Shown one piece after another: positions 1 to 64,000 of a DNA stretch of 64,000 nucleotides. The position numbers were made by a program, and so were the translations under genes. Every line of letters starts with the position of its first letter. Position 1 is the stretch's first letter. The DNA is from Pleurostoma richardsiae (taxonomy: Eukaryota > Ascomycota > Sordariomycetes > Calosphaeriales > Pleurostomataceae): contig JANBVO010000004.1 in the NCBI GenBank assembly GCA_030052745.1, positions 930,001-994,000 on the forward strand, given 5' to 3'. Below the pieces are notes generated by a model, which was not told the origin of the DNA, did not search any database, and saw nothing but the letters and a program-made list of their open reading frames with translations.

Positions 1-482
1 CACTGGTGAGTGGCCTCGTCGTAGATGGCCGCGTTGCCAAGTCCCCTCTTGCCGTTCAACATGCAGGCGCTGTCGACGAAGCCGGCGAGGCCAGCAGGGC
101 CGAACGGGCTCACCATGCTCCGGCGCAGAGCTCCCAGCATGCCCCAGAACGTCCAGGCGGAGTAGACCGCAAGGAAGACATTGTGCAGGACGACAAAGAC
201 GAAGAAGGGCCGCGTTTTGCTGATCCCCCACGGCCTCTTGCCAGTGGACTTGTTGTATATGTTCAGCGCCTTCGCCGTGACGGCATAGAGGGCTGCAATG
301 GTGATCGGGACCTTGGGGTCAAGCGCTGCTTGGTAGATGTGGTCCGGTATCGAGAAGGGCGGTGCATAGGCGATGGAGCCCGGTGGTGGTGGAGGGAGGA
401 AGGACGGCTCGGCACTGGGCGGGAAGGTGAAGAGCGAGGCCGAAGGCAGTGAAGCGAACACCGCAGGATGTGACGCCGCCAT
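1..482 (-). CDS. Fatty acid elongase (ELO/GNS1-SUR4 family), 5' part only
   Basis: The minus strand is open from the ATG at 482-480 to the window edge, giving about 160 N-terminal residues. A Pro/Ser-rich N-terminus is followed by a stretch reading RPFFVFVVLHNVFLAVYSAWTFWGM, a membrane segment of the kind found at the first helix of fungal ELO proteins. These ER membrane condensing enzymes add malonyl-CoA-derived two-carbon units to long-chain acyl-CoA. The catalytic HxxHH box and later helices would lie beyond the left edge, so identity rests on the N-terminal part only. The start was chosen because it is the first ATG in the open frame. No intron is evident in the visible part. Confidence is good for the family and low for substrate specificity. 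Confidence 0.75.
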   Translation of the reverse strand, partial: MAASHPAVFASLPSASLFTFPPSAEPSFLPPPPPGSIAYAPPFSIPDHIYQAALDPKVPITIAALYAVTAKALNIYNKSTGKRPWGISKTRPFFVFVVLHNVFLAVYSAWTFWGMLGALRRSMVSPFGPAGLAGFVDSACMLNGKRGLGNAAIYDEATHQ

Positions 483-3400
483 GTCGTGCGAGTTTTTGCG
501 TGTTCGTGACACCGAGCACAGGATGGAGTGTCAATGGGCAGAATAATTCGTCCCTCGAGTGCTTTTATTTAAGCCACAGGGTCTGTGACGCAAGAGCCTC
601 AACAATTTGGTGCGAGTCTGGATCGGCGCGGAGCGGTGGCGCGAACTTAGACGGGCAATGGACCTCGGCTCCGTTTTAGGGCAGGAGGGGCGGAAGGGGA
701 GAAGGACGTTGGGTATCAAGACGAGCTTGGCACCTTGTTATCAATGCAGAAGAAGAGAATGGCACTGCTGCCCCCCAAAGAAGACAACACAGCCGAGGCG
801 AAGGACGGGGAGAAAGGAGGAAGGAGAGAGAAGCTGTGAGACGCGAGCAACCAGAAATTCTGGGAGCTCCGGCAGGACCGGCAGGGCAGATAAAGAGGAA
901 ATTTAAGGCCCGGAAGCCAACGGCAACGGCGGGTCCGCGATGTTGGATTGCTTGCCGCGCTTGTGTCAGTCAATGCGGGAGGAGCACTTGATCTTCCCGG
1001 AAAGCTGATCGTTGACTCGGTTGGATCCTGGCTTAGCAGCTCGACAAGGAGAGCCCCTCACCGGTCCGAAAAGTCATCCAAGGCTGCATACAGCCCCGGC
1101 CCAAGATGTTGGCAGGCGAGCGGCTTCCTTGCCAGCCCGCATTCATGGCATTCGCAAGCACACAAAGGAAACTGCGTCCGGAGTTCGCGACCGGAGCATC
1201 AAAGGACTGATCGAGGATCAGAGATGGAGAGACCCACCAAAGGAACCCCTAGCGAGGTGTACACACGTACGGTTACGTGTCCGGAGCCTCGGCTGAGTTT
1301 GAATTGGGCCCCTGAATGTAGCACCGCATCGTGGGATGGAGTACACAGGCGAAAGGGGGATCGTTGATTCACGATTCGCGTGTCAATCAGCTATCTTCAC
1401 CTGCAGGCCGCAGATAGACCGGATGCTCAGATAAGCGGAGTGCGACAGGATGGTGATACATGCATCACAAGCATCCAACAGGATCATCATCCGACCGACC
1501 GAGGCATCGCCCTCCCTCAACTGTTTGGCCCTGGGCGGCGTTGTTCATGATGATGATGCTGCTGATGCCGGGCCTCGGGGGCTTGGTGCTTGTGCTGGCG
1601 CCGGAGCTTGGAGAGCTGTCGTTGCGTTGAGCATTGGCGCGAAGGAGATGCTCGTGTGATTTTGTTGGGGTTTCTCTCGCACACGGACACCAACTAAAGT
1701 TAGCACCGCAGGGGACGGGCAGCGGGAACCAATCGGCTCTCGTAGGCGCCTGACAGGGCTGCACAGTCAGCGAGATTCCAGCCGCAAGGCCCGCAACTGC
1801 CGTGCTCTGCTCCGCAGTCCGCGGGCCCCCGAGTGTACAGTACAGTCCACTACTACCCTGACTACTCACCGAAATATGTACATTACGGACCCGTATATCC
1901 GTCCTGTATCGCCGCATCGTCAGTCGTCAGTCATCATCACAATTTCGGATCTCGCGGGAGGAGATTGGGGATACGGAGCATCACCTCCATGACCCTTCCT
2001 CATATAACTAGCCGCCGCCCCCTTATTAATTATTTCTACTCCTGAGTCCTGGGTGAGTCTCGTACTCGTCTTGTGCCCTCTCGAGTCCTTGTCGTGCACG
2101 GGAGACTCCGGAGACATGGGCCCAGGTACCTGAGCTTGGCGAGGCCTTAAGCCGCACCCGGCGCGGAGCAGCCCCGCATTTCCGCTTCCTCAACAAAACT
2201 CAAGTCCGAGACCAGATTTGCTACAACAAAAAAAGACAATCACATGCAAAGGATTTTTAGAAAGATCTTGTGCTCTAGAGATGCGGCAGAAAACTTCTTT
2301 GCATACCGGAAAGCGGTATTGCCGTATCCCAGCATAAAATCCCCAAAACCCCCAAGGATCTCTACACAGTATGCCGGTGGAAGGGCCGTCCTGTCTCCCC
2401 CGAAGATGCCGGAGGACGGGATGAGTCCAGCTGCTGACATAGAACTCCACCTACAATTAGCTCCTCGAAGCAGCCCGGAGCAAACCCCATGTCTTCGCCG
2501 ACTCGAGTCTACAGAGTACGCTCCGATCTGCCGGGATGCATCCTCGGTACCTCTCGTCTTTTCTAGCTGTAGTTCAGAGCCGACGCAGGGTTGCATAGGT
2601 ATCCAGGATGTGCGTCCCTGATGAGGTACGGAGCACGGAAGACCCTCCGGCCGACCGCTAGTACTTTGGGCCAGCTCGATGGAGCAAATCCGGGGTAAGA
2701 CGGAGTCCTCCGAGCAACACTCGCGATCCGGAAGGATGTCAAGGTCCACAGATAGCCGCTCGCGTCACCGTAAGATACTGTAGAGTATAATCTCCGTAGG
2801 TCTACGGCAGAACTACGGCGTAGAATACAGTGTACAGCTGCCTTCTAGAAGATGTGGCTGACACGCCAACCCCGCAAAATGCTGAAGTGCTGCACCACGA
2901 TCGGTACCTCACATACCAAGGTACACTGTAGGTACGGAATAGAGGTTGAGATATTACTCCGTACTGGTACCAGCCGTGCTTAGCCAGCCAACCCGATAGA
3001 AGAGCTGATGCCTTTTTCAGACAGCTCACATAAAGGACGAGCATCGCAGCTCCTGAACGAGCTTGACCCTCCCACCCAACGCACAGTACCTGTCGTCTCG
3101 ACCACAAAAACCGCATTTCAGTAGACCTCATGCAATTCGTCCTGAAAATGGCCTGATTCATCGCACCCTTCAAGTTTCAAGGAGTCGAAATGCTTCCGCG
3201 ATGCAACAACACAGCGGATCCAACCCGACGGAATCATGCCGAGTGACCCCTCGAATCCAGGGCGCTTGTCCCAAAGCGAAGGATGAGGGGAAACATCCGA
3301 GGACGACGATCGCATGTGATGAACATGGGGGCCTCCCGATTGAAAGGAGCGCGTTTTCCCCGCCCCCGGATCTCCAATCCAGCATTAAACCGGCGCCAGA

Positions 3401-3549
3401 GCTAGGGAGATAATCTGGGGAAACCCTCTCTTTCGGAACAGGCGCGAGTGTAGTACATATTGACACGCCGGACCCGAGCGCCTCTCTCCATCCTTCCTCA
3501 CCTTGCCCCCTATATCACAAGGAGTGCCGAGACCCAAGATATCGAAAGG
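483..3549. other. Gene-free stretch between elongase and alcohol oxidase
   Basis: I see no open frame with recognisable domains or splice-linked exons on either strand. The 483-950 part is the likely promoter and leader of the elongase, and 3060-3549 is the likely upstream region of the oxidase. Scattered GGTACC/TACGG-type short palindromes and one TTCTAGAA core near 2842 are present. Predicted frames here are short and compositionally unlike proteins. Confidence 0.5.
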
Positions 3550-6136
3550 ATGGGTTCGACGGTGCCGGACGGTGCCGTGCCCCGGCCACCAGCACTGCAG
3601 GAGCCGCCTCCTGCAGCCTTCTGGGACGAGGCGCAGTGGGCGGTCTTCATGTCGCTGATGGACGCTATCGTTCCGTCCATCGTGTCTTCATCAGCTGTCA
3701 CAGACACAGCCGTTCAGATCAGGCTCCCAGACGCGAAGTACGCCGAGACGCTGGCGGCCGTTCAGAGCACGGCGGCCGAGGTGCCGGACCGAGAGTCCCT
3801 CACTGCCTTCCTGGCCGAGAAGCCCTCCGACTACCCGGCCTTCCGGGCAAGCCTGATGAGGACCGCGAGCGGCCTAGCGACGAGCCAGGTACAGCAGCTC
3901 GGTACCGCGCTGAAGATCTTGTCGTAAGTTTCCAGGCCAGAACAGACAGGCCGCGGGGAAAGGACTAACTTTTTCGGACAGCACCCGGGCCGGCGCTCTT
4001 GCCCTCACGGGCTACTGCACACCCATCAACCTCCAACCTGTGCACGTCAGGGAGACCATCGTCAAGGGCTGGTTCGCCTCGTGGCTCCCGTCGATCCGCT
4101 TCCTGGCCAAGACCCTCACGACCCTGGGCCAGGTGACCTACGCACAGACCTCCCCGCTGTTCGCTCGGGTGATCGGGTACCCGGACGTGCCGCGCGACTG
4201 GAAGGCCGGGCCGGACTTCCCCTACTCCTTCCTGCAGCTCCCGGCCTCCTCCGGCCCGCCCACCACCCTCGAGACCGACGTCGTCATCGTCGGCAGCGGG
4301 TGTGGCGGCGCCGTCGCCGCCAAGGTCCTGGCCGAGGCGGGCCACCGCGTGCTGGTGGTCGACAAGGGGTACTACTTCCCGCCGTCGGCGCTGCCCATGC
4401 CGCAGGAGGCCGCGCAGCGGTACCTGTTCGACAACGGCGGCTTCTACAGCAGCCTGACAGGGGCCATCAATGCCGTGGCCGGGTCGTGCTGGGGCGGCGG
4501 AGGGACCGTCAACTGGAGCGTCAGCCTGCAGACGCAGGGGTACGTGCGGAGGGAGTGGGCCGAGGACAGGGGCCTGCCGTTCTTCGCGACACAGGCGTTC
4601 CAGGACTGCCTGGACAGGGTGTGCGAGTTCATGGGCGTCGGCACCGAGGGCCTGCGGCAGAGTCACCGCGGCGGCGTCCTCCTCGAGGGCAGCCGGCGGC
4701 TGGGCTGGCACGCCGCGCCGCTGCCGCAGAACTCGGGCGGCAGCGAACACTACTGCGGCCACTGCCACCTCGGGTGCGGCAGCGGGGACAAGCAGGGGCC
4801 CGCCGTGAGCTGGCTACCCGCCGCCGCGAGGGCGGGCGCCGAGTTCATGGAGGGGTTCCAGGTGGAGAAGGTGCTGTTCAAGAAGAAGGCCGGGGCCAGG
4901 AAGGCGACGGGTGTCGTCGGCAGGTGGACGTCGAGGGACGCGAGCGGCGGCGTGAGCGGGCCGCTGGACCAGCGGGTGATTAGGGATGTCGTGATCAAGG
5001 CCAAGAAAGTCATCGTTGCGTGCGGTTCTATGTGGTCGCCAATAGTTCTGCTGAAAAGCGGAGTGAAGGTGCGAATATGTCCCTTGGACTCGCCGCTGCG
5101 AAACCCGAAAAGCTCACTTTCTCATACAGAATCGGCATATTGGCATGAATTTGCATCTTCATCCGTGCAACATGGCTGGAGGTTTCTACAAGGAAGACAT
5201 CCGGCCCTGGGAAGGTAAAGCAGAGCACCACCCCCAATGGACTATGAGATTACTGACGTGACATAGGAGGCATCATCACGAGCTACTGCTCCAGCTTCGA
5301 GAATCTCGACGGCAAGGGGCACGGCACCAAAGTCGAATGCACCTGCATGATTGTAAGCACTAACTACAACCCTTACTCTTGCCGGGAGATCCCAGCAGCT
5401 CCCGGACTAGCTAGCCCCTGACTAACCAACTCGCCAGCCCTACACGATTATGGCCAACCTCCCCTGGCGCAGCGGCCTCGACTTCAAGCTCGCCGGGGCG
5501 CGCTACCGCCACTTCGGCGCCTTCATCTCGCTGACCCGCGACCGTGACTCCGGCCGCGTCGTCCCCGACCCCGTCACCGGCCGCCCCTGCCTCGAGTACA
5601 CCCCGAGCGCCTTCGACCGCGCCCACACCCTCGAGGGTGTCCTGGCCACCTGCAAGATGCTGTACGTCACCGGCGCCGACGAGATCCGCGCCTTCCTGCC
5701 CGGCGTCGAGCCCTTCGTCCGCGGGGAGACGGCCACGACCGTGGCTGCGGCGACACCAGCAGCAGGAGCGACGGCGGAGGGGGGTTCACGCAAGACGGGC
5801 GCAGCACAGGAGGTGGAGGGTGCGGAGCGGCTGGACCTGGGAGCCAGCGACCCGGCGTTCTCGGCCTGGCTGGCCCGCGTCAGGAAGGTGGGCAACGCGT
5901 CGCCCGACACGCCGTTCTCGTCGGCGCACCAGATGTCGACGTGCCGGATGAGCAGGCGCCAGGCCGACGGCGTGGTGGACGGCCGGGGCCGGGTCTGGGG
6001 CACGGACGGGCTGTTCGTCGCGGATGCGAGCGTGTTCCCGAGCGCGAGCGGGGTGAACCCCATGGTGACGGTGATGGCGATTGCGGACTGGATCGCGAGG
6101 GGCGTTAGCAGGGACCTGGACGCGGGCCGTTTGTAA
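3550..6136 (+). CDS. Long-chain fatty alcohol oxidase (GMC oxidoreductase)
   Basis: Five exons fit well: 3550-3923, 3982-5068, 5130-5214, 5267-5352 and 5438-6136, giving about 776 residues, normal for fungal long-chain alcohol oxidases. These FAD enzymes oxidise long-chain alcohols to aldehydes with release of peroxide, usually at peroxisomal or ER membranes, in alkane and fatty alcohol use. The FAD-binding motif DVVIVGSGCGGAVAAKVL lies near residues 223-255. The splice between exons 2 and 3 creates NRHIGMNLHLHPCN, a family hallmark. The C-terminal GMC part carries HQMSTCRM (near residue 708), then DGLFVADASVFPSASGVNP and a final helix. The start at 3550 was preferred to an in-frame ATG at 3460 because the extra 30 residues do not resemble the family. 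An Ala/Thr/Gly-rich insert lies near residues 640-680. Confidence 0.93.
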
Positions 6137-7784
6137 ATTGGTGTCGGGCTTGACCGGGCGGGCCTGTGGAATTGTTCACATGAGGAGGACGTCTAGCGCA
6201 TCTGAATGGTAGTCTGGAAAACTGTGTATGACACGGATCTACGTATCTACGACAACACTGTAAATTATTCTATCCCGTCTGTGCTTCTGAGTTCGTTAAG
6301 CACGATAGGGCCTGATACGCTTGTTCATCATGTGGTCTGGAATATTACACACCACCGCAGAACGACGCAGAGAAGTGATCGAAAAGAAGCTCACCCCCTT
6401 GGTTGAGACTCTGGACTTCTGCAGGGCACCGTGGTGCTCCGACGACACTCTTCTCACTTGGGCATGACAGAGGAAGAGAGTGTAGGCTGCAGTATTTCAC
6501 CTCCCTAAGCGCTGGCGACCGAAACTACCCTGTACAACCGCTGCAGGTAACCGCAGTTCGTAGTGTCCATGGGCTGCAATCCACCGCCACGACCGGTGCG
6601 CACACATCGGAGGGAGGCTAGGCAAGGACTCTAGAACGGGGGATGCCAGGCGATGGTGCGAGGGATGGGAAGACAGAGCGCGGAATCCGTGTCGACCCGG
6701 CTCTGTGGTCCAGGAGAGGAAATGGAGGCTAAGATAAAACGCAGAGATCGAGGTCAAATGAGTGGATGCTCATCGAGATGCATCGCCGGCGGCGCCAGCC
6801 GTTCACACTGCTGCTGATGGCGCCACGCCTGGACGCCCGTGCCAGACTGTCAAGTACAGTACATACGACACAGCCCCGGGGACTCCACAGATGCAATCCG
6901 GCAGCTCACACGACAGTTTCGCACTCGCAGCAGGCCGCAGCCACTGAGGCACAAACCATGTAGGGTTGACCCGCGGAGGGTTAAGGTGCCCAAACATCGG
7001 GGAGAGCGGCTCCCGATCCCAACCTGCAGTTGCACAGCCTTGTGCCAAACTCCACGCAGTGCAGGCAGCGCCCGGGCGACCCGACCTCGAGGGACCTCTC
7101 TGGTGGATGCTGGGGGGCGGACCACGATCCGAAGCTGCCCGACTGAGACAACATGTTGGCGTCCGGGCCGGACCTATCGCCGACAAGGGTCTCACTGCGC
7201 CGCTCATCCCTCTTGCCTGTCTGCTGCCTTGGAGCGACCACGTGCGAGGCAGAGGTGCGACGCTGGGCTGAGCAGATCGCTGCGAGCACCCGCCGTCGTG
7301 CCAGGGAGAGAAAGCATTCTCGAAGGACAACGGCCTGGCCACGGCGGCAAGCGTCGCTCATCGGTCATCGGATCCGCTCAGCACTTGGCCTTTGCGGTGC
7401 CGAGAGCGAGCAGAGGGAGGGGATCACATGCCACTGTTTCGGCTTCAATATGATCCTGTAAACAGGTCTCGTCCCCCATGTGTCTTCCCTCGTGACTCAC
7501 TCAGCGTCCGAGATGCGGTTGGAAGCCGGGTCCTTGTCGCTGTGGCCGATGCGCACCTCATCCTCTGCTCGTCACCCGCACCGCGCGTGTTAGCAGAGAA
7601 GCCCCCTTGCCCGCAGCTCACGACGTGACATTGCAGAGCCGCGTCAAGAGAGAAAAGGCGGGCAGGCTTCTGCCTAGATATGGAATAGACGATGCGCAGC
7701 ACTAGCCCGTCGCCTTCCGCACAACTTGCATGTGCAAAGCCTCCCCTCTTTCCCCGATCCGATGCAGAACAACAGCACATGCAG

Positions 7785-7801
7785 AGCAGCAGCAGCAGCA
7801 G
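7785..7801. repeat. Short AGC trinucleotide microsatellite
   Basis: Five to six consecutive AGC units, flanked by related AGC/AAC triplets. It is not inside a supported gene. Confidence 0.8.
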
Positions 7802-9755
7802 GAGCAGAAGCTGCCTGGGCAGTGGTCGTTGGTCGTCACTGTCAGAGCAGCAGCCGCAGGACCATCCCCGCCGTGCTCGCTGCGGCATCACGCGGAGTCA
7901 CCGTCAGCCTGGTCCTGCGTGCGATCGTTCGGGCTTACATCACTTGCGGGGGTGTCATCGCCTGCAGAAGAGCCCCGGCTCTCGTGCATTGTTCCTGCCT
8001 TAGGTATGGCGGCGTCAGCACCGCCCCTCTGTATGCATGCACGAACAGACGGCCCGCCATCGGCGAAGGTGTTGTGCAAGTGTCGCGATAGAGAGGGTGT
8101 TTGGGTAGAATCTGCCTCTCCGAACAGTGGCCGCAGACATGCGCCTGCCCAGCCCAGCCGCTCTCGTGTGATCCGGGGCGTCCATGGTGTTGGTTCGCTT
8201 AAGGAGAAAGAAAAGGGGCCCTTCGCAGAGACCGGCTTATAGGTGTCGTTGGCAGAGATCCGCGAAGCAGCAGGCAGTAACGGGTGTGAAACCGGGGACG
8301 ACGAAGGAAGCTGACTGCAGCCTGGGGGAAAGAGGACGACCTCGAAGGATAGAGGTCTCGATCACTGGCGGCCAGGATGCGGCTTACCACATTGCTGGGA
8401 TCAGGACACCACGACCTGCTCAGACACCGGAGCCGGTCTCGCGGGTTCTTCCTTTGTACTCTGTAGGCACCGGGGAGATGGGGAAGAATCTCAAGTAAGC
8501 CAGCCTCGCCTCTTCCACCTCTGAGAAGAGGAGGATCAGGTCTCCTCAGTAGGGAAGGAGATGTCAGCACTTGCAGATGATGACAGCTGCGGAGCACTCT
8601 TTGAGTGTGCGACGAAGCTGAGGACGAAAACCATTCGCGCATCTCATTGTGGTGGAAATCCCGAGTCCCCGCCCGCGCCTGACCAGATACTATTGCCCAC
8701 CCGCACCCCGTTATTGCCCAACGGGAATAAGGCAGGTGGACAATCAGAGTGCTGACCATCGCCCGTCACAGGGTCCTGTCACCTCTGTCACCCTGTGTCG
8801 TTTCGTACCAGCGCCAATGAGGACGGGCTGCCTCCTTTTCGCCTGTCACCTTTGTATCCCCAGCCACGGTGCAAGAATCAGGGTTTTCTGGGGGTCGTCG
8901 AGGGGCTGGGCTGGGCTGGCATCGTAGTGTGTGTGCTTGGGTGTGCTCAGCCGCAGGGAGCACAAGGATCCCTGCCCTGTCACTCCCGCCCGCGGCGCCA
9001 CCCCCTCAAAAGCGGGCGGACCGCTAGGGTGGACAAGTACCGGTGACAGAAAGGAAGGAGGATCGAAAAGATGGAGAGCAGAGAGTCGCTGCAGAAGCGG
9101 TGTCACTCCTTGTGTCCACCGAGTCGCAATTCGGCAGGTCAGAGACTTGCCTGGCCGGCAGGCCTGGATTCTGATCCCTCTTCCCTCTCGGACTCGGCCA
9201 CCCGAAGGATACGTCTTCGCGGAAGAGTCGCTACCTGCCCGCGGGACCGTGATATGATCCCACCGACAAGTTGCCTCCCAACTTCCGACTGGCCAAGTTG
9301 CGAGTCGAGAAGGGAGATGTGCGCCGGTCTGGAATGCCGCTGTCCGTGTCCACCGTCCGTGACTGCCGGTGACGCGATCATCCCGGTCCACAGACCGGGG
9401 GGTGGGAGGCCAAGGGGGACGGCGGCATGGCTGGGATCAGATATATTACGGAGCACACCGAGGCAGGGGTTCGGGCTTCTAGAAGGCTGGGGAGAAAAAG
9501 GCGTGCCGCGTAACTCTGACCAAGGGTTCGGCGGGCATGATACGTTACCTGGTATCCGTGCATCCAGCTTCCTAAATGGCAAGGGACAGTCAATGTCACT
9601 TTCGTAGACGGCATCAGCCCAATGCCTCTCGGCGTGTTCCTCGGACATTTGCGTCACCTGGGTTTCATTTGCGGTAGATTGCCTACAGATCCCAAATGAT
9701 GCGGAGGGTATCACAGCGAGAAAACACGCCAGACCACCGGCCGAGGGCTTTCACA

Positions 9756-9769
9756 AGCTTCTAGAAGCT
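9756..9769. promoter_or_regulatory. Perfect 14-base palindrome AGCTTCTAGAAGCT
   Basis: A perfect inverted repeat whose core TTCTAGAA matches the TTCnnGAA arrangement of a heat-shock-factor half-site pair. The 12-base core GCTTCTAGAAGC recurs at 54821 and 56990. No gene starts nearby, so a regulatory role is only a possibility. Confidence 0.35.
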
Positions 9770-11593
9770 CGGAAAAGGAACCGGGCAGGGGTTTGTTAGG
9801 TCACAGTGTTGCAGAGATGCAGGCGTAGATCACACAGGAGTAGACAACGAGACGCTCATCGACTCGGCGGATATCCCGGCCGTTGCTCTTTTGAACAATG
9901 TAACGTTTTTCTGCATTGTTGTTGTTCAAAAAAAAAATTAACTACTACTATGACGACCCGGAAAAAGCAGATAGAGCAGGGAGGACATTCAGGAATTATC
10001 CCGCGGTGAGAACGAGCCGCCGCCAAACCAGTGGCCAAAGCGTATCCTCGCGTCCTGCACCGAAATTCGATACCAGCACCTCATGCCGACGACGGAGCAT
10101 GGGAAGGATTGTTGCACCGCAATTACTTCCTCCCATGCTGGCTTCCGTCGTAGCGCGCCTTTCCCTTCGTACCGGGGGAGGAGGACTTTACACTCAACTC
10201 CCACCGGTCGGGGTCCGGCAGATGTAGTGAGGTGAGCTACACCTTGCCGCTTTTCTCTCTTTTGTTTCCTCGGTTGACTTCGTAATGGACCCCAGTGACG
10301 ATGTGTCCATCATGCGTAGAGAAGCCGACACACTCCGTGGGGCAGTTCCGTACTGTAGTCCCTGATCTAGCAGGGAGAATCAAGTCGTGTAGCTGCCGCG
10401 CAGCGTCCTGAATCCCTACCAAAGGGGTCCGAAGTGTCCGAGGGCGAGAGAGCTAGTTCGGCAAGACACGGCAACTAAGGGGGCCAGTACATCGATCCCG
10501 TCCAGCGGTGGTATCCCGATGTTCTATGTCCGTCCTCTGCATGACTTGTGTGACATCCATCCATCTCGCTCAATATCCCGTCTGCGTCCGAACCATCGCC
10601 GCAGGCCGGCTCGGGTGCCTTCGTCCGTGCGCGTGGCTGGGAGCAGACGCCTTGGCCCTGTCGACAGCCCGTGTCTGCGTCAACTGCGGTATCCCAGATA
10701 CGCCGCATCTCCGCCACGGAATGAATCGTTATTCCGACCTCGTTGGGAGAAAGTGACCTCGAGGATCCCGTCCAAGTGGTCGTTTCCAGCACCGAATAAT
10801 CCGCATGTGGCTAACAGTGACCCGCCGTTTCGAAGAAGAGGCTGCTCGACGTCAAGTCGGGAAAGTCGTCCTTTTCGTAGACTGGTCGTGGTGAAGCTCG
10901 TGCTGGGTATTCGTGTCGTCAAGGTCGTAGATCATCCGTAAGACAGGAATTATTAACATATAATAGACCAAGGCCAAAGGGAAGATGGAGCGAGTGCGCT
11001 TGGGGGTGCGTTCGGCCCAACCAAGGCGTATGGGGTATCTCTGAGAAAGCCGATGTGCCGTGTAACAAAGAAAAGGGGATAGAGAAAAGTAACCCGACTG
11101 GGTTCTCTGTCCCGGGCTTCTTGCCGGGCGACGGTGAGTGCATTGCTGCTGTTCCTCTTATTTAAACGGCAAAGAAAATCCAAAGCCCTCCTTTATTTCG
11201 AGTCCGGCCCTGCTGTAAATGCAATCAAAATACCAGCCCCCCCGGACCCAGCCATGATGAGGAATCAAAGGGAACAGCATGGTGACCGAGCTCGCGGTTG
11301 TGGTGGTATGAGTATCCAGAAAACCAAGTACCGAAAACAAGACGCTCGCTCGCTAGAACAAAGGGAAGATTGAGATTTCAACGCGCGGGATGGGATATTG
11401 AGAGTTGTTGACAGCCGCTCTCCGTGATGCAAAACGCCCGAGATGCCTTTGTGTGGTGTGACGGATGCCTCTATGCCGCTGGGGTATAAACTTTTTTTCT
11501 TTGCGCAGACAGCCGATGCCTGTGACGGGAAAAGGAGAATAACTAGGAAGACGTGGCCACTGGGTAGCTCTGTCCAGTGACAGGGGGTGATTG

Positions 11594-12628
11594 TCACATA
11601 GTTGTCGTGTACTCCTGATATCTGTCCCAGCCAAAGCCACCGTAGCCGACACCGACACCACACTGAGGGGCGAGCATGCTGGGCAACGGCAGCTGTGGAA
11701 GGGGCGCCGTCACGACTGGTGAGCTGTAGAAAAGTCCGGCCGAGGAGTAGGGCTGGCTGTAAGGCGGCGTGGGAGGAGAGGGGACGTGGACTTCGGCCAT
11801 CCCCATGCTTGCCCAAATGGAGGCGTTATTTGAATCGGCAGACGACGATGTGACAACGGGACTCGAAGGCAGTATCTTCCATGATTCCACAGGCGCTGGA
11901 AGTGCTGAAGTCGTTGTAGGTCCAGTCCACATACTCGCGTTGGCTGGGGAGCTGGGCAGCAGGGGCTGTTGGCGGATCACGTCTACCACTCTCGGTGGCG
12001 GCGGCAGTAGCGGTTTCAGGAGACCCATGATGTTGCTCTTGACCTCGTCGCTCTTTCCGCAGAGAAGCTCGCCTGCTCCGTCCTCCTCGAGTCCCTCAAG
12101 CGCGGAAACATGAGTCCGGTACACGAACTTGTTGATGGCCTGGACGAAATCCTCGTGCAGCTTCTTGCACTGTTGCTCCTTCTCCGACCAGTCGTAGGTG
12201 CTAGCCTTGGCGTTTATGCAGTGGATGTCCTTGTGGTACTCAATGAGGGACTCAATAGTATCCGGCGTCAACTTGTAGGCTACCTCATTCCGCAACACCA
12301 TGTCCACATGGACAACATAGGCCTCCACATGGATGAGCTGGTAGTTGAACAGAGCCTCTATCAGGGGGTTGGGATCCTTCCTTAGCTCTGACTCGGGAGC
12401 TTTTGGCAGCATCAACGACGCCAGAGTCCATATGGCATTTGTCGAGGAAAGAGTCTCTGTCAAGCATCTTTGGTGTTGTGGGACGCTGTTGAGGGGACGC
12501 TTGATCCGGTTGATGCGCTTGAGAGTCTGAGTCAACCACGGCTCCACCTTCGAGCCCAGGACGACGTTGACGGATGAGGCCCTAGGAGCAAAAGCCGCCG
12601 CGGAGGCTGGCAACAGTTGCGGAGGCAT
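11594..12628 (-). CDS. Unrecognised intronless protein, 344 residues
   Basis: A single open frame of 344 residues starts at 12628 and is preceded on its strand by a CT-rich leader (about 12640-12860), typical of filamentous fungal genes. Residues 20-190 look like a helical globular domain (SSTNAIWTLASLMLP, HVEAYVVHVDMVLRNEVAYKL, QQCKKLHEDFVQAINKF). The C-terminal 140 residues are Pro/Ser-rich and probably disordered, ending GVGYGGFGWDRYQEYTTTM. I recognise no catalytic motif, signal peptide or membrane segment and assign no function. It stands alone between two large gene-free gaps. The mix of charged helices and consistent codon use argue for a real gene rather than a chance frame. Confidence 0.68.
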   Translation of the reverse strand: MPPQLLPASAAAFAPRASSVNVVLGSKVEPWLTQTLKRINRIKRPLNSVPQHQRCLTETLSSTNAIWTLASLMLPKAPESELRKDPNPLIEALFNYQLIHVEAYVVHVDMVLRNEVAYKLTPDTIESLIEYHKDIHCINAKASTYDWSEKEQQCKKLHEDFVQAINKFVYRTHVSALEGLEEDGAGELLCGKSDEVKSNIMGLLKPLLPPPPRVVDVIRQQPLLPSSPANASMWTGPTTTSALPAPVESWKILPSSPVVTSSSADSNNASIWASMGMAEVHVPSPPTPPYSQPYSSAGLFYSSPVVTAPLPQLPLPSMLAPQCGVGVGYGGFGWDRYQEYTTTM

Positions 12629-15600
12629 TCTCCCTCAGAGGCGGACACAGAGCACACAAAGAAGAAAAAGGGCGGCGGGTGACAGGGAATCCGGTCTGGC
12701 GGTGAGGAGCTTTCGGGACTAGAGGGGAGATGGGAAACGAATAAGGAGAAGAAATAAGGTGACGGAGCCGGGCGGTCCCAAGACAGGGAATTAGCTTGCA
12801 CGCCAGCAACCGCAAATGAGAAGAAGAGAACGATGGACGAGGTACTCGTGAAGAAGGAGAAGGAGGGTAAGAATCTCGTAAAGGTGTGAGGGTGGTGGGG
12901 TGTTAAAGTAAGTAGAACCCTCCGCCCCCGACCTACAGACAGGCCATCGTAGTGAGAGGCCCAGACGGGGATCGGAGAAGGGGCCACTGGAGGACTGGAG
13001 GGACGGAGGGCGAAGGGTTGCATGGAGAGGGGCGAGGTGGACGGACGGCTTCGGCTGGGGCAGCAGTCACCACATGCCGCCAATGCTCACTGGTGCTTGG
13101 TGCCCGCTCTTCTCGCTGCCTGCCATTTCCTGTAGAGGAGTCTTCAAGCCGCCTTGGGTCGGAAGATTCCTTGCTTGCCCTCTGGGCTGCGCTGCAGGGT
13201 GTGGACCTGAGCCTGCATTAGGGCCGTCGGCTCAGATCAGCAGGCTTCTGCAGGGTGTGGGAACAGAACAGAGAGAGCGAGAGAGTACAAGATGTTTCGT
13301 ACCCCTCCAACCCTACGCCTTCGCCCGCTTCTTCCTGCCCCCTGGGCCCTGCCTCTGGTGATCCCTGGCTCCCTGGCTCCCTTGCCCGGTCGCTGGTCAT
13401 GCAGGGCGCCCGCGTACCCTCAAGTGCGCGACGACTCCGAGGGAGTACTGTACAAGTGGGCTGTGTTCAGACTTGCATATGCTGAATGACAAAACCTGCG
13501 CAGGGAACAGGCAAATGGGAGGCCCGGTTAGCCTGCGACCGCAGCTGAAAGCTGCATGTGTGGCCAGTGCAGCGCCACCGGCCTGGAAGTACCGGTACGT
13601 CCTGCCGGGTGTGGTGGCCATTAGGCTCAATCGGGGCATTAACTAAGAGCCCCCTGCTCTACTACTACTGTGGATCGCATCGCGCGCACTTCCTGTTCGC
13701 TTGACAAAAATGACACGGAGGCGGCGCTCGCTTGGAGAGCGAAGACATAGAACACAGAGAGAGAAGACAAACAAGGAATAAAGCAATCCCGAAACCAAAG
13801 ACCAGGCCAAGCGGCACGGACTCCAGCTAGGCTTTGGAGGTTCCAGAAGCGCTAGATTCCTTGCGTCTTACCGCCACAGAGCGGCATTGTAACCGCAGCA
13901 CTTGCCCGGTCCAACCACCCACCCGGGCCATTTCGGTGTCGATGTCAAAGATGCTTGAACTTGGAAACAGCATGACAACCATCAGCCTGGCGGGCGTGTT
14001 GAGCGCATCCAGGAGACTTCAAAGGAGGAAGGTTTATGAGAAGTGACAGCGTAGAGATTAACTTGCTCCTCGCGCTTCCGCCGGCTCCTCCTAGTGAGGG
14101 TCTGAGACCGGTGGCCACAATCGAGGTCTCGCGAGGGCCATATCTGAGCCCGAGGACGTAAGCTCCTGACGATCGACAATGAACACATCCGATAGGCGCC
14201 TGTGCTCAATTATATGGGCCCGTCGAGAACTATTCCGGTGCGATATCATGCAAGCTGCATCTGCATCCGCATCCGGGACTGTAGGTGTAGGTGTGCGGAC
14301 CATACAGACAGCCTCCACGGCAAACAGCTTTGTAGATTGAAGCTTGCGCTTATGCAGGTCAGAATGAAGGTTTGGGGTAGTCTCCATGAGAAGAGCGCAG
14401 TTGTAGAAAACATGGCTGCATTAATTTGCCATGGTCATATCGTCAATCATATCCTGAAATTGCTCCGCGATGGTAACTACCAGTGGCATCTCTTCTCGAA
14501 GAAGCTGAAACCAGGCGAGAGGATGGTACTAAAGGCCCCATTGTACTTACCACACCTCATTGTTGTACCAAGCCAATGCCAACCGCGTCGTGCCTTGTAG
14601 GACGCAGAGCATAACCTGTAGCTTTCAAAGGGGCAGCCACAGATGGCTGCTTAAGGCCTCACTCCTATCCTGGATGGGACGAGGTTCTCGTTCCGGAATC
14701 CAACATGAAACGGAGACAAGCGCTCAAGAAAGGCGTGTCCTGGCGTGCCAGTGGTCCAAGTGCCAGACCTGCCGATGGTGTTCAGTAGGATCGCTTCTCA
14801 ATCCTCGCAGTAGCCCGGTCCAGCTCAGCTCTGTGAACCGGACTGCGCCAAAACTGGTAGAGGATCCAAAAGAGACCTCCTGCATGTGTTGGGGATGGAG
14901 CCGGCAACTCTGGCGCACCTATCTGGTTAGTCTATCGAGCATCTGGGGCAAGACTTCAAACTCGAGGCGTCCGGAGTGGTCGGAGTGGTGCTTGTCGTCT
15001 AAGTGGGTAGAGGGAACGGGATGGAAGGGGCCGCATCGTAGAGCGGAAACTATCCCAACGGGACACCAAGATAACACCGCGGGGGGCCCGGCTCAGAGAT
15101 TCTGGATGCCCCAAGGCCATTTGGAGCAGCAGGGAAAGACAATTGTCGAGAATCAACGAGAGCCTGTAGATGGTTCCGTTCAGAGTTTCGACCCATGCTA
15201 GCGGCGGAAGGTGAGCAGAGGTGTGCGAGCGCAAAAGGGCGTCTCTGCCGTCTCATTGGGCGGTTAGCATGAGACCGAGCATTCCCCATTCTCGAGAAAA
15301 AGGCCGAAAGGAAATTGCTCATTGGCTGGAAAATCAAAAAGGAAGAAGCAGCGCCGGCTGGCGCCTCATGGGATACGTACTAAGAGGCACCTATCGTCTA
15401 GCGAAGGTATCTTCGCCCAGGCCCTCCACTTCATGTGGATGACATGACCGGGAGATACCTAGAAAGGGGGGAGAACGGTAGTGGATGATCGGATGGGTGA
15501 TGGGACGTATCAACCGAGAAGATCCCAGTGGACACTTAATCCAAAGGAGGCCCGTCATTATGAGAGCTGCAAGGCCAAGGGATGTGTAGGCGGCGTCAAG

Positions 15601-18600
15601 TCGCCCACCTCCTCAGCAGCCAGATCGCTACTCGTTTTGGGCTGTTTCTGTTCAGTTACAGGTAACCCGGTGGGGACGTCGAGATCAATCTGGCAATCTA
15701 GCATGATCAGGCGCTCCTAGCCAATGCGGGTTGAAAGCAGCTGTGGTAGTATGCCCTCACTAAACAAAGGAGGTCGGCTCAAGCCCTTAGTGGGAGCATC
15801 GCGATGCTCAGAGAAACGACAGCCCGAGACTCGGGGCCGGCAGTACCTAGTCAGGCAGCCCGGACAGCCAACATCCCGCGGTTGGCTGTTGGCTTGTTTC
15901 CGAGAGCGCGTCTAACAGTGTATCGTGCCGCACTGGCAAGTAGAAGTAGACCGGCAGGACTCCCGGCAGTTCTAGAGCGCGGCTCGATATTGCACAGACA
16001 GCCAGCGTTCCGACATCGCAAAGGCAATCCTTGGCCGTGAGTCAAAGGAGGGGCAGACCAGACCAGGATGCGTCTTACTTGCGCGTCTGGGCCAGCGGAG
16101 GAATGGAGGATGAAGGAGGCGCCGGTTAGAACAAGCGCTCTGACTGCGCTTGCGTGTCTTCGACGTGTGGCAGGATGACGGCAGAGATAATGGTGGTGAC
16201 GACGAGACTGATGATGATGCTGCTCGGATCCCTGGAGGACACAAGCGGAATTAGACCGAGCCCGCAGTGGTCTTGCCGCGGGAGGAGCGAGCAGCGCGCC
16301 AAGAGCGAGCCAGGTTATCCTGGCGATGGCAAAGAGTCAGAATGCGAAAGGCAGCCGCGGTGCAGACCGTAGGGTGCGAGGGTGTACACTGACAGTAAGA
16401 GAACCTGGCTTGCCTGGAGGTTGCAGATGGACGAGAGCCGGCAGCTGTCGGCCCATCGGCCATGGCTGAATCTGAAACTGGGGAAGCAGAAAAGTACAGG
16501 TACCTAAACGGCCGGCCTGCTATTTTTGTCTGCGTTCTGGACTCGGTCGCTCTCTTCCCCTCTTCGAAGCGCAGAAACCGGCCTGTCTCCCGCCTATTGC
16601 CGTCCCGCCGGCGGGGCCTCAAACCTGCTTGATAGTCCCGTGACGCCTCTTTCCTGTCGCTTGACACTCTTTAGACTCATCACATGGGAGGACAGACCGA
16701 CAAGGCCCTTGAAGACCCTGCCTTATTACCTGGCTTACCTGGAGTTAGACCGAAAGATACACCCGTATCTATCCATCCGGCCTTTCTTTCATCATGCCGT
16801 GCCGGGATCATCTTTCTCGGTGGCTTCCTTGATGTCACAATAGCATAGTCTACATACTTTCCCGTTGCCCAGCCTCGATGTCCGTCGAGTCTCGCCGATT
16901 GGTGACCAAGGAGCCACTCAGGAACACCACGGGATGGGCTGAGATGAAGGCACTCCGAAGCAGAGCGTCCATTCCAAGTTGTCCAACATTTTCAGCCGAG
17001 AGTCATCCCTTGACTTCCGAGCCGTCCCTGTTCGACTTGGCAGCTTGGTCGGATCTGCCACGACTAGCCGTAGAATAACTGAGTTGCATGCTCCGTAGCT
17101 ACACTTCTGCTTCGCCTTCAGCGCAGAGCTGTGTGGCTGGTGACTTGATGGGGCTTCCAGGTCCAAGCGGGTTAGGGAAAGCCTGCATCGCAGGACTTTG
17201 GAAACCGGATATCGCCTCTACTTCCCTGCATAGAGGCACGCGGACAGATGGAGTGCCGTCGTATCGGGCTCGCAGCGAACGGACAAGCCGCAAGACGGGG
17301 CGAACTTGTTGCAAGGCGACCAGATCGGCGTGTGGCGCAGGCGCTTCCCCCGAATCATCGCGGGGGGCACAAGTGGCCCGTATTAAGCCCTTTTAGCCCT
17401 CCATTTCTGCATCTGAATGTGTAGAGCGACGCGAGGGATAGGCTCCGGATGCACCCAGCGGCCCAGTGCGTCTGCAGCGCTTCGTTTAGTGTACATTGCG
17501 TGCATGACAGGATCCATGGAAAGCTGAAAGTTTTGTTCGAGAAGACGCTGCAAACGGCTGCGATCTCCTGGCTGCCCCTATTCCCGCCGGCTTTTCGAGG
17601 CCCCCTTTGCCCCTGGAATGGTCGCCGTAGACTCGATACTGGCTTGCTGCACCTGGTGACGCCAGCCTTTTTCGCGTAAAGGCCCTTATACTTAGCCTGG
17701 CGCACGATGGGAGCCACGATGACGAAGTGCAGACGAGCACCCTCCTTTCTGTTGGTTCTCAAGGTCTACTGACGCATGACTGTACGTTTCGGCTCCGCGC
17801 GCTCTACATGGCCTCGTTGGAGTTCGATGTCTGCTTGATCCAGACGGCTGGCAGTCTTCATGGAGCCACTAATGTCTTCGTCATGCGCCGTCGCAGATTG
17901 CGGCCATACGGTGAGGCCTTCACGCTAATGAGGCCATTCAAGCGTCCAGCTTCGGCACTTGAGCGTACTGTACATGCCTCTGCAGAGACCAGATACGATG
18001 CCAAAGCTGCGGCCTGGGGCAACGGTACAGCTTTATGCTCAGGCGGCCTCCCGTTTCGTTCTTCTCCTTCCAAGATCTCGGAGTTTTTCCCGAAATCGAA
18101 TCTAAGCGACAGGTTTCTCGAAGAGATGATCTTCGACTCTTCTCAATGTCCATTCGGAGCTATCATCAGATGGTTCAGGACGAGGTGAAGGAAAGTAAGG
18201 AAGGCAGTGTAAGTAGGTAGGTACCCTAGGTTAGGCTGGTATTGAAGCAGCGGGTATAAACAGAAACTATGAGAGCAAAAGTACAGATGCACTAACAATG
18301 TTGTCGTGTTTACCTCACTGTAAGCGTTGCTGCATATGTATCAGCTGTTAGCAGGCTGCTTTGGGACTTCGTTGTTTCAACAGGCGCTGACATCATCCGA
18401 GCCGGCGCCGGGATGAAACGCTAACACCACTGCGGCCCGGGGAGATTGCACGGGGGCGCCTGTTCAAACGACGTCAGTGCCGCCTCAAGGCCGAAGCTTC
18501 CAAAGAGCCGTGCTGAGCTCTGAATCATCGAAATATCATTGGAATCGGCTCCAGCCAGGCATAGAGTGAAAACTTCAAGCAATCCATATTGTCAGGATGC

Positions 18601-18668
18601 GAAGATCGGATCATAGTAGACCCAGCCAGCAATTCCAGCTCTAATCTTTGAACGGGCCAACGCACAGC
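12629..18668. other. Gene-free stretch of about 6 kb
   Basis: The left end is the leader and promoter of the minus-strand gene ending at 11594, and the right end is the promoter of the SIP3-like gene. In between, frames are short and broken on both strands. The part 14400-15250 was examined for remains of a retroelement because broken minus-strand frames there vaguely recall integrase or reverse transcriptase order, but the resemblance is too weak to call. A GTAGGTAGGTACCCTAGGTTAG motif sits at 18214-18235. Confidence 0.5.
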
Positions 18669-21600
18669 ATGGCGGACACGGCTGCCAATGCCGGACGGCC
18701 CGCGGCGGCATCGCCAGGCAGAACGACCAGCCCATCGATACCCGTCGCGCTCAATGAAGCTTCGCTCGACTCCCCGACCTTCCGCTGCGTTGTTGTTCAC
18801 TATGCCGATCAGATCGACGCCCTCGAGAAGTGGCTAGATGGCTACGTCAAGTCGACGGCCAAGGTCGTGCACGAGTTCCTGTCCCTCGAAGAGACCATCA
18901 ACAATCTCCTCTCCAAGACCGCTCCTCCCCCCTCGGTTGCCGAGGGAATCATCGACCAGGACTACACGCTGCTCGCGCTCAAGCGCGTCGGAGATGGCCA
19001 GCGGGAGTGGTGGAACTCTGTGCTGGGCAACATGCGCAAGGTTGAGGGTATCAGCATCGAGCCTATCCGAACGTTCCTCGGCGGGGATGTACGAACATTC
19101 AAGGAGGCACGGAGGACGCTGGACCAGGCACAGAAGACGTTCGATACCACGTTGGCACGCTACGTCGCGCAGTCCAAGACCAAGGAGCCGTCCTCGATAC
19201 GCGAAGACGCATTCGCCGTGTACGAAACACGCAAGGCCTACCTAAAGGCTTCAATGGACTTCTGCCAGCTGGCATCCCAGCTACGCTACACACTTGATAA
19301 GCTGCTTGTCCGGGTGTCGGCGGACTTGTGGCGAGAGATGAAAAGGTCCCGAGAGGCTTCGTTGAGCCCCAGTAAATGGGGAGAAGATATGGAACGGATA
19401 CGGGGTTGGGCGAAGGAAATGGAATCGTCTGAAGCTGTCTTTAAGCGCGAGCTCCAGGTTGCCAGGCGGGAGATTGGCGAAAACACCCTGGCTACGTTCA
19501 AACCCTCTCGAGAATTGGATGATTACAGCGCGTCAACGGTTCCCTTCCTGGGAACCCGGGGGCCAATGAGCATGCGTCTCAAGGACGAGGGAGCCGTGAT
19601 CTCGGAGAAGCAAGGGTGGCTCTTTCTGAGAACTATATCCGGGAAGCCTGCCAGGATCAATTGGATACGCCGCTGGTATTACTGCCGCGACGGCATATTC
19701 GGCTGGCTGGTGCAGGGGCCCCAGGGCGTGTTGCAGGGCGACGAGATAGGTGTCTTGTTGTGCAGTGCTAAGCCGGCTGTCCAGGATGAGCGGCGGTTTT
19801 GCTTCGAGATCAAGACTAAATCTGTGACGCTCCTGCTCCAGGCTGAGACGCAAACTCAGCTCATGGAATGGCTTGAGGTCTTCGAGGTTGCGAAGAAGCG
19901 CGCTTTCGATGCAAGCATGAACCGGGACAATGGCGCCCTTCCTGGTGGTCTTGACCCTGCCTTCGCCATCACTCCTCCGTCGATTCCGGAGTTTTCTGCG
20001 AAATCCCTCGAAGGCGCGGCCGAAGAAGCTGGCCTTGACAGAGCCGGCACTCTCCCTGTGCCTGGATCGGAGAATAACCTTGCATCCCGGGCCAGCTTTG
20101 ACGTCGCTGGGACTGTGCCCCGCCGGTCTATAACAGCCCTTGGCCGAGACTTGGGACGGGAGCTGGCACGGGAGGAGGGAGAGAGCAGTCGCGATCACGC
20201 TGCGCGGATCATGCAGAAGCTGGACTTGCATCGCAAAGCAACATTCAGCTCGAGCGCGGATCTTTCACCGATTCCCCCGCCGCAGCCGTCAGCCGGCATT
20301 GCGAGCCTGATCTCGGCCGGGAATGCATTCCTCCCAGCTGCATATGCTGGTTATACCCCATCTAGCCCTGCCGGTGCATCACCGCGTGTATCACCGCCAA
20401 CGCTTCCTGCACCCGGCGATGTGAATTTCGGCAGCCTGGCGCCGCTGACTTTAGCACGACCTCCCGTGGCAACTAGCCTGAGTCGAGCCGCTGTTTACCT
20501 CACCGCAGAGAGAGGTATAACGACAGAGACTGGCCGCGGTGTACCAACTGCCGTCATTGCGAACTACTGGGGCAGCAATCCTTGGTCAGCTATGTACTCC
20601 ACAAGGCAGGAGGATACACAGTTCCTGAGACTCGATGATGACCCCTTAGTCAAGGCACCCAACACCCCGGCCAAGTCCACCGGCGATGACAACAAGTCCC
20701 CCGTGAGCTCACACAGGAAGACTCTCAGCGATGTCGTCAAGATGGGCGAACCTCGAATCCAGGAGACACCTGTTGGCGAGACCTTCCCTCCTAACTATCC
20801 GCCTGAGCTCAAAGTACAGCACCCACAGTTCAGACTCCTCTTCCCCAATGTGCCTCTTGAGGAAAAGCTGGTGTTAATATTCAACGCCACGTGGTCAAGC
20901 ACGGCCGCTGACGGCTCCAGCAATACAACTCTGAGTGGGAATGGCAGGATCTATGTCACCCCTGACAACATGTACTTCTACGGGCACCAGATGGGCATGG
21001 TTGTGGCTTATACGCTTACCCTCGACATCATTACCGAAGTAACTGCAGCACCTGGCAAAGACTGCGACCTCATTTTCCTTCATCTAGGCCAGGACATGAA
21101 TGACACCGGCCTTTCGCGGATTGCCATCAAGACCTACTTGGAGGACCTCCCGCTCCTGCACGCGCGGCTTAATCTTCTCATCGACGATCTGCAATCTGAA
21201 GAGCCTATGGATGTTCCTGAGATAACATCTGCCTTGGCAAATCTCGAGAATGAAGAGTACGACAGAAAGAGCCCCAGCGTCGAAAGCTGGGAGGAGATCT
21301 CGTCGAACACACCCATCGACGATGGCACTGCATTGGGCCGGCCGGTCGCTAGGAGGGTTCATGGACTGTTTGGTAAAAGTCGGTCTGCCAGAAACCTGCG
21401 GAAACAGAACCCCAAATTCCAGCTGCCGACACGCCCGGTCGTATACGAGCCTGACGATATGCAGAAGAAGGTGGAAGACCGCCACTTTGAGATCAGCGCG
21501 AAGGCCTGTTTCCATGTCCTCTTTGGAGATAAGAGCTTCATCTTCCCCAAGCTCTACTTTGAGCGTCGTGCCAAAGAGATAGCCCAGGGGCCATGGGAAC

Positions 21601-22986
21601 TGGCCGACCACGGCAAGATGAAGAGGCAGTTCAAGTTCAAGGTCGATGCGGTGGACATACTCGGCCGGTCGAAGCCCACAGAGATTACTGACTACCAGAC
21701 CATCGACGTCTTCAACGACCACATGACATACGTCGTCATTCACGTTAAGACGGCGTGGCACCTGCCGCACTCGCAAGGCTTCAAGATTGTCACCAAGGTC
21801 GTCATTACGCACCTGGCGAAGTCGAAGTGCAAGATGGCTATCTACACCAAGGTAGACTGGACCAAGCCGCCCGCCTTCTCCAAGAACATCGTGCAGCGGC
21901 AGGCCCTGGACGACGCCGCGCGTGACGCCGAGGAGCTCGCGGACGTGGCGACGGACCAGGTGCGCAAGCTGGGCCCGCACAGCCGCACCAAGCGCGCGAT
22001 TCAGGTGTACGGCGGCATCGGGCAGCAGACGCAGGTGGTGATCTTCACGCCGGGCGAGGCGGAGGCGGCCAAGAAGGCGCAGATCCGCCCGCGCACGCTG
22101 ACGGCCATGATGTTCGACACGGTGCGCTCGTTCGCGGAGAGCGCGGCCACGTCGCTCATCATGTGGGCGTTCGCGGTGGTCAGGAAGCTGTTCAAGGTCG
22201 CGAGCGCGCACCGCATCATACTGCTGCTGCTCGGCGTCAGCGTCCTGACCAACGTGATCTTCACGGGCAGGGAGAGCTTGGCGTGGTGGACGGAGCGGCG
22301 GGCGGCGCAGTTCATGGATCGGATCGGCGTGGGTCCTAACATCATGATGAGCAAGGCGATATACCTGGCGGACCTAGAGGAGGCGGCGGAGGGCTCCGGA
22401 GGGGTTATGTTGGCGCCTCAGAGCGGTAGCGAGTGGTAAGTCGAGCAATGCCTCCGCCTCTGACGATTTCAGGACTATCGTTTCTAACGTATCTACAACG
22501 AACAGCTACAATGCCTTCCAGCAAATCCTGAACGCCACAGACATAGATTCCCCGTACGAGGACGCCGGAGCCGTCTTATCGTCCGCTACGAGCAAGGCGA
22601 CGGCCCGGCGGCTGCGGCGCACGCGCCAGCGGCTGGGCTCGTACCGGCACGACCTGCTGGTGGCGATGCGTGTGGTCAACAGCATCGAGCGCGAGATGGT
22701 GCAGTCGGAGTGGGAGAACTGGCTGGCAGATGAGAACGTGCGATGCGAGGAGGTGGCATTAATGCTGGCGGAGAGGGGCGGCGGCGGCGGTGGCGCGAGC
22801 AGCTCTCCGGCCGCCGTCCCCACGCACCACGGACTGCAGGGGCTACACCAGAATGTGCTGCGGCAGGTCGACGAGAAGACCATTGAGGCGCTGAGGGGCT
22901 GGCATCGTGAGTATTGCGGGAGCTGCCGGACGGACCGGGCTAGGCTGGTTGAGGAGAGGAAGAGCTTGGGCGGCGTGGGATCGTAG
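18669..22986 (+). CDS. SIP3/YSP1-type (LAM family) sterol-transfer protein
   Basis: Two exons (18669-22435 and 22506-22986) give about 1415 residues. The order is a BAR-like helical region (about 30-290), a PH domain starting EKQGWLFLRTISGK (about 311-415), a low-complexity linker, a GRAM-like region (about 715-840), a VASt domain (about 936-1067, including ISAKACFHVLFGDKSFIFPKL and ending KVDWTKPP) and a hydrophobic segment IILLLLGVSVLTNVIFTG (about 1182-1200). This is the architecture of yeast Lam1/Ysp1 and Lam3/Sip3, ER proteins at plasma-membrane contact sites whose VASt domains carry sterols. The splice GAGTG/gtaagt to acag/CTAC keeps frame and adds a helical C-terminal tail. The ATG at 18669 is the first in frame. 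A second START-like gene follows 725 bases downstream. Confidence 0.92.
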
Positions 22987-23711
22987 TTGAAGGGGTGGCG
23001 GGTGGCATTGAAACGAATAGTTCACCTGTTCACTGCCTTAACTGATCGACTTTGGGAGTTGTTTCGATACCTTAATTGTTCTCCCCACCTCTTCCGCGAC
23101 TGTACAGAGTATCGAGAGCATCAGATAGATCTATACCCCTGCCCTCCTTATCCGTATCCGTATTCACAGCGTATCCATTGCTTGGTCTAACCCCCTTGAC
23201 AGCGGCCCAGCCGCCTAAAATGGCAGCTATGCAGACTTCATGACGTCAGCATCACCGCTCAATCAGCGGCCTCTGAAAGCTTTGGGGCCGCCTGGGTTGC
23301 ACGAGAGGAAGAAGACTGCAGATGGCATCAGAAAGAAATTCTTTTCTGCCTTTTTCTCCTGCGCTTCTCTACAAGATTTATTGCTTTATTCTCACCCCAT
23401 TCGCCCAATTCCTATTGTCAGTCAATTGCATGCGTGCATACCTGAGGCGTTGATATTTGCTTTGCTGCACCGATTGTGTTCCCCGCCTCTACCTGTCGTC
23501 ATTGTTCAGGCCCTGGGCTCTCTCTCCTGCGATATCACACCTGAGGTGCCTCACTTTGGCAACTCATGAAGCCATCTTCAGTATTGTAGCTCCCCTGATA
23601 GCAATCCTTGAAAGCAGAAAGAGCGGACAGTCGGCCAAAGAAACCAATTAGCCAAGCCCCAGCCAGTCGTGGCTGCTTAGGCGCTCCCCATCCATCACCC
23701 ATCCTCGCGCC
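22987..23711. other. Intergenic spacer between two START-like genes
   Basis: 725 bases between tandem plus-strand genes, holding the 3' end of the SIP3-like transcript and the promoter and leader of the DUF3074 gene. A T/C-rich stretch at 23338-23420 is compatible with a leader. No frame looks coding. Confidence 0.55.
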
Positions 23712-25739
23712 ATGGCCCACCATGAGCCCTTCAAGGCACTGGGGCCGATCAAGTGGTCCGCCGTCCCTCGGGAAGACGAGCTCGCCAACTTCCTTCGGAC
23801 GAGCTTCTCCCAGGCCCAGATCGTCATTGACTCCATCCCCGGCACCGCCGGCGCCTCAGCCGCCAAGCACGGCCGCGCCCGGTCCCAGACCGACTCCGCC
23901 GTCGCCGCGAGCCTCGCCGCGGGCGGGGCCGGGGCCCTCCCCCCCGCGCCGGGCCGCGAGCACGCCAGCTCCTCGGCCTCGGCGGCCGAACACGCGGCGC
24001 GCCTGCGCAAGGAGTGGCGGGACGTCAAGGTCAGCCCGCGCGACAACCCGCACGGCATCGCCGTGCACAAGCTCCCGGCCAAGGACGGGCGGGGCTCCTG
24101 GTTCGCGCGGCGCAGCGTGCACGGCGGGCTGGCGTTCGACCGCTTCCGGGCGTGCCTGCAGCGCGAGCTGGAGGAGACGCTCAAGGTCCAGGCGGGCCCC
24201 GGCGCGGGCAGCATCCGCGGCATCGGCGCCGACAGGCGGGTCGAGAGCGTCGCGTGGGGGGGCGTGGGCAAGGCGGAGGTGTACCTGCTGTCGGCACAGT
24301 TCCCCGGTCCGACGACGCCGAGGGACTTCGTGACGCTGTTGCTGTCCAGCGAGGCTGGGCGCGAGGAGGAGGAGGATGGCGAGAAGGACGGAGGGGAGAG
24401 GAAGGGGAGGGCGCCGAGGCAGTTCATGGTGGTGTCGAAGCCGTGCGAGCATCCCGAGTGCCCGGAGAGGTCGGGATTCATCAGGGGGTACTATGAATCG
24501 GTCGAGGTCATAAGGGAGATACCGGTCGATAAGCCTCTGAGAAAGGTGCGGTCGTCTATCGATCTCAGTAGGGGTGAGAGCCCCGTGAGCAATGCCTCTA
24601 TGCCGGCCTCGACTGGGGTTGGGAACGAGGATGAGGAGCCAGAAATGGCGGTCGAATGGCTCATGATCACGCGCAGTGACCCGGGTGGTAGCGTTCCCCG
24701 GTTTATGATCGAGAAGGGCACGCCTGGCGGCATCATCAACGACGCAGGCCGGTTTCTGAAGTGGCTGGCAACCTATTCGAGGAAGCTCGAGAAAGAAGGT
24801 GGTTCGAAACCAGAATCCGACAAGATACAAGAAGAAGACCAGCTGTCGAAGGCAGCGAAGACGCTTTCGGCTGACTCACAGGAACCACCCGCATCAGAAC
24901 CCGAGTCACAGACTTCAGATTCTGGTCCGAGCGGAATCTACGGCATGATCTCTGGTGCTCTCGGTATAGCTACCTCTTACGCGTCTCGGCTGCCCATACC
25001 TTTCGCTGGATCCGCGAACGACGCCGATTATCCACCTCGGGAGGAATCAGAGTCCGTATCCAGCGACTCTTCGTCAGAGCACAGCTTTGCGTCTGCCGAC
25101 GACGGCATCAGGACTCCTACTACGACTACTGAGCGCCCTCACGCCGACGACACCGCCGCGGAGGTCACCTCGAGCCACTCCATCGTCTCGGACGAGACCC
25201 CGTCCGTCTCGGCGGCCGCCACGCAGCACGAGAAGGAGCTGCGCAAGCTGCAGGAGCGGCAGCGCAAGATCCAGGAGAAGATCGCCAAGAACCAGGAGCG
25301 CGAGCGGGCGAAGCGGGCCGGGTCCAGCAACGACAGCAGCGGCGGCGAGGCGGCGCTGGCGAAGCTGCGCGAGAAGCACGAGCGCGAGGTCGCCAAGCAG
25401 GAGGAGAAGTTCCGCAAGGAGCTGCGCAAGCTGGAGGAGAAGCGGCGCGCCGAGGAGCGCAAGGCCGAGGAGCGGCGGCGCAAGCAGGCCGAGCGCGAGG
25501 AGCGGGGCAGCCTGGCGCTGGAGCTGGAGCGCGCGCGGGTCGAGAGGGACGTCGCGCTCAAGCAGGTCGAGGTCCTCAAGGACCAGGTCGGCGAGCTGCA
25601 GCGCCAGAACACGCTGCTGGTCGCGAAGCTGGGGAAGCTGAGCACGCTGGGGAGCGATGGCGAGGGGCTGGCGGGCGAGCTGGGCGGAAAGAATGCCGGC
25701 GGCGGGAGCAGCGCGAGCACTAAGAGCGCCGCGTCGTGA
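23712..25739 (+). CDS. DUF3074 START-like domain protein with C-terminal coiled coil
   Basis: A single exon of 675 residues. Residues of about 100-360 match my knowledge of the fungal DUF3074 family, a START-like lipid-binding fold of unknown ligand: EWRDVKVSPRDNPHGIAVHKL, FARRSVHGG, EVYLLSAQFPGPTTPRDFVTLLL, QFMVVSKPCEHPECP, GFIRGYYESVEVIREIP and GGIINDAGRFLKWLATYSRKLE occur in the expected order. A Ser/Glu-rich linker follows. Residues 505-650 then form a strongly charged coiled coil of Arg/Lys/Glu heptads. No signal peptide or membrane segment is seen. The gene lies directly downstream of the SIP3-like sterol-transfer gene on the same strand, which suggests but does not prove related lipid work. 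The start at 23712 is the first ATG after an upstream stop. Confidence 0.9.
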   Translation: MAHHEPFKALGPIKWSAVPREDELANFLRTSFSQAQIVIDSIPGTAGASAAKHGRARSQTDSAVAASLAAGGAGALPPAPGREHASSSASAAEHAARLRKEWRDVKVSPRDNPHGIAVHKLPAKDGRGSWFARRSVHGGLAFDRFRACLQRELEETLKVQAGPGAGSIRGIGADRRVESVAWGGVGKAEVYLLSAQFPGPTTPRDFVTLLLSSEAGREEEEDGEKDGGERKGRAPRQFMVVSKPCEHPECPERSGFIRGYYESVEVIREIPVDKPLRKVRSSIDLSRGESPVSNASMPASTGVGNEDEEPEMAVEWLMITRSDPGGSVPRFMIEKGTPGGIINDAGRFLKWLATYSRKLEKEGGSKPESDKIQEEDQLSKAAKTLSADSQEPPASEPESQTSDSGPSGIYGMISGALGIATSYASRLPIPFAGSANDADYPPREESESVSSDSSSEHSFASADDGIRTPTTTTERPHADDTAAEVTSSHSIVSDETPSVSAAATQHEKELRKLQERQRKIQEKIAKNQERERAKRAGSSNDSSGGEAALAKLREKHEREVAKQEEKFRKELRKLEEKRRAEERKAEERRRKQAEREERGSLALELERARVERDVALKQVEVLKDQVGELQRQNTLLVAKLGKLSTLGSDGEGLAGELGGKNAGGGSSASTKSAAS

Positions 25740-26230
25740 AGGTGGGAAAAGGGATCATGACGGGGATGTACTACTACTGTTGCATTTGGAAAGATCGCTC
25801 TGCCATAACGGCGGCATAGCAGAATAAGTATCATAAAGCATGGAAATGATCGAGTGTTGCAAAGCAAAAATAGAAAGGGAAAATACAAAGAAACTGTTCT
25901 GGGTTGGATTCGAACCAAGGGCAAAAAGAACCGCTTAAGCGGCCGGAAAAGTCTGTTTTTTTTTTCCTTCGGGAGGCGCTTTGCAAGGCGCTACGTGGTT
26001 CTTATGGTCCTGCCCCGTTGAAGACTTATGGCTTTGTTTGGACTCATAAGGGGAGGTCGAAGTTGGGACGAAACGCATGTGGTGGTGCAAGACCGGCAAC
26101 CTCTATAAACACAGATACACCCACACCCACACCCACACAGACACAAACACTTTTGGCTATTGAGCGTTCAATTTCGGCTACCGCACGCGATGCATCTCCT
26201 GTACGGAGCCCGTATTAGACGTTCTCTTGC
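25740..26230. other. Convergent 3' spacer with a B-box-like motif
   Basis: 491 bases between the convergent DUF3074 and TRM732-type genes. On the minus strand at 25900-25915 there is GGTTCGAATCC, an exact match to the tRNA B-box consensus, followed by ACCCAGAAC. No A-box or pairing acceptor strand was found upstream, so I do not call a tRNA. A T-run is at 25956-25965 and a CCCACA repeat at 26117. Confidence 0.5.
26117..26140. repeat. Short CCCACA tandem repeat
   Basis: Three to four copies of a six-base CCCACA unit in a wider CA-rich tract. It lies between two convergent gene ends. Confidence 0.75.
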
Positions 26231-29200
26231 TCATAGCATGTCCAGAAGTAGCCCGTGGAACCGCGACCTCCGCCCTGCATCCCTTACACCATCTAGGGCG
26301 GCCCTAAGGCTCTCCTCACCCGTCTTCTCAGCCACCGCCCTGCCGCATAGCACCGCCCTCGTGCAGAGTGCGAACGCCTCCGGCTTCGACGACCACCCCA
26401 GCGGACCGTCGTCCTCTCGCCGCAGGGTGTCCAGGAGGGCATCGAGCGCCTCGCCTGCCCACTTTCTCAACCCCGCCAGCAGACCGTTGTCGCTTCCGTC
26501 CCAGTCCGTCGTCGCCTCGAAGACCCCGGCCCACCTCTGCGTCTCCCTGACCTCGTCGACCCAGAGGTTCTGCTCCTCCACCGCGAACAGCTCGTCGTCC
26601 ACGCGCAGCGCCTCCTTGAACAGCCGTGCGGGCGACGGCCCGCCCAGCGGAGCGGAGTCGTAGCCCGTGGTCTGTGCCGGGGTGGCGCGGACGGTGGAGT
26701 TGCCTGTCATCCGGGCCACGACGTACCAGCGGAACTCGTGGAGGTGCCCGAATGTCCGGGCGGTCCAGTCCAGGAGTGCACTCGAGGCTTCCAAGGGGAC
26801 GAGGGACTGTCCCAGGATGACTGCCGCTGCGAGCGCGGCGATGTCGCGGATCTCGTCGTCGTCGTCGTTCATGGCATCGTACAGGGTGAGTATAAGCGGG
26901 AGGCAGGCGGGTTCCGTCCAGATCGCCCGCGCGGTAGCGGTGAATGATTTGACTGCTGAGACAGCGGCAAAGCGCATGTCGAATGTCTATGTGTTGTTAG
27001 TTAGAAGCGCCTCAGCTTGTAAGAGGTAAAGGGCAGGCAGAATTTCTGGCTTCCTGCTGTGCTTACGTTGCTGTCGCCCATGGCTTCACTCATCATCTTG
27101 CCCCATTCCCGCAGGTGTTGGTCCGTCGCTGCCTTCGTCTCCGGCGTGCAAATCGCGACCTCAGCCGCCATCATGGCGCCGGTGAACGTAATGATTGCTT
27201 GAGAGAGCGACGGAGTGATATAGCCATTCCCCAGAGATTCCTTCAAAACACAGAGCTCCTCCGGGGACGGGAGATTATCAACCTGTCTGGTCTCGACGAA
27301 GCCATACAGCACATGAGCGAGGTTCGTCAGCGCCAAGGCCCTCAGCTCAGGGACCTGTGTCCGTGCAGCGACTTGCATGTACAGCTGGCTGAGACCAGAA
27401 GCATCCTTGGTCCCCCAAACCCTCGGAACGTCTTCGAGAACTAGACATGCAGTATTGACATCGTTTTCCAGAGCTCTGTATACTGTCGTCTGTATGGTCC
27501 TAAGGTCCCAGGAAATTGCCGCTACTTGTATGTCTCGAAGCGCTAAGCGGTCACGTAGCAGGGCAGAAGGTGCTACCAAGCTATCCTTGGGCCGTTCTCC
27601 GGAAGTCTGTATGGTGGATTCGTACGAGATCCCACATTCTGCCAGTGCCGTCGGAACAAGCTTCAAGCTCAAGTTGAGGACCTCAACATAAGCTGCCAGC
27701 ACTTCGGGGCAGGAGAAGAGCTGGCTATCCCATCGGAGTGCCTTGAGAACCGACATGAGTGTCGTAACGTCATCTAGCTCACCGTTAGCTGACAGAAGCT
27801 TGTGTAGAGTCAAAACCTCTTTACCGAAAGGCATACCATAAATCGGATCATCAGCTACCTCCGACTTCCTCTCTAGCAGAAACTTGACCACTAGGAGGAC
27901 CCCATGAAGCCGGTTAGCAGAAGCTTTCGAGCCATCGAGAAGTTTTTGTATGGGAAGAATGAAGTCCCCATGCAAAAGAAATGAACACAGTGTCCGAGCA
28001 GCGATCTCTCTGACATGCCAGAGGTGGCTGCCCAGATATTCCGCAATCAGGTCGTACAGCGCGTCGCGATACTCGTCTGGAGGACCGCCGCGTCGGATTA
28101 TCTCCAGGGCCGGAAAGACAGATTCGGCGGCAGAGTTCTGCGTGCTGGTTTGCATCGCCTGCTCTCCAGACCTGAGGAGGTCCACAAGCAACCCAGGCAG
28201 CATTGGATGTTTGGTGTAGGACAAGCGGAGAGTCTTGCCATCCCATCCAGCTTCCATGGACGACTTGCTCTCCCCAGTGCCAAATAGACAGTCGATGAGA
28301 CTGCGTAAGAGTAACAAAGCACAGTTTCTGATGGCCCACCTATAACATTGTCAGCAGAGACACTTCGGGTCCCGTAGTAATTAGTGGCTGCTTACACCTC
28401 TGATCTCAGGCTGCTGATCGCCAACTGTAGGCATTCCGGTAAACGGACCTCTGCCTTCTTGTTGAGAAGGGAGCTCTTGAAAACTTCTTTTATACAGTTG
28501 AAGGCGTGGACCTGGGGCAGGTTGGAACCGTCCGTCTCTGCCACGAGCGCAGGTTTCCGCGCTATATCCTGGAGCATCTTCATTACTTCCGAGAACGACG
28601 GCCGAGGGGCGTTCGATGCTAAGATGCCGGTCATCAGGGCAGGGATTCCAGCGGACCGCCGTGTTGTCGAGGCTTGGTCGAAGATGCATTGCAGCGTCCC
28701 CTGGAGGAAGTCAGACACGATCGGGACTCACCACCCTAGCTAAGCTTACCTTGTACCAGATGTCAAGGAGCGGTGACGCTTCTTGGTCAGTGGCCCGGTT
28801 CACATGAGGATCCATGGCTACTTGGCAGCAGGTGGTGAAGGTCAGCGATACAGTGCTGAATGCACCTCGATGCCTTAGAGTAGACAGCTGGTTAAACGTT
28901 AAGGTACCAACGGCTTTGAACACCTCCTGTGAAGGAAGAAGTATTCCCACCGCTCGACTTTGCCGAAGCGTGCTCACCACAGTTCGCATGAGATTGCTAC
29001 AGAATGGTGGTTAGTAAGATGATTGCCGCTTGATATACTTGCATGAGCACTCACCTAGACTCGTGGATAGAACGAAAACTGTAACTGAGCAGGTCTTTTG
29101 TATCAAGTCCATCGACATCTTCCATCTCCTCGGGAAGATGGCCTTCTGGAGAGTCGTCGCAGAGCACATGGCTGACAGCGTTCCATATTCGGTCGCATGC

Positions 29201-31419
29201 CAGAAAGATACGGCGTTGGAATCCAATCAGAACCTCCAGTTCAGCACTCTCGTATTTTCTCTTCGTTAAGACCTGCCATATATAACTAGGGCAAGTGATT
29301 GTCAGTGAAGCGTTCCGAAAGACACGGAGGTGGTGCTCTACCTGAGGGCCGCGAAATCTCCATGGACAGGTTCCTCAATAGCCGCACGGCCGAGCTCCTT
29401 TTCTGCCATGGAGATTTTTTTCTCAAGAGTATCTAGAACCTGAGACAGGAGGGTAAAGCGGGCTTCGTGAGATTCTGTCCAACTACAGAGAAGCCCGTAA
29501 GAACGTGCGGCTCCGTCGGCGTGGTCAGCCCTTGCGGTGCGCGAGGCGAGTTTGCTCGCCCGCCCGCAGAATTCCCGCAGTATATTGATGAGTCGAGCCC
29601 GAGGCAACTCTGGCCCGATTTCTATATCGATCCGTATGGCGTCCGGCGGGAACATCATGAGCATCGCAACGGCGGTTTCTCTAACATCGTCGAAAGGGTC
29701 CATAACTCGATCAAGGATACATCGAAGCCAGCTGTAGTCAGAAAAGATGAAGGCTGCAGTTTCAAGGTCGAGAGCTTCATGGCCGACAATTTGCTTCTCC
29801 AACTTCATCACGGGCAGCAGCGCCCTCAGCGCCGTGATGTGCCTTTGATAAGATGCTGTAGGGACCAGTTCGCTCTTGAGGAACTGCAGATACCAGCAAA
29901 AGAAGGCTTCATGCTGATGAAGTGTCTCTCGTGCCGAGTCTATATCCGCCGCAGACAGCTTTTTGGCCGCTTTTCCAGCTTTTCGAGGAGCTGTAGCGCC
30001 ACCATTCGTGGTTTGGTTGATTCCTCCCTCGTCGAACAGCGAGGCACCGTTCTGGGCGTGAGAGAGCTGCCTGCGCAGGAGTGTCATCACGGCTTTAACC
30101 CTCTTGACCATGTCTTTCGAGTGGCCCAGGATCTCGTTCCGGAACTTGGCGTCATGATCGGAGTGGCAGGCTGCCAGATGCTTTTGAAGCAGCTGCATAG
30201 CTACCGGCGCATACGGTCTCGTCGAGGCAGAGGACGTAATCAGAAGGGACATGGCAAGGGACCGGACTTCCCGTGAAGGGTGCGTCAGGACGTCTTCGAG
30301 AACCTCCTCTTTCAATACCACAGCGTGAGATGATGGTGCAATGCCGGTCGGACCTTCAACACATTGAGTAGGTATTCACTGAGAGGCAAAGGCAGGAGTA
30401 TTATGGACTTACTGGGATCTTCCACTAAAGCACACTTCTTCCCAGCATCTAATGCAGCAAGCTGTAACAAGGCTGCCGTATCAAAGTCATTACCGCCGCT
30501 TCCGAGAGGCTTAATTCTGTTAAGGCTCTCTAATAGCTCTAACGATAGGCCCCGGTCTGACCTGAATAGAGGATTGAGGATATAGTTCTTGATGCTCTCC
30601 AAGAGATCTGGGTTGTTTGCGAGAGCTTCCTGCAGCCATGCGTGTATGGTGCTGACGGTCACAACGGTCGGAGCTCCCTGATCAGTCTCGAGCTGGCGTC
30701 CTTGCAAACCTTTGAAAAGCGTCACGAGGAACTTTCCTGCCACGGGCCAAACATGGCTGAGATCCATCCAGCGAAACATCTCACTTATGAAACTCCTCCA
30801 CATTGTGAAGGACGACAGGCAGGCAGCGCCCGGAGCAAGTTTTCGGTAACTACCGCCAACATCGTCAAGAGAGAGCACGTCCTTCACAACGAGATGATTC
30901 AGAGAGCTGATGGCAGATTTTACCAACGGCCGCGTCGATTGCCGGCTGATGATGGACACAAGGCTCTCCAGCACATGGTGCTTGAGTGAGTCGGCAACGC
31001 CAGGTTCGGGGTTTCGGCCCATTGAGGCGGTCAAGAGATCCAGAACCAGCTTCATGGACCGATGCTGGTCTTTCTCGTTCCATTCCAAGTAAAAGTCGAA
31101 GAGTTTCAGGGATGTCTCTTCTGAGAAGGCCCAGTTCCTCAGGGGGGTCTGATCGGATTTCATGCATTGCTGGACAAATCCGCAGAGCCGGGTGCAGGCT
31201 TGGGTAGAAGTAGAACGCGGACGTGCAGCATCTTGGAGGAGTATGTCGAACACAGCCTGTGCGAGACTGGTGTTGGCTGTTAGTGAGAGGAACAGAGTAA
31301 GAGGAGGGCTTTAAGTCTTACTCAACGCGGGAAGATGGCGGCTTTTCTGAGAGCCATGCCAGAATATGGTTGGCATTAACGGCAGGATCCTCCAAGGGAG
31401 GCAGGCCTGTTTCTGCCAT
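26231..31419 (-). CDS. TRM732: TRM732/THADA homologue (DUF2428), tRNA 2'-O-methyltransferase partner
   Basis: Eight exons on the minus strand join in frame: 31322-31419, 30413-31266, 29342-30353, 29055-29285, 28750-28996, 28396-28700, 27067-28339 and 26231-26986, about 1591 residues. The family are large HEAT-repeat proteins. Yeast Trm732 works with the methyltransferase Trm7 to 2'-O-methylate C32 in tRNA anticodon loops. Family signatures are created across splice junctions: DSPEGHLPEEMEDVDGLDTK then LLSYSFRSIHES, joined to SNLMRTVVSTLRQ (exons 4-5), and RRSAGIPALMTGILAS in exon 6, the DUF2428 hallmark. NRLHGVLLVVKFLL follows in exon 7. The acceptor for exon 3 (GAAG at 30354-30357) was chosen because the upstream CTCAG option leads at once to a stop. 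The start at 31419 is the only ATG that joins exon 2 in phase. It is divergent from TIM23. Confidence 0.92.
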
Positions 31420-32057
31420 GGTGCAGTCCTTCAATCTCCTGAACAGCCAAAGTCGCTGGCCTTATGTCGCTATTGTTTGACCGGCGAATCTTGTAAGTGG
31501 GATGAGAAATGAACGTCGAAGTATGAGCCAGAAAGCACCATTGTATGTACCAAATCTGGTCAAAGAATGTTATTCAGAAATCCATTGTCTCAGGACGGAT
31601 ATTCTGGCAAGATCATACTCAAAACCTGTGCCGGTCTTGAGAGAGCATGGGTGACGACCCGGCATGTGCCTTCAAAGCCTGGAGAATTCGAATTTGCATG
31701 GAGGCGGTACGTACCTTTTCAGGTGTACCTTAGGTCCCCTACCTCAGTCCTTAGCTCACCTTGTTCCCGATCGGGTGGTCACCTTGGTGCCCCACAAAAG
31801 TGACCGGCGGTGATGCCGGGGTTCATTGAGTGCACGGACCGGCTCGGCCGTCATCGCTCTGGAGCTGGAAATTTTTCTGCAGAGAAGCCTCCATCATCCG
31901 AGCCTCACTCCGGGAAGCAACCAATTCCGCGGCTCGAGCCATCATTGCGGAAGCGCTGCCATACTTCGACAACGCCCTCACGTCCACCGTCTACGCTCCC
32001 TCTTACCTTCTGCATCTCGACATTTAGTTCCATTTCTTGTATCAATTTCGCGCCATC
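31420..32057. promoter_or_regulatory. Shared upstream region of TRM732 and TIM23 homologues
   Basis: 638 bases separate the two divergent start codons, so both promoters must lie here. It contains TACGTACC and ACCTTAGGT short palindromes (31704-31735) and a CT-rich leader just before the TIM23 start (about 31970-32050). No specific factor site can be assigned. Confidence 0.6.
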
Positions 32058-32810
32058 ATGTCTTCAATCTGGAACGCGCTGACGGGGCAGAAGTCCTCGC
32101 AACAGCAATCATCTTCCAACCACACGGCCCAGCCGACCTCCACTCCCACAGATACTTTCACGCCGACTCCCTTCGATCCCTCGTCAGCCCAAGGCGTCGA
32201 TTCCTTTCTTAAGAGCTCAGCTTTCGCCGACCCCTCGCAACTCCACCCTCTCGCCGGGCTGAACAAGGAGTCGTTGGATTACATCACCCTCGAGGACTCG
32301 GTTCTCTCAGACCTGCCCGGATCACAGTCTGTTCTGCCATCGCGCGGCTTCACGGACGACCTCTGCTATGGAACGGGGGTGACATACCTGACTGCCTTGA
32401 CGCTTGGAGGAGCATGGGGTCTGCAGGAGGGACTGAGAAGATCGCACGGCCAGCCACCTAAGCTGCGACTTAACTCGGTGCTCAACGCCGTGACGAGACG
32501 GGGCCCTTTCCTCGGAAACTCGGCGGGCGTTGTTGCCATCATCTACAACTGCATCAACTCGTACATCGGCTATCTTAGGGGGAAGCATGATGCGGCGAAC
32601 TCAATCGCTGCGGGCGCGTTGAGCGGCATGCTGTTCAAGAGCACGCGTGGCGTCCGGCCGATGATGATCTCCGGTGGCATAGTGGCCTCGGTTGCTGGAG
32701 CATGGACTGTTAGTATATCTCCTCTCGCTGGAAGTGCGCACTGATGGTGCTGACGTTTTACCTAGGTCGCACGAAAGGCATTCTTCCCGCCCGATGCTTC
32801 CCACCCGTGA
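32058..32810 (+). CDS. TIM23: Mitochondrial import inner membrane translocase subunit Tim23
   Basis: Two exons (32058-32708 and 32766-32810) give 231 residues, the usual size. Tim23 is the channel subunit of the presequence translocase in the inner mitochondrial membrane. The N-terminal half is hydrophilic, Ser/Thr/Gln-rich and contains the LAGLNKESLDYITLED segment typical of the intermembrane-space receptor part. The C-terminal half has four hydrophobic, glycine-rich helices of the Tim17/22/23 fold (GVTYLTALTLGGAWGLQEGL, NSAGVVAIIYNCINSYIGYL, ANSIAAGALSGMLFK, MISGGIVASVAGAWT). The tiny second exon encodes only VARKAFFPPDASHP; donor GTTAGT and acceptor CCTAG keep phase 0. The start at 32058 was preferred to an in-frame ATG at 32037 because the protein from 32058 matches family N-termini. 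Confidence 0.94.
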
Positions 32811-35475
32811 TCTTCCCCTTGAGACGGGAAGCAGGGAGCATAGAAGCTTTGAAACATGAAGGAGGAGCGATGGAAGCATGGAAACATGGAAACAATTTCC
32901 AGCACTATATTTAATAGAGTGTCTGCTTGGACTTCGCCAAAGGCGTCCTGAGCGGCCGCTGAAAACACATGTGCCATATCGCCCTTACACCAGTTGTGGA
33001 GGGAGACGGCGGTCTTCCCGAGATCCTGGGGATTTGTCTGAGTACGTTGGTTTGTTTTCTTGGGCTCGGCGGCAAGGTGGCATGCATAGCAATGGATGAT
33101 CTCTCCTCTCGGGCAGTTGTATTATAGAGGCTCTGTGGTCTTAGAGCGCTTGGAAGTACGAGTGCGACCGGCGAGCTGCTGGTGGTTTTGGCCTGCCACA
33201 ATGATATCACATGAAATTCATTTTCACCTCACATCACTTTCAGTTTTCCGGCTCTCTCACCCTCTCGCGTGGCTTCCATTGTTCATTTGATCTTTCCTTT
33301 CTTAACGCGAGGGTGAAGTGGACGTGACGACGACCTAAGCGGTTCTATATTCACCGGCCCTTTCCCCTTCTCTTGCCTACTTATTTTGGACGAGCTGAGC
33401 TGTTCTCTGTCTACACTCTCCTCCTCTATCCTTACCTTTCCTATGTACGATTGCATCCTGGCCACGGCCATTCTTCGACCGCCGACTCTGCAGATGCATG
33501 ATGAGGACAGCGTAAGGCACCACAGATCTTCACTATCATCGGCTCACCAGCAGCCGCCCAAAGTCCTCAAGCACAAACGCATATGAAAGCACATCGAGCA
33601 CCCGCGACAAACCGGGCCAACGCACCCGAAGCCCAGGCTCCTTCCCTTTGTCCAACCGTGAAGGGAAGATGGAAGCGACTCTCTCCGCCTCTCGACGAGG
33701 TCCACAAGTATCCCAAGAGCTTTGTCGACCGTGCCAGCCACCCCGTGCAGGACAGCACCAACACCGGCGACTGCGGGTTCTTCTTCACCTCTGACAATGC
33801 ATCTTCTGCGCCAGTGTCAGAGATGGATGGCGTTATACCACCACGACGGGGACGTTGAGCCGTCGGCTGTCGCAGCTCACATCAACCAAATACACCTACG
33901 GCTCTGCATCAGTGCGGGCTGCTCAGCAGTCGGTCCTGCCCTCTGGCAACTAGGAGTCGTGATCCCTGTTTTCTCGGTCAGCAGTGGAAGCCCACCGGAG
34001 AGCGTATCTCCGGTTCGTGGGGGTGGTCACGCCGACTCCGCCGGACTCGGGCTGCAGCCAACTTCTGGCACGGCAAGCCTCCTATCAGGGCTCACCATAC
34101 GAAAGGGGTGCCCTGTTGTCCCGGTAGCAGTACCGGTGGTGGGGTCCGCCTCGACTCCGCCGGTGTCTGCCTTCGGATACTGTCCGGGAATCGAGCCTTG
34201 CCTGTCCTACATCTGGACCGTCCGCAGAGCGTGCAGTACAACTGCACGCTAGCTCTTTTGGAGAGCAACTTGAAGGTTTCCTTTCAATAATGGTGACTGT
34301 CACAAACAACGGGGTCCCCATGACTCCACCCGCTATCGGCCACGGGCCTGGTCTGGCTTGCCCAACACGGCAGACCCCGTGATGGGCTACTATTAGTCGA
34401 CGGTCTCCTCCTCCCGCCATGCAGAGCTCTTTGGAGGAGGCCGTGGTAGTTGCGGCGGATACAGACACCTGCAAGGGGAAGAGGATATCTCGGGCACATT
34501 GATTTCCTGAAGTAAGTAGTCAATCAGCTGATCTGCTTGCCTTGAATCCACTACCTTCCTGACACCCCTTTCTGGTACTATGATGGCGGATTAAGGAATA
34601 CTAATAGAAGCCTATAGCATGGAAGATGGGAGTGTCTTAGAGAAGTGGGAGCCTCTCCACGGCGACGGTGGTAATGGTGGCGGCGGTGGTGGGAAGGAGA
34701 AGCAACTTAGAGAAGCCAGAGCCCTGGAGGCTGGAGAGGAAGGTTCAGCTTCAACGGTTGAGAACGAAGTGGTGTTATCTCAACCAACACATGAAGCCTA
34801 AGCCATCTACAGAAAAGGAAAGGTGTTAGATTACTGTACTAGTGCCATTCAAGGACAGGTTTCGCCGTGAGGCTGTGTAGGTATGTGGCACTTGCCGGCT
34901 GGGAGAGGATCTGTCAGCCATTCTGACAGGGTAACTCGTCAGCTAGGAGCGCTCGGTGACCGACCGAGGATGTAAGTTTTGTCGGTTCTCCCATTGTGTT
35001 TCCGGTTAGGCTGTCAAATATCTCTGATGCGTTTCATCGATATCTGTCGGTATCCATTTGGCTTGTTTTGAGAGAAGAGGAAGGGGAGGGGGGAGCTAGA
35101 CGGTGTCTACCTCATAAAGGTGAATAGGGCAGGTCATCAAGGAGCTACATGATCCATTTATGCGTCTATCGCCGGATACTCGTCTGGGTCAAGAAGTAAT
35201 CATCCCAGCAACCGCGTTAGATAGAGTGGCTGAACCCTGACTTACTGCTCATTCTCGCTGCCTCTCGTTTTAGGCAGATAGGCATCTAAGCGTGACTAGA
35301 GTAGACTGAAAATGAGAAGGATGGGAAAATCGTCCCTCTTGCTTCATCATTTTTACCAAAACACCTTCATTTCCCTCATCTCCCCTTCTACAAGCTCGTC
35401 ATCTACAGTCATACCCGCGCCTTCAGAAACAGTATTCCCGGGCCTCGATCCCAGTTACCAACGAACAAAGCAACC
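32811..35475. other. Mostly gene-free stretch with one possible small exon
   Basis: 2.7 kb between TIM23 and the Pro/Gln-rich locus. A 176-codon plus-strand frame at 33722-34252 and overlapping minus-strand frames look like chance frames. The only segment with gene-like signals is a TACTAAT branch site and CTATAG acceptor before 34619 (listed separately). A CT-rich leader occupies about 35320-35475. Confidence 0.45.
34619..34801 (+). CDS. Possible small CDS or terminal exon, unrecognised
   Basis: An open frame of 60 residues (MEDGSVLEKWEPL, a Gly run, then an acidic Glu/Ala stretch, ending QPTHEA). It is immediately preceded by a good branch site (TACTAAT at 34599-34605) and an acceptor CTATAG. 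A canonical donor GTAAGT stands at 34511, so this may be the last exon of a spliced gene whose earlier exons I could not define: one upstream frame joining at that donor is blocked by a stop at about 34451. It may instead be a chance frame. No function is proposed. Confidence 0.25.
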   Translation: MEDGSVLEKWEPLHGDGGNGGGGGGKEKQLREARALEAGEEGSASTVENEVVLSQPTHEA

Positions 35476-37612
35476 ATGTGTTTCTGTGGCCCCTGCAAGA
35501 CCATCGACGAGGAATATTACGAGGCCGAGCCTTCTCGACGGGAGTCCACCTGGGTGTATAACCCACAGAGTGGCCAGTACGAGATGAGGCGTCGTCGTGA
35601 TGTGAGTAACCTTCCTTTGTATTCTCAAGTTTCTTTCCAATCTCGTTGTCCCACTTCTTCTTTGGCGGATTATCAGTCCTAGCTGAGGCTTGGACGAGTG
35701 GCGAAGCAAAGAACCGACGGAACTTCACTGGATTGACAGCTGGAGGGCGTGTATCCTGCTGTTCGAATTCCATCCTATTGTTGTGATTAAGGAATGGTTA
35801 CGTCAATGATTGAGCCTGAAGCTCTGAAGATAAACAAACATATTGCCCTTCCAGTGAAAGTAAACTCCCCTCTTCTCTTTCTTCCAGCGCACCTCAACAC
35901 ATTCTCCTCATCTCCACTTCCGTCGAACAATTATCATCGACCTTCGAGGCGCCTTCGGGGTTCCCTCCTCTCCTCCCTTATGGGCAAGAAATACTGCGCG
36001 TACGTTTCGGACCCGGACGACAACGACCTTCAGGAATCTGGAATGGGCTCGCCGCCGCTGAAGAGCGCGTTAAAAAAGTCGCCATCCCGCTTCGCTGTGC
36101 GGATCTCGAGCCCTTCGCCTGAGGTAGCTACCTCAAGCGTTGGCGAGCGCAATCCCACGCCTAGCCGGGGCACTTACCCTATTCCCTCCATTGTCAACGA
36201 AAAATCGACTCAGGAAACCCAGGCTCAGCTGCAGCCACGCGTCCCGGGCGTGCCAATTCACCACGCGCCGCCTAACACGGTGACTGGTGGCCCGAACCAC
36301 GTCTTCACTCACTCGACCCAACCTTTCGGAGCCGCACCTCCAGGAATCACCCGAACAACCTGTCAACAACAACAAATACCCCAAATTCTGGCCGCCGCTC
36401 CCCAGCCTCAACCCATCCAACTTCTTCATCCCGCGCCACTATCTATCTGCTTTCCTGCATCCGCGATAAACACAACGACAATGGACGACGAACCAGTCGT
36501 GCCCGACTACCGCTACATGCGCCCTGGCAACTTTGGGGTTAACTTCCAGCCCCAGGTGCCGGACACTTCTCATGGCCCTTTCGTGCACACCTACGTCCCC
36601 CGCTTTGACAACAACCCTCCTTATGCTCCACATGGTCCCGCGCAGCCCGGAATGCATCCCGCCATACAACCCGGAATGCAGCCTGGCATGCAACCCGGCA
36701 TGCAGTTCGGCATGCAGCCTGGCATGCAGCCCGGTATGCAGCCCGGTATGGTGCGTAACTATCCTGCGCCGTACTGTCTTGCGCCACCGGCTCCGCCCTT
36801 CTCCCACTACCTGCCGCCCGCTGCTTGCTACCAGTATCCGCACCAGTATCCGCATCAGTGTCAGCACCAGTGCCAGCATCAGTGTCAGCATCAGTGTCTG
36901 CGTCACTTTCATGCAAGTGCCGCCTCGCTTTTCCGGCATCCTCCCCACGCATATGCAGGCCCCTCTAGCAACGCTGAGAAAGTTGAAGCACCTCACAAGT
37001 GTGAGGCCAAGCTGAAATATTTCTGAGCAGACCATGATTGAATTTCGCGTTACATACCGTCTGAACTCGCTTGCTAACAATGACTCACAGCCTATCGTCC
37101 AGAACGCTGTCCATCACCCGGGCTTTGGTTACCCGCAGACTGGCGGCCCCGTTGTTCCGATCGTCCAGCACCCGCAGCCTCTTCACGCCTACCAGGGTTA
37201 CCCGGCGCATCCTCCGATGATCCCTGGCGGACCTGGTGCCGGTGCCATGGTGCCTTACGGCCAGATGCCCGGTGGCGGTGGCGGTGCGATGATGATGGGA
37301 GGACACGCTGGTCCTGCGGTTGTGCTGCCAGGTAATGCCAACATGAACTACGTCCACCCCGAGCCGGCGACTGGCATTGGTCGCACTGGTGCCGAGATCG
37401 CGTATGAGCAGGCGCAGTTGGCTCACAATGAGAATATGTTCGAGCCGCAGGATTTTAAGCCCGCCGACGATGATCCCTCGCGCATGTACATGGTCCGCGA
37501 GCACGACGGCAACTGGACCCAGCGCAACCGCTTCGCCATTGACAACATGGGTGACTGCCGCTGGTACCTGACCGACGAGGGGTACTTCTATGCGGTTCGT
37601 CTGCCCAACTAA
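35476..37612 (+). CDS. Conserved-looking Pro/Gly/His-rich protein, two-exon model with long intron
   Basis: Exon 35476-35601 encodes MCFCGPCKTIDEEYY and then WVYNPQSGQYEMRRRRD, follows a CT-rich leader and ends at a canonical GTGAGT donor in phase 0. The terminal exon 37091-37612 begins after a strong branch site (GCTAAC) and CACAG acceptor, also phase 0. It encodes PIVQNAVHHPGFGYPQ, a Pro/Gly/Met-rich middle and an ordered-looking C-terminus (REHDGNWTQRNRFAIDNMGDC, then WYLTDEGYFYAVRLPN). Joining them gives 215 residues but needs an intron of about 1.5 kb, very long for this genome. That intron would contain another open frame with its own CT-rich leader (35980-37026). The alternative is that 35980-36750 is the real upstream exon. 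I recognise no function. The terminal exon is the most secure part. Confidence 0.5.
35980..37026 (+). CDS. Pro/Gln-rich low-complexity protein or alternative 5' exon
   Basis: An open frame of 348 codons from the ATG at 35980 (MGKKYCAYVSDPDDNDLQES), preceded by a CT-rich leader. The same frame is open upstream to 35791, but that extension resembles leader sequence. The protein is rich in Pro, Gln, His and Ser and contains two tandem repeats, PGMQ and QHQC. A good phase-0 donor GTGCGT lies at 36751, right after the PGMQ repeat. Splicing from it to the acceptor at 37090 would fuse this frame to the PIVQNAVHHPGFGYP exon, giving about 430 residues. Unspliced, the frame ends at 37026. Either it is a gene of its own or an alternative first exon of the neighbouring model. 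No domain is recognised. Confidence 0.5.
   Translation: MGKKYCAYVSDPDDNDLQESGMGSPPLKSALKKSPSRFAVRISSPSPEVATSSVGERNPTPSRGTYPIPSIVNEKSTQETQAQLQPRVPGVPIHHAPPNTVTGGPNHVFTHSTQPFGAAPPGITRTTCQQQQIPQILAAAPQPQPIQLLHPAPLSICFPASAINTTTMDDEPVVPDYRYMRPGNFGVNFQPQVPDTSHGPFVHTYVPRFDNNPPYAPHGPAQPGMHPAIQPGMQPGMQPGMQFGMQPGMQPGMQPGMVRNYPAPYCLAPPAPPFSHYLPPAACYQYPHQYPHQCQHQCQHQCQHQCLRHFHASAASLFRHPPHAYAGPSSNAEKVEAPHKCEAKLKYF
36640..36750. repeat. 12-base minisatellite encoding PGMQ units
   Basis: Tandem degenerate copies of a CCCGGCATGCAG-like unit, translated as PGMQ repeated about seven times with some variants (PGMHPAIQ, PGMQF). The period is a multiple of three, so copy number changes would not break the frame. 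Confidence 0.85.
36838..36902. repeat. 12-base minisatellite encoding QHQC/QYPH units
   Basis: Tandem copies of a CAGTGTCAGCAT-like unit, translated as QHQC in the open frame. If the donor at 36751 is used, this repeat would lie inside an intron instead of coding sequence. Confidence 0.8.
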
Positions 37613-38566
37613 GCTGGTTTAGCTGGATGCAAGTGAGTACTCTTTTTGAAGACCACGTTGAAACGCAGTGGAAATGCAGCAGCTGATGTGAAAGGAACAG
37701 AAACCCTCGCGCGCACACTGGCCTGTCTGCCATCGCCACAGAAAGTACCTAGCAGAACCTCTCATCTTGTTTTCGGCTTCTTTCGGTTTTCGGCTTTCAC
37801 ATGATCACGGTTGGTCAAAATCCCTTTCCAACTTCCTGGGACGTCTGAGCAGGGCTGATGATCCATAGATTCTCACGACTAGAAAATCACATACAAAAAA
37901 AAGGATGACTTGATGAGCCCTTGGTTGCTTTTTTCAGAGAATGGATGCGTCTTTGGTTGCTTTTCGAGATCGACAATGGTTTTTTGATCTTCTCTCGGTA
38001 TAGATGTTTATCATCTCCAGATCTGACGGTCTGCGCAACTTGAAATGAGTCCATGAAGATACCCCGTCTTGTCCTTGACTCCATCATATAGCCATCTTGG
38101 CTGGACATATATGGAGGTAAGGCTTCGGCATTGTCCATCTGGTCAACACGGTTCTGCGGTTCTAGGGTCCCATAGTTCTTTCTGAGGTTGTTTTTGAGGG
38201 TTCTAAATGCTAGGTACTTTACTTCACCTTCTGTCAGTCTGGTGTTTGTGTGTGTGCTTTGAGGTGATGTTGGTGGAGGTCATATCCAGTGATGCGGCTG
38301 AAAAAGTACCAACACGCGCTAAGTAGTAGGTGCGGGGCAGGTTGGCGCTGTCACCCGAGACCTCGGCAACAACGCTAAATTTAGCCGCTTATCTGGGGTA
38401 GCTCTGATCGACCCCACTGCACAATTGCGCCATCGCCAACAACAAGCTTCCCCGGACTCGATGAGAAAACACCTCCATCAACAATCTCTACTACCATACT
38501 ATAAACACGGTATAGAGGCATTAAGCGCTTTCAACCGATCGCCATAGGCGATCAGATTTCTCCACG
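37613..38566. other. Intergenic spacer before dephospho-CoA kinase
   Basis: A relatively AT-rich stretch of 954 bases with the 3' end of the Pro/Gly-rich gene and the promoter of the kinase gene. An 83-codon minus-strand frame at 37887-38138 has no supporting feature. Nothing else is seen. Confidence 0.5.
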
Positions 38567-39391
38567 ATGCTCATCATTGGCCTCACCGGGTCCATTGCGA
38601 CCGGCAAGTCCACAGTATCAAGTCTCCTATCCTCCCCACCGCACGACCTTCCCATCATCGATGCCGACATTCTCGCCCGCCAGGTCGTCGAGCCCGGAAC
38701 CGCCGGCTACCGCGCCATAGTGTCGTACTTCGGCCCCACGACCCCGGACCTCCTCGTTCCTACCTCAGAGACCATGCCGGAGGACGGACCCCAGGGCAAG
38801 GGCCGGCCACTGAACCGCCCGGCCCTTGGCCGGCGCGTGTTCGGCGACGACCCGCAGACGCGCAAGGACCGCGCCGCGCTCAACGGCATCGTGCACCCGG
38901 CGGTGCGGCGGGAGATGTACCGGCGGCTGGCGGGCTGCTACCTGCGGGGCAGCTGGGCGGTGGTGCTGGACGTGCCACTGCTGTTCGAGAGCGGCATCGA
39001 CCGACTGTGCGGCACGGTGGCGGTGGTGGCCGTGCGGGACCCGGCTGTGCAGATGGCGCGGCTGCGGGCGCGCGACCCGCACCTGAGTGCCGAGGACGCG
39101 GAGAACAGAGTGCGCAGCCAGGGGGATGTGCGGGTCAAGGCGCGGCGGTGCGAGGCCAGAGGCCAGGGGAAGGGCGTGGTGCTGTGGAACGACGGGACCA
39201 GAGAGGAGCTGAAGGCACAGGTGGACGCGGCGATGGCGGAGATACGCAGGGCGAGCCCGGCGTGGTGGAGCTGGGCGCTGCTGCTGTGTCCGCCCCTGGG
39301 GGTCGCAGTGGGAACGTGGACGGTGTGGCAGAACTTGAGAATCAATAAGAGGTGGCAGGAGTTGGAGACGCAGGAGCGGGCGAAGCTCTGA
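38567..39391 (+). CDS. CAB5: Dephospho-CoA kinase
   Basis: A single exon of 274 residues. It catalyses the last step of coenzyme A synthesis, phosphorylating the 3'-hydroxyl of the dephospho-CoA ribose with ATP. The P-loop GLTGSIATGKST is at residues 5-16, followed by the DADILARQVVEPG segment, the RTARRR-like central part with GIVHPAVRREM, and VVLDVPLLFESGIDRL, all typical of the CoaE fold. The C-terminus extends past the fold with a hydrophobic stretch (WWSWALLLCPPLGVAVGTWT) and a charged end, a likely membrane anchor seen in many fungal homologues. The start is the first ATG and directly gives the usual MLIIGLTG N-terminus. The coding part is clearly more GC-rich than its flanks. Confidence 0.95.
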   Translation: MLIIGLTGSIATGKSTVSSLLSSPPHDLPIIDADILARQVVEPGTAGYRAIVSYFGPTTPDLLVPTSETMPEDGPQGKGRPLNRPALGRRVFGDDPQTRKDRAALNGIVHPAVRREMYRRLAGCYLRGSWAVVLDVPLLFESGIDRLCGTVAVVAVRDPAVQMARLRARDPHLSAEDAENRVRSQGDVRVKARRCEARGQGKGVVLWNDGTREELKAQVDAAMAEIRRASPAWWSWALLLCPPLGVAVGTWTVWQNLRINKRWQELETQERAKL

Positions 39392-40079
39392 TATGTGAGG
39401 CTACGCGGGGTGTCATTTGCTTGGGGATTACATGTTCTACTCCTGGGCCTGTCTGGAGGTTACTGTTCTTTGCGCGGAAGCCGAAAAGGTCGAGAGGGTA
39501 TTTATCGATGCTTCGACGTTGGCTTGTACTCTTGTGACCCTTCCCCTACTTATATGCGACAAGCTGCCTAAGGTATCTACCTACCTACCTTGGAGGTTGC
39601 CTTATATCGTTCAGGCTTTCAGGGACAGTCGTTCTTTCCTTCTTTGGCACACGTATCAGTGTGCGTACGCACCTTCCCAACCGGCGCGTGTCGAGGTACC
39701 CATCGGCAAGTACCTTTGCGCAGCACCTACCTACCTAAGGTACTTACCTGTTTGGCATTCAAACCGTCAACCTCCTCCGTCCCAATTTCCATACCTTAGG
39801 TGCATCATCTATTTTCCTAGGCCGCTTAACTTGGAGACAAAACTCACGAGGATTCTACTTGTTGTTACAGCTTGATCGGGTCATCATCATTTGCAAGTCC
39901 GTCCGATACCTCTCTGAAGGCGCCATTCCTGCCCTTTTCCGGTAGGGGTCTTTATTGGCATCGCATCCGTTCTCCCGCAGCACGTTGGATGACTAGACTT
40001 GATTTGTGTTGGTTGAGCTACCGATGGTGTTTGGATTGGAGCGTGTCTCTTTCGATTCATTTGGCTGTCACTCGGCACG
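39392..40079. other. Intergenic spacer rich in ACCTA/TAGGT motifs
   Basis: 688 bases between the CoA gene and the WG-repeat gene. It contains the densest set of ACCTACCTA, CCTAAGGTA and TACCTTAGGT motifs in the window (listed as a repeat). No frame appears coding. Confidence 0.55.
39567..39802. repeat. Cluster of ACCTACC / CCTAAGGTA short palindromic motifs
   Basis: Within about 235 bases there are CCTAAGGTATCTACCTACC at 39567, AGGTACCC at 39693, ACCTACCTACCTAAGGTAC at 39725 and TACCTTAGGTG at 39792. Similar strings recur between genes at 18214, 31704, 46107 and 63139. The function is unknown; they could be regulatory, replication-slippage products or remnants of small dispersed repeats. Confidence 0.6.
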
Positions 40080-42222
40080 ATGCCTCCCAACTCAGTCGTC
40101 GAGTGGATGATCGGCCAGAACATCCCGCGTCGAAAGAAGTGTCCTGCCAAGCACGATATCATCAAGATTGCCGTGTCGACGGACGATGAGTCCGGCGACG
40201 ATACGCTCTCCGTCACCTACCCGCGGCAGCCCGGCAAAGGCACAGCAGTGCGGAAGAAGTCATCGATAAAGAAGGTCCGGTTCGATGCTGCAGCAACCAA
40301 ACCAAAATCTCCCTCCTCGTCCTCAGAGGTCATATACACAGAGTCTTCACTTGAGGAATCTTCATCTATCATGGAGACCGATACATCGGAGGGTGATGCT
40401 CGGAGCAGCGATGAAGTCAGCAGCTCTGATTTCTCGGGGAGAGCCAAGAAGCCTGGGGACACAAAATCTAAGAACACGTGCAAAAAGGACGAAGTGGTCG
40501 ACAGCACAGACGAAGAATATGATGAACCACACCCAACATGCCCATGCGATGAGTGTATAGCTGGCCGGAGAAGACAGAGGAAGGCCAAGAAGGCAAAAGA
40601 GAAGAGCGCGTCCGACCGATCAGAAGGCACCGGGTCTGCTGATGATTCCAAGAAGTCGCAGAGAAAGAAACGCAAGAATTCCACAGGGAAGAAGGACAAG
40701 ACGCCGGAGACCGATAAGACGACCTCCACTGACCCGACGGAAGCCACTAAAACTGGGGAGGATACTGAGGCGGACAGCAGCGACGAGCCTCTGGCTAAGA
40801 AGAGCAAGAAGCGGGCGAAACATGGCAAGGCAGACACCAAAACCAGAGGTGAGGCGGAGCCAAAGGAAGGTGATGCGGGAGGTGATGGAGAGCAGGCCGT
40901 CGCCGCCAAAGACACCTTGTCGTCTGTGCTTCGACAGCCCAACCTTCTCATGCCAGTGAAGGCTCGAGTCCTTCAAGTCGAACACGCTGTCGAGACTCCC
41001 GATGACCCCCGACCGAATGCGTTTGTGGATGACGAACACGGCATTATTCGGGTCTATCATGGACCAGCATACGGCAACCCTACAGGAGCTCTCTACCCTC
41101 ACAGAGTGTACTCAGGCAAAGCCCCGTCTCCTGGAGTTCCTCATCCGCTGCACAACCCGTACTTCTGGGGTTTCGACCAGACTGGCTTACCGGCAAATCA
41201 CCCTAACCGGCCCTCTGAAGGGCCAGTTTACTCCGCCGGCTTTTTACATGCACCGATGCCGTACCGGATGCCTCATGCTTCGAGTCCGGCACAAGCAGAA
41301 CACTCTTTCCCCAATGCAGGTGCAGGCTTTACAGGATTAAACCCGACAACCTTCAACAACCTTCCGGCGTTGGACGAGAACCAGGTGAAAACCCCCTTCG
41401 ACACAGGCTACACTGGCTTCAACAAGGATGCCTCCGAGAAAGGCAAGCCTACAGAGACCAGCAACAACGTCGGCCCCGCGACTAGTGGCGTTGCGTCTTG
41501 GGTGGAGAAGTTCCGTGCTGTAACGAATTCGGGCAGTGGCTCGAACAAAAGCTCGGACAAGAGCAAGGGCTCGAAGAACAAGGACAAATCTAATATGGTC
41601 AATGGTGGTGGATGGGAGAATCCTGCTGGCACCAAAAGCTGGGGTGTCGACAATATGAATAACCACAGCACTGGTGACAACTGGCCTTCTGGCGGCGGGG
41701 GAGGCTGGGGTACCACATCCGCGGAAAACAAGAATGGCACCGATAAGAAGAATGGCGGATGGGGAACTAGTTGGGGCACTGAGAACGGTAAGGCTCGATC
41801 CTATGTCGTACAATATGCATTTCACTGACATTCCAACAGCTGATGGCGGTGCAGCATGGGAGGGTAACGGTTTCGGTACCTCTTCCAAACCCGCTTCTCA
41901 TCCTTCAGCTGACAAGGCCGCAGGAGGTGGCGACGGAGCAGGTGTTGGATGGAAAGCTAACGGTACGCAAATCTTATATGAACCTCGATTTAGTATCAAA
42001 GCTGATATTGTCGAAGCAAACGGAGGCGGAAAAGACAACGCTTGGAACGGCAACGGTGCGAAGACTTCCTCTAAGCTGGCATCCAATAAAGCTGACAATG
42101 TGCCAGCCGGTGGTGGAGGATGGAATGCCTCTGCTTGGAATTCCTCTCCTAAACCAGGTTCTGTCCGCGAAAGCCGCAAAGGAAGTGGTGCCAGCAACCG
42201 CGGCTCCGTGAAGGACACATAG
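40080..42222 (+). CDS. Low-complexity charged protein with GW/WG-repeat tail
   Basis: Three exons (40080-41787, 41840-41962, 42017-42222) give about 678 residues up to a TAG. Residues 1-300 are Ser/Asp/Glu/Lys-rich and probably nuclear, with a CPCDEC cluster followed by basic AGRRRQRKAKKAKE. A more ordered block of about 285-420 includes HGIIRVYHGPAYGNPTGALYPHRVY and NPYFWGFDQTGLP. From about residue 510 it becomes Gly/Asn/Ser-rich with tryptophans next to glycine (GGGWE, SWGV, GGGWGT, GGWGTSWGT, VGWKA, GGGWNA). Both introns are short (52 and 54 bases), follow AAC-G in phase 1 and end near CTGAC/CTGAT branch sites. The second is a multiple of three with no stop, so it could also be retained. 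GW/WG tracts are known as Argonaute hooks in plant, animal and fission yeast proteins; that link here is inference. I do not recognise a named homologue. Confidence 0.7.
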
Positions 42223-42840
42223 GGTGGTCCACAGGCTGCTGGCGGATGGAAAAGTGGCACTTCGGAACACGGCGGAGATCATGACTGGAATAACAACGCA
42301 CTCTCCGGCGGATGGGACGGGAACGTTGGTCACACCATGCCCGGCGCCTGGAATGGTTCTCAGTCTGCTCGGAGCAACAAGGCGGGTAGTAATCGATCCG
42401 TATCACAGCAGTATGGCGACGGCTGGGACAACAACGTTGGTGTCACTAATTGGAACGACATCCCAGACAGAGACGCCGGGCAGAACCAGGGAGCGTCTCA
42501 CAGCAATCATGGTGATGGCCGTGACAATGGAAATTGGGGCACGGGAGGCAACTCAAACTGGAGAAACAACGGTAGCCAGTGGGGAAAGGGTCCTGCCGTG
42601 ACGCCTGGAAGTCCTACTGGCGAGCGCAAGGTATCCTCCGGTTCGCACCGCAGCGCCCAAGGAGCTGGCGGCGGTAGCGGCGGGGGTAACTACAGCTGGG
42701 GCGACGACAACAACAACAACTTTGGTACCAAGGGCCCGACGTGGAAGTCGTCCTCCGGCAAGAGCAACGGCAACAACGCCGGCCCGTCCTGGGGGGACCC
42801 CAGTGCTGCCCAGAGCACGCTGGGGACCACCAACTGGTAG
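42223..42840 (+). other. In-frame continuation of the GW/WG-repeat gene beyond a TAG
   Basis: Directly after the TAG at 42220-42222 the same frame stays open for 205 codons to a TAG at 42838. It has the same composition and motif style as the upstream tail (GGWKSG, GGWDGN, DGWDNN, GNWGTGG, SQWGKG, YSWGDD, PSWGDP). No GT-AG pair that removes the stop, keeps the phase and has a plausible length was found; GTGAAG...CCACAG would be only 27 bases. Possible explanations are readthrough, a recent nonsense mutation, a sequencing error or an unusual intron such as 42208-42363. Confidence 0.6.
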
Positions 42841-43861
42841 ATCCAGGGCAGGGCGATGTGGTGGATGAGGTCGCGACATCCAGGTCAGCGCTGATCAAAT
42901 CCTCTCTCCTCGGAGGGGGTTCCATCATTATCCACTCATGTCTTGGTATTCGGAGGCATACACCACCAGCTATTATGGAAGCAACGGCACTGCTGTCGCT
43001 TGAGGGGCTAGCATATCTGTTGCCCTCCTCGGATAAGCCCAGCCTTTTTCTTCTACCTCATCTGCAGACCCCATTAGGACTCTCGTCGCTAGTAGGGAGT
43101 TGCTCTTCTTGTCTGCGTACGTTCATCAGCAGGCGTTACATAAGATCCGCCAGCATGTCAGCGAAGGAGGAAGAAGCATCCAGTTCGAGCAGTCACGATT
43201 TGGCGACGCCTGGGCTAGCATTGCGGTAGCTGAGTTGGACTGGGCTTATTGTTTTATGCGTCTAGTATGCCTGAGGTATCTTTTTGCGATGGCTCGCGTC
43301 GAGAATGGCGATTTGTTAGGTGCGGTCCGTTAGGTGCGATTCTTTTCTCCTTTTCTGATAGCAAAAAAAATCCTATTTGGAAGTGAAGTCGTGAGGATGT
43401 CTTGACCATCGTCTTCTACGCCACACTTGTGCCACCTAGCCCACCGAGTCATGAAGACCAATACGTAGGAAAAGCTTGATGTTGCTGTCCTACTAGATTA
43501 CCTTCGTATAGTAGGTCTAGCGTGACGAAGCAACCCTCATTCACGGAGCGACAAAATCAAGATTTCGGGCTCGCAGATCGATTGATTCAACAAACTACCT
43601 CACCAAAGTACTATTAAGTCCCAGTGCAGCATTTTTTAACGACCTCTCGTTTCCCTCCCAAAAATGAGTGGAGTGTCTGGTACAGGGTGCCGGTGACAAC
43701 ACCAAGGAACACAGTGAGAATAGAAGCAGAAAGTGCAACGCGGCGACCGTAATCAGCGTAAATGAATGTTGACAACCAAGGCAGACACAAATCCATGTTC
43801 GACTCCGGCGGAATCTGCAGTCAATGGAAGCGAGAGTGCAAGACGGCTTGCCGCTCCTCGC
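42841..43861. other. Convergent 3' spacer
   Basis: About 1 kb between the 3' ends of the WG-repeat gene and the eIF5 gene. It holds both 3' untranslated regions. No coding frame or RNA gene is recognisable. Confidence 0.55.
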
Positions 43862-45217
43862 CTACTCGTCGTCCTCGTCAGACTCCTCCTCCGAGGCCTC
43901 GGCGAGCCAGGTGAGGAACGGCTCAGCAGACTTACGGACCTTCTTGGAGGTAGACAGGTCGACGTACTTCTTGCTGGCCTTGCTTCCCCACTTGGTGACG
44001 ATGTCCTCGGAGACCAGGTCGTAGTGGTAGTAGAGCTGCAGGATCTTAACGATCTTGTCGTAGAACTCGGGATGTTCCTGCGCGAGTGAGCCGATGAGAC
44101 GCTCGGTGCCGCCGAGGAGAGCCTTCTCGTGACGCTCAGAGCTTCCAATGATCTAGATTCGCTGGTTAATAAACCTGATAATCGAACGGTTGGACCGACG
44201 AAATGCACATACCTGCTTCAGCATACCCGCGCGTTTGGGGATCTGCGAGACAATGTTCTCGTCGAAGACGGACTGGACAAGAACAAGAACAGTGCGATGC
44301 TTGGTCTCGATGCCAAGCTCCTTGGCCTTCAGATAGATGTCGAGATCGTCGACCTTGTTGATGCCACCCTTCTCCTTGGCTTGGTCCTGGATCCAGTCAC
44401 CGAGCTGGTCGTAGACGGTGTTTCCACCGCCATCGCCCTCTTCGTCATCATCGTCACCGTTGACCACGAGCTTCTGCTTGAACTCGTCGGGGAGGGACTG
44501 CTGACGGGCCTTGACGGCCTCGGCACTCATGTCCACAGCCCACTCATGGTCCTTGACTTCGACCTCCTTGGTGATATCCTGAGCCTCAGCCTTGATCTTG
44601 CGCGTAAGGGCATCATCGTCGCTAGCAATATCTCCGCTTGCGTCGTCGCCGTTCTGGTTGCCAGAGTTGTCAGAGCCGTTGTCGTCGCCGCCGCTGCCTT
44701 GGCCATTCTCCTTGGCAGTGCCGTTCTGCTTGGCCTTGCGAGCAGCCTTGCGCTCCGCCTTATCCTTCTTGCCCTTCTTGACGGTGCTTTGCTTGAGGAT
44801 AAAGCCGCTGAGCTTGTGGCGCAGGTCAACGTCGGTGCGCTGGCCGCAGGCCTTGCAGTCAAGGATGATGCGGCCATCCTTGATGATGACATCGGTCTCC
44901 GGGTTCTTGCACTTCTTGCAGAGAACGAACTTGGAGATGAAGCCATCAAGGTATTCCTGGAGCTTGTTGGCATCGTGGGAGCCGTTGATGATCCAGCGGT
45001 CATCCGCGGGATCGATGTTGGTCTGAGCACCCAGCTCGAAGCCGAAGTACTTGATCAGGTAGGCCCCAGGGCGGGCAAGCGACTGAGCGACGCTGCTCAA
45101 GTTGACGATGACGGTCTTGATACCATTGCCTTTGCCTTCGATCTTGGTCACAAGACGTTCCATCTTGTAGCGATAGAAGGCGTCCGTGACATCGCGGCGA
45201 ACGTTGATGAGAGCCAT
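43862..45217 (-). CDS. TIF5: Eukaryotic translation initiation factor 5 (eIF5)
   Basis: Two exons (44213-45217 and 43862-44152) give 431 residues. eIF5 is the GTPase-activating protein for eIF2 in the 43S/48S preinitiation complex. The N-terminus has the conserved FYRYKM segment with the arginine finger equivalent to yeast Arg15 (here residue 16). An eIF2-beta/eIF5 zinc domain follows ([18 protein letters not shown], then [12 protein letters not shown]), and then a Lys/Asp/Asn-rich linker. The C-terminal W2 HEAT domain spans the splice: MLKQ joined to [20 protein letters not shown], ending in tryptophan/acidic boxes ([18 protein letters not shown]). The donor is GTATGTG and the acceptor CTAG. 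The ATG at 45217 is the first in frame, after a long leader. Confidence 0.96.
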
Positions 45218-47288
45218 GGTTGCGACTGTTGCGACTGTAGCGTACGTGGTTGGCTAGAGATTGCAAGATCTTTGATAATGAGGAGAAGGCGAATAGTGAG
45301 TATCGGGGCCGAGGTCGAAGTCAGTAAATGGACTCGGATGAGGTCGGACGAGACATAGAATAGTCTCGATGGGGGGAAGCAGAGAGGAAGGGCGAATCGA
45401 GCCACTGGGTCAGTAGTGAACCGGACTTTGCGTTGACATAGGGGAAACCTGTCGTCGTTGCTGGTGGGTAGGCATGAACGCGGGGGACGCTTTCTTGCTA
45501 TCAAACTCAACCGTCGGGACTGAGGTTAGGGCTACAAGGTTTTCGCGGTATGCGAAAGTGATGCAGCTTGATGGGTGACGAATGTCTGAACACGGTATCT
45601 CTGTCGTGCTGATACATAAACAACGCGTTCTCGATGCTAAGCCTTGGTGTTTCTGTTCTCTGGGAAACCGCAGAGGGTGACAGGTATTGACAGACTCAAC
45701 CGCAACACGGGGGAGTCAGGCGGCGGGAATGCTTATGCTTCCGACGAGGCGGGGCGAAAGAGGAGGCTGTTAATCGTGGGTTGGATCTGACGCAGACGCG
45801 AGCTAGAGGAAGTTCTGGGAGAATTCGTTGTGCGCGGGAGAAGAAAGCAGCCTCAGCCTTTTTGAAGAGCAGACTTGGCGCCGGGAGGAGTTTGGTTTTG
45901 TAATCAGAACTGGGCTCTGCGATGGAGGTTTCGAGAGGCGATGTGCGGACGTGAAAAGTTGGCTCGGGTCAGAGGTGGGGAGTTTGGAGACTAAAAAAAG
46001 GAGAGAAAATTCGGGCAATGCAAGCCCACCAGCGGGCGAGGCGCAGGCGATCGGGCGGAGATACGTACCAGCCGAAGCCGCCTGCCAAATATGCCCGTGA
46101 ATGTTCGGTACCTTGCCAACCTAGGGACCTAGGTAGTGTACTTAATCACGTGACTGACCAACCGCGCCCTACCTTTGCAGGCTGCAGGGACTGCTGCTTG
46201 TTTACTGACACTTGTTGTTGCCTGCCTGCGCGCGCGTCCTTGTGACTGCAGGAGTGGCCGACATCAGGATCAGACATGGTTCAGTTGCTCTGCTACAGTC
46301 GACAGTAAGGTGTCTGTGATACTGTACTAGCATCACATGAAACAACCGAGATTACATGTTCAATGGCTCATCATCCATTGAAGCTTCTCCTGCCCTATTT
46401 TTTTGCCTTAAGCCCTAATACTGCTGACTTCTCGAAAGATGGAGCCGGATATAAGAGGACTGACGTGCTCAAGGCTCCCCGGCTGCCTCTCTGGCTCTAG
46501 GAGGGCGGCCGTTGCCATTCATTGGAGCCGTCCAGCCAGTGAGGAAAGTCATCGAGGTGTCTGATGAGTTGGCCTGCACTGATTGGCAAGTACCGCTGAC
46601 GTCGAGAGGCTTTGTGTCAGTGCAAAGTTGGCAGCTGCATTGTTCTCCTCCAAGATGATATGATGACCTTGCTGGTCAATCTGACACTCCTCTGCCGCTC
46701 TTACTCTGTAATAGATGTGATGATGCCCTTTCAAGCGCCACCCTTTGCATCCAACCTTGTTTGACTGCCAAGTTGTCAGCCCCTATCACCAGACTTCGGT
46801 CTACGCTACACGCCCAATATACATAGGATTTGCAACAGCTCCTAAGACGCAAGTAGATACGGAATGTTCTTCCACGTCTACCAGATCGGTGCGGAGCACA
46901 CGTCGGACCCCCAATAGCCGAATACGTGGCTACCCGGAGCAAACTTCTTGACAGCGGAAACGGCGGGTGCCGTCCACTGCAGTGGGAGGCCGCTGCATGG
47001 GGAGGGACGTAACAACCACGGCTGCATGCATGAGATGCTACCTCGATGCCCAACTTAGCCTTGTTTCACTCCTGGTCTTCTGGACGGGTACCACAAACAT
47101 TCTGTCCTTGATGCAAGGTATTCAGAGGATAGAGACCCCTGCAGATGGTGATTTGAAAATGCTTCATTGGGAAAGGGCCGGTGCTCCTCAGATAAGACTC
47201 AGGTAACAGGTGCTCCGTGGGCTATTTAGATCCATACATGGACTCAGCAGCTTCATCATACTACCTTCAAGCTCTGATCCTCCTCTCA
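45218..47288. other. Gene-free stretch of about 2 kb
   Basis: The left half is the promoter and leader of eIF5 (minus strand) and the right end is the 3' side of the P450 gene. A GGTACC...CCTAGGGACCTAGGTA motif lies at 46107-46137. Frames in 46500-47200 are short and overlap on both strands, with no domain recognised. Confidence 0.5.
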
Positions 47289-49061
47289 GCTACTGGTGTT
47301 GGTCGGAATGAACTGTAGCAAACACCGCTGTCCCAACGGCCGGGAGGAGACGAGCTGGTCATCCATCTCCATCTCCTCTGGCCTCATCGAGCCATCCGGC
47401 AGGGTAGCATATCTCGAGTACACATCTCTGAGCAAGATCTTCATCTCGGCCAACGCGAGACTAGAGAATCAGTCGGGGTCAGTATGTGCCTGAGACTCGG
47501 ACACGCATGTATGAACAAATGGGAAGGGGGAAAACTCACTGCTTCCCGACGCAGCCCCGACCTCCGTTCGCGAAAGCAAAGAAAAGCCTCTTCCTCTCCG
47601 CGTCTCCCTCCCGCGACAGCCACCGATCCGGGTCGAACCTGTCCGGGTCCGGGAAGACCGACTCGTTGATCCGGTGCACCGAGTACGCCTGGCAGCTGAC
47701 GACCGTGTGCTCGGGCACGAAGTAGCCGTCGATGGACCGCCCGCCGCTCGGCACGTAGCGCGGCAGGGACATCGGGATGGCGGGGAAGCACCGCAGGCCC
47801 TCGTTGACGACCGCGTCCAGGAAGGGCAGCCTGTCGAACTGCGCCTCGGGGTTGTCCCGCAGCTCCGCCCGCAGCCTCTCCTGGAAGTGGAGGGACCGCG
47901 GCTGCGACAGCTCCCACATGAGGAAGCACAGCGCGTCGCCCGTCGTGTCGATGCCCGCGGCCATGTGGTCCAGCGACTCGGCGGCGATGGTCAGCTTCTC
48001 CAGGTCGTGCTTGTCGTCCCGGAGGCGGCTGAGCAGGGTGAAGGGCATGGTGTCCGTCTGCGAGCTGGCGTCCTGCACGAACTTGTCTGCCAGAGGCGTC
48101 TCCCGCGGCGCGGCGAACAGAGCCAGGACCTTCCCCATGTAATTGTACAAGACTGGCCAGTGGTGTTTCACCAGCCGGTCTTTTAGAGTCGCCGTTAGAA
48201 CCCGGTTCAAGGCCATCTTCCAACATGGTAGGGTTACGCACTTTGCAAGCTGGAGTCACCGGTAACTTCCAGCATGATGTCTTCATCATGCTGGCTCTGC
48301 AGCGAGTTCGACCCGTACGGGTGGAAGAGATGATGCGAAACGCAGTCAAAGGCGAATGCGTGAAGAGCTTCATCGCGGTCAGCGGCAAGAAGATCAGTAT
48401 TTATGACACCAGGGGCCGCTTACAAGTCTATGTTCCCGTCAGTCACTCGCTGTTTATAAGCAGATAGGCATAGTCAACTCACGTAAACATCCAAACTCTT
48501 GCCCTCAGAGCTCCTACACCGCTGGACAAAGTTCTCCGACCGCTCCTGGATGCCATGGATCGAGTCCTGCTTCAGCACATTGCTGTTGGCATACCTATCA
48601 GCCAGCAAGCGCTTCCTCCTGGCGTGCTTTTGTCCCCAGCTTGGTCAGCATCCCCTCCACACACCTCCACTCGCCGCCAGAGGGAGAAAGATGAGACTCA
48701 CATCATCCCTATTCAGGGTCGAGAACATGGTCCTCCTCCCGTAGATCTGGAACAGGTTGTAGAACTCCGTCTTGTCGTACCCGCTGCCCCCGGAGCAGTA
48801 GATCTCCTTGACCGCCGCGCCCGACGAGAAGGACACCTCGCCCGGCGCGATCCGCACCACCGGGCCGTACCGCTGGTGCAGCCCGTGGACGTACCGGGTC
48901 CGGCGGCCGTGGAACTCGTGCCACTTGAGCACTAGCGAGGTGAAGAGGGAGGCGGCCGGGCCGGGCACCTTTCGGAGGGGCGAGGTGAGGCATCGAAGCA
49001 GGTATACAGCAAGACCGAGCAGCAGGCAGCCGCCCAGGACGGCTGGGGAGAGGAGTATCAT
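47289..49061 (-). CDS. Cytochrome P450 monooxygenase
   Basis: Five exons: 48702-49061, 48479-48626, 48242-48367, 47540-48179 and 47289-47460, about 481 residues. The N-terminus is a membrane anchor followed by the Pro-rich hinge KVPGPAASLF, so an ER microsomal enzyme is expected. The I-helix AAGIDTTGDAL, the ExxR of VVNEGLRCFPAIP and the haem loop FANGGRGCVGK-H are all present; the last residue of the loop is completed by the splice to exon 5. Family continuity also supports NRDD-HARRKRLLADRYANSN and SSLQ-NRLVKHHWPVLYNYMGK. Two oddities: the exon 2 donor must be GTTGAC at 48478 rather than the better GTGAGT four bases earlier to keep frame; and the last 17 residues (from AVGTAVF) do not look like a P450 tail, whereas the neighbouring frame does. 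It may be decaying or mis-sequenced. The substrate is unknown. Confidence 0.82.
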
Positions 49062-49646
49062 GGCCTGCTGATACCGGATGAATGGATGTCAAGGCTACGT
49101 AGCAAGAGGGCCGAGAAGACCTAATTCTCACTGCGGACGACGATACCTGGACGTCGAACGAGTACTCTGAAGCTCCCCTTGGACCCTTGATTATCTTTGC
49201 TCAGTTGTTGGACATGAACTGAGTCACCAACCTCGGTATCAGAGAGGTTGATAGATCGCCTAATTCGGCCTTGTCATCGGCCGAGTTTAGAGCAGCTTAT
49301 CAGTGGAGCCAGCCAAAGCCACACCGGCACTGGCACCGGAGCGGAAGCCGGCTGCTGTGCCCTATGCGGGGTTACCGTCAGGTACTTGCCCACGATAGAC
49401 TGTACATACGAACGCCTTGCATCCTGCGCTTCACGGCATGTCTCGCTGATAAGCCGTCAGTAAGGGAAGACAGGAGTCAATATCTCCATTCCTCTGTATC
49501 TGCACAGTTGACGCCCTCTCCCCTCGACTCCGGACTAGCACCCCCGCCGATACATCAACTATCAACCACAAAGAAACACACGCCATAGACTCCCACTTCT
49601 ACAACCCGTAGATAATCGCCAATGATACGCAATACACCCACCCTTT
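49062..49646. other. Promoter region of the P450 gene
   Basis: 585 bases between two minus-strand genes, containing the P450 upstream region and the 3' end of the small Cys-rich gene. Nothing else is recognisable. Confidence 0.55.
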
Positions 49647-49970
49647 CTACAGGTCACCCTTGCCGGCCTCACTACCCTCCTTCTTCTGGCCGCCTCCGCC
49701 GAACATCCCGCCCAACCAGGAGGCCCCCGGCAGGGACGCCTTAGCGGCCGGCGGGTAGTCCGTGCCGCCGACGCTGACCTTCGGCTCGCAAGTGCACCAC
49801 TGCTCCTGCGGGACACCGGCCATGGCGCTCGGGATGTGGTTCCCGCACCCGCGCCAGGTCTTCTTCGCTTTTGCGCCGCGCCGCATGTTAGCTCGCCGGG
49901 CCCTTAACAGGGTGTTTCGCGATGGAAGGTGAGACTCACAGCACACGCCGCAGGTAGCGCTCATGCACAT
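49647..49970 (-). CDS. Small conserved cysteine-rich fungal protein
   Basis: Two exons (49940-49970 and 49647-49867) give 83 residues. The splice (donor GTGAGT, branch GCTAAC, acceptor AAAAG) joins MCMSATCGVC to SKKTWRGCGNHIPSAM, then VPQEQWCTCEPKV. This restores a pattern I know from small fungal and yeast proteins of unknown function: an N-terminal CxxC, a WxGCGxH core and a CTCEP motif. Four to five paired cysteines and a histidine suggest metal binding, but this is inference. The tail is Gly/Lys-rich and probably disordered. Without the splice the frame is also open but inserts a basic stretch that breaks the motif. No signal peptide is seen. Confidence 0.82.
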   Translation of the reverse strand: MCMSATCGVCCESHLPSRNTLLRARRANMRRGAKAKKTWRGCGNHIPSAMAGVPQEQWCTCEPKVSVGGTDYPPAAKASLPGASWLGGMFGGGGQKKEGSEAGKGDL

Positions 49971-50810
49971 CTTGGTGAAATTTACTCGAAAGAGGGGGAA
50001 ATTTGGATTGTGTAGCTTGGCTTATGAGACAGCGGAGAGTTGATGTGATTGGGATCAGTCGAGTAGGCAGTAGAAGACTCTAAAGTTTCAAGAAAGTGTT
50101 ACTAGAGCGGGGTGGATACGAGTGAAATCCTTATATCCCTTCCTGATCTAAGTCAAACGGCGATTATCACATCACTGTTTTGAAAGGTTGGCTCCGAGAG
50201 TCCGGAAGAGACGTATTTGCAAGCACGAAAAAGTCGCCGAACTCTGGTCGCCGACCAATTTGGCCGCTTAAAGACCGCTCCGGCGCGGCATCCACACCGC
50301 GGCATGACTAGCGGCCACAATTAGTGATCTGATGCCCGACTGGATCATCACACACGATTAGATACCGCCGGCGGAGATGATTCACCGCGCGTGTATGTGT
50401 AGGAGATAGGGTGTAGGGAGACGACAGTCTGGGCGGGCGGCTGGTTGTGCAGACGTTGGCGAAGCACATAGATACTTACATGGTCGTTGATCATTCCCTA
50501 CCGTTCGAAGCGACGTGTATTACTACTTGCCCATTGACAGCGTCAATATCTCTTTGGAATCCCACCTCATAGACGGCCAGTTAAAAGGAAACTTATTTGA
50601 GAATGGTATATACAAATGGTATCAAGCGCGTGCGGCCCAAAACAAGGTATCAGGGCGAGCTCGAGGCTGCCATCAATCTCCCGCCTTTTACTTATGCCTT
50701 GATAATCGGATCCCCCCCACGCCTTTTCTATATGCCCGCTCAATGCAAACACGCCGAAGCGGGGTCCCCGCTTGATCAAGCTGGCATTTACCAGCCAGGA
50801 TCCAGTTCGC
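49971..50810. other. Spacer between the small Cys-rich gene and the permease
   Basis: 840 bases holding the promoter of the minus-strand small protein gene and the 3' end of the permease gene. No coding frame is supported. Confidence 0.5.
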
Positions 50811-52713
50811 TCAGAAAAGAGCACGGAAGGCCCGGTAGGGCAGGTTCCTCCAAGTCTTGTGCTCCTCGGGATCTTCCTCGTCCCCGGGAAGGACGATACG
50901 CGCGCCGGTCTTCAGGTCCATCTCGTGGACGGGGATGTACAGCCTCCAGTTGCCAGTCCACACCTTCCAGCCGAGATACAGCGCGATAACAATCGGCGCC
51001 GCGAGATACTGTTGGAAGAAGTACTCGGCGTCGGGAGTCGAGCCGGGGGACGGCTTGAGATGAAACATGTTAGCGCTCACGATCCTTGTCTGGGCAGGGA
51101 GAGATGTGAGAAGGGAACATACGTAGAGAGCACTGTAGAAAGTAGCCATGAGGCAGAGAATGTTAAGGACGAGGCCGATAACGCTACCCCAGACGCCGAG
51201 TGTCGGCTTGTAGGGGATCTGAGCTAGGCTGAAGCCCTGCGCCTTCCAGGCGTAGCGGAAACGAATATGCGTCATGCAGATAGAGCCCCAGACCCAGAAG
51301 TATGACAGACCGGAGAGAGACAGCAGCCAAGTGAAGACAGTGCTACTCTTTCCGGACTCGCCGATGAAGGCCAGGAGACCGAAAGCCAACTGGACGACGA
51401 CGCACCAGACCGGGCGGCCGTGCTTGTCCACGTAGGCGAGGAACTTGGGTCCCATGCCACGCTCGGCAAGAGCCTGCATCGTGCGGGTAGAGCCAAACGT
51501 GCAGGAGTTTGCGACGCTGATGACGGCGATGGTGATGACGGCGTTGAAGATAGACGGGAGGACCTTGATGCCGGCATCCTCGATGGCCAAGACGAAGGGG
51601 GATGCCTTGGTGTTCGCGCCGGTTGAACCGAGCAGACGGTCGTCGTCGGAGCGCATGATGAGGCCAAGGATGAAGAGGTTTACCACGTAGAAGAAGCAGA
51701 TACGCCAGAAGACTTGCTTGGTGGCCATCGGGATAGCCTTTCGGGGGTTGGCGGACTCAGCGGCCGCCAAACCGACAAGCTCGGTGCCGCCGAAGGCGAA
51801 AGCAGCAATAACGAAGACGCCGGCAAAGCCGTTGAAGCCGTTCTTGAAAGCTCCGGGATCATGCCAAGTTTTGGCCCCCATGTAGCCCCGGTGATCTGTC
51901 GGCACACCTCCACAGTCAACTAAGACATGCGTTAGCTTGGCAGTCCCCGACAGACACAAACGGCAGTAGACGCACTGATGATGCCGAGGATAATGAATCC
52001 CGTGCAGGCACAGATCTTGATGAGACTCAGGATGAACTCGACTTCTCCATAGGCTCTCACACCCCATATCTGAATCACGGAGAGCACGATGAGAAAGACG
52101 GTGATCCAGACGCCAACATTGATATCATCGCGCCAAAACTGGATGGTGATGGAAGCAGCCGTGAGCTCGAAGGGCAGGACGGTTAGCCAGGACAGAGCGT
52201 AATCCCAACCCATAGCGAAGCCCCTGGAATCGTGGTTAGACCCCATTCAGTAGAAAGCCTGCTGCTCAGGGACCGAACTCACCATGACGGGTCGACGAAG
52301 CGGACGACGTAGGTGTAGAATGCGCCGTTGACAGGATAGAGCACGGCCAGTTCTGCCAGTGCTTGACAGGTAAAGAGAAGCATGACTCCGACGATGAGGT
52401 AGCAGACGAGGAGAGAACCAGGGCCGCCAGCGTTCAGGGCGCTTCCGGAGCCGACGAAGAGACCGGCACCAATGGCACCGCCTGTTCACATTCTGTTAGA
52501 CTTCGCTTGCTCCAGGGAGCACCATCTGGTAGAAGAGGTGCGCATACCGATGGCGATCATTTGCATGTGTCTTCCACGAAGCTGACGGGCGAGGGGCTCC
52601 GCCTTGTTGACGATGCCCACTTCCTCGTCACGGCCCTCCGGCACATAGCCGTTATGGTGGTCAAGGACCTCCTTGCCATTTTCCTCGATCGGTTGTTTCT
52701 CGAAGTCCGCCAT
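50811..52713 (-). CDS. Amino acid permease (AAT/YAT family)
   Basis: Five exons: 52548-52713, 52283-52481, 51976-52223, 51123-51919 and 50811-51053, giving 550 residues and about twelve membrane helices. It is a plasma-membrane proton symporter of the fungal amino acid permease family. The cytosolic N-terminus leads to LRGRHMQMIAIGGAIGAGLFVGSG, the first-helix signature, which is created by the exon 1-2 splice. NAGGPGSLLVCYLIVGVM, VNGAFYTYVVRFVDPSW-GFAMGWDYALSW and FAFGGTELVGLAAAESANPRKAIP follow as in the family. The last exon gives YFFQQYLAAPIVIALYLGWKV and a short cytosolic tail. All introns have GT-AG ends, and phases close without stops. Substrate preference cannot be read from the sequence. 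Confidence 0.94.
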
Positions 52714-53163
52714 TGTCTTCTGCTCAACGAGACAAGCTCAGCACTAGCTGACGAAAAGAAGTAGTGTACCAGCCCAGGAAACCGGCGAAGAATATACAGG
52801 GCGACGAAACGGTCGAGGGTAGGATCGGCGAGGGGAGGGATAGCCCGCTTAATATAAGTCCCGTGAGAAAGGGTTCTAGCCTTCCACCACGGGATCGATC
52901 AGACGAAGTGGGATGTATCTCGCTGCGCAGCAACAGGACATGGGGGAGGGGAGAGGGAGGCGCCAGGACTGCTGAGAGATGGTGCCACCAAGGCAAAAAG
53001 CTTCCATACAGTATAATGTCGGCGCAGAAGCCTCCTTCGACGCAAGATTCGGTGGTGGAGGGTGAGGAGATGACTGGTCAACTGCCCGCGCCTGCAGGAC
53101 GGGGGGTGGACGGGGTACGGTACGCGGAGCCAGACTCTTCCTTGCTCCTGGGCAGGAATGGCA

Positions 53164-53177
53164 CCCCCCCCCCCCCC
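53164..53177. repeat. Homopolymer run of 14 C
   Basis: An uninterrupted C14 tract between A and TTT. It is likely variable in length and prone to sequencing error. Confidence 0.9.
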
Positions 53178-54176
53178 TTTCTAGGGTAGAAGGAGCGACG
53201 CTGGATCGAGCTTAGCATTGCAGCTGGTATGCAGTGCTAGAGAAGACAGTATCCGTTCATTATCAGCCTCGGAACAGCTTCGAGTTGCCTTGCATCCCTA
53301 GGCGGCCTGCGGTTGACGCAGACAACCCTTGTGATGGCTCGGATTGATATAACCGGCAACGATGCCATAACGGTCACGGCGTTACAGGCCACACATTGCC
53401 CTGTAGATATTTCGTAGCTGTCTGGTAAGTAGCACCTAGAGTTCTGCACCTGGAGCTCTGCTCTGGCCTGGACATTTCATGCGTGTTAGGAGTAGTCAGG
53501 TACATCCAATCTGTTCACACAACAGTAGAACAAACCCACGTCACCTGTTTCCCGGTGGGAACATGCATAAGAGTAGTAGCGTAGCGATGCCTCGACAGCC
53601 GAGGGAGTGGGCTATGCGCCACACGGCCGGTCCGATGAGCTTGCACTACTAGTTGTGGCACACATGATTGTGCCTAACATGGAGCCTTGAGTCCTCACCG
53701 CGTCGGAGGCCATCGTCGACCAGAGCGAAAGTCTTGTCCTCCTGGTGTTTCTGAGAGGAATGCACGCCCTCCATTCTTTCTTCGACACCAGCAGCCGGGC
53801 CGAAAGATCAGCGACTCTGTTGGACGCGCAGAAATTGGCTCTGTTGGGTGGGCTTGACGTTGGCACTCGGCGCGAGACTGGCGAGAGAGAGGGCGAGAGG
53901 GCAGAGACAGCTGGAGATGTGTTTCAAGCCACAAACCTCGGTGTACCTCCGTATCCTCACGGGGAAGCTCCGCTCTGATATTCTTCCGCAGCCCTCATTG
54001 GTAGGTGTCCCGTACCCGAGTACCCCAGCCGGTGCATCTTATCCCTGATCCCAGCCGGCCTCTCTTTGCAGATTGAGCCAATGCCCGGACCGGAAAGTGG
54101 ACGTCCAGATCCCCAACCTGCCATCTCGCACAGTGTCGAGAAACAGACATGAGACTACGGGGTAATAATCCATACC

Positions 54177-54199
54177 GCTGTTGCTGTTGCTGTTGCTGC
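54177..54199. repeat. Short TGTTGC tandem repeat
   Basis: Three to four copies of a six-base TGTTGC unit. It is not inside a supported gene. Confidence 0.75.
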
Positions 54200-54811
54200 C
54201 ACCTTCCTCCGCCTGCCTGCTTCGTGCGACCAACCAGGCCAACCAGGGCAATTAAACAGAGAGCTGAGTTCTCCCTGCTTTGGTCCATCTCGATCTGGCT
54301 GAGGTTCTTCGGTGAATCAACCTACATAGTACCTTGCTTAGCATGGACCAACAGCGCCTTGTCTCGACCTCTGTCGGTCTGCGTATGGATGCTGCTACTG
54401 CTGCGCGCTGCTGCCCCCTCGACGAACCTGCGCGATTAACCGACTCTTGATCTGTACGAGATCCGAACACCCTCAAGACTGTGCACCTAGCCTCCTTGTG
54501 CAAGAATGACTGCCACGCCGGCACCGGCTCGACAGGAGACAATGGGCTATCAAGAGATATCCCTGCGCTCGGTAGTTGGCTCTTCTTATTCTACGCCTTT
54601 ACGTACTGCTTCGCGGGGTCCAATCCCAGCGTAGGCGAGTTCCAGTTCCCCCAGATCCTATCCGCCCCCGGGCCCATAGGGCACCAACCACTACAAGCCT
54701 AATCGCCACCATCGGCACGAGAGCAACCCTGCTCTTCTCGGATAGATTAGGCTTCCGCCGGCCCCATCCAATGGGATGCTGGTCAGCATTCTGAAAGGGG
54801 GGATCATGAAA

Positions 54812-54843
54812 TGTTCTAGCGCTTCTAGAAGCTTGCTAGAACA
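54812..54843. promoter_or_regulatory. Inverted repeat with nested GCTTCTAGAAGC palindrome
   Basis: Nine-base arms TGTTCTAGC and GCTAGAACA flank a 14-base centre that contains the perfect 12-base palindrome GCTTCTAGAAGC (54821-54832). The repeated TTC/GAA blocks resemble a heat-shock-factor array, although the five-base spacing is not perfect. No gene starts within about 2 kb on either strand. Confidence 0.4.
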
Positions 54844-56989
54844 AGCGTCGAAAGCTTGACCGGAATCAGCCGTCTCTCTAGTCTACCGGCACCGTATCTG
54901 TGGGCCAATGCAATCGAATCACTAGCTCCCGACGGAAGGATTCATCGCGGCTGCTGACAGCTCTTTCAGGGGTGTCGTGACGTGTCTTGCGTGTCCAGCG
55001 TGTCATCGACGGCGCGGTCAGCCTGCCACCAGTCGGTGGAGAGCGACGGTCCACTGACGAAGCTCGGGGGCTGGCAAGTCTCACCGATCGCGGTCTCGGA
55101 CGTGTAATATTAAGCCTTGCAGGCACTCGGGCTCTCCACAACAGTCACGCCAGATAAGTGGCTTCCCCTTTCGGTCTGGCAAAGAGACAAGTTTCTGCGA
55201 CTCTTCCCTGCACATCTGGGAGGGCACTCAAGAAGAAGCAACGTTAGTTCGAACAGAAATCAAGCTTTGCAGATCGGAATTTATTCGAGGAGCCAAGGAG
55301 ACCAACGACAGACTTGGCTGTTGCTTGGACGGCTGGGCGAGTGTTGACGCTTCTCGGGTGCGTTCTTATCTGCCTTGGCAGCTTGGCGCATATCTCTACT
55401 GAGCAGCCTACAGCACGATCTCCAATAGTGCGGACAGTGTGTTTCAACGAGTCCGTACTGTACGTGCTAGGGATGTACGTCTCATCAACACTTTCACTAC
55501 GCTAGTTTATTGTTTTGACAATGTGGCTCTGTTCAACCGGCGTTGCCTGCTATCTACGCTGGAAAGGGCTGATACAGGCAGAACCTTTAATGGACGAGTT
55601 CCGTCACGGTCTTCAGAGGATCAGGGGAACAAGCGCACGTCTTTCAAGTCCTAATCGCTCATCCTCCCGTCATGTTGGGTTTATCTGCCGAGGTAGGCTG
55701 CTAATGCAGGCTGACTTGGGACGTGCGAACGCCTAAATCGTGCCCGGCGCCGGTTCGATGGCTGACAGCTTCGCATCAACGCCCAAGCCTAGTGCCATTC
55801 CAAATCGCCAGCACCTCTGCGCAGGACCGAGTCCGCCAACGGACGGAGAACTTCAAATTGTTCTACTCGTAGCATGTTAGAGCGGCAACAAAGCATGTGA
55901 GAGTGATGCGCGTGTCTGACAGGTCCCAGCGATCAATCCTGGGCAAGAATCCAACTCGGACTCTTTGTTGTGAGCGAGTCCGACGCAGCTGACGCAGGAA
56001 AGAAGAGAAGTCTCCTGAGCGTCTCGGGAAAGCCGACCCATCACAGCTCTCTGCTTCCGGCAAGCCCCCCTTTATTATCAGGCTATCCTCTGCCGGCGCG
56101 GCGGCGCGACTTTGACTAAACCGCCTTACACTTAAGTTAGGCTCCGTCCTCTCAGCTGGTGGGCGCAAGGCGAAATCCCACGCCGCTGACCCGATCTCGA
56201 TACTACCCCAGACCGTCCATCATCTGAGCATGGGAAACTCCACGCATACCTTGTGCGGTGCCCGAGCCTTTTTTTTCCTTCTTTTCTTTTGCCGTTCCCA
56301 ACCGAGCCTCGAGATGCCCTGCTGGAAAGTTGCGTCTCGTCGCTCCTAGTCCGCGGCATTGGTTCCGTGGCCGCATGGGCGGGCCTAGGAAGGCTGCATG
56401 GTAGAATGGCCGCTTTCCCCAAGGCGTATTCGAGCCAAGTGACCAAGACTTTGATCTGGATGGTACTTCCATGCGTTGACGGCTAAGGCTTGGCCATCTC
56501 CTCTCAATTTACCTCATGGACCCCAACAGTTCGACATCACGATATTACTTCCTTCAGGGGAACCGGCTTCGAAGGTGTTGCAGCTGCTTCCCTCCCTTGC
56601 TGTCACCGTTCTTCACAATCACCCAACTGCAGGCTAGCTACGCCGCCGTGTAACTCACAAGCAAAACAAACTCCATGAAATGCCGTGATGACTTAACCCC
56701 GTGTACTAGGCGTGCATTATGCGGGCGCTTCCGAACGGCTCCCAGAGAGACCGGGGGGCCGTTCGTGGGGGTTGCGCCGGGATCTCGCCAGAATGTCGCC
56801 TGACTACCATTCTTCTTTTGCGTTTCGACGCAGGTACTTCTAGTGATAGTGCGACACAAGCATAGCAACAGGTATGAATGGTCGGGGCTGACGTACTGGT
56901 TTAATGTCATGTCGTAGCATTCACACCTTGGCACCTGCATTGGGAGCGTTAGTTCCCCCCGGGATTTCCCACTCTCGTGCTTCTAAAAT

Positions 56990-57001
56990 GCTTCTAGAAG
57001 C
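56990..57001. promoter_or_regulatory. Third copy of the GCTTCTAGAAGC palindrome
   Basis: A perfect 12-base palindrome preceded by a partial copy (GCTTCTAAAAT at 56979). The core TTCTAGAA is heat-shock-element-like. It lies in a gene-free stretch; its role is unknown. Confidence 0.35.
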
Positions 57002-57809
57002 CGCCGTCTAGCCAGGAGAACAGGGCCTGCGATTGTAGAAGCCGGCTGATGTCCCACGTCTCGTGCCTGACCCAAGGACAGAGACGAGCTACCGTACGGT
57101 CGACCCGGGCAGATCGGTTCCAGCTTATAGCAAGACACATGAACCGGGGGTTGGGGGTCATTGTCACGTCTCCCATAGTCTGTAGCGCAACAGCATGGGA
57201 TACTGGGAGCTCTCTCGTACAAGTCTGAACCATTTCTTCGATTGAGACGATGTGATGGCCGGGTTTCCAGCTCAAGACCACCGCCCCTCGGGTTTTGGGA
57301 CTCCTGTCCTCGCTATGGTTATCGTTCCGAACCCCTTTCCCTTCCGCAACCCAAATCATTTATTGCTCTTCACAGAGCCACCTGTAGTTCAAATCTTCCC
57401 GTGCAACGGTACCGACGCTGTCCGGACCACCTGGCCCGAAACTGACTCCCCGGTGTTGATCCCGGCCCGGCCCGGAAGTGAGGACCCCACACTAGCATCA
57501 CGCCGGCATTGCCCCGGTTGGTACATCTCTTAAGTAATACTGAATTTAGAACTTCGCAGTCTCTGAGCCTAGAGTCCTCTGCATACATCAAGAGCGTGCG
57601 TCTGATCGGTGTTGCGTACAATCAGCATATCCTATGATCATGAGTACGCATCTACGGCCGCGCTATCACTGGGGACTTCCTCAGGGATAGTATCCTTCCG
57701 CGGAAGAAATGGATTCTGCAACACCGCCCATACCGGTAGTCCATACAGCCAGGTCCTAAAATCGAAAATACTGTCGTTCTCCCATGTCCCCCCAAGAATC
57801 CCTTGCTCC

Positions 57810-60800
57810 TCATAAGACTGCTACGCCCTCCCCTCTCGCCATGTCAACAAAGCCTACCCCATCCATCTCCGGCGCCGGCATCCACTCCGCAAGTCCTCGT
57901 TTGTACATGGCCAGCCAGACCGCGTCGGCATTCACGGCCTCGAGCGCCGCTCGCGCTGCCTCGCTCCGCCGCGGCGGCGCGATCTCGTCGATCAGCAGCT
58001 CCAGGATCTGGTCGAACACGTCGTCGTCGATGCGCACGTAGGAAACGATGGCGACAAGCATCCCCACCGCGGCATCCCAGATCTGCGCGGCCTGGGCGAA
58101 CCGGCCGAGCCCGGTAGACCGTGGCGCGTCCACTAGCTGCGCAGAAGTCTCGCCGCCGGCGGAGCGGATGGGTATGACGATCCCAGGCTGCTCGCCCGGC
58201 ACGGCGCGGGTGTTACCCGCCCACGGGGAAGCACCACCACCTCCTCTGCCCACAGAGCCACTGAGAGCGGCAGCTGTGCTGGTGGTCTTGCGCGCCTCGT
58301 TCTTGGTTTTCAGGCACCACTTCCCTAGGCCGTCCCACCACTCTGTCTTGACCCTGGAGCTCAGGAAGTCGCCTGCGCTCTCGCACAAGGCACCCAGAGC
58401 CTTGCACGCGGATACGACAACATAAGGCTCCTGGTCGTGCAGGCGAGAGACCACGACGGGCCAGATCGCGTTGACTAGCGGGAGGAAAGAGTCCTCATCC
58501 GGTGCGAGGGCGGGAGAGACCCTCGAGAGTAGCTCAAGGAGCGACCTGCGCAGGGTCGGGGTCGGAGAGGTGAGGTAGTGCTGCGTCAGTGTTGCCACAC
58601 GGGTTAGGATGGCGTACGTTGAAGTCTTGGGCGGCGTAGGAGCTTCAGGCTCTGCCTTTGAGGAAGGTTCTTCGTCGTTATCTTCTCCTTTCTGTCGTTT
58701 CTCGAGCTCATTGAGCTCCTCCGCGGCGGACTTCCATGGCCGCTCAGGATGGTTTCTGATGACTTCCTCGACATCTTCTCCTTGCTCTCGCTTTCGTTTC
58801 TTAGCTCGTTCGTCAAGCAGGACTACTACGTCGCTGATCTTGGCTGTTTCGAGCGGTCTCTTTCTATGGTCCAACCCCCGAGATGGTGCTCCTTCCAAGA
58901 GGAGCATGTCTGACTTGACACCCTGGTCGACGATTTCTGACAACACGGCAAAAAGACTCTCCACAAACACTGGATATCCATGGTAGTTATCTAGCGCTGC
59001 GAAAATGGCTGCCACAACGTCGTCGAGATATGGTATCAAGTTCGGTCCGGTCAGGCGGATCATCATGATCAGGACTTTCGTAGAAGAGGGCGAGATGTCG
59101 AATGTGTTGAGGCCCAGGGAAATTGAGTTTACCATATAGTCGACGTTGTCGATGATGAGCTCCGACACGCTGCCGTATCCGCAAGACACGGCGACACTAT
59201 TCAGGGTCGTGATGGCATGGCTTCGTAGCCCTGGGTTTTGTGATCCAAGAAACGTCGCAATAGGATATAGGACGTCGATTAGCTCTGGCCTGAACGATGA
59301 CTGCAGTCGGGAAGCAGCAAATGCCGTGACTTCCAGCGTTATGGCCTCGAGACGCCAGTCCATGTCTACGGCATCAGAATGGGACGCCAAGATAGAGACA
59401 GAGAAGGAATAAAGCTCTTGAAACACTGATTCCTGATCTTCAGGGTCTCTGGCTAAGCTAGACAAGTCTAGGAAGCTATCAACGTCTGAAGTGCGAGAAA
59501 AGGATGCTTTCAGCAGCTCGAAGGATAGCCAGTAGGAAGCTATCTGGTCTATGCCATCCGAGTCTCTCACGTAGCCGAGCATTTCCGCCGCGAGCTTTGT
59601 CTGCTGAGAAGGAGAACCGATGTCTCGTATAAGCTTGTTGATTTCGGCTCGTGTCATTCGTTGGCTCTCTTGTGCAAGCAATATTGGCCTGTAGGTCTGG
59701 AGCTGTTGATTATGCTGGATAAGCTCTGCATTCTTCCAGAGGCTCTCGTCGAGATTGACTTCGTCCTGGACCTTGGCTTCCTTTGAGTTTAAAGCCAGCG
59801 CGACGATACTATCTCTCAGGGCTGACGCTAGTGAGTCTTCCAGAGTTGTTGAGTCGATTCGAAATGCTGCAACAAACTCGTTTCCTTTGAGAAGGTTATG
59901 TATGGCTTGTTGCTTGACTCTCTCGTCGCTAGATTGCATGACCCGTGGCATGCTTATTACCCAGTTGTACACTGTGGTCTTGATCGTGTCCGTGATTTCA
60001 GGGTAAATGCCAGCGAGATCCTCTAAAGATGTAGCGAACGAGGTCGTATCCTGCGAGTTAATCGATTCGAAGGTTGTTGGGCTGTCCTTCCTTGACAGGA
60101 TCATAGCAGTTTCGACGAGGATTGAATTACAGTTAGACAGCGAGGAATGACACTCGTCTAAGAGCGCGATGCAAAGTCGCTCTAGCGCTCTCTGCACGTC
60201 CTCACCATCATGAGTCCGTAGCTTGAAGACGGCGGCCAAAGCTATTTTGACCTGTGCTGTAGTAGCTTTAAGCCATGAGGGCGTTAGGACCTTTCCAGAT
60301 TCGTCCGATTCGCCCTCACCGGATTCGATTTCTTGCATTTGTCTCTGGAGACTCCTTGTTTTAATGTCCCCGAGCACCGTCGTCAACACGACCTTGAGGA
60401 CTGATAGGCCACGGACAAGCACGCGCTTTTGATTCTTCAGTGACGCCGGTGGGGAGAGGAGACGGGCCAAGGAAGAGACGGTTCCAGGGAGAAAAGTCGC
60501 CAACGCCTCCTCGACCTTCAGCGTGCTATAGAGCGCCTGGAGAGCCTCTAGCGCCTCGAGCTGGATCTCGGGGGTCTGGCCATCTGTTACAGCCTCCAAA
60601 GTGACCGATATGCAGTGACCTAAAGAAGGTATAATCTTGGCATCTGTGAGCGGTGGATCCTTGGCGGACTTGCCGGCCGCCTTGATCAGGACAGTCAACG
60701 CCCGATATCCCTCTAAGACCGTCTCCTCCGGGATTCCACTTCTCCTCTCCTCTCCGGGGACTCCCCCAATGATGAAGGTGAAGAGGATGAGTAGTTGCTG

Positions 60801-61228
60801 TGAAAGCTCTTTTGATACCCTCCATTTCCAGCCATGCTCAATAAGCAGCCTCAGGCATTTGATGACAGCCTCGATTAGGCGGATTGGGTACTCCGGCTCC
60901 TTGCGCAAAATATTGGAGAGCGGAAAGAACACATAGTCGGCAATCTTGTCGTCTAGCACGGAAGCATTGTACTGAACTTGATCGTTCAACGTGCTGAACA
61001 GCTCTTCCGTAAGCTCCAGGAGCCGCTTGGCATTTGCCGCCTTGTCCTCGGCGGGGCGGATGGCCAGCTGGCTAATGGCGACGCAGGTTGGCTTAAGCTG
61101 TTCGTATCGTTCAGTAGCGTGTACGGGCAATGAGGGTATGAGACGTCGCTTCTGCCACTCACCTTGCCGAAGAACTGGTTCCTGGCCGACGGCGTGAACT
61201 CAGCCTTGGGTGCTGTAAAATTGTTCAT
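57810..61228 (-). CDS. TTI1: Tel2-interacting protein 1 (TTI1), TTT complex subunit
   Basis: Two exons (61163-61228 and 57810-61097) give 1117 residues. TTI1 is a HEAT-repeat protein of the TTT complex (Tel2-Tti1-Tti2), a co-chaperone that stabilises PI3K-related kinases such as TOR, ATM and ATR homologues. The splice (donor GTGAGT, acceptor GAACAG, both phase 0) joins MNNFTAPKAEFTPSARNQFF-GK to LKPTCVAISQLA. The rest is a chain of helical repeats; hallmark parts are EYPIRLIEAVIKCLRLLIEHGW near the N-terminus and VNAIWPVVVSRLHDQEPYVV followed by ACKALGALCESAGDFLSSR near the C-terminus. An acidic/basic linker (ERAKKRKREQGEDVEEV) sits at about 780-850. Its divergent neighbour is the DUF1749 hydrolase. 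Confidence 0.93.
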
Positions 61229-61762
61229 CGTGTGGCTTCACTCATGATCGCTCATAGATCGGCAAGTTCCGCCTTCGATCAAGAGATCCCCTCCTACTCC
61301 CGTTATCTTGCGGTGGATGGCAACACACTTCCTGCAGCAGGTACCTTTGTGTTCCTCGTAGGATTTGATAATGCCGGTATGCGCCGTTGGGAGTCTTGGG
61401 GCGAATGCATGAGAGGTCGGAGTGTGGCTGCCTGCCTGTATGAGGTAATGCGAGGTGCTGCATTAGGGGACTTTAGCGGGCAACGTCCCCGCCCCGCAGC
61501 CAATGAGAGCTTCACAGGGTCCCCAAGATAGCATCTTGATATTGGTAAAGCCTATCTAGGTGGCATGTAACGGCGTCGGCGACATCTCGACAAGTGCGCA
61601 GAATTACTTGCTCAAGATAAGTACATTGCGCGTTCTACAGTCTCAGACGAGGCCTTGGGGTGTCGGATGGTCACATTTATCAGGGGCATCTCCCGCTCGC
61701 CTCTGTCCGCATCTCCGGTCAGCAGCGTCTCCTTCTGCGAGCGAATCCATCCAGCCGCAGCC
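61229..61762. promoter_or_regulatory. Shared upstream region of TTI1 and the DUF1749 hydrolase
   Basis: 534 bases lie between divergent start codons and must contain both promoters. No specific element stands out. In-frame codons upstream of the hydrolase start (from 61655) are treated as leader. Confidence 0.55.
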
Positions 61763-62721
61763 ATGTCGCACTCGGACCCCCCTTTTCTTGTCACAGTCCA
61801 TCCCTATCCTTCACCCACGCCACGCTCATACGCCTACGAGCTGGGCGCGCCGTCATCAGCGCGGCGCAATGCTCTCGTCTTCATAGGCGGGCTGGGCGAT
61901 GGGCCGCACACGGTGCCCTATATCCGCTCCATCGCAAAGAAGCTGGAAGCGGCAGCGGATCTGAGCTACTCGGTGTTCGAGATCCGCTTGACCAGCTCCT
62001 TCGCCGGCTTCGGTTTTAGCAGCTTGAAGAAAGATGTCCAGGAAATCTCGGCTCTGGTCAAGTACCTACGCAGCATAGGCAAGCAGAAGGTCGTGCTCAT
62101 GGGCCACTCCACGGGCTGCCAGGACTGCGTCGAGTATGCGGATGAGAACTACCAGAATGAGCCGGTGGACGGCTCCATCATGCAGGGCACGGTCTCTGAC
62201 AAGGAGGCCATCTCAAAGATCATGAGCAAGGAGGAGCAAGAAGCGAGTGTCGCTTTCGCCGCACAGTTGATTGCTTCGGGCAGGGCAAACGATATCATGC
62301 CGCGGGACAAGCTCCCGTCTGATTTCACTACGCCGGTGACTGCTTACAGGTGGCATTCATTGGCAGGCGTCGGGTAAGAATCACCTCCTATCAAATGGCC
62401 TAAGATGTCCTAGAGCTCGCTGACTCATGTAGGGGTGACGACGACTTCTTCTCGTCCGATCTTCCAGACGAGAAGCTGGCCGCGGTCTGGGGCAGGTTCA
62501 GCAAGCCGGTCCTCATCCTGCCCTCCGCGGAAGATGAACACGTGCCAAAGAGCATCGACGTCGAGAAGATGATCGGCAAGTGGAAGACATTTTGCGCCCC
62601 GGGAATCGCGAGCGAGCTGTCTGGCCTCATTCCTGGAGCGAGCCATACTGTACCTCAGAGCGAGTCTCAGAAATGGATCTCTGAGCAAGTCGCTGCATTT
62701 CTTCAGCAACTAGAGAAATGA
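61763..62721 (+). CDS. DUF1749 alpha/beta hydrolase (SidJ-like esterase family)
   Basis: Two exons (61763-62373 and 62433-62721) give 299 residues. The fold is an alpha/beta hydrolase: ALVFIGGLGDGPHTVPYI with the oxyanion-type loop, KVVLMGHSTGCQDCVEYA with the nucleophile elbow GHSTG, LILPSAEDEHVP with the likely acidic residue, and IPGASHTVPQ with the likely histidine. The DUF1749 family includes the Aspergillus fumigatus siderophore (fusarinine C) esterase SidJ, so an esterase acting on siderophores or related esters is possible. No iron-siderophore neighbours are present to support that role. The splice GG/gtaaga to gtag/GGGT keeps frame. The ATG at 61763 was chosen because the protein then starts MSHSDPPFLVTVHPYP; an in-frame ATG at 61655 would add 36 poorly conserved-looking residues. 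Confidence 0.88.
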
Positions 62722-63462
62722 ACGACATGGCCACACTGCTTCTTATTTGCCTTATATACCAGCAACTGTACGTCTTCTCCTCCACCGTCTTGCCGTATTA
62801 CCATAAGAGATACCAAGATAGATAGGCTTAGCGGCAGCTACCTTCAATGGTTTAGCCGTAGGTGCGTTTTAGAGGTGATCGTCGTCTGTTACGGCTAGCC
62901 GAAAGTTGCACTGTAAAGTATGATACATACATTGAATAGGCAGATAACAACAACGCCACGACATTGGCAGCTGTGAACGCGGCGGCATATCGTGTAGGAG
63001 GAACGAGAGGAAGTACCTCTATACACGGGTGCAGATGGTGATCAGAGAGGGTTCACGTGATCGGCGCGGGGCGGGGCGTCGGGGTCCCAGCTAAGCCTCA
63101 TCCCGACACGATTCCGCGACCTTGGCTGGGGGCTTTGGGTACCTTACCTGCCTACCTACCTCCGTACTGACCATCGTGTCCGAATTGTACTGCCTATTTC
63201 CCCAACAACCACAGAATCAGCTTCCACCAGCGAATTCCCACATCTCACTGTATTCTTGACTCGTTGCCAACTTTCGAAGGATGCATTGCTTATAGATAAC
63301 CCCACGCGTTCCGTCTCTCAATGCCTTGAAGTACCTCAGCTGTCCCGACGGCTTCATCTCCTCGATAGACGACCCTCGCTCCGGGCATCTTAAGCCCATT
63401 TTTCAAGTTCTTCTTACACATCTCGACATACCCACTGCCGAATCCACGCATACGGCCCAACG
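62722..63462. other. Intergenic spacer before the kinase gene
   Basis: 741 bases including the hydrolase 3' end and the kinase promoter and leader. A TACCTTACCTGCCTACCTACC motif lies at 63140-63160, related to the dispersed ACCTA-type motifs. No coding frame is supported. Confidence 0.5.
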
Positions 63463-64000
63463 ATGGCGTCCTACGGCCACGCGGCACCGGCTGCCGCTGT
63501 CCACCCGGGCCAGGGCGTGACGTATGGGGCGCCGATGCCTGTGGCCCCTCCTGGTGCCCCGGCCGGTACATTCGTTCCGGGAACCAAGATTCAATGCGGT
63601 GGCCACCGGGTCGTGATACAGAAATACCTGTCGGAGGGCGGCTTTGCACACGTATACCTGGTGAAGCTCCCGAAGCCTGTAGACGGGACAGACCTCGCGG
63701 TCCTGAAGAGAGTCGCGGTACCTGACAAGGAAGCCCTGCGGGGGATGCGCACCGAGGTTGAGACCATGAAGCGCCTCAAGGGTCACCGCGCCATTGTCAC
63801 CTACATCGACTCCCATGCCTCGGAGCTACGAGGCGGGGGCTACGAAGTGTTCCTCCTCATGGAGTACTGCAACGGGGGCGGGCTGATTGACTTCATGAAC
63901 ACGCGGCTGCAGCACCGGCTGACCGAGCCTGAGATCCTGCAGATATTCACCGACGTTGCCGAGGGCGTTGCGTGTATGCACTACCTCAAACCGCCGTTGC
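63463..64000 (+). CDS. Ark1/Prk1 (NAK) family serine/threonine kinase, 5' part
   Basis: An open frame from the ATG at 63463 to the window edge gives 179 residues. After a Pro/Ala-rich N-terminus the kinase domain begins: LSEGGFAHVYLV is the ATP loop of the NAK (Numb-associated kinase) type, VLKRVAVPD has the ATP-anchoring lysine, MRTEVETMKRLKGHRAIV carries the helix C glutamate, and FLLMEYCNGGGLIDFMNTRL is the hinge region. Yeast Ark1, Prk1 and Akl1 regulate actin patches and endocytosis by phosphorylating coat proteins. The catalytic loop and C-terminal part lie beyond the right edge. The leader is CT-rich. Confidence 0.92.
   Translation, partial: MASYGHAAPAAAVHPGQGVTYGAPMPVAPPGAPAGTFVPGTKIQCGGHRVVIQKYLSEGGFAHVYLVKLPKPVDGTDLAVLKRVAVPDKEALRGMRTEVETMKRLKGHRAIVTYIDSHASELRGGGYEVFLLMEYCNGGGLIDFMNTRLQHRLTEPEILQIFTDVAEGVACMHYLKPPL

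What the first reader, a model, noticed from the sequence alone, without database searches (positions are those of the whole stretch)
41607..42840. GW/WG-repeat tract in an otherwise unrecognised fungal protein: candidate Argonaute hook
Seven tryptophans next to glycine occur before the TAG and seven more in the in-frame continuation, set in Gly/Asn/Ser-rich disordered sequence. Established: GW/WG tracts bind Argonaute in GW182, plant SPT5L/KTF1 and fission yeast Tas3. The rest of this protein is acidic/basic and nuclear-looking. Inference: it could be an uncharacterised RNA-silencing platform in filamentous fungi. Alternatively the tract may simply be low complexity.
Basis: partly seen in the sequence, partly recalled or inferred. 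Interest (0 to 1): 0.75.

Follow-up and report, generated by a model that had tools for sequence, protein, structure and literature searches.

The report
Tryptophan-rich fungal protein with internal stop
An uncharacterised fungal gene encodes a long, probably disordered tail studded with evenly spaced tryptophans and broken by one in-frame stop codon that looks like a candidate site of messenger-RNA editing; the idea that the tail grips Argonaute proteins is only weakly supported.

Summary
W content and W spacing stand out, but W-next-to-G is close to what the Gly-rich composition gives (p 0.057). The gene is 40080-42840 with two short introns; the TAG at 42220-42222 is in frame and no plausible intron removes it. 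No Pfam or PDB relative was found and no fungal orthologues could be searched. The genome has three Piwi-domain genes, but these keep 1 of 12 tested tryptophan-pocket residues, against a canonical Argonaute hook. A better lead is the stop. The genome holds a DUF726 gene with the MV signature of Sordariomycete Ame1 and a kinase with the PUK1-type UAG-UGG site. Our UAG folds into a hairpin loop in 6 of 6 windows; 71 of 1074 window UAGs do. A-to-I editing would give Trp followed by Gly-Gly. I read the gene as a tryptophan-sticker scaffold whose last 206 residues may depend on sexual-stage mRNA editing. Editing, partner and conservation are unshown; a plain nonsense allele is the main rival.

The parts
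40080..41787 (+). Exon 1: residues 1-569; acidic/basic Ser/Lys-rich N-terminal part, then a Pro/Gly/Tyr-containing middle, then the first tract W
   Evidence: translation; no Pfam at E<=1, no PDB match at E<=10; AlphaFold2 without alignment mean pLDDT 38.9, not interpretable beyond lack of a confident fold
41788..41839 (+). Intron 1, 52 bases (inferred)
   Evidence: GTAAGG...CACTGAC...CAACAG; restores the frame; no RNA data
41840..41962 (+). Exon 2
41963..42016 (+). Intron 2, 54 bases, stop-free multiple of three (inferred)
   Evidence: GTACGC...GCTGAT...GTCGAAG; the frame, and so the TAG, is the same whether or not it is spliced
42017..42840 (+). Exon 3 with the rest of the tryptophan tract and the final stop
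41580..42837 (+). Tryptophan-sticker tract, residues 501-884 (two introns inside): 24 W
   Evidence: composition and spacing statistics
42220..42222 (+). In-frame TAG, codon 679; candidate A-to-I premature-stop-correction site
   Evidence: hairpin loop in 6 of 6 windows; 0 of 11 in-frame GT..AG introns of 40-200 bases over it has a branch site or a good 5' splice site
42212..42230 (+). Predicted RNA hairpin around the TAG (stem GGAC-CAU / GUG-GUCC, loop AGG)
   Evidence: overall fold no more stable than shuffles (z -0.28 and -0.30)
42223..42840 (+). Open frame beyond the TAG: 205 residues, 13 W, ends in TAG
   Evidence: only itself found in the genome at E<=1

Best explanation
The gene encodes a probably disordered, nuclear-looking scaffold whose C-terminal 384 positions are a tryptophan 'sticker' tract (most W 8-18 residues apart in a Gly/Asn/Ser spacer). 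Ordinary translation ends at the internal UAG and gives 678 residues with 11 tract W. I infer that the tRNA-type deaminase Tad2-Tad3 with its cofactor Ame1 edits that UAG to UIG, read as UGG (Trp), during sexual development, giving 884 residues with 25 tract W. The number of stickers would more than double in fruiting bodies, and the tract would bind aromatic pockets of RNA-regulatory partners, or itself, weakly and many at a time. Argonaute is a possible but not the favoured partner. Shown by sequence: in-frame UAG, open frame of the same composition beyond it, predicted hairpin, Ame1-like gene with MV, PUK1-type site in the same genome. Inferred: splicing, editing, nuclear location, disorder, multivalent binding.
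For: The TAG lies inside a tract whose composition continues unchanged for 205 codons. UAG is a preferred fungal editing triplet and 62.4 % of edited sites are predicted in hairpin loops (PMC4817773, passages; similar in PMC9600606, passages). Here the A is in a hairpin loop in 6 of 6 window sizes, as are 71 of 1074 UAGs of the window. Editing would give W followed by Gly-Gly. No plausible intron removes the TAG (0 of 11 in-frame candidates). Own genome: the DUF726 family has six matches in what I read as three genes; one reads NPWSVC-MV-RADKAG upstream of GYSLG, the others RN and LD. PMC11087585 (section 17) reports MV at this site as essential for Ame1 function and KN as ancestral. A kinase exon reads YDGRCD-UAG-WSIGV with UAG UGG, as described for the edited PUK1 orthologue NCU03242, and passes the same hairpin test 6 of 6.
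Against: No RNA data. With +/-30 bases alone, 308 of 1074 window UAGs and 273 of 706 As of this coding sequence fold into hairpin loops, and 377 of 1000 flank shuffles do; the whole local fold is no more stable than shuffles (62 of 200 and 79 of 200 fold as well). Context bases -3, -2, +4 are C, A, U, not the enriched G, U, A/G. Ame1 residues E546/R548/D589 do not discriminate: E and R recur in one other copy and D in both, and the MV lies 30, not 31, residues before the Ser. A second kinase UAG (L048) passes the hairpin test 1 of 6 times and may be decay. The DNA methylase domain matches have no stop, though FgRID is an edited gene in F. graminearum (PMC11156358, passages). Tad2/Tad3 and a sexual cycle were not checked. 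No orthologue shows that the UAG or the W are conserved.
Confidence: 0.42

Rival explanations
1. Plain nonsense allele or sequence error: the TAG is a recent mutation (or assembly error); the protein simply ends after 678 residues in this strain and the downstream frame has not yet decayed.
For: One stop in 884 codons is what a recent mutation looks like; loss of half of a repetitive, probably disordered tail may be tolerated; 11 tract W remain. About 1 UAG in 15 has the same hairpin score by chance.
Against: Of the three stops only UAG can be edited to a sense codon, and it falls next to Gly-Gly and in a stable-looking loop in a genome with the PUK1-type site.
Confidence: 0.33
2. Argonaute hook: the tract docks on the PIWI domain of the QDE-2-type Argonaute and makes the protein a silencing platform.
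For: W spacing fits (14 of 22 gaps 8-18; human TNRC6 sites hold two W ten or more residues apart, PMC9262622, passages). Three Piwi-domain and two Dicer-dimer matches in the genome. Fungal precedent: Cryptococcus Ago1 forms a complex with Gwo1 (PMC6643885, passages).
Against: 1 of 12 pocket residues kept (P,C,A,G / K,N,L,Y / K,Q,L,Y at the hAGO2 P590, F659, K660, E695 equivalents); Neurospora QDE-2 read by eye also lacks them. W-G contacts not clearly above composition. PMC12477606 finds fungal pockets variable (passages). Pocket 3 and fission yeast Ago1, which binds Tas3, were not examined.
Confidence: 0.13
3. Deadenylase adaptor: the W tract docks on the tryptophan pockets of NOT9/CAF40 or PAN3 and recruits mRNA decay without Argonaute.
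For: The genome has a NOT9 gene whose matched exon is 100 of 128 residues identical to human CNOT9 and a PAN3. CNOT9 W pockets bind GW182 and TTP (PMC10590902, passages), and many pocket residues are reported invariant in eukaryotes (PMC12819147, passages).
Against: No pocket residue was compared one by one; NOT9 is conserved anyway. The protein looks nuclear and has no recognised RNA-binding domain.
Confidence: 0.13
4. Low-complexity filler: the tract has no specific partner and W are tolerated passengers of a Gly-rich sequence; or an overlooked intron removes the TAG.
For: Adjacency p 0.057; 11 in-frame GT..AG pairs span the TAG.
Against: W is 6 % while F+Y are 1 %, with regular spacing, which drift of a Gly-rich tract would not favour; 0 of the 11 introns has a branch site or a good 5' site.
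Confidence: 0.2

Closest known systems
Premature-stop-correction (PSC) genes of Sordariomycetes such as PUK1, AMD1, CHE1 (A-to-I, UAG to UGG)
   Same: In-frame UAG in an otherwise open coding region; A in a predicted hairpin loop; genome with an MV-type Ame1-like gene and the PUK1-type site
   Different: Editing not observed; the site lies in a low-complexity tract, where it would add a tryptophan to a tryptophan tract. Most of the characterised cases I saw described are in genes with named domains (kinase, MFS, zinc finger)
GW/WG Argonaute-binding platforms: animal GW182/TNRC6, plant NRPE1 and SPT5L, fission yeast Tas3
   Same: Gly/Asn/Ser-rich tract with W mostly 8-18 residues apart
   Different: No Pfam domain at all, no Ago_hook match, and the genome's Argonautes lack most tested W-pocket residues
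Cryptococcus Gwo1
   Same: Fungal; GW-rich by recall; in a complex with Ago1 (PMC6643885, passages)
   Different: Basidiomycete P-body protein; no sequence comparison made
Other W-rich disordered adaptors of CCR4-NOT (TTP, Puf3 tail)
   Same: Aromatic short motifs in disordered sequence
   Different: No RNA-binding domain recognised here; binding untested

Membership tests
GW/WG Argonaute-hook proteins | Several W in Gly/Ser/Asn-rich sequence, spaced about ten or more residues | tested here: met
   24 W in 383 residues; 14 of 22 gaps 8-18
GW/WG Argonaute-hook proteins | W next to G beyond composition | tested here: inconclusive
   14 observed, 9.7 +/- 2.4 expected, p 0.057
GW/WG Argonaute-hook proteins | Argonaute in the same genome | tested here: met
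   three Piwi matches above cut-off
GW/WG Argonaute-hook proteins | W-pocket residues (pockets 1 and 2) kept on that Argonaute | tested here: not met
   1 of 12. Residues from ALG-1 K803, E838, P733, F802 (PMC5147811, passages), mapped to hAGO2 by recall and checked by eye on the alignment; pocket 3 not tested
GW/WG Argonaute-hook proteins | Match to Pfam Ago_hook | tested here: inconclusive
   none at E<=1; no control genome rang; exon 2 was not scanned on its own
GW/WG Argonaute-hook proteins | Physical binding to Argonaute, W conserved in orthologues | not testable with these tools
   no fungal collection held; one viral-contig scan found nothing
A-to-I premature-stop-correction genes | In-frame UAG, open frame beyond, no intron that removes it | tested here: met
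A-to-I premature-stop-correction genes | A in a hairpin loop, U at -1 | tested here: met
   6 of 6 windows; background 71 of 1074. U at -1 is inherent in UAG
A-to-I premature-stop-correction genes | Editing machinery: Tad2-Tad3 and MV-type Ame1 | tested here: inconclusive
   MV-type DUF726 gene found; Tad2 and Tad3 not searched
A-to-I premature-stop-correction genes | A/G mixture in sexual-stage RNA | not testable with these tools
   no RNA data
A-to-I premature-stop-correction genes | UAG kept in related species | not testable with these tools
   no orthologue available

The most novel reading that the evidence does not exclude
A developmental valence switch: mRNA editing in fruiting bodies reads one stop codon as tryptophan and so adds a second tryptophan-sticker block (11 to 25 tract W) to a nuclear scaffold, changing how many RNA-silencing or RNA-decay partners it can hold during sexual development. 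The recoded residue would itself be one of the stickers.
Probability: 0.27. Interest if true: 0.75.

Novelty: new member of a known kind. Interest (0 to 1): 0.45.

Why it matters
If the UAG is edited, it would be a case in which RNA editing controls the length and sticker number of a low-complexity tract, linking two fields (fungal A-to-I editing and multivalent tryptophan scaffolds) and testable with existing fruiting-body RNA-seq. If the tract does bind Argonaute, it would show that fungal Argonautes without the animal pocket residues can still use GW proteins, a point that a recent survey leaves open (PMC12477606, passages). If the TAG is only a nonsense allele, the gene is an ordinary uncharacterised low-complexity protein.

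Tried and rejected
Tried without result: Pfam on three pieces of the protein and two neighbours (the gene's pieces gave 0 families at E<=1); PDB by sequence with exon 1 and with the part after the TAG (0 at E<=10); viral contigs for relatives (0); own genome for paralogues of exon 1 and of the tail (only the gene itself, at E<=0.001 and E<=1); Rfam on the window (0 at gathering scores); AlphaFold2 on P0001 without an alignment (mean pLDDT 38.9, useless for a fold). The prokaryote, phage, plasmid and E. coli collections were not searched with this gene, because a fungal nuclear gene is not expected there; metagenome scans are capped at 0.

Rejected: a hidden intron over the TAG (41 GT..AG pairs of 40-200 bases, 11 in frame, 0 of these with a branch site or good 5' site); a tandem DNA repeat. 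Stop-codon read-through by the ribosome was considered and not pursued; no tool tests it.

Kinases as a check for other edited stops: one search lists 141 Pkinase matches, 10 of which report an internal TAG; I looked at these 10 by eye. In 8 the TAG stands at the edge of a match or in a stretch that reads like an intron; 2 are in continuous kinase sequence (L050, PUK1-type; L048, ambiguous).

Literature: searches for a fungal GW/Argonaute protein like this one listed none; these cover open-licence PubMed Central only.

Full report
What is there. The finding lies in a gene on the + strand, between a dephospho-CoA kinase (38567-39391, CoaE E 5e-39) and an eIF5 gene on the other strand (about 45217-44153, Pfam eIF-5_eIF-2B E 2.5e-38). 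My model has three exons, 40080-41787, 41840-41962 and 42017-42840, with introns of 52 and 54 bases. It gives 884 codons and one in-frame TAG at codon 679, 42220-42222.

Is it more than chance. Given the composition, W-G contacts are 14 against 9.7 +/- 2.4 (p 0.057), so the 'GW motif' is not itself strongly supported. What stands out is W as almost the only large hydrophobic residue type at 6 % (F+Y 4 of 383; W 0.6 % in residues 1-500) and regular spacing: 14 of 22 gaps of 8-18 residues (p 0.004, range chosen after looking), none below 4 (p 0.010), CV p 0.016. The contacts occur only in the coding frame of exon 3 (8 against 0-1 in the other five), Gly codons are mixed, and there is no DNA tandem repeat to speak of. 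This looks like selection on protein, a sticker-and-spacer tract. Within the window one other place, near + 14500, has open 100-residue stretches with 4 or more such contacts; not followed up.

No relatives. Pfam 0 at E<=1 for the three pieces scanned, PDB 0 at E<=10 for two pieces, viral contigs 0, and in the own genome only the gene itself. AlphaFold2 without an alignment gave mean pLDDT 38.9, which fits disorder but proves nothing. Short motifs seen by eye (KKVRF at residue 64, like a PP1-docking RVxF by recall; CPCDEC at 154) were not tested.

Argonaute hook. RNAi genes are present: three Piwi matches, two Dicer-dimer matches; two of the Piwi domains are closest to Neurospora QDE-2 among PDB chains and the third to animal Argonautes. 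At the positions that hold tryptophan in ALG-1 and hAGO2 (PMC5147811, passages; hAGO2 numbering recalled and checked by eye on the alignment) the three read P,C,A,G; K,N,L,Y; K,Q,L,Y: 1 of 12 kept. QDE-2 read by eye lacks them as well. A survey of Argonautes reaches the same view for fungi but finds pocket TRP3 distinctly conserved there (PMC12477606, passages); I did not test pocket 3. So a canonical pocket-1/2 hook is unlikely; another mode of binding is not excluded. Fungal precedent exists in Cryptococcus, where Ago1 is in a complex with Gwo1 (PMC6643885, passages).

The stop. The TAG cannot be spliced out plausibly: 41 GT..AG pairs of 40-200 bases span it, 11 keep the frame, and 0 of these has a branch site or a good 5' site. 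In Sordariomycetes, UAG codons inside genes can be edited to UGG during sexual development (PMC4817773, passages; PMC11156358, passages; CHE1 in hyphae, PMC11169179, first of five parts). Two features of this genome fit. First, PF05277/DUF726 has six matches in what I read as three genes; one reads MV where Ame1 has the MV reported as essential and Sordariomycete-specific (PMC11087585, section 17), the others RN and LD. The residues corresponding to E546 and R548 are also in the RN copy and D589 in all three, so only MV discriminates; it lies one residue closer to the Ser than the published numbers imply. Second, a kinase exon has UAG UGG in YDGRCD-stop-WSIGV, as described for the edited PUK1 orthologue NCU03242.

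The site itself. The A of our UAG is in a hairpin loop of the minimum-energy fold in 6 of 6 window sizes, as it is for 71 of 1074 UAGs of the window, and with sampled probability 0.87-1.0. The PUK1-type site also scores 6 of 6, the ambiguous L048 kinase 1 of 6. Results against: with +/-30 bases alone 308 of 1074 window UAGs, 273 of 706 As of this coding sequence and 377 of 1000 flank shuffles score as hairpin; the local fold is no more stable than shuffles (z -0.28, -0.30); bases -3, -2 and +4 are not the enriched ones; the DNA methylase matches carry no stop. An edited codon would read Trp followed by Gly-Gly, in the style of the tract.

How it may work. Best reading: a nuclear-looking scaffold with a short form (678 residues, 11 tract W) and, in sexual tissue, an edited long form (884 residues, 25 tract W), acting by many weak tryptophan contacts. 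Candidate partners with known tryptophan pockets and present in the genome are NOT9 (matched exon 100 of 128 identical to human CNOT9) and PAN3; pockets of NOT9 are reported widely conserved (PMC12819147, passages). None of this binding is shown. The chief rival is a plain nonsense allele or sequence error with a still undecayed tail.

Verdict. Observation confirmed; the Argonaute interpretation partly supported at best; the internal UAG is the better lead, at 0.42 for the editing reading. As a kind, PSC genes and W-rich tracts are known; the combination is what would be new.

Noticed in passing
L050 (G000:C1:1791200-1793600, - strand), reverse-complement 1451-1453: Kinase exon with in-frame UAG UGG in YDGRCD-stop-WSIGV, matching the description of the conserved PUK1/NCU03242 editing site; hairpin loop in 6 of 6 windows.
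   Followed up: partly
L008 (G000:C2:677852-678385, -): DUF726 gene with the MV signature of Sordariomycete Ame1; the upstream match of the same gene (L011) reports one internal TAG, not examined for intron or editing.
   Followed up: partly
L048 (G000:C60:327449-328003), TAG at locus 1618: Kinase-like sequence RSPES-stop-ARARQ with a UAG in continuous kinase homology; hairpin 1 of 6; could be a decayed gene.
   Followed up: partly
L002, L003, L004: Three Piwi-domain genes; one (L003) lies on a 17-kb contig near its end; all keep the two catalytic Asp checked but lack most animal W-pocket residues.
   Followed up: partly
window, near 14500 +: A second open stretch with 4 or more W-G contacts in 100 residues.
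   Followed up: no
window 41963-42016: Intron 2 is 54 bases, a stop-free multiple of three, so its retention would keep the frame; both introns start right after an Asn-Gly-like repeat position.
   Followed up: no
window 40269-40283 and 40539-40556 (residues 64-68 and 154-159): KKVRF, resembling a PP1-docking RVxF motif (recalled), and a cysteine cluster CPCDEC in the N-terminal part.
   Followed up: no
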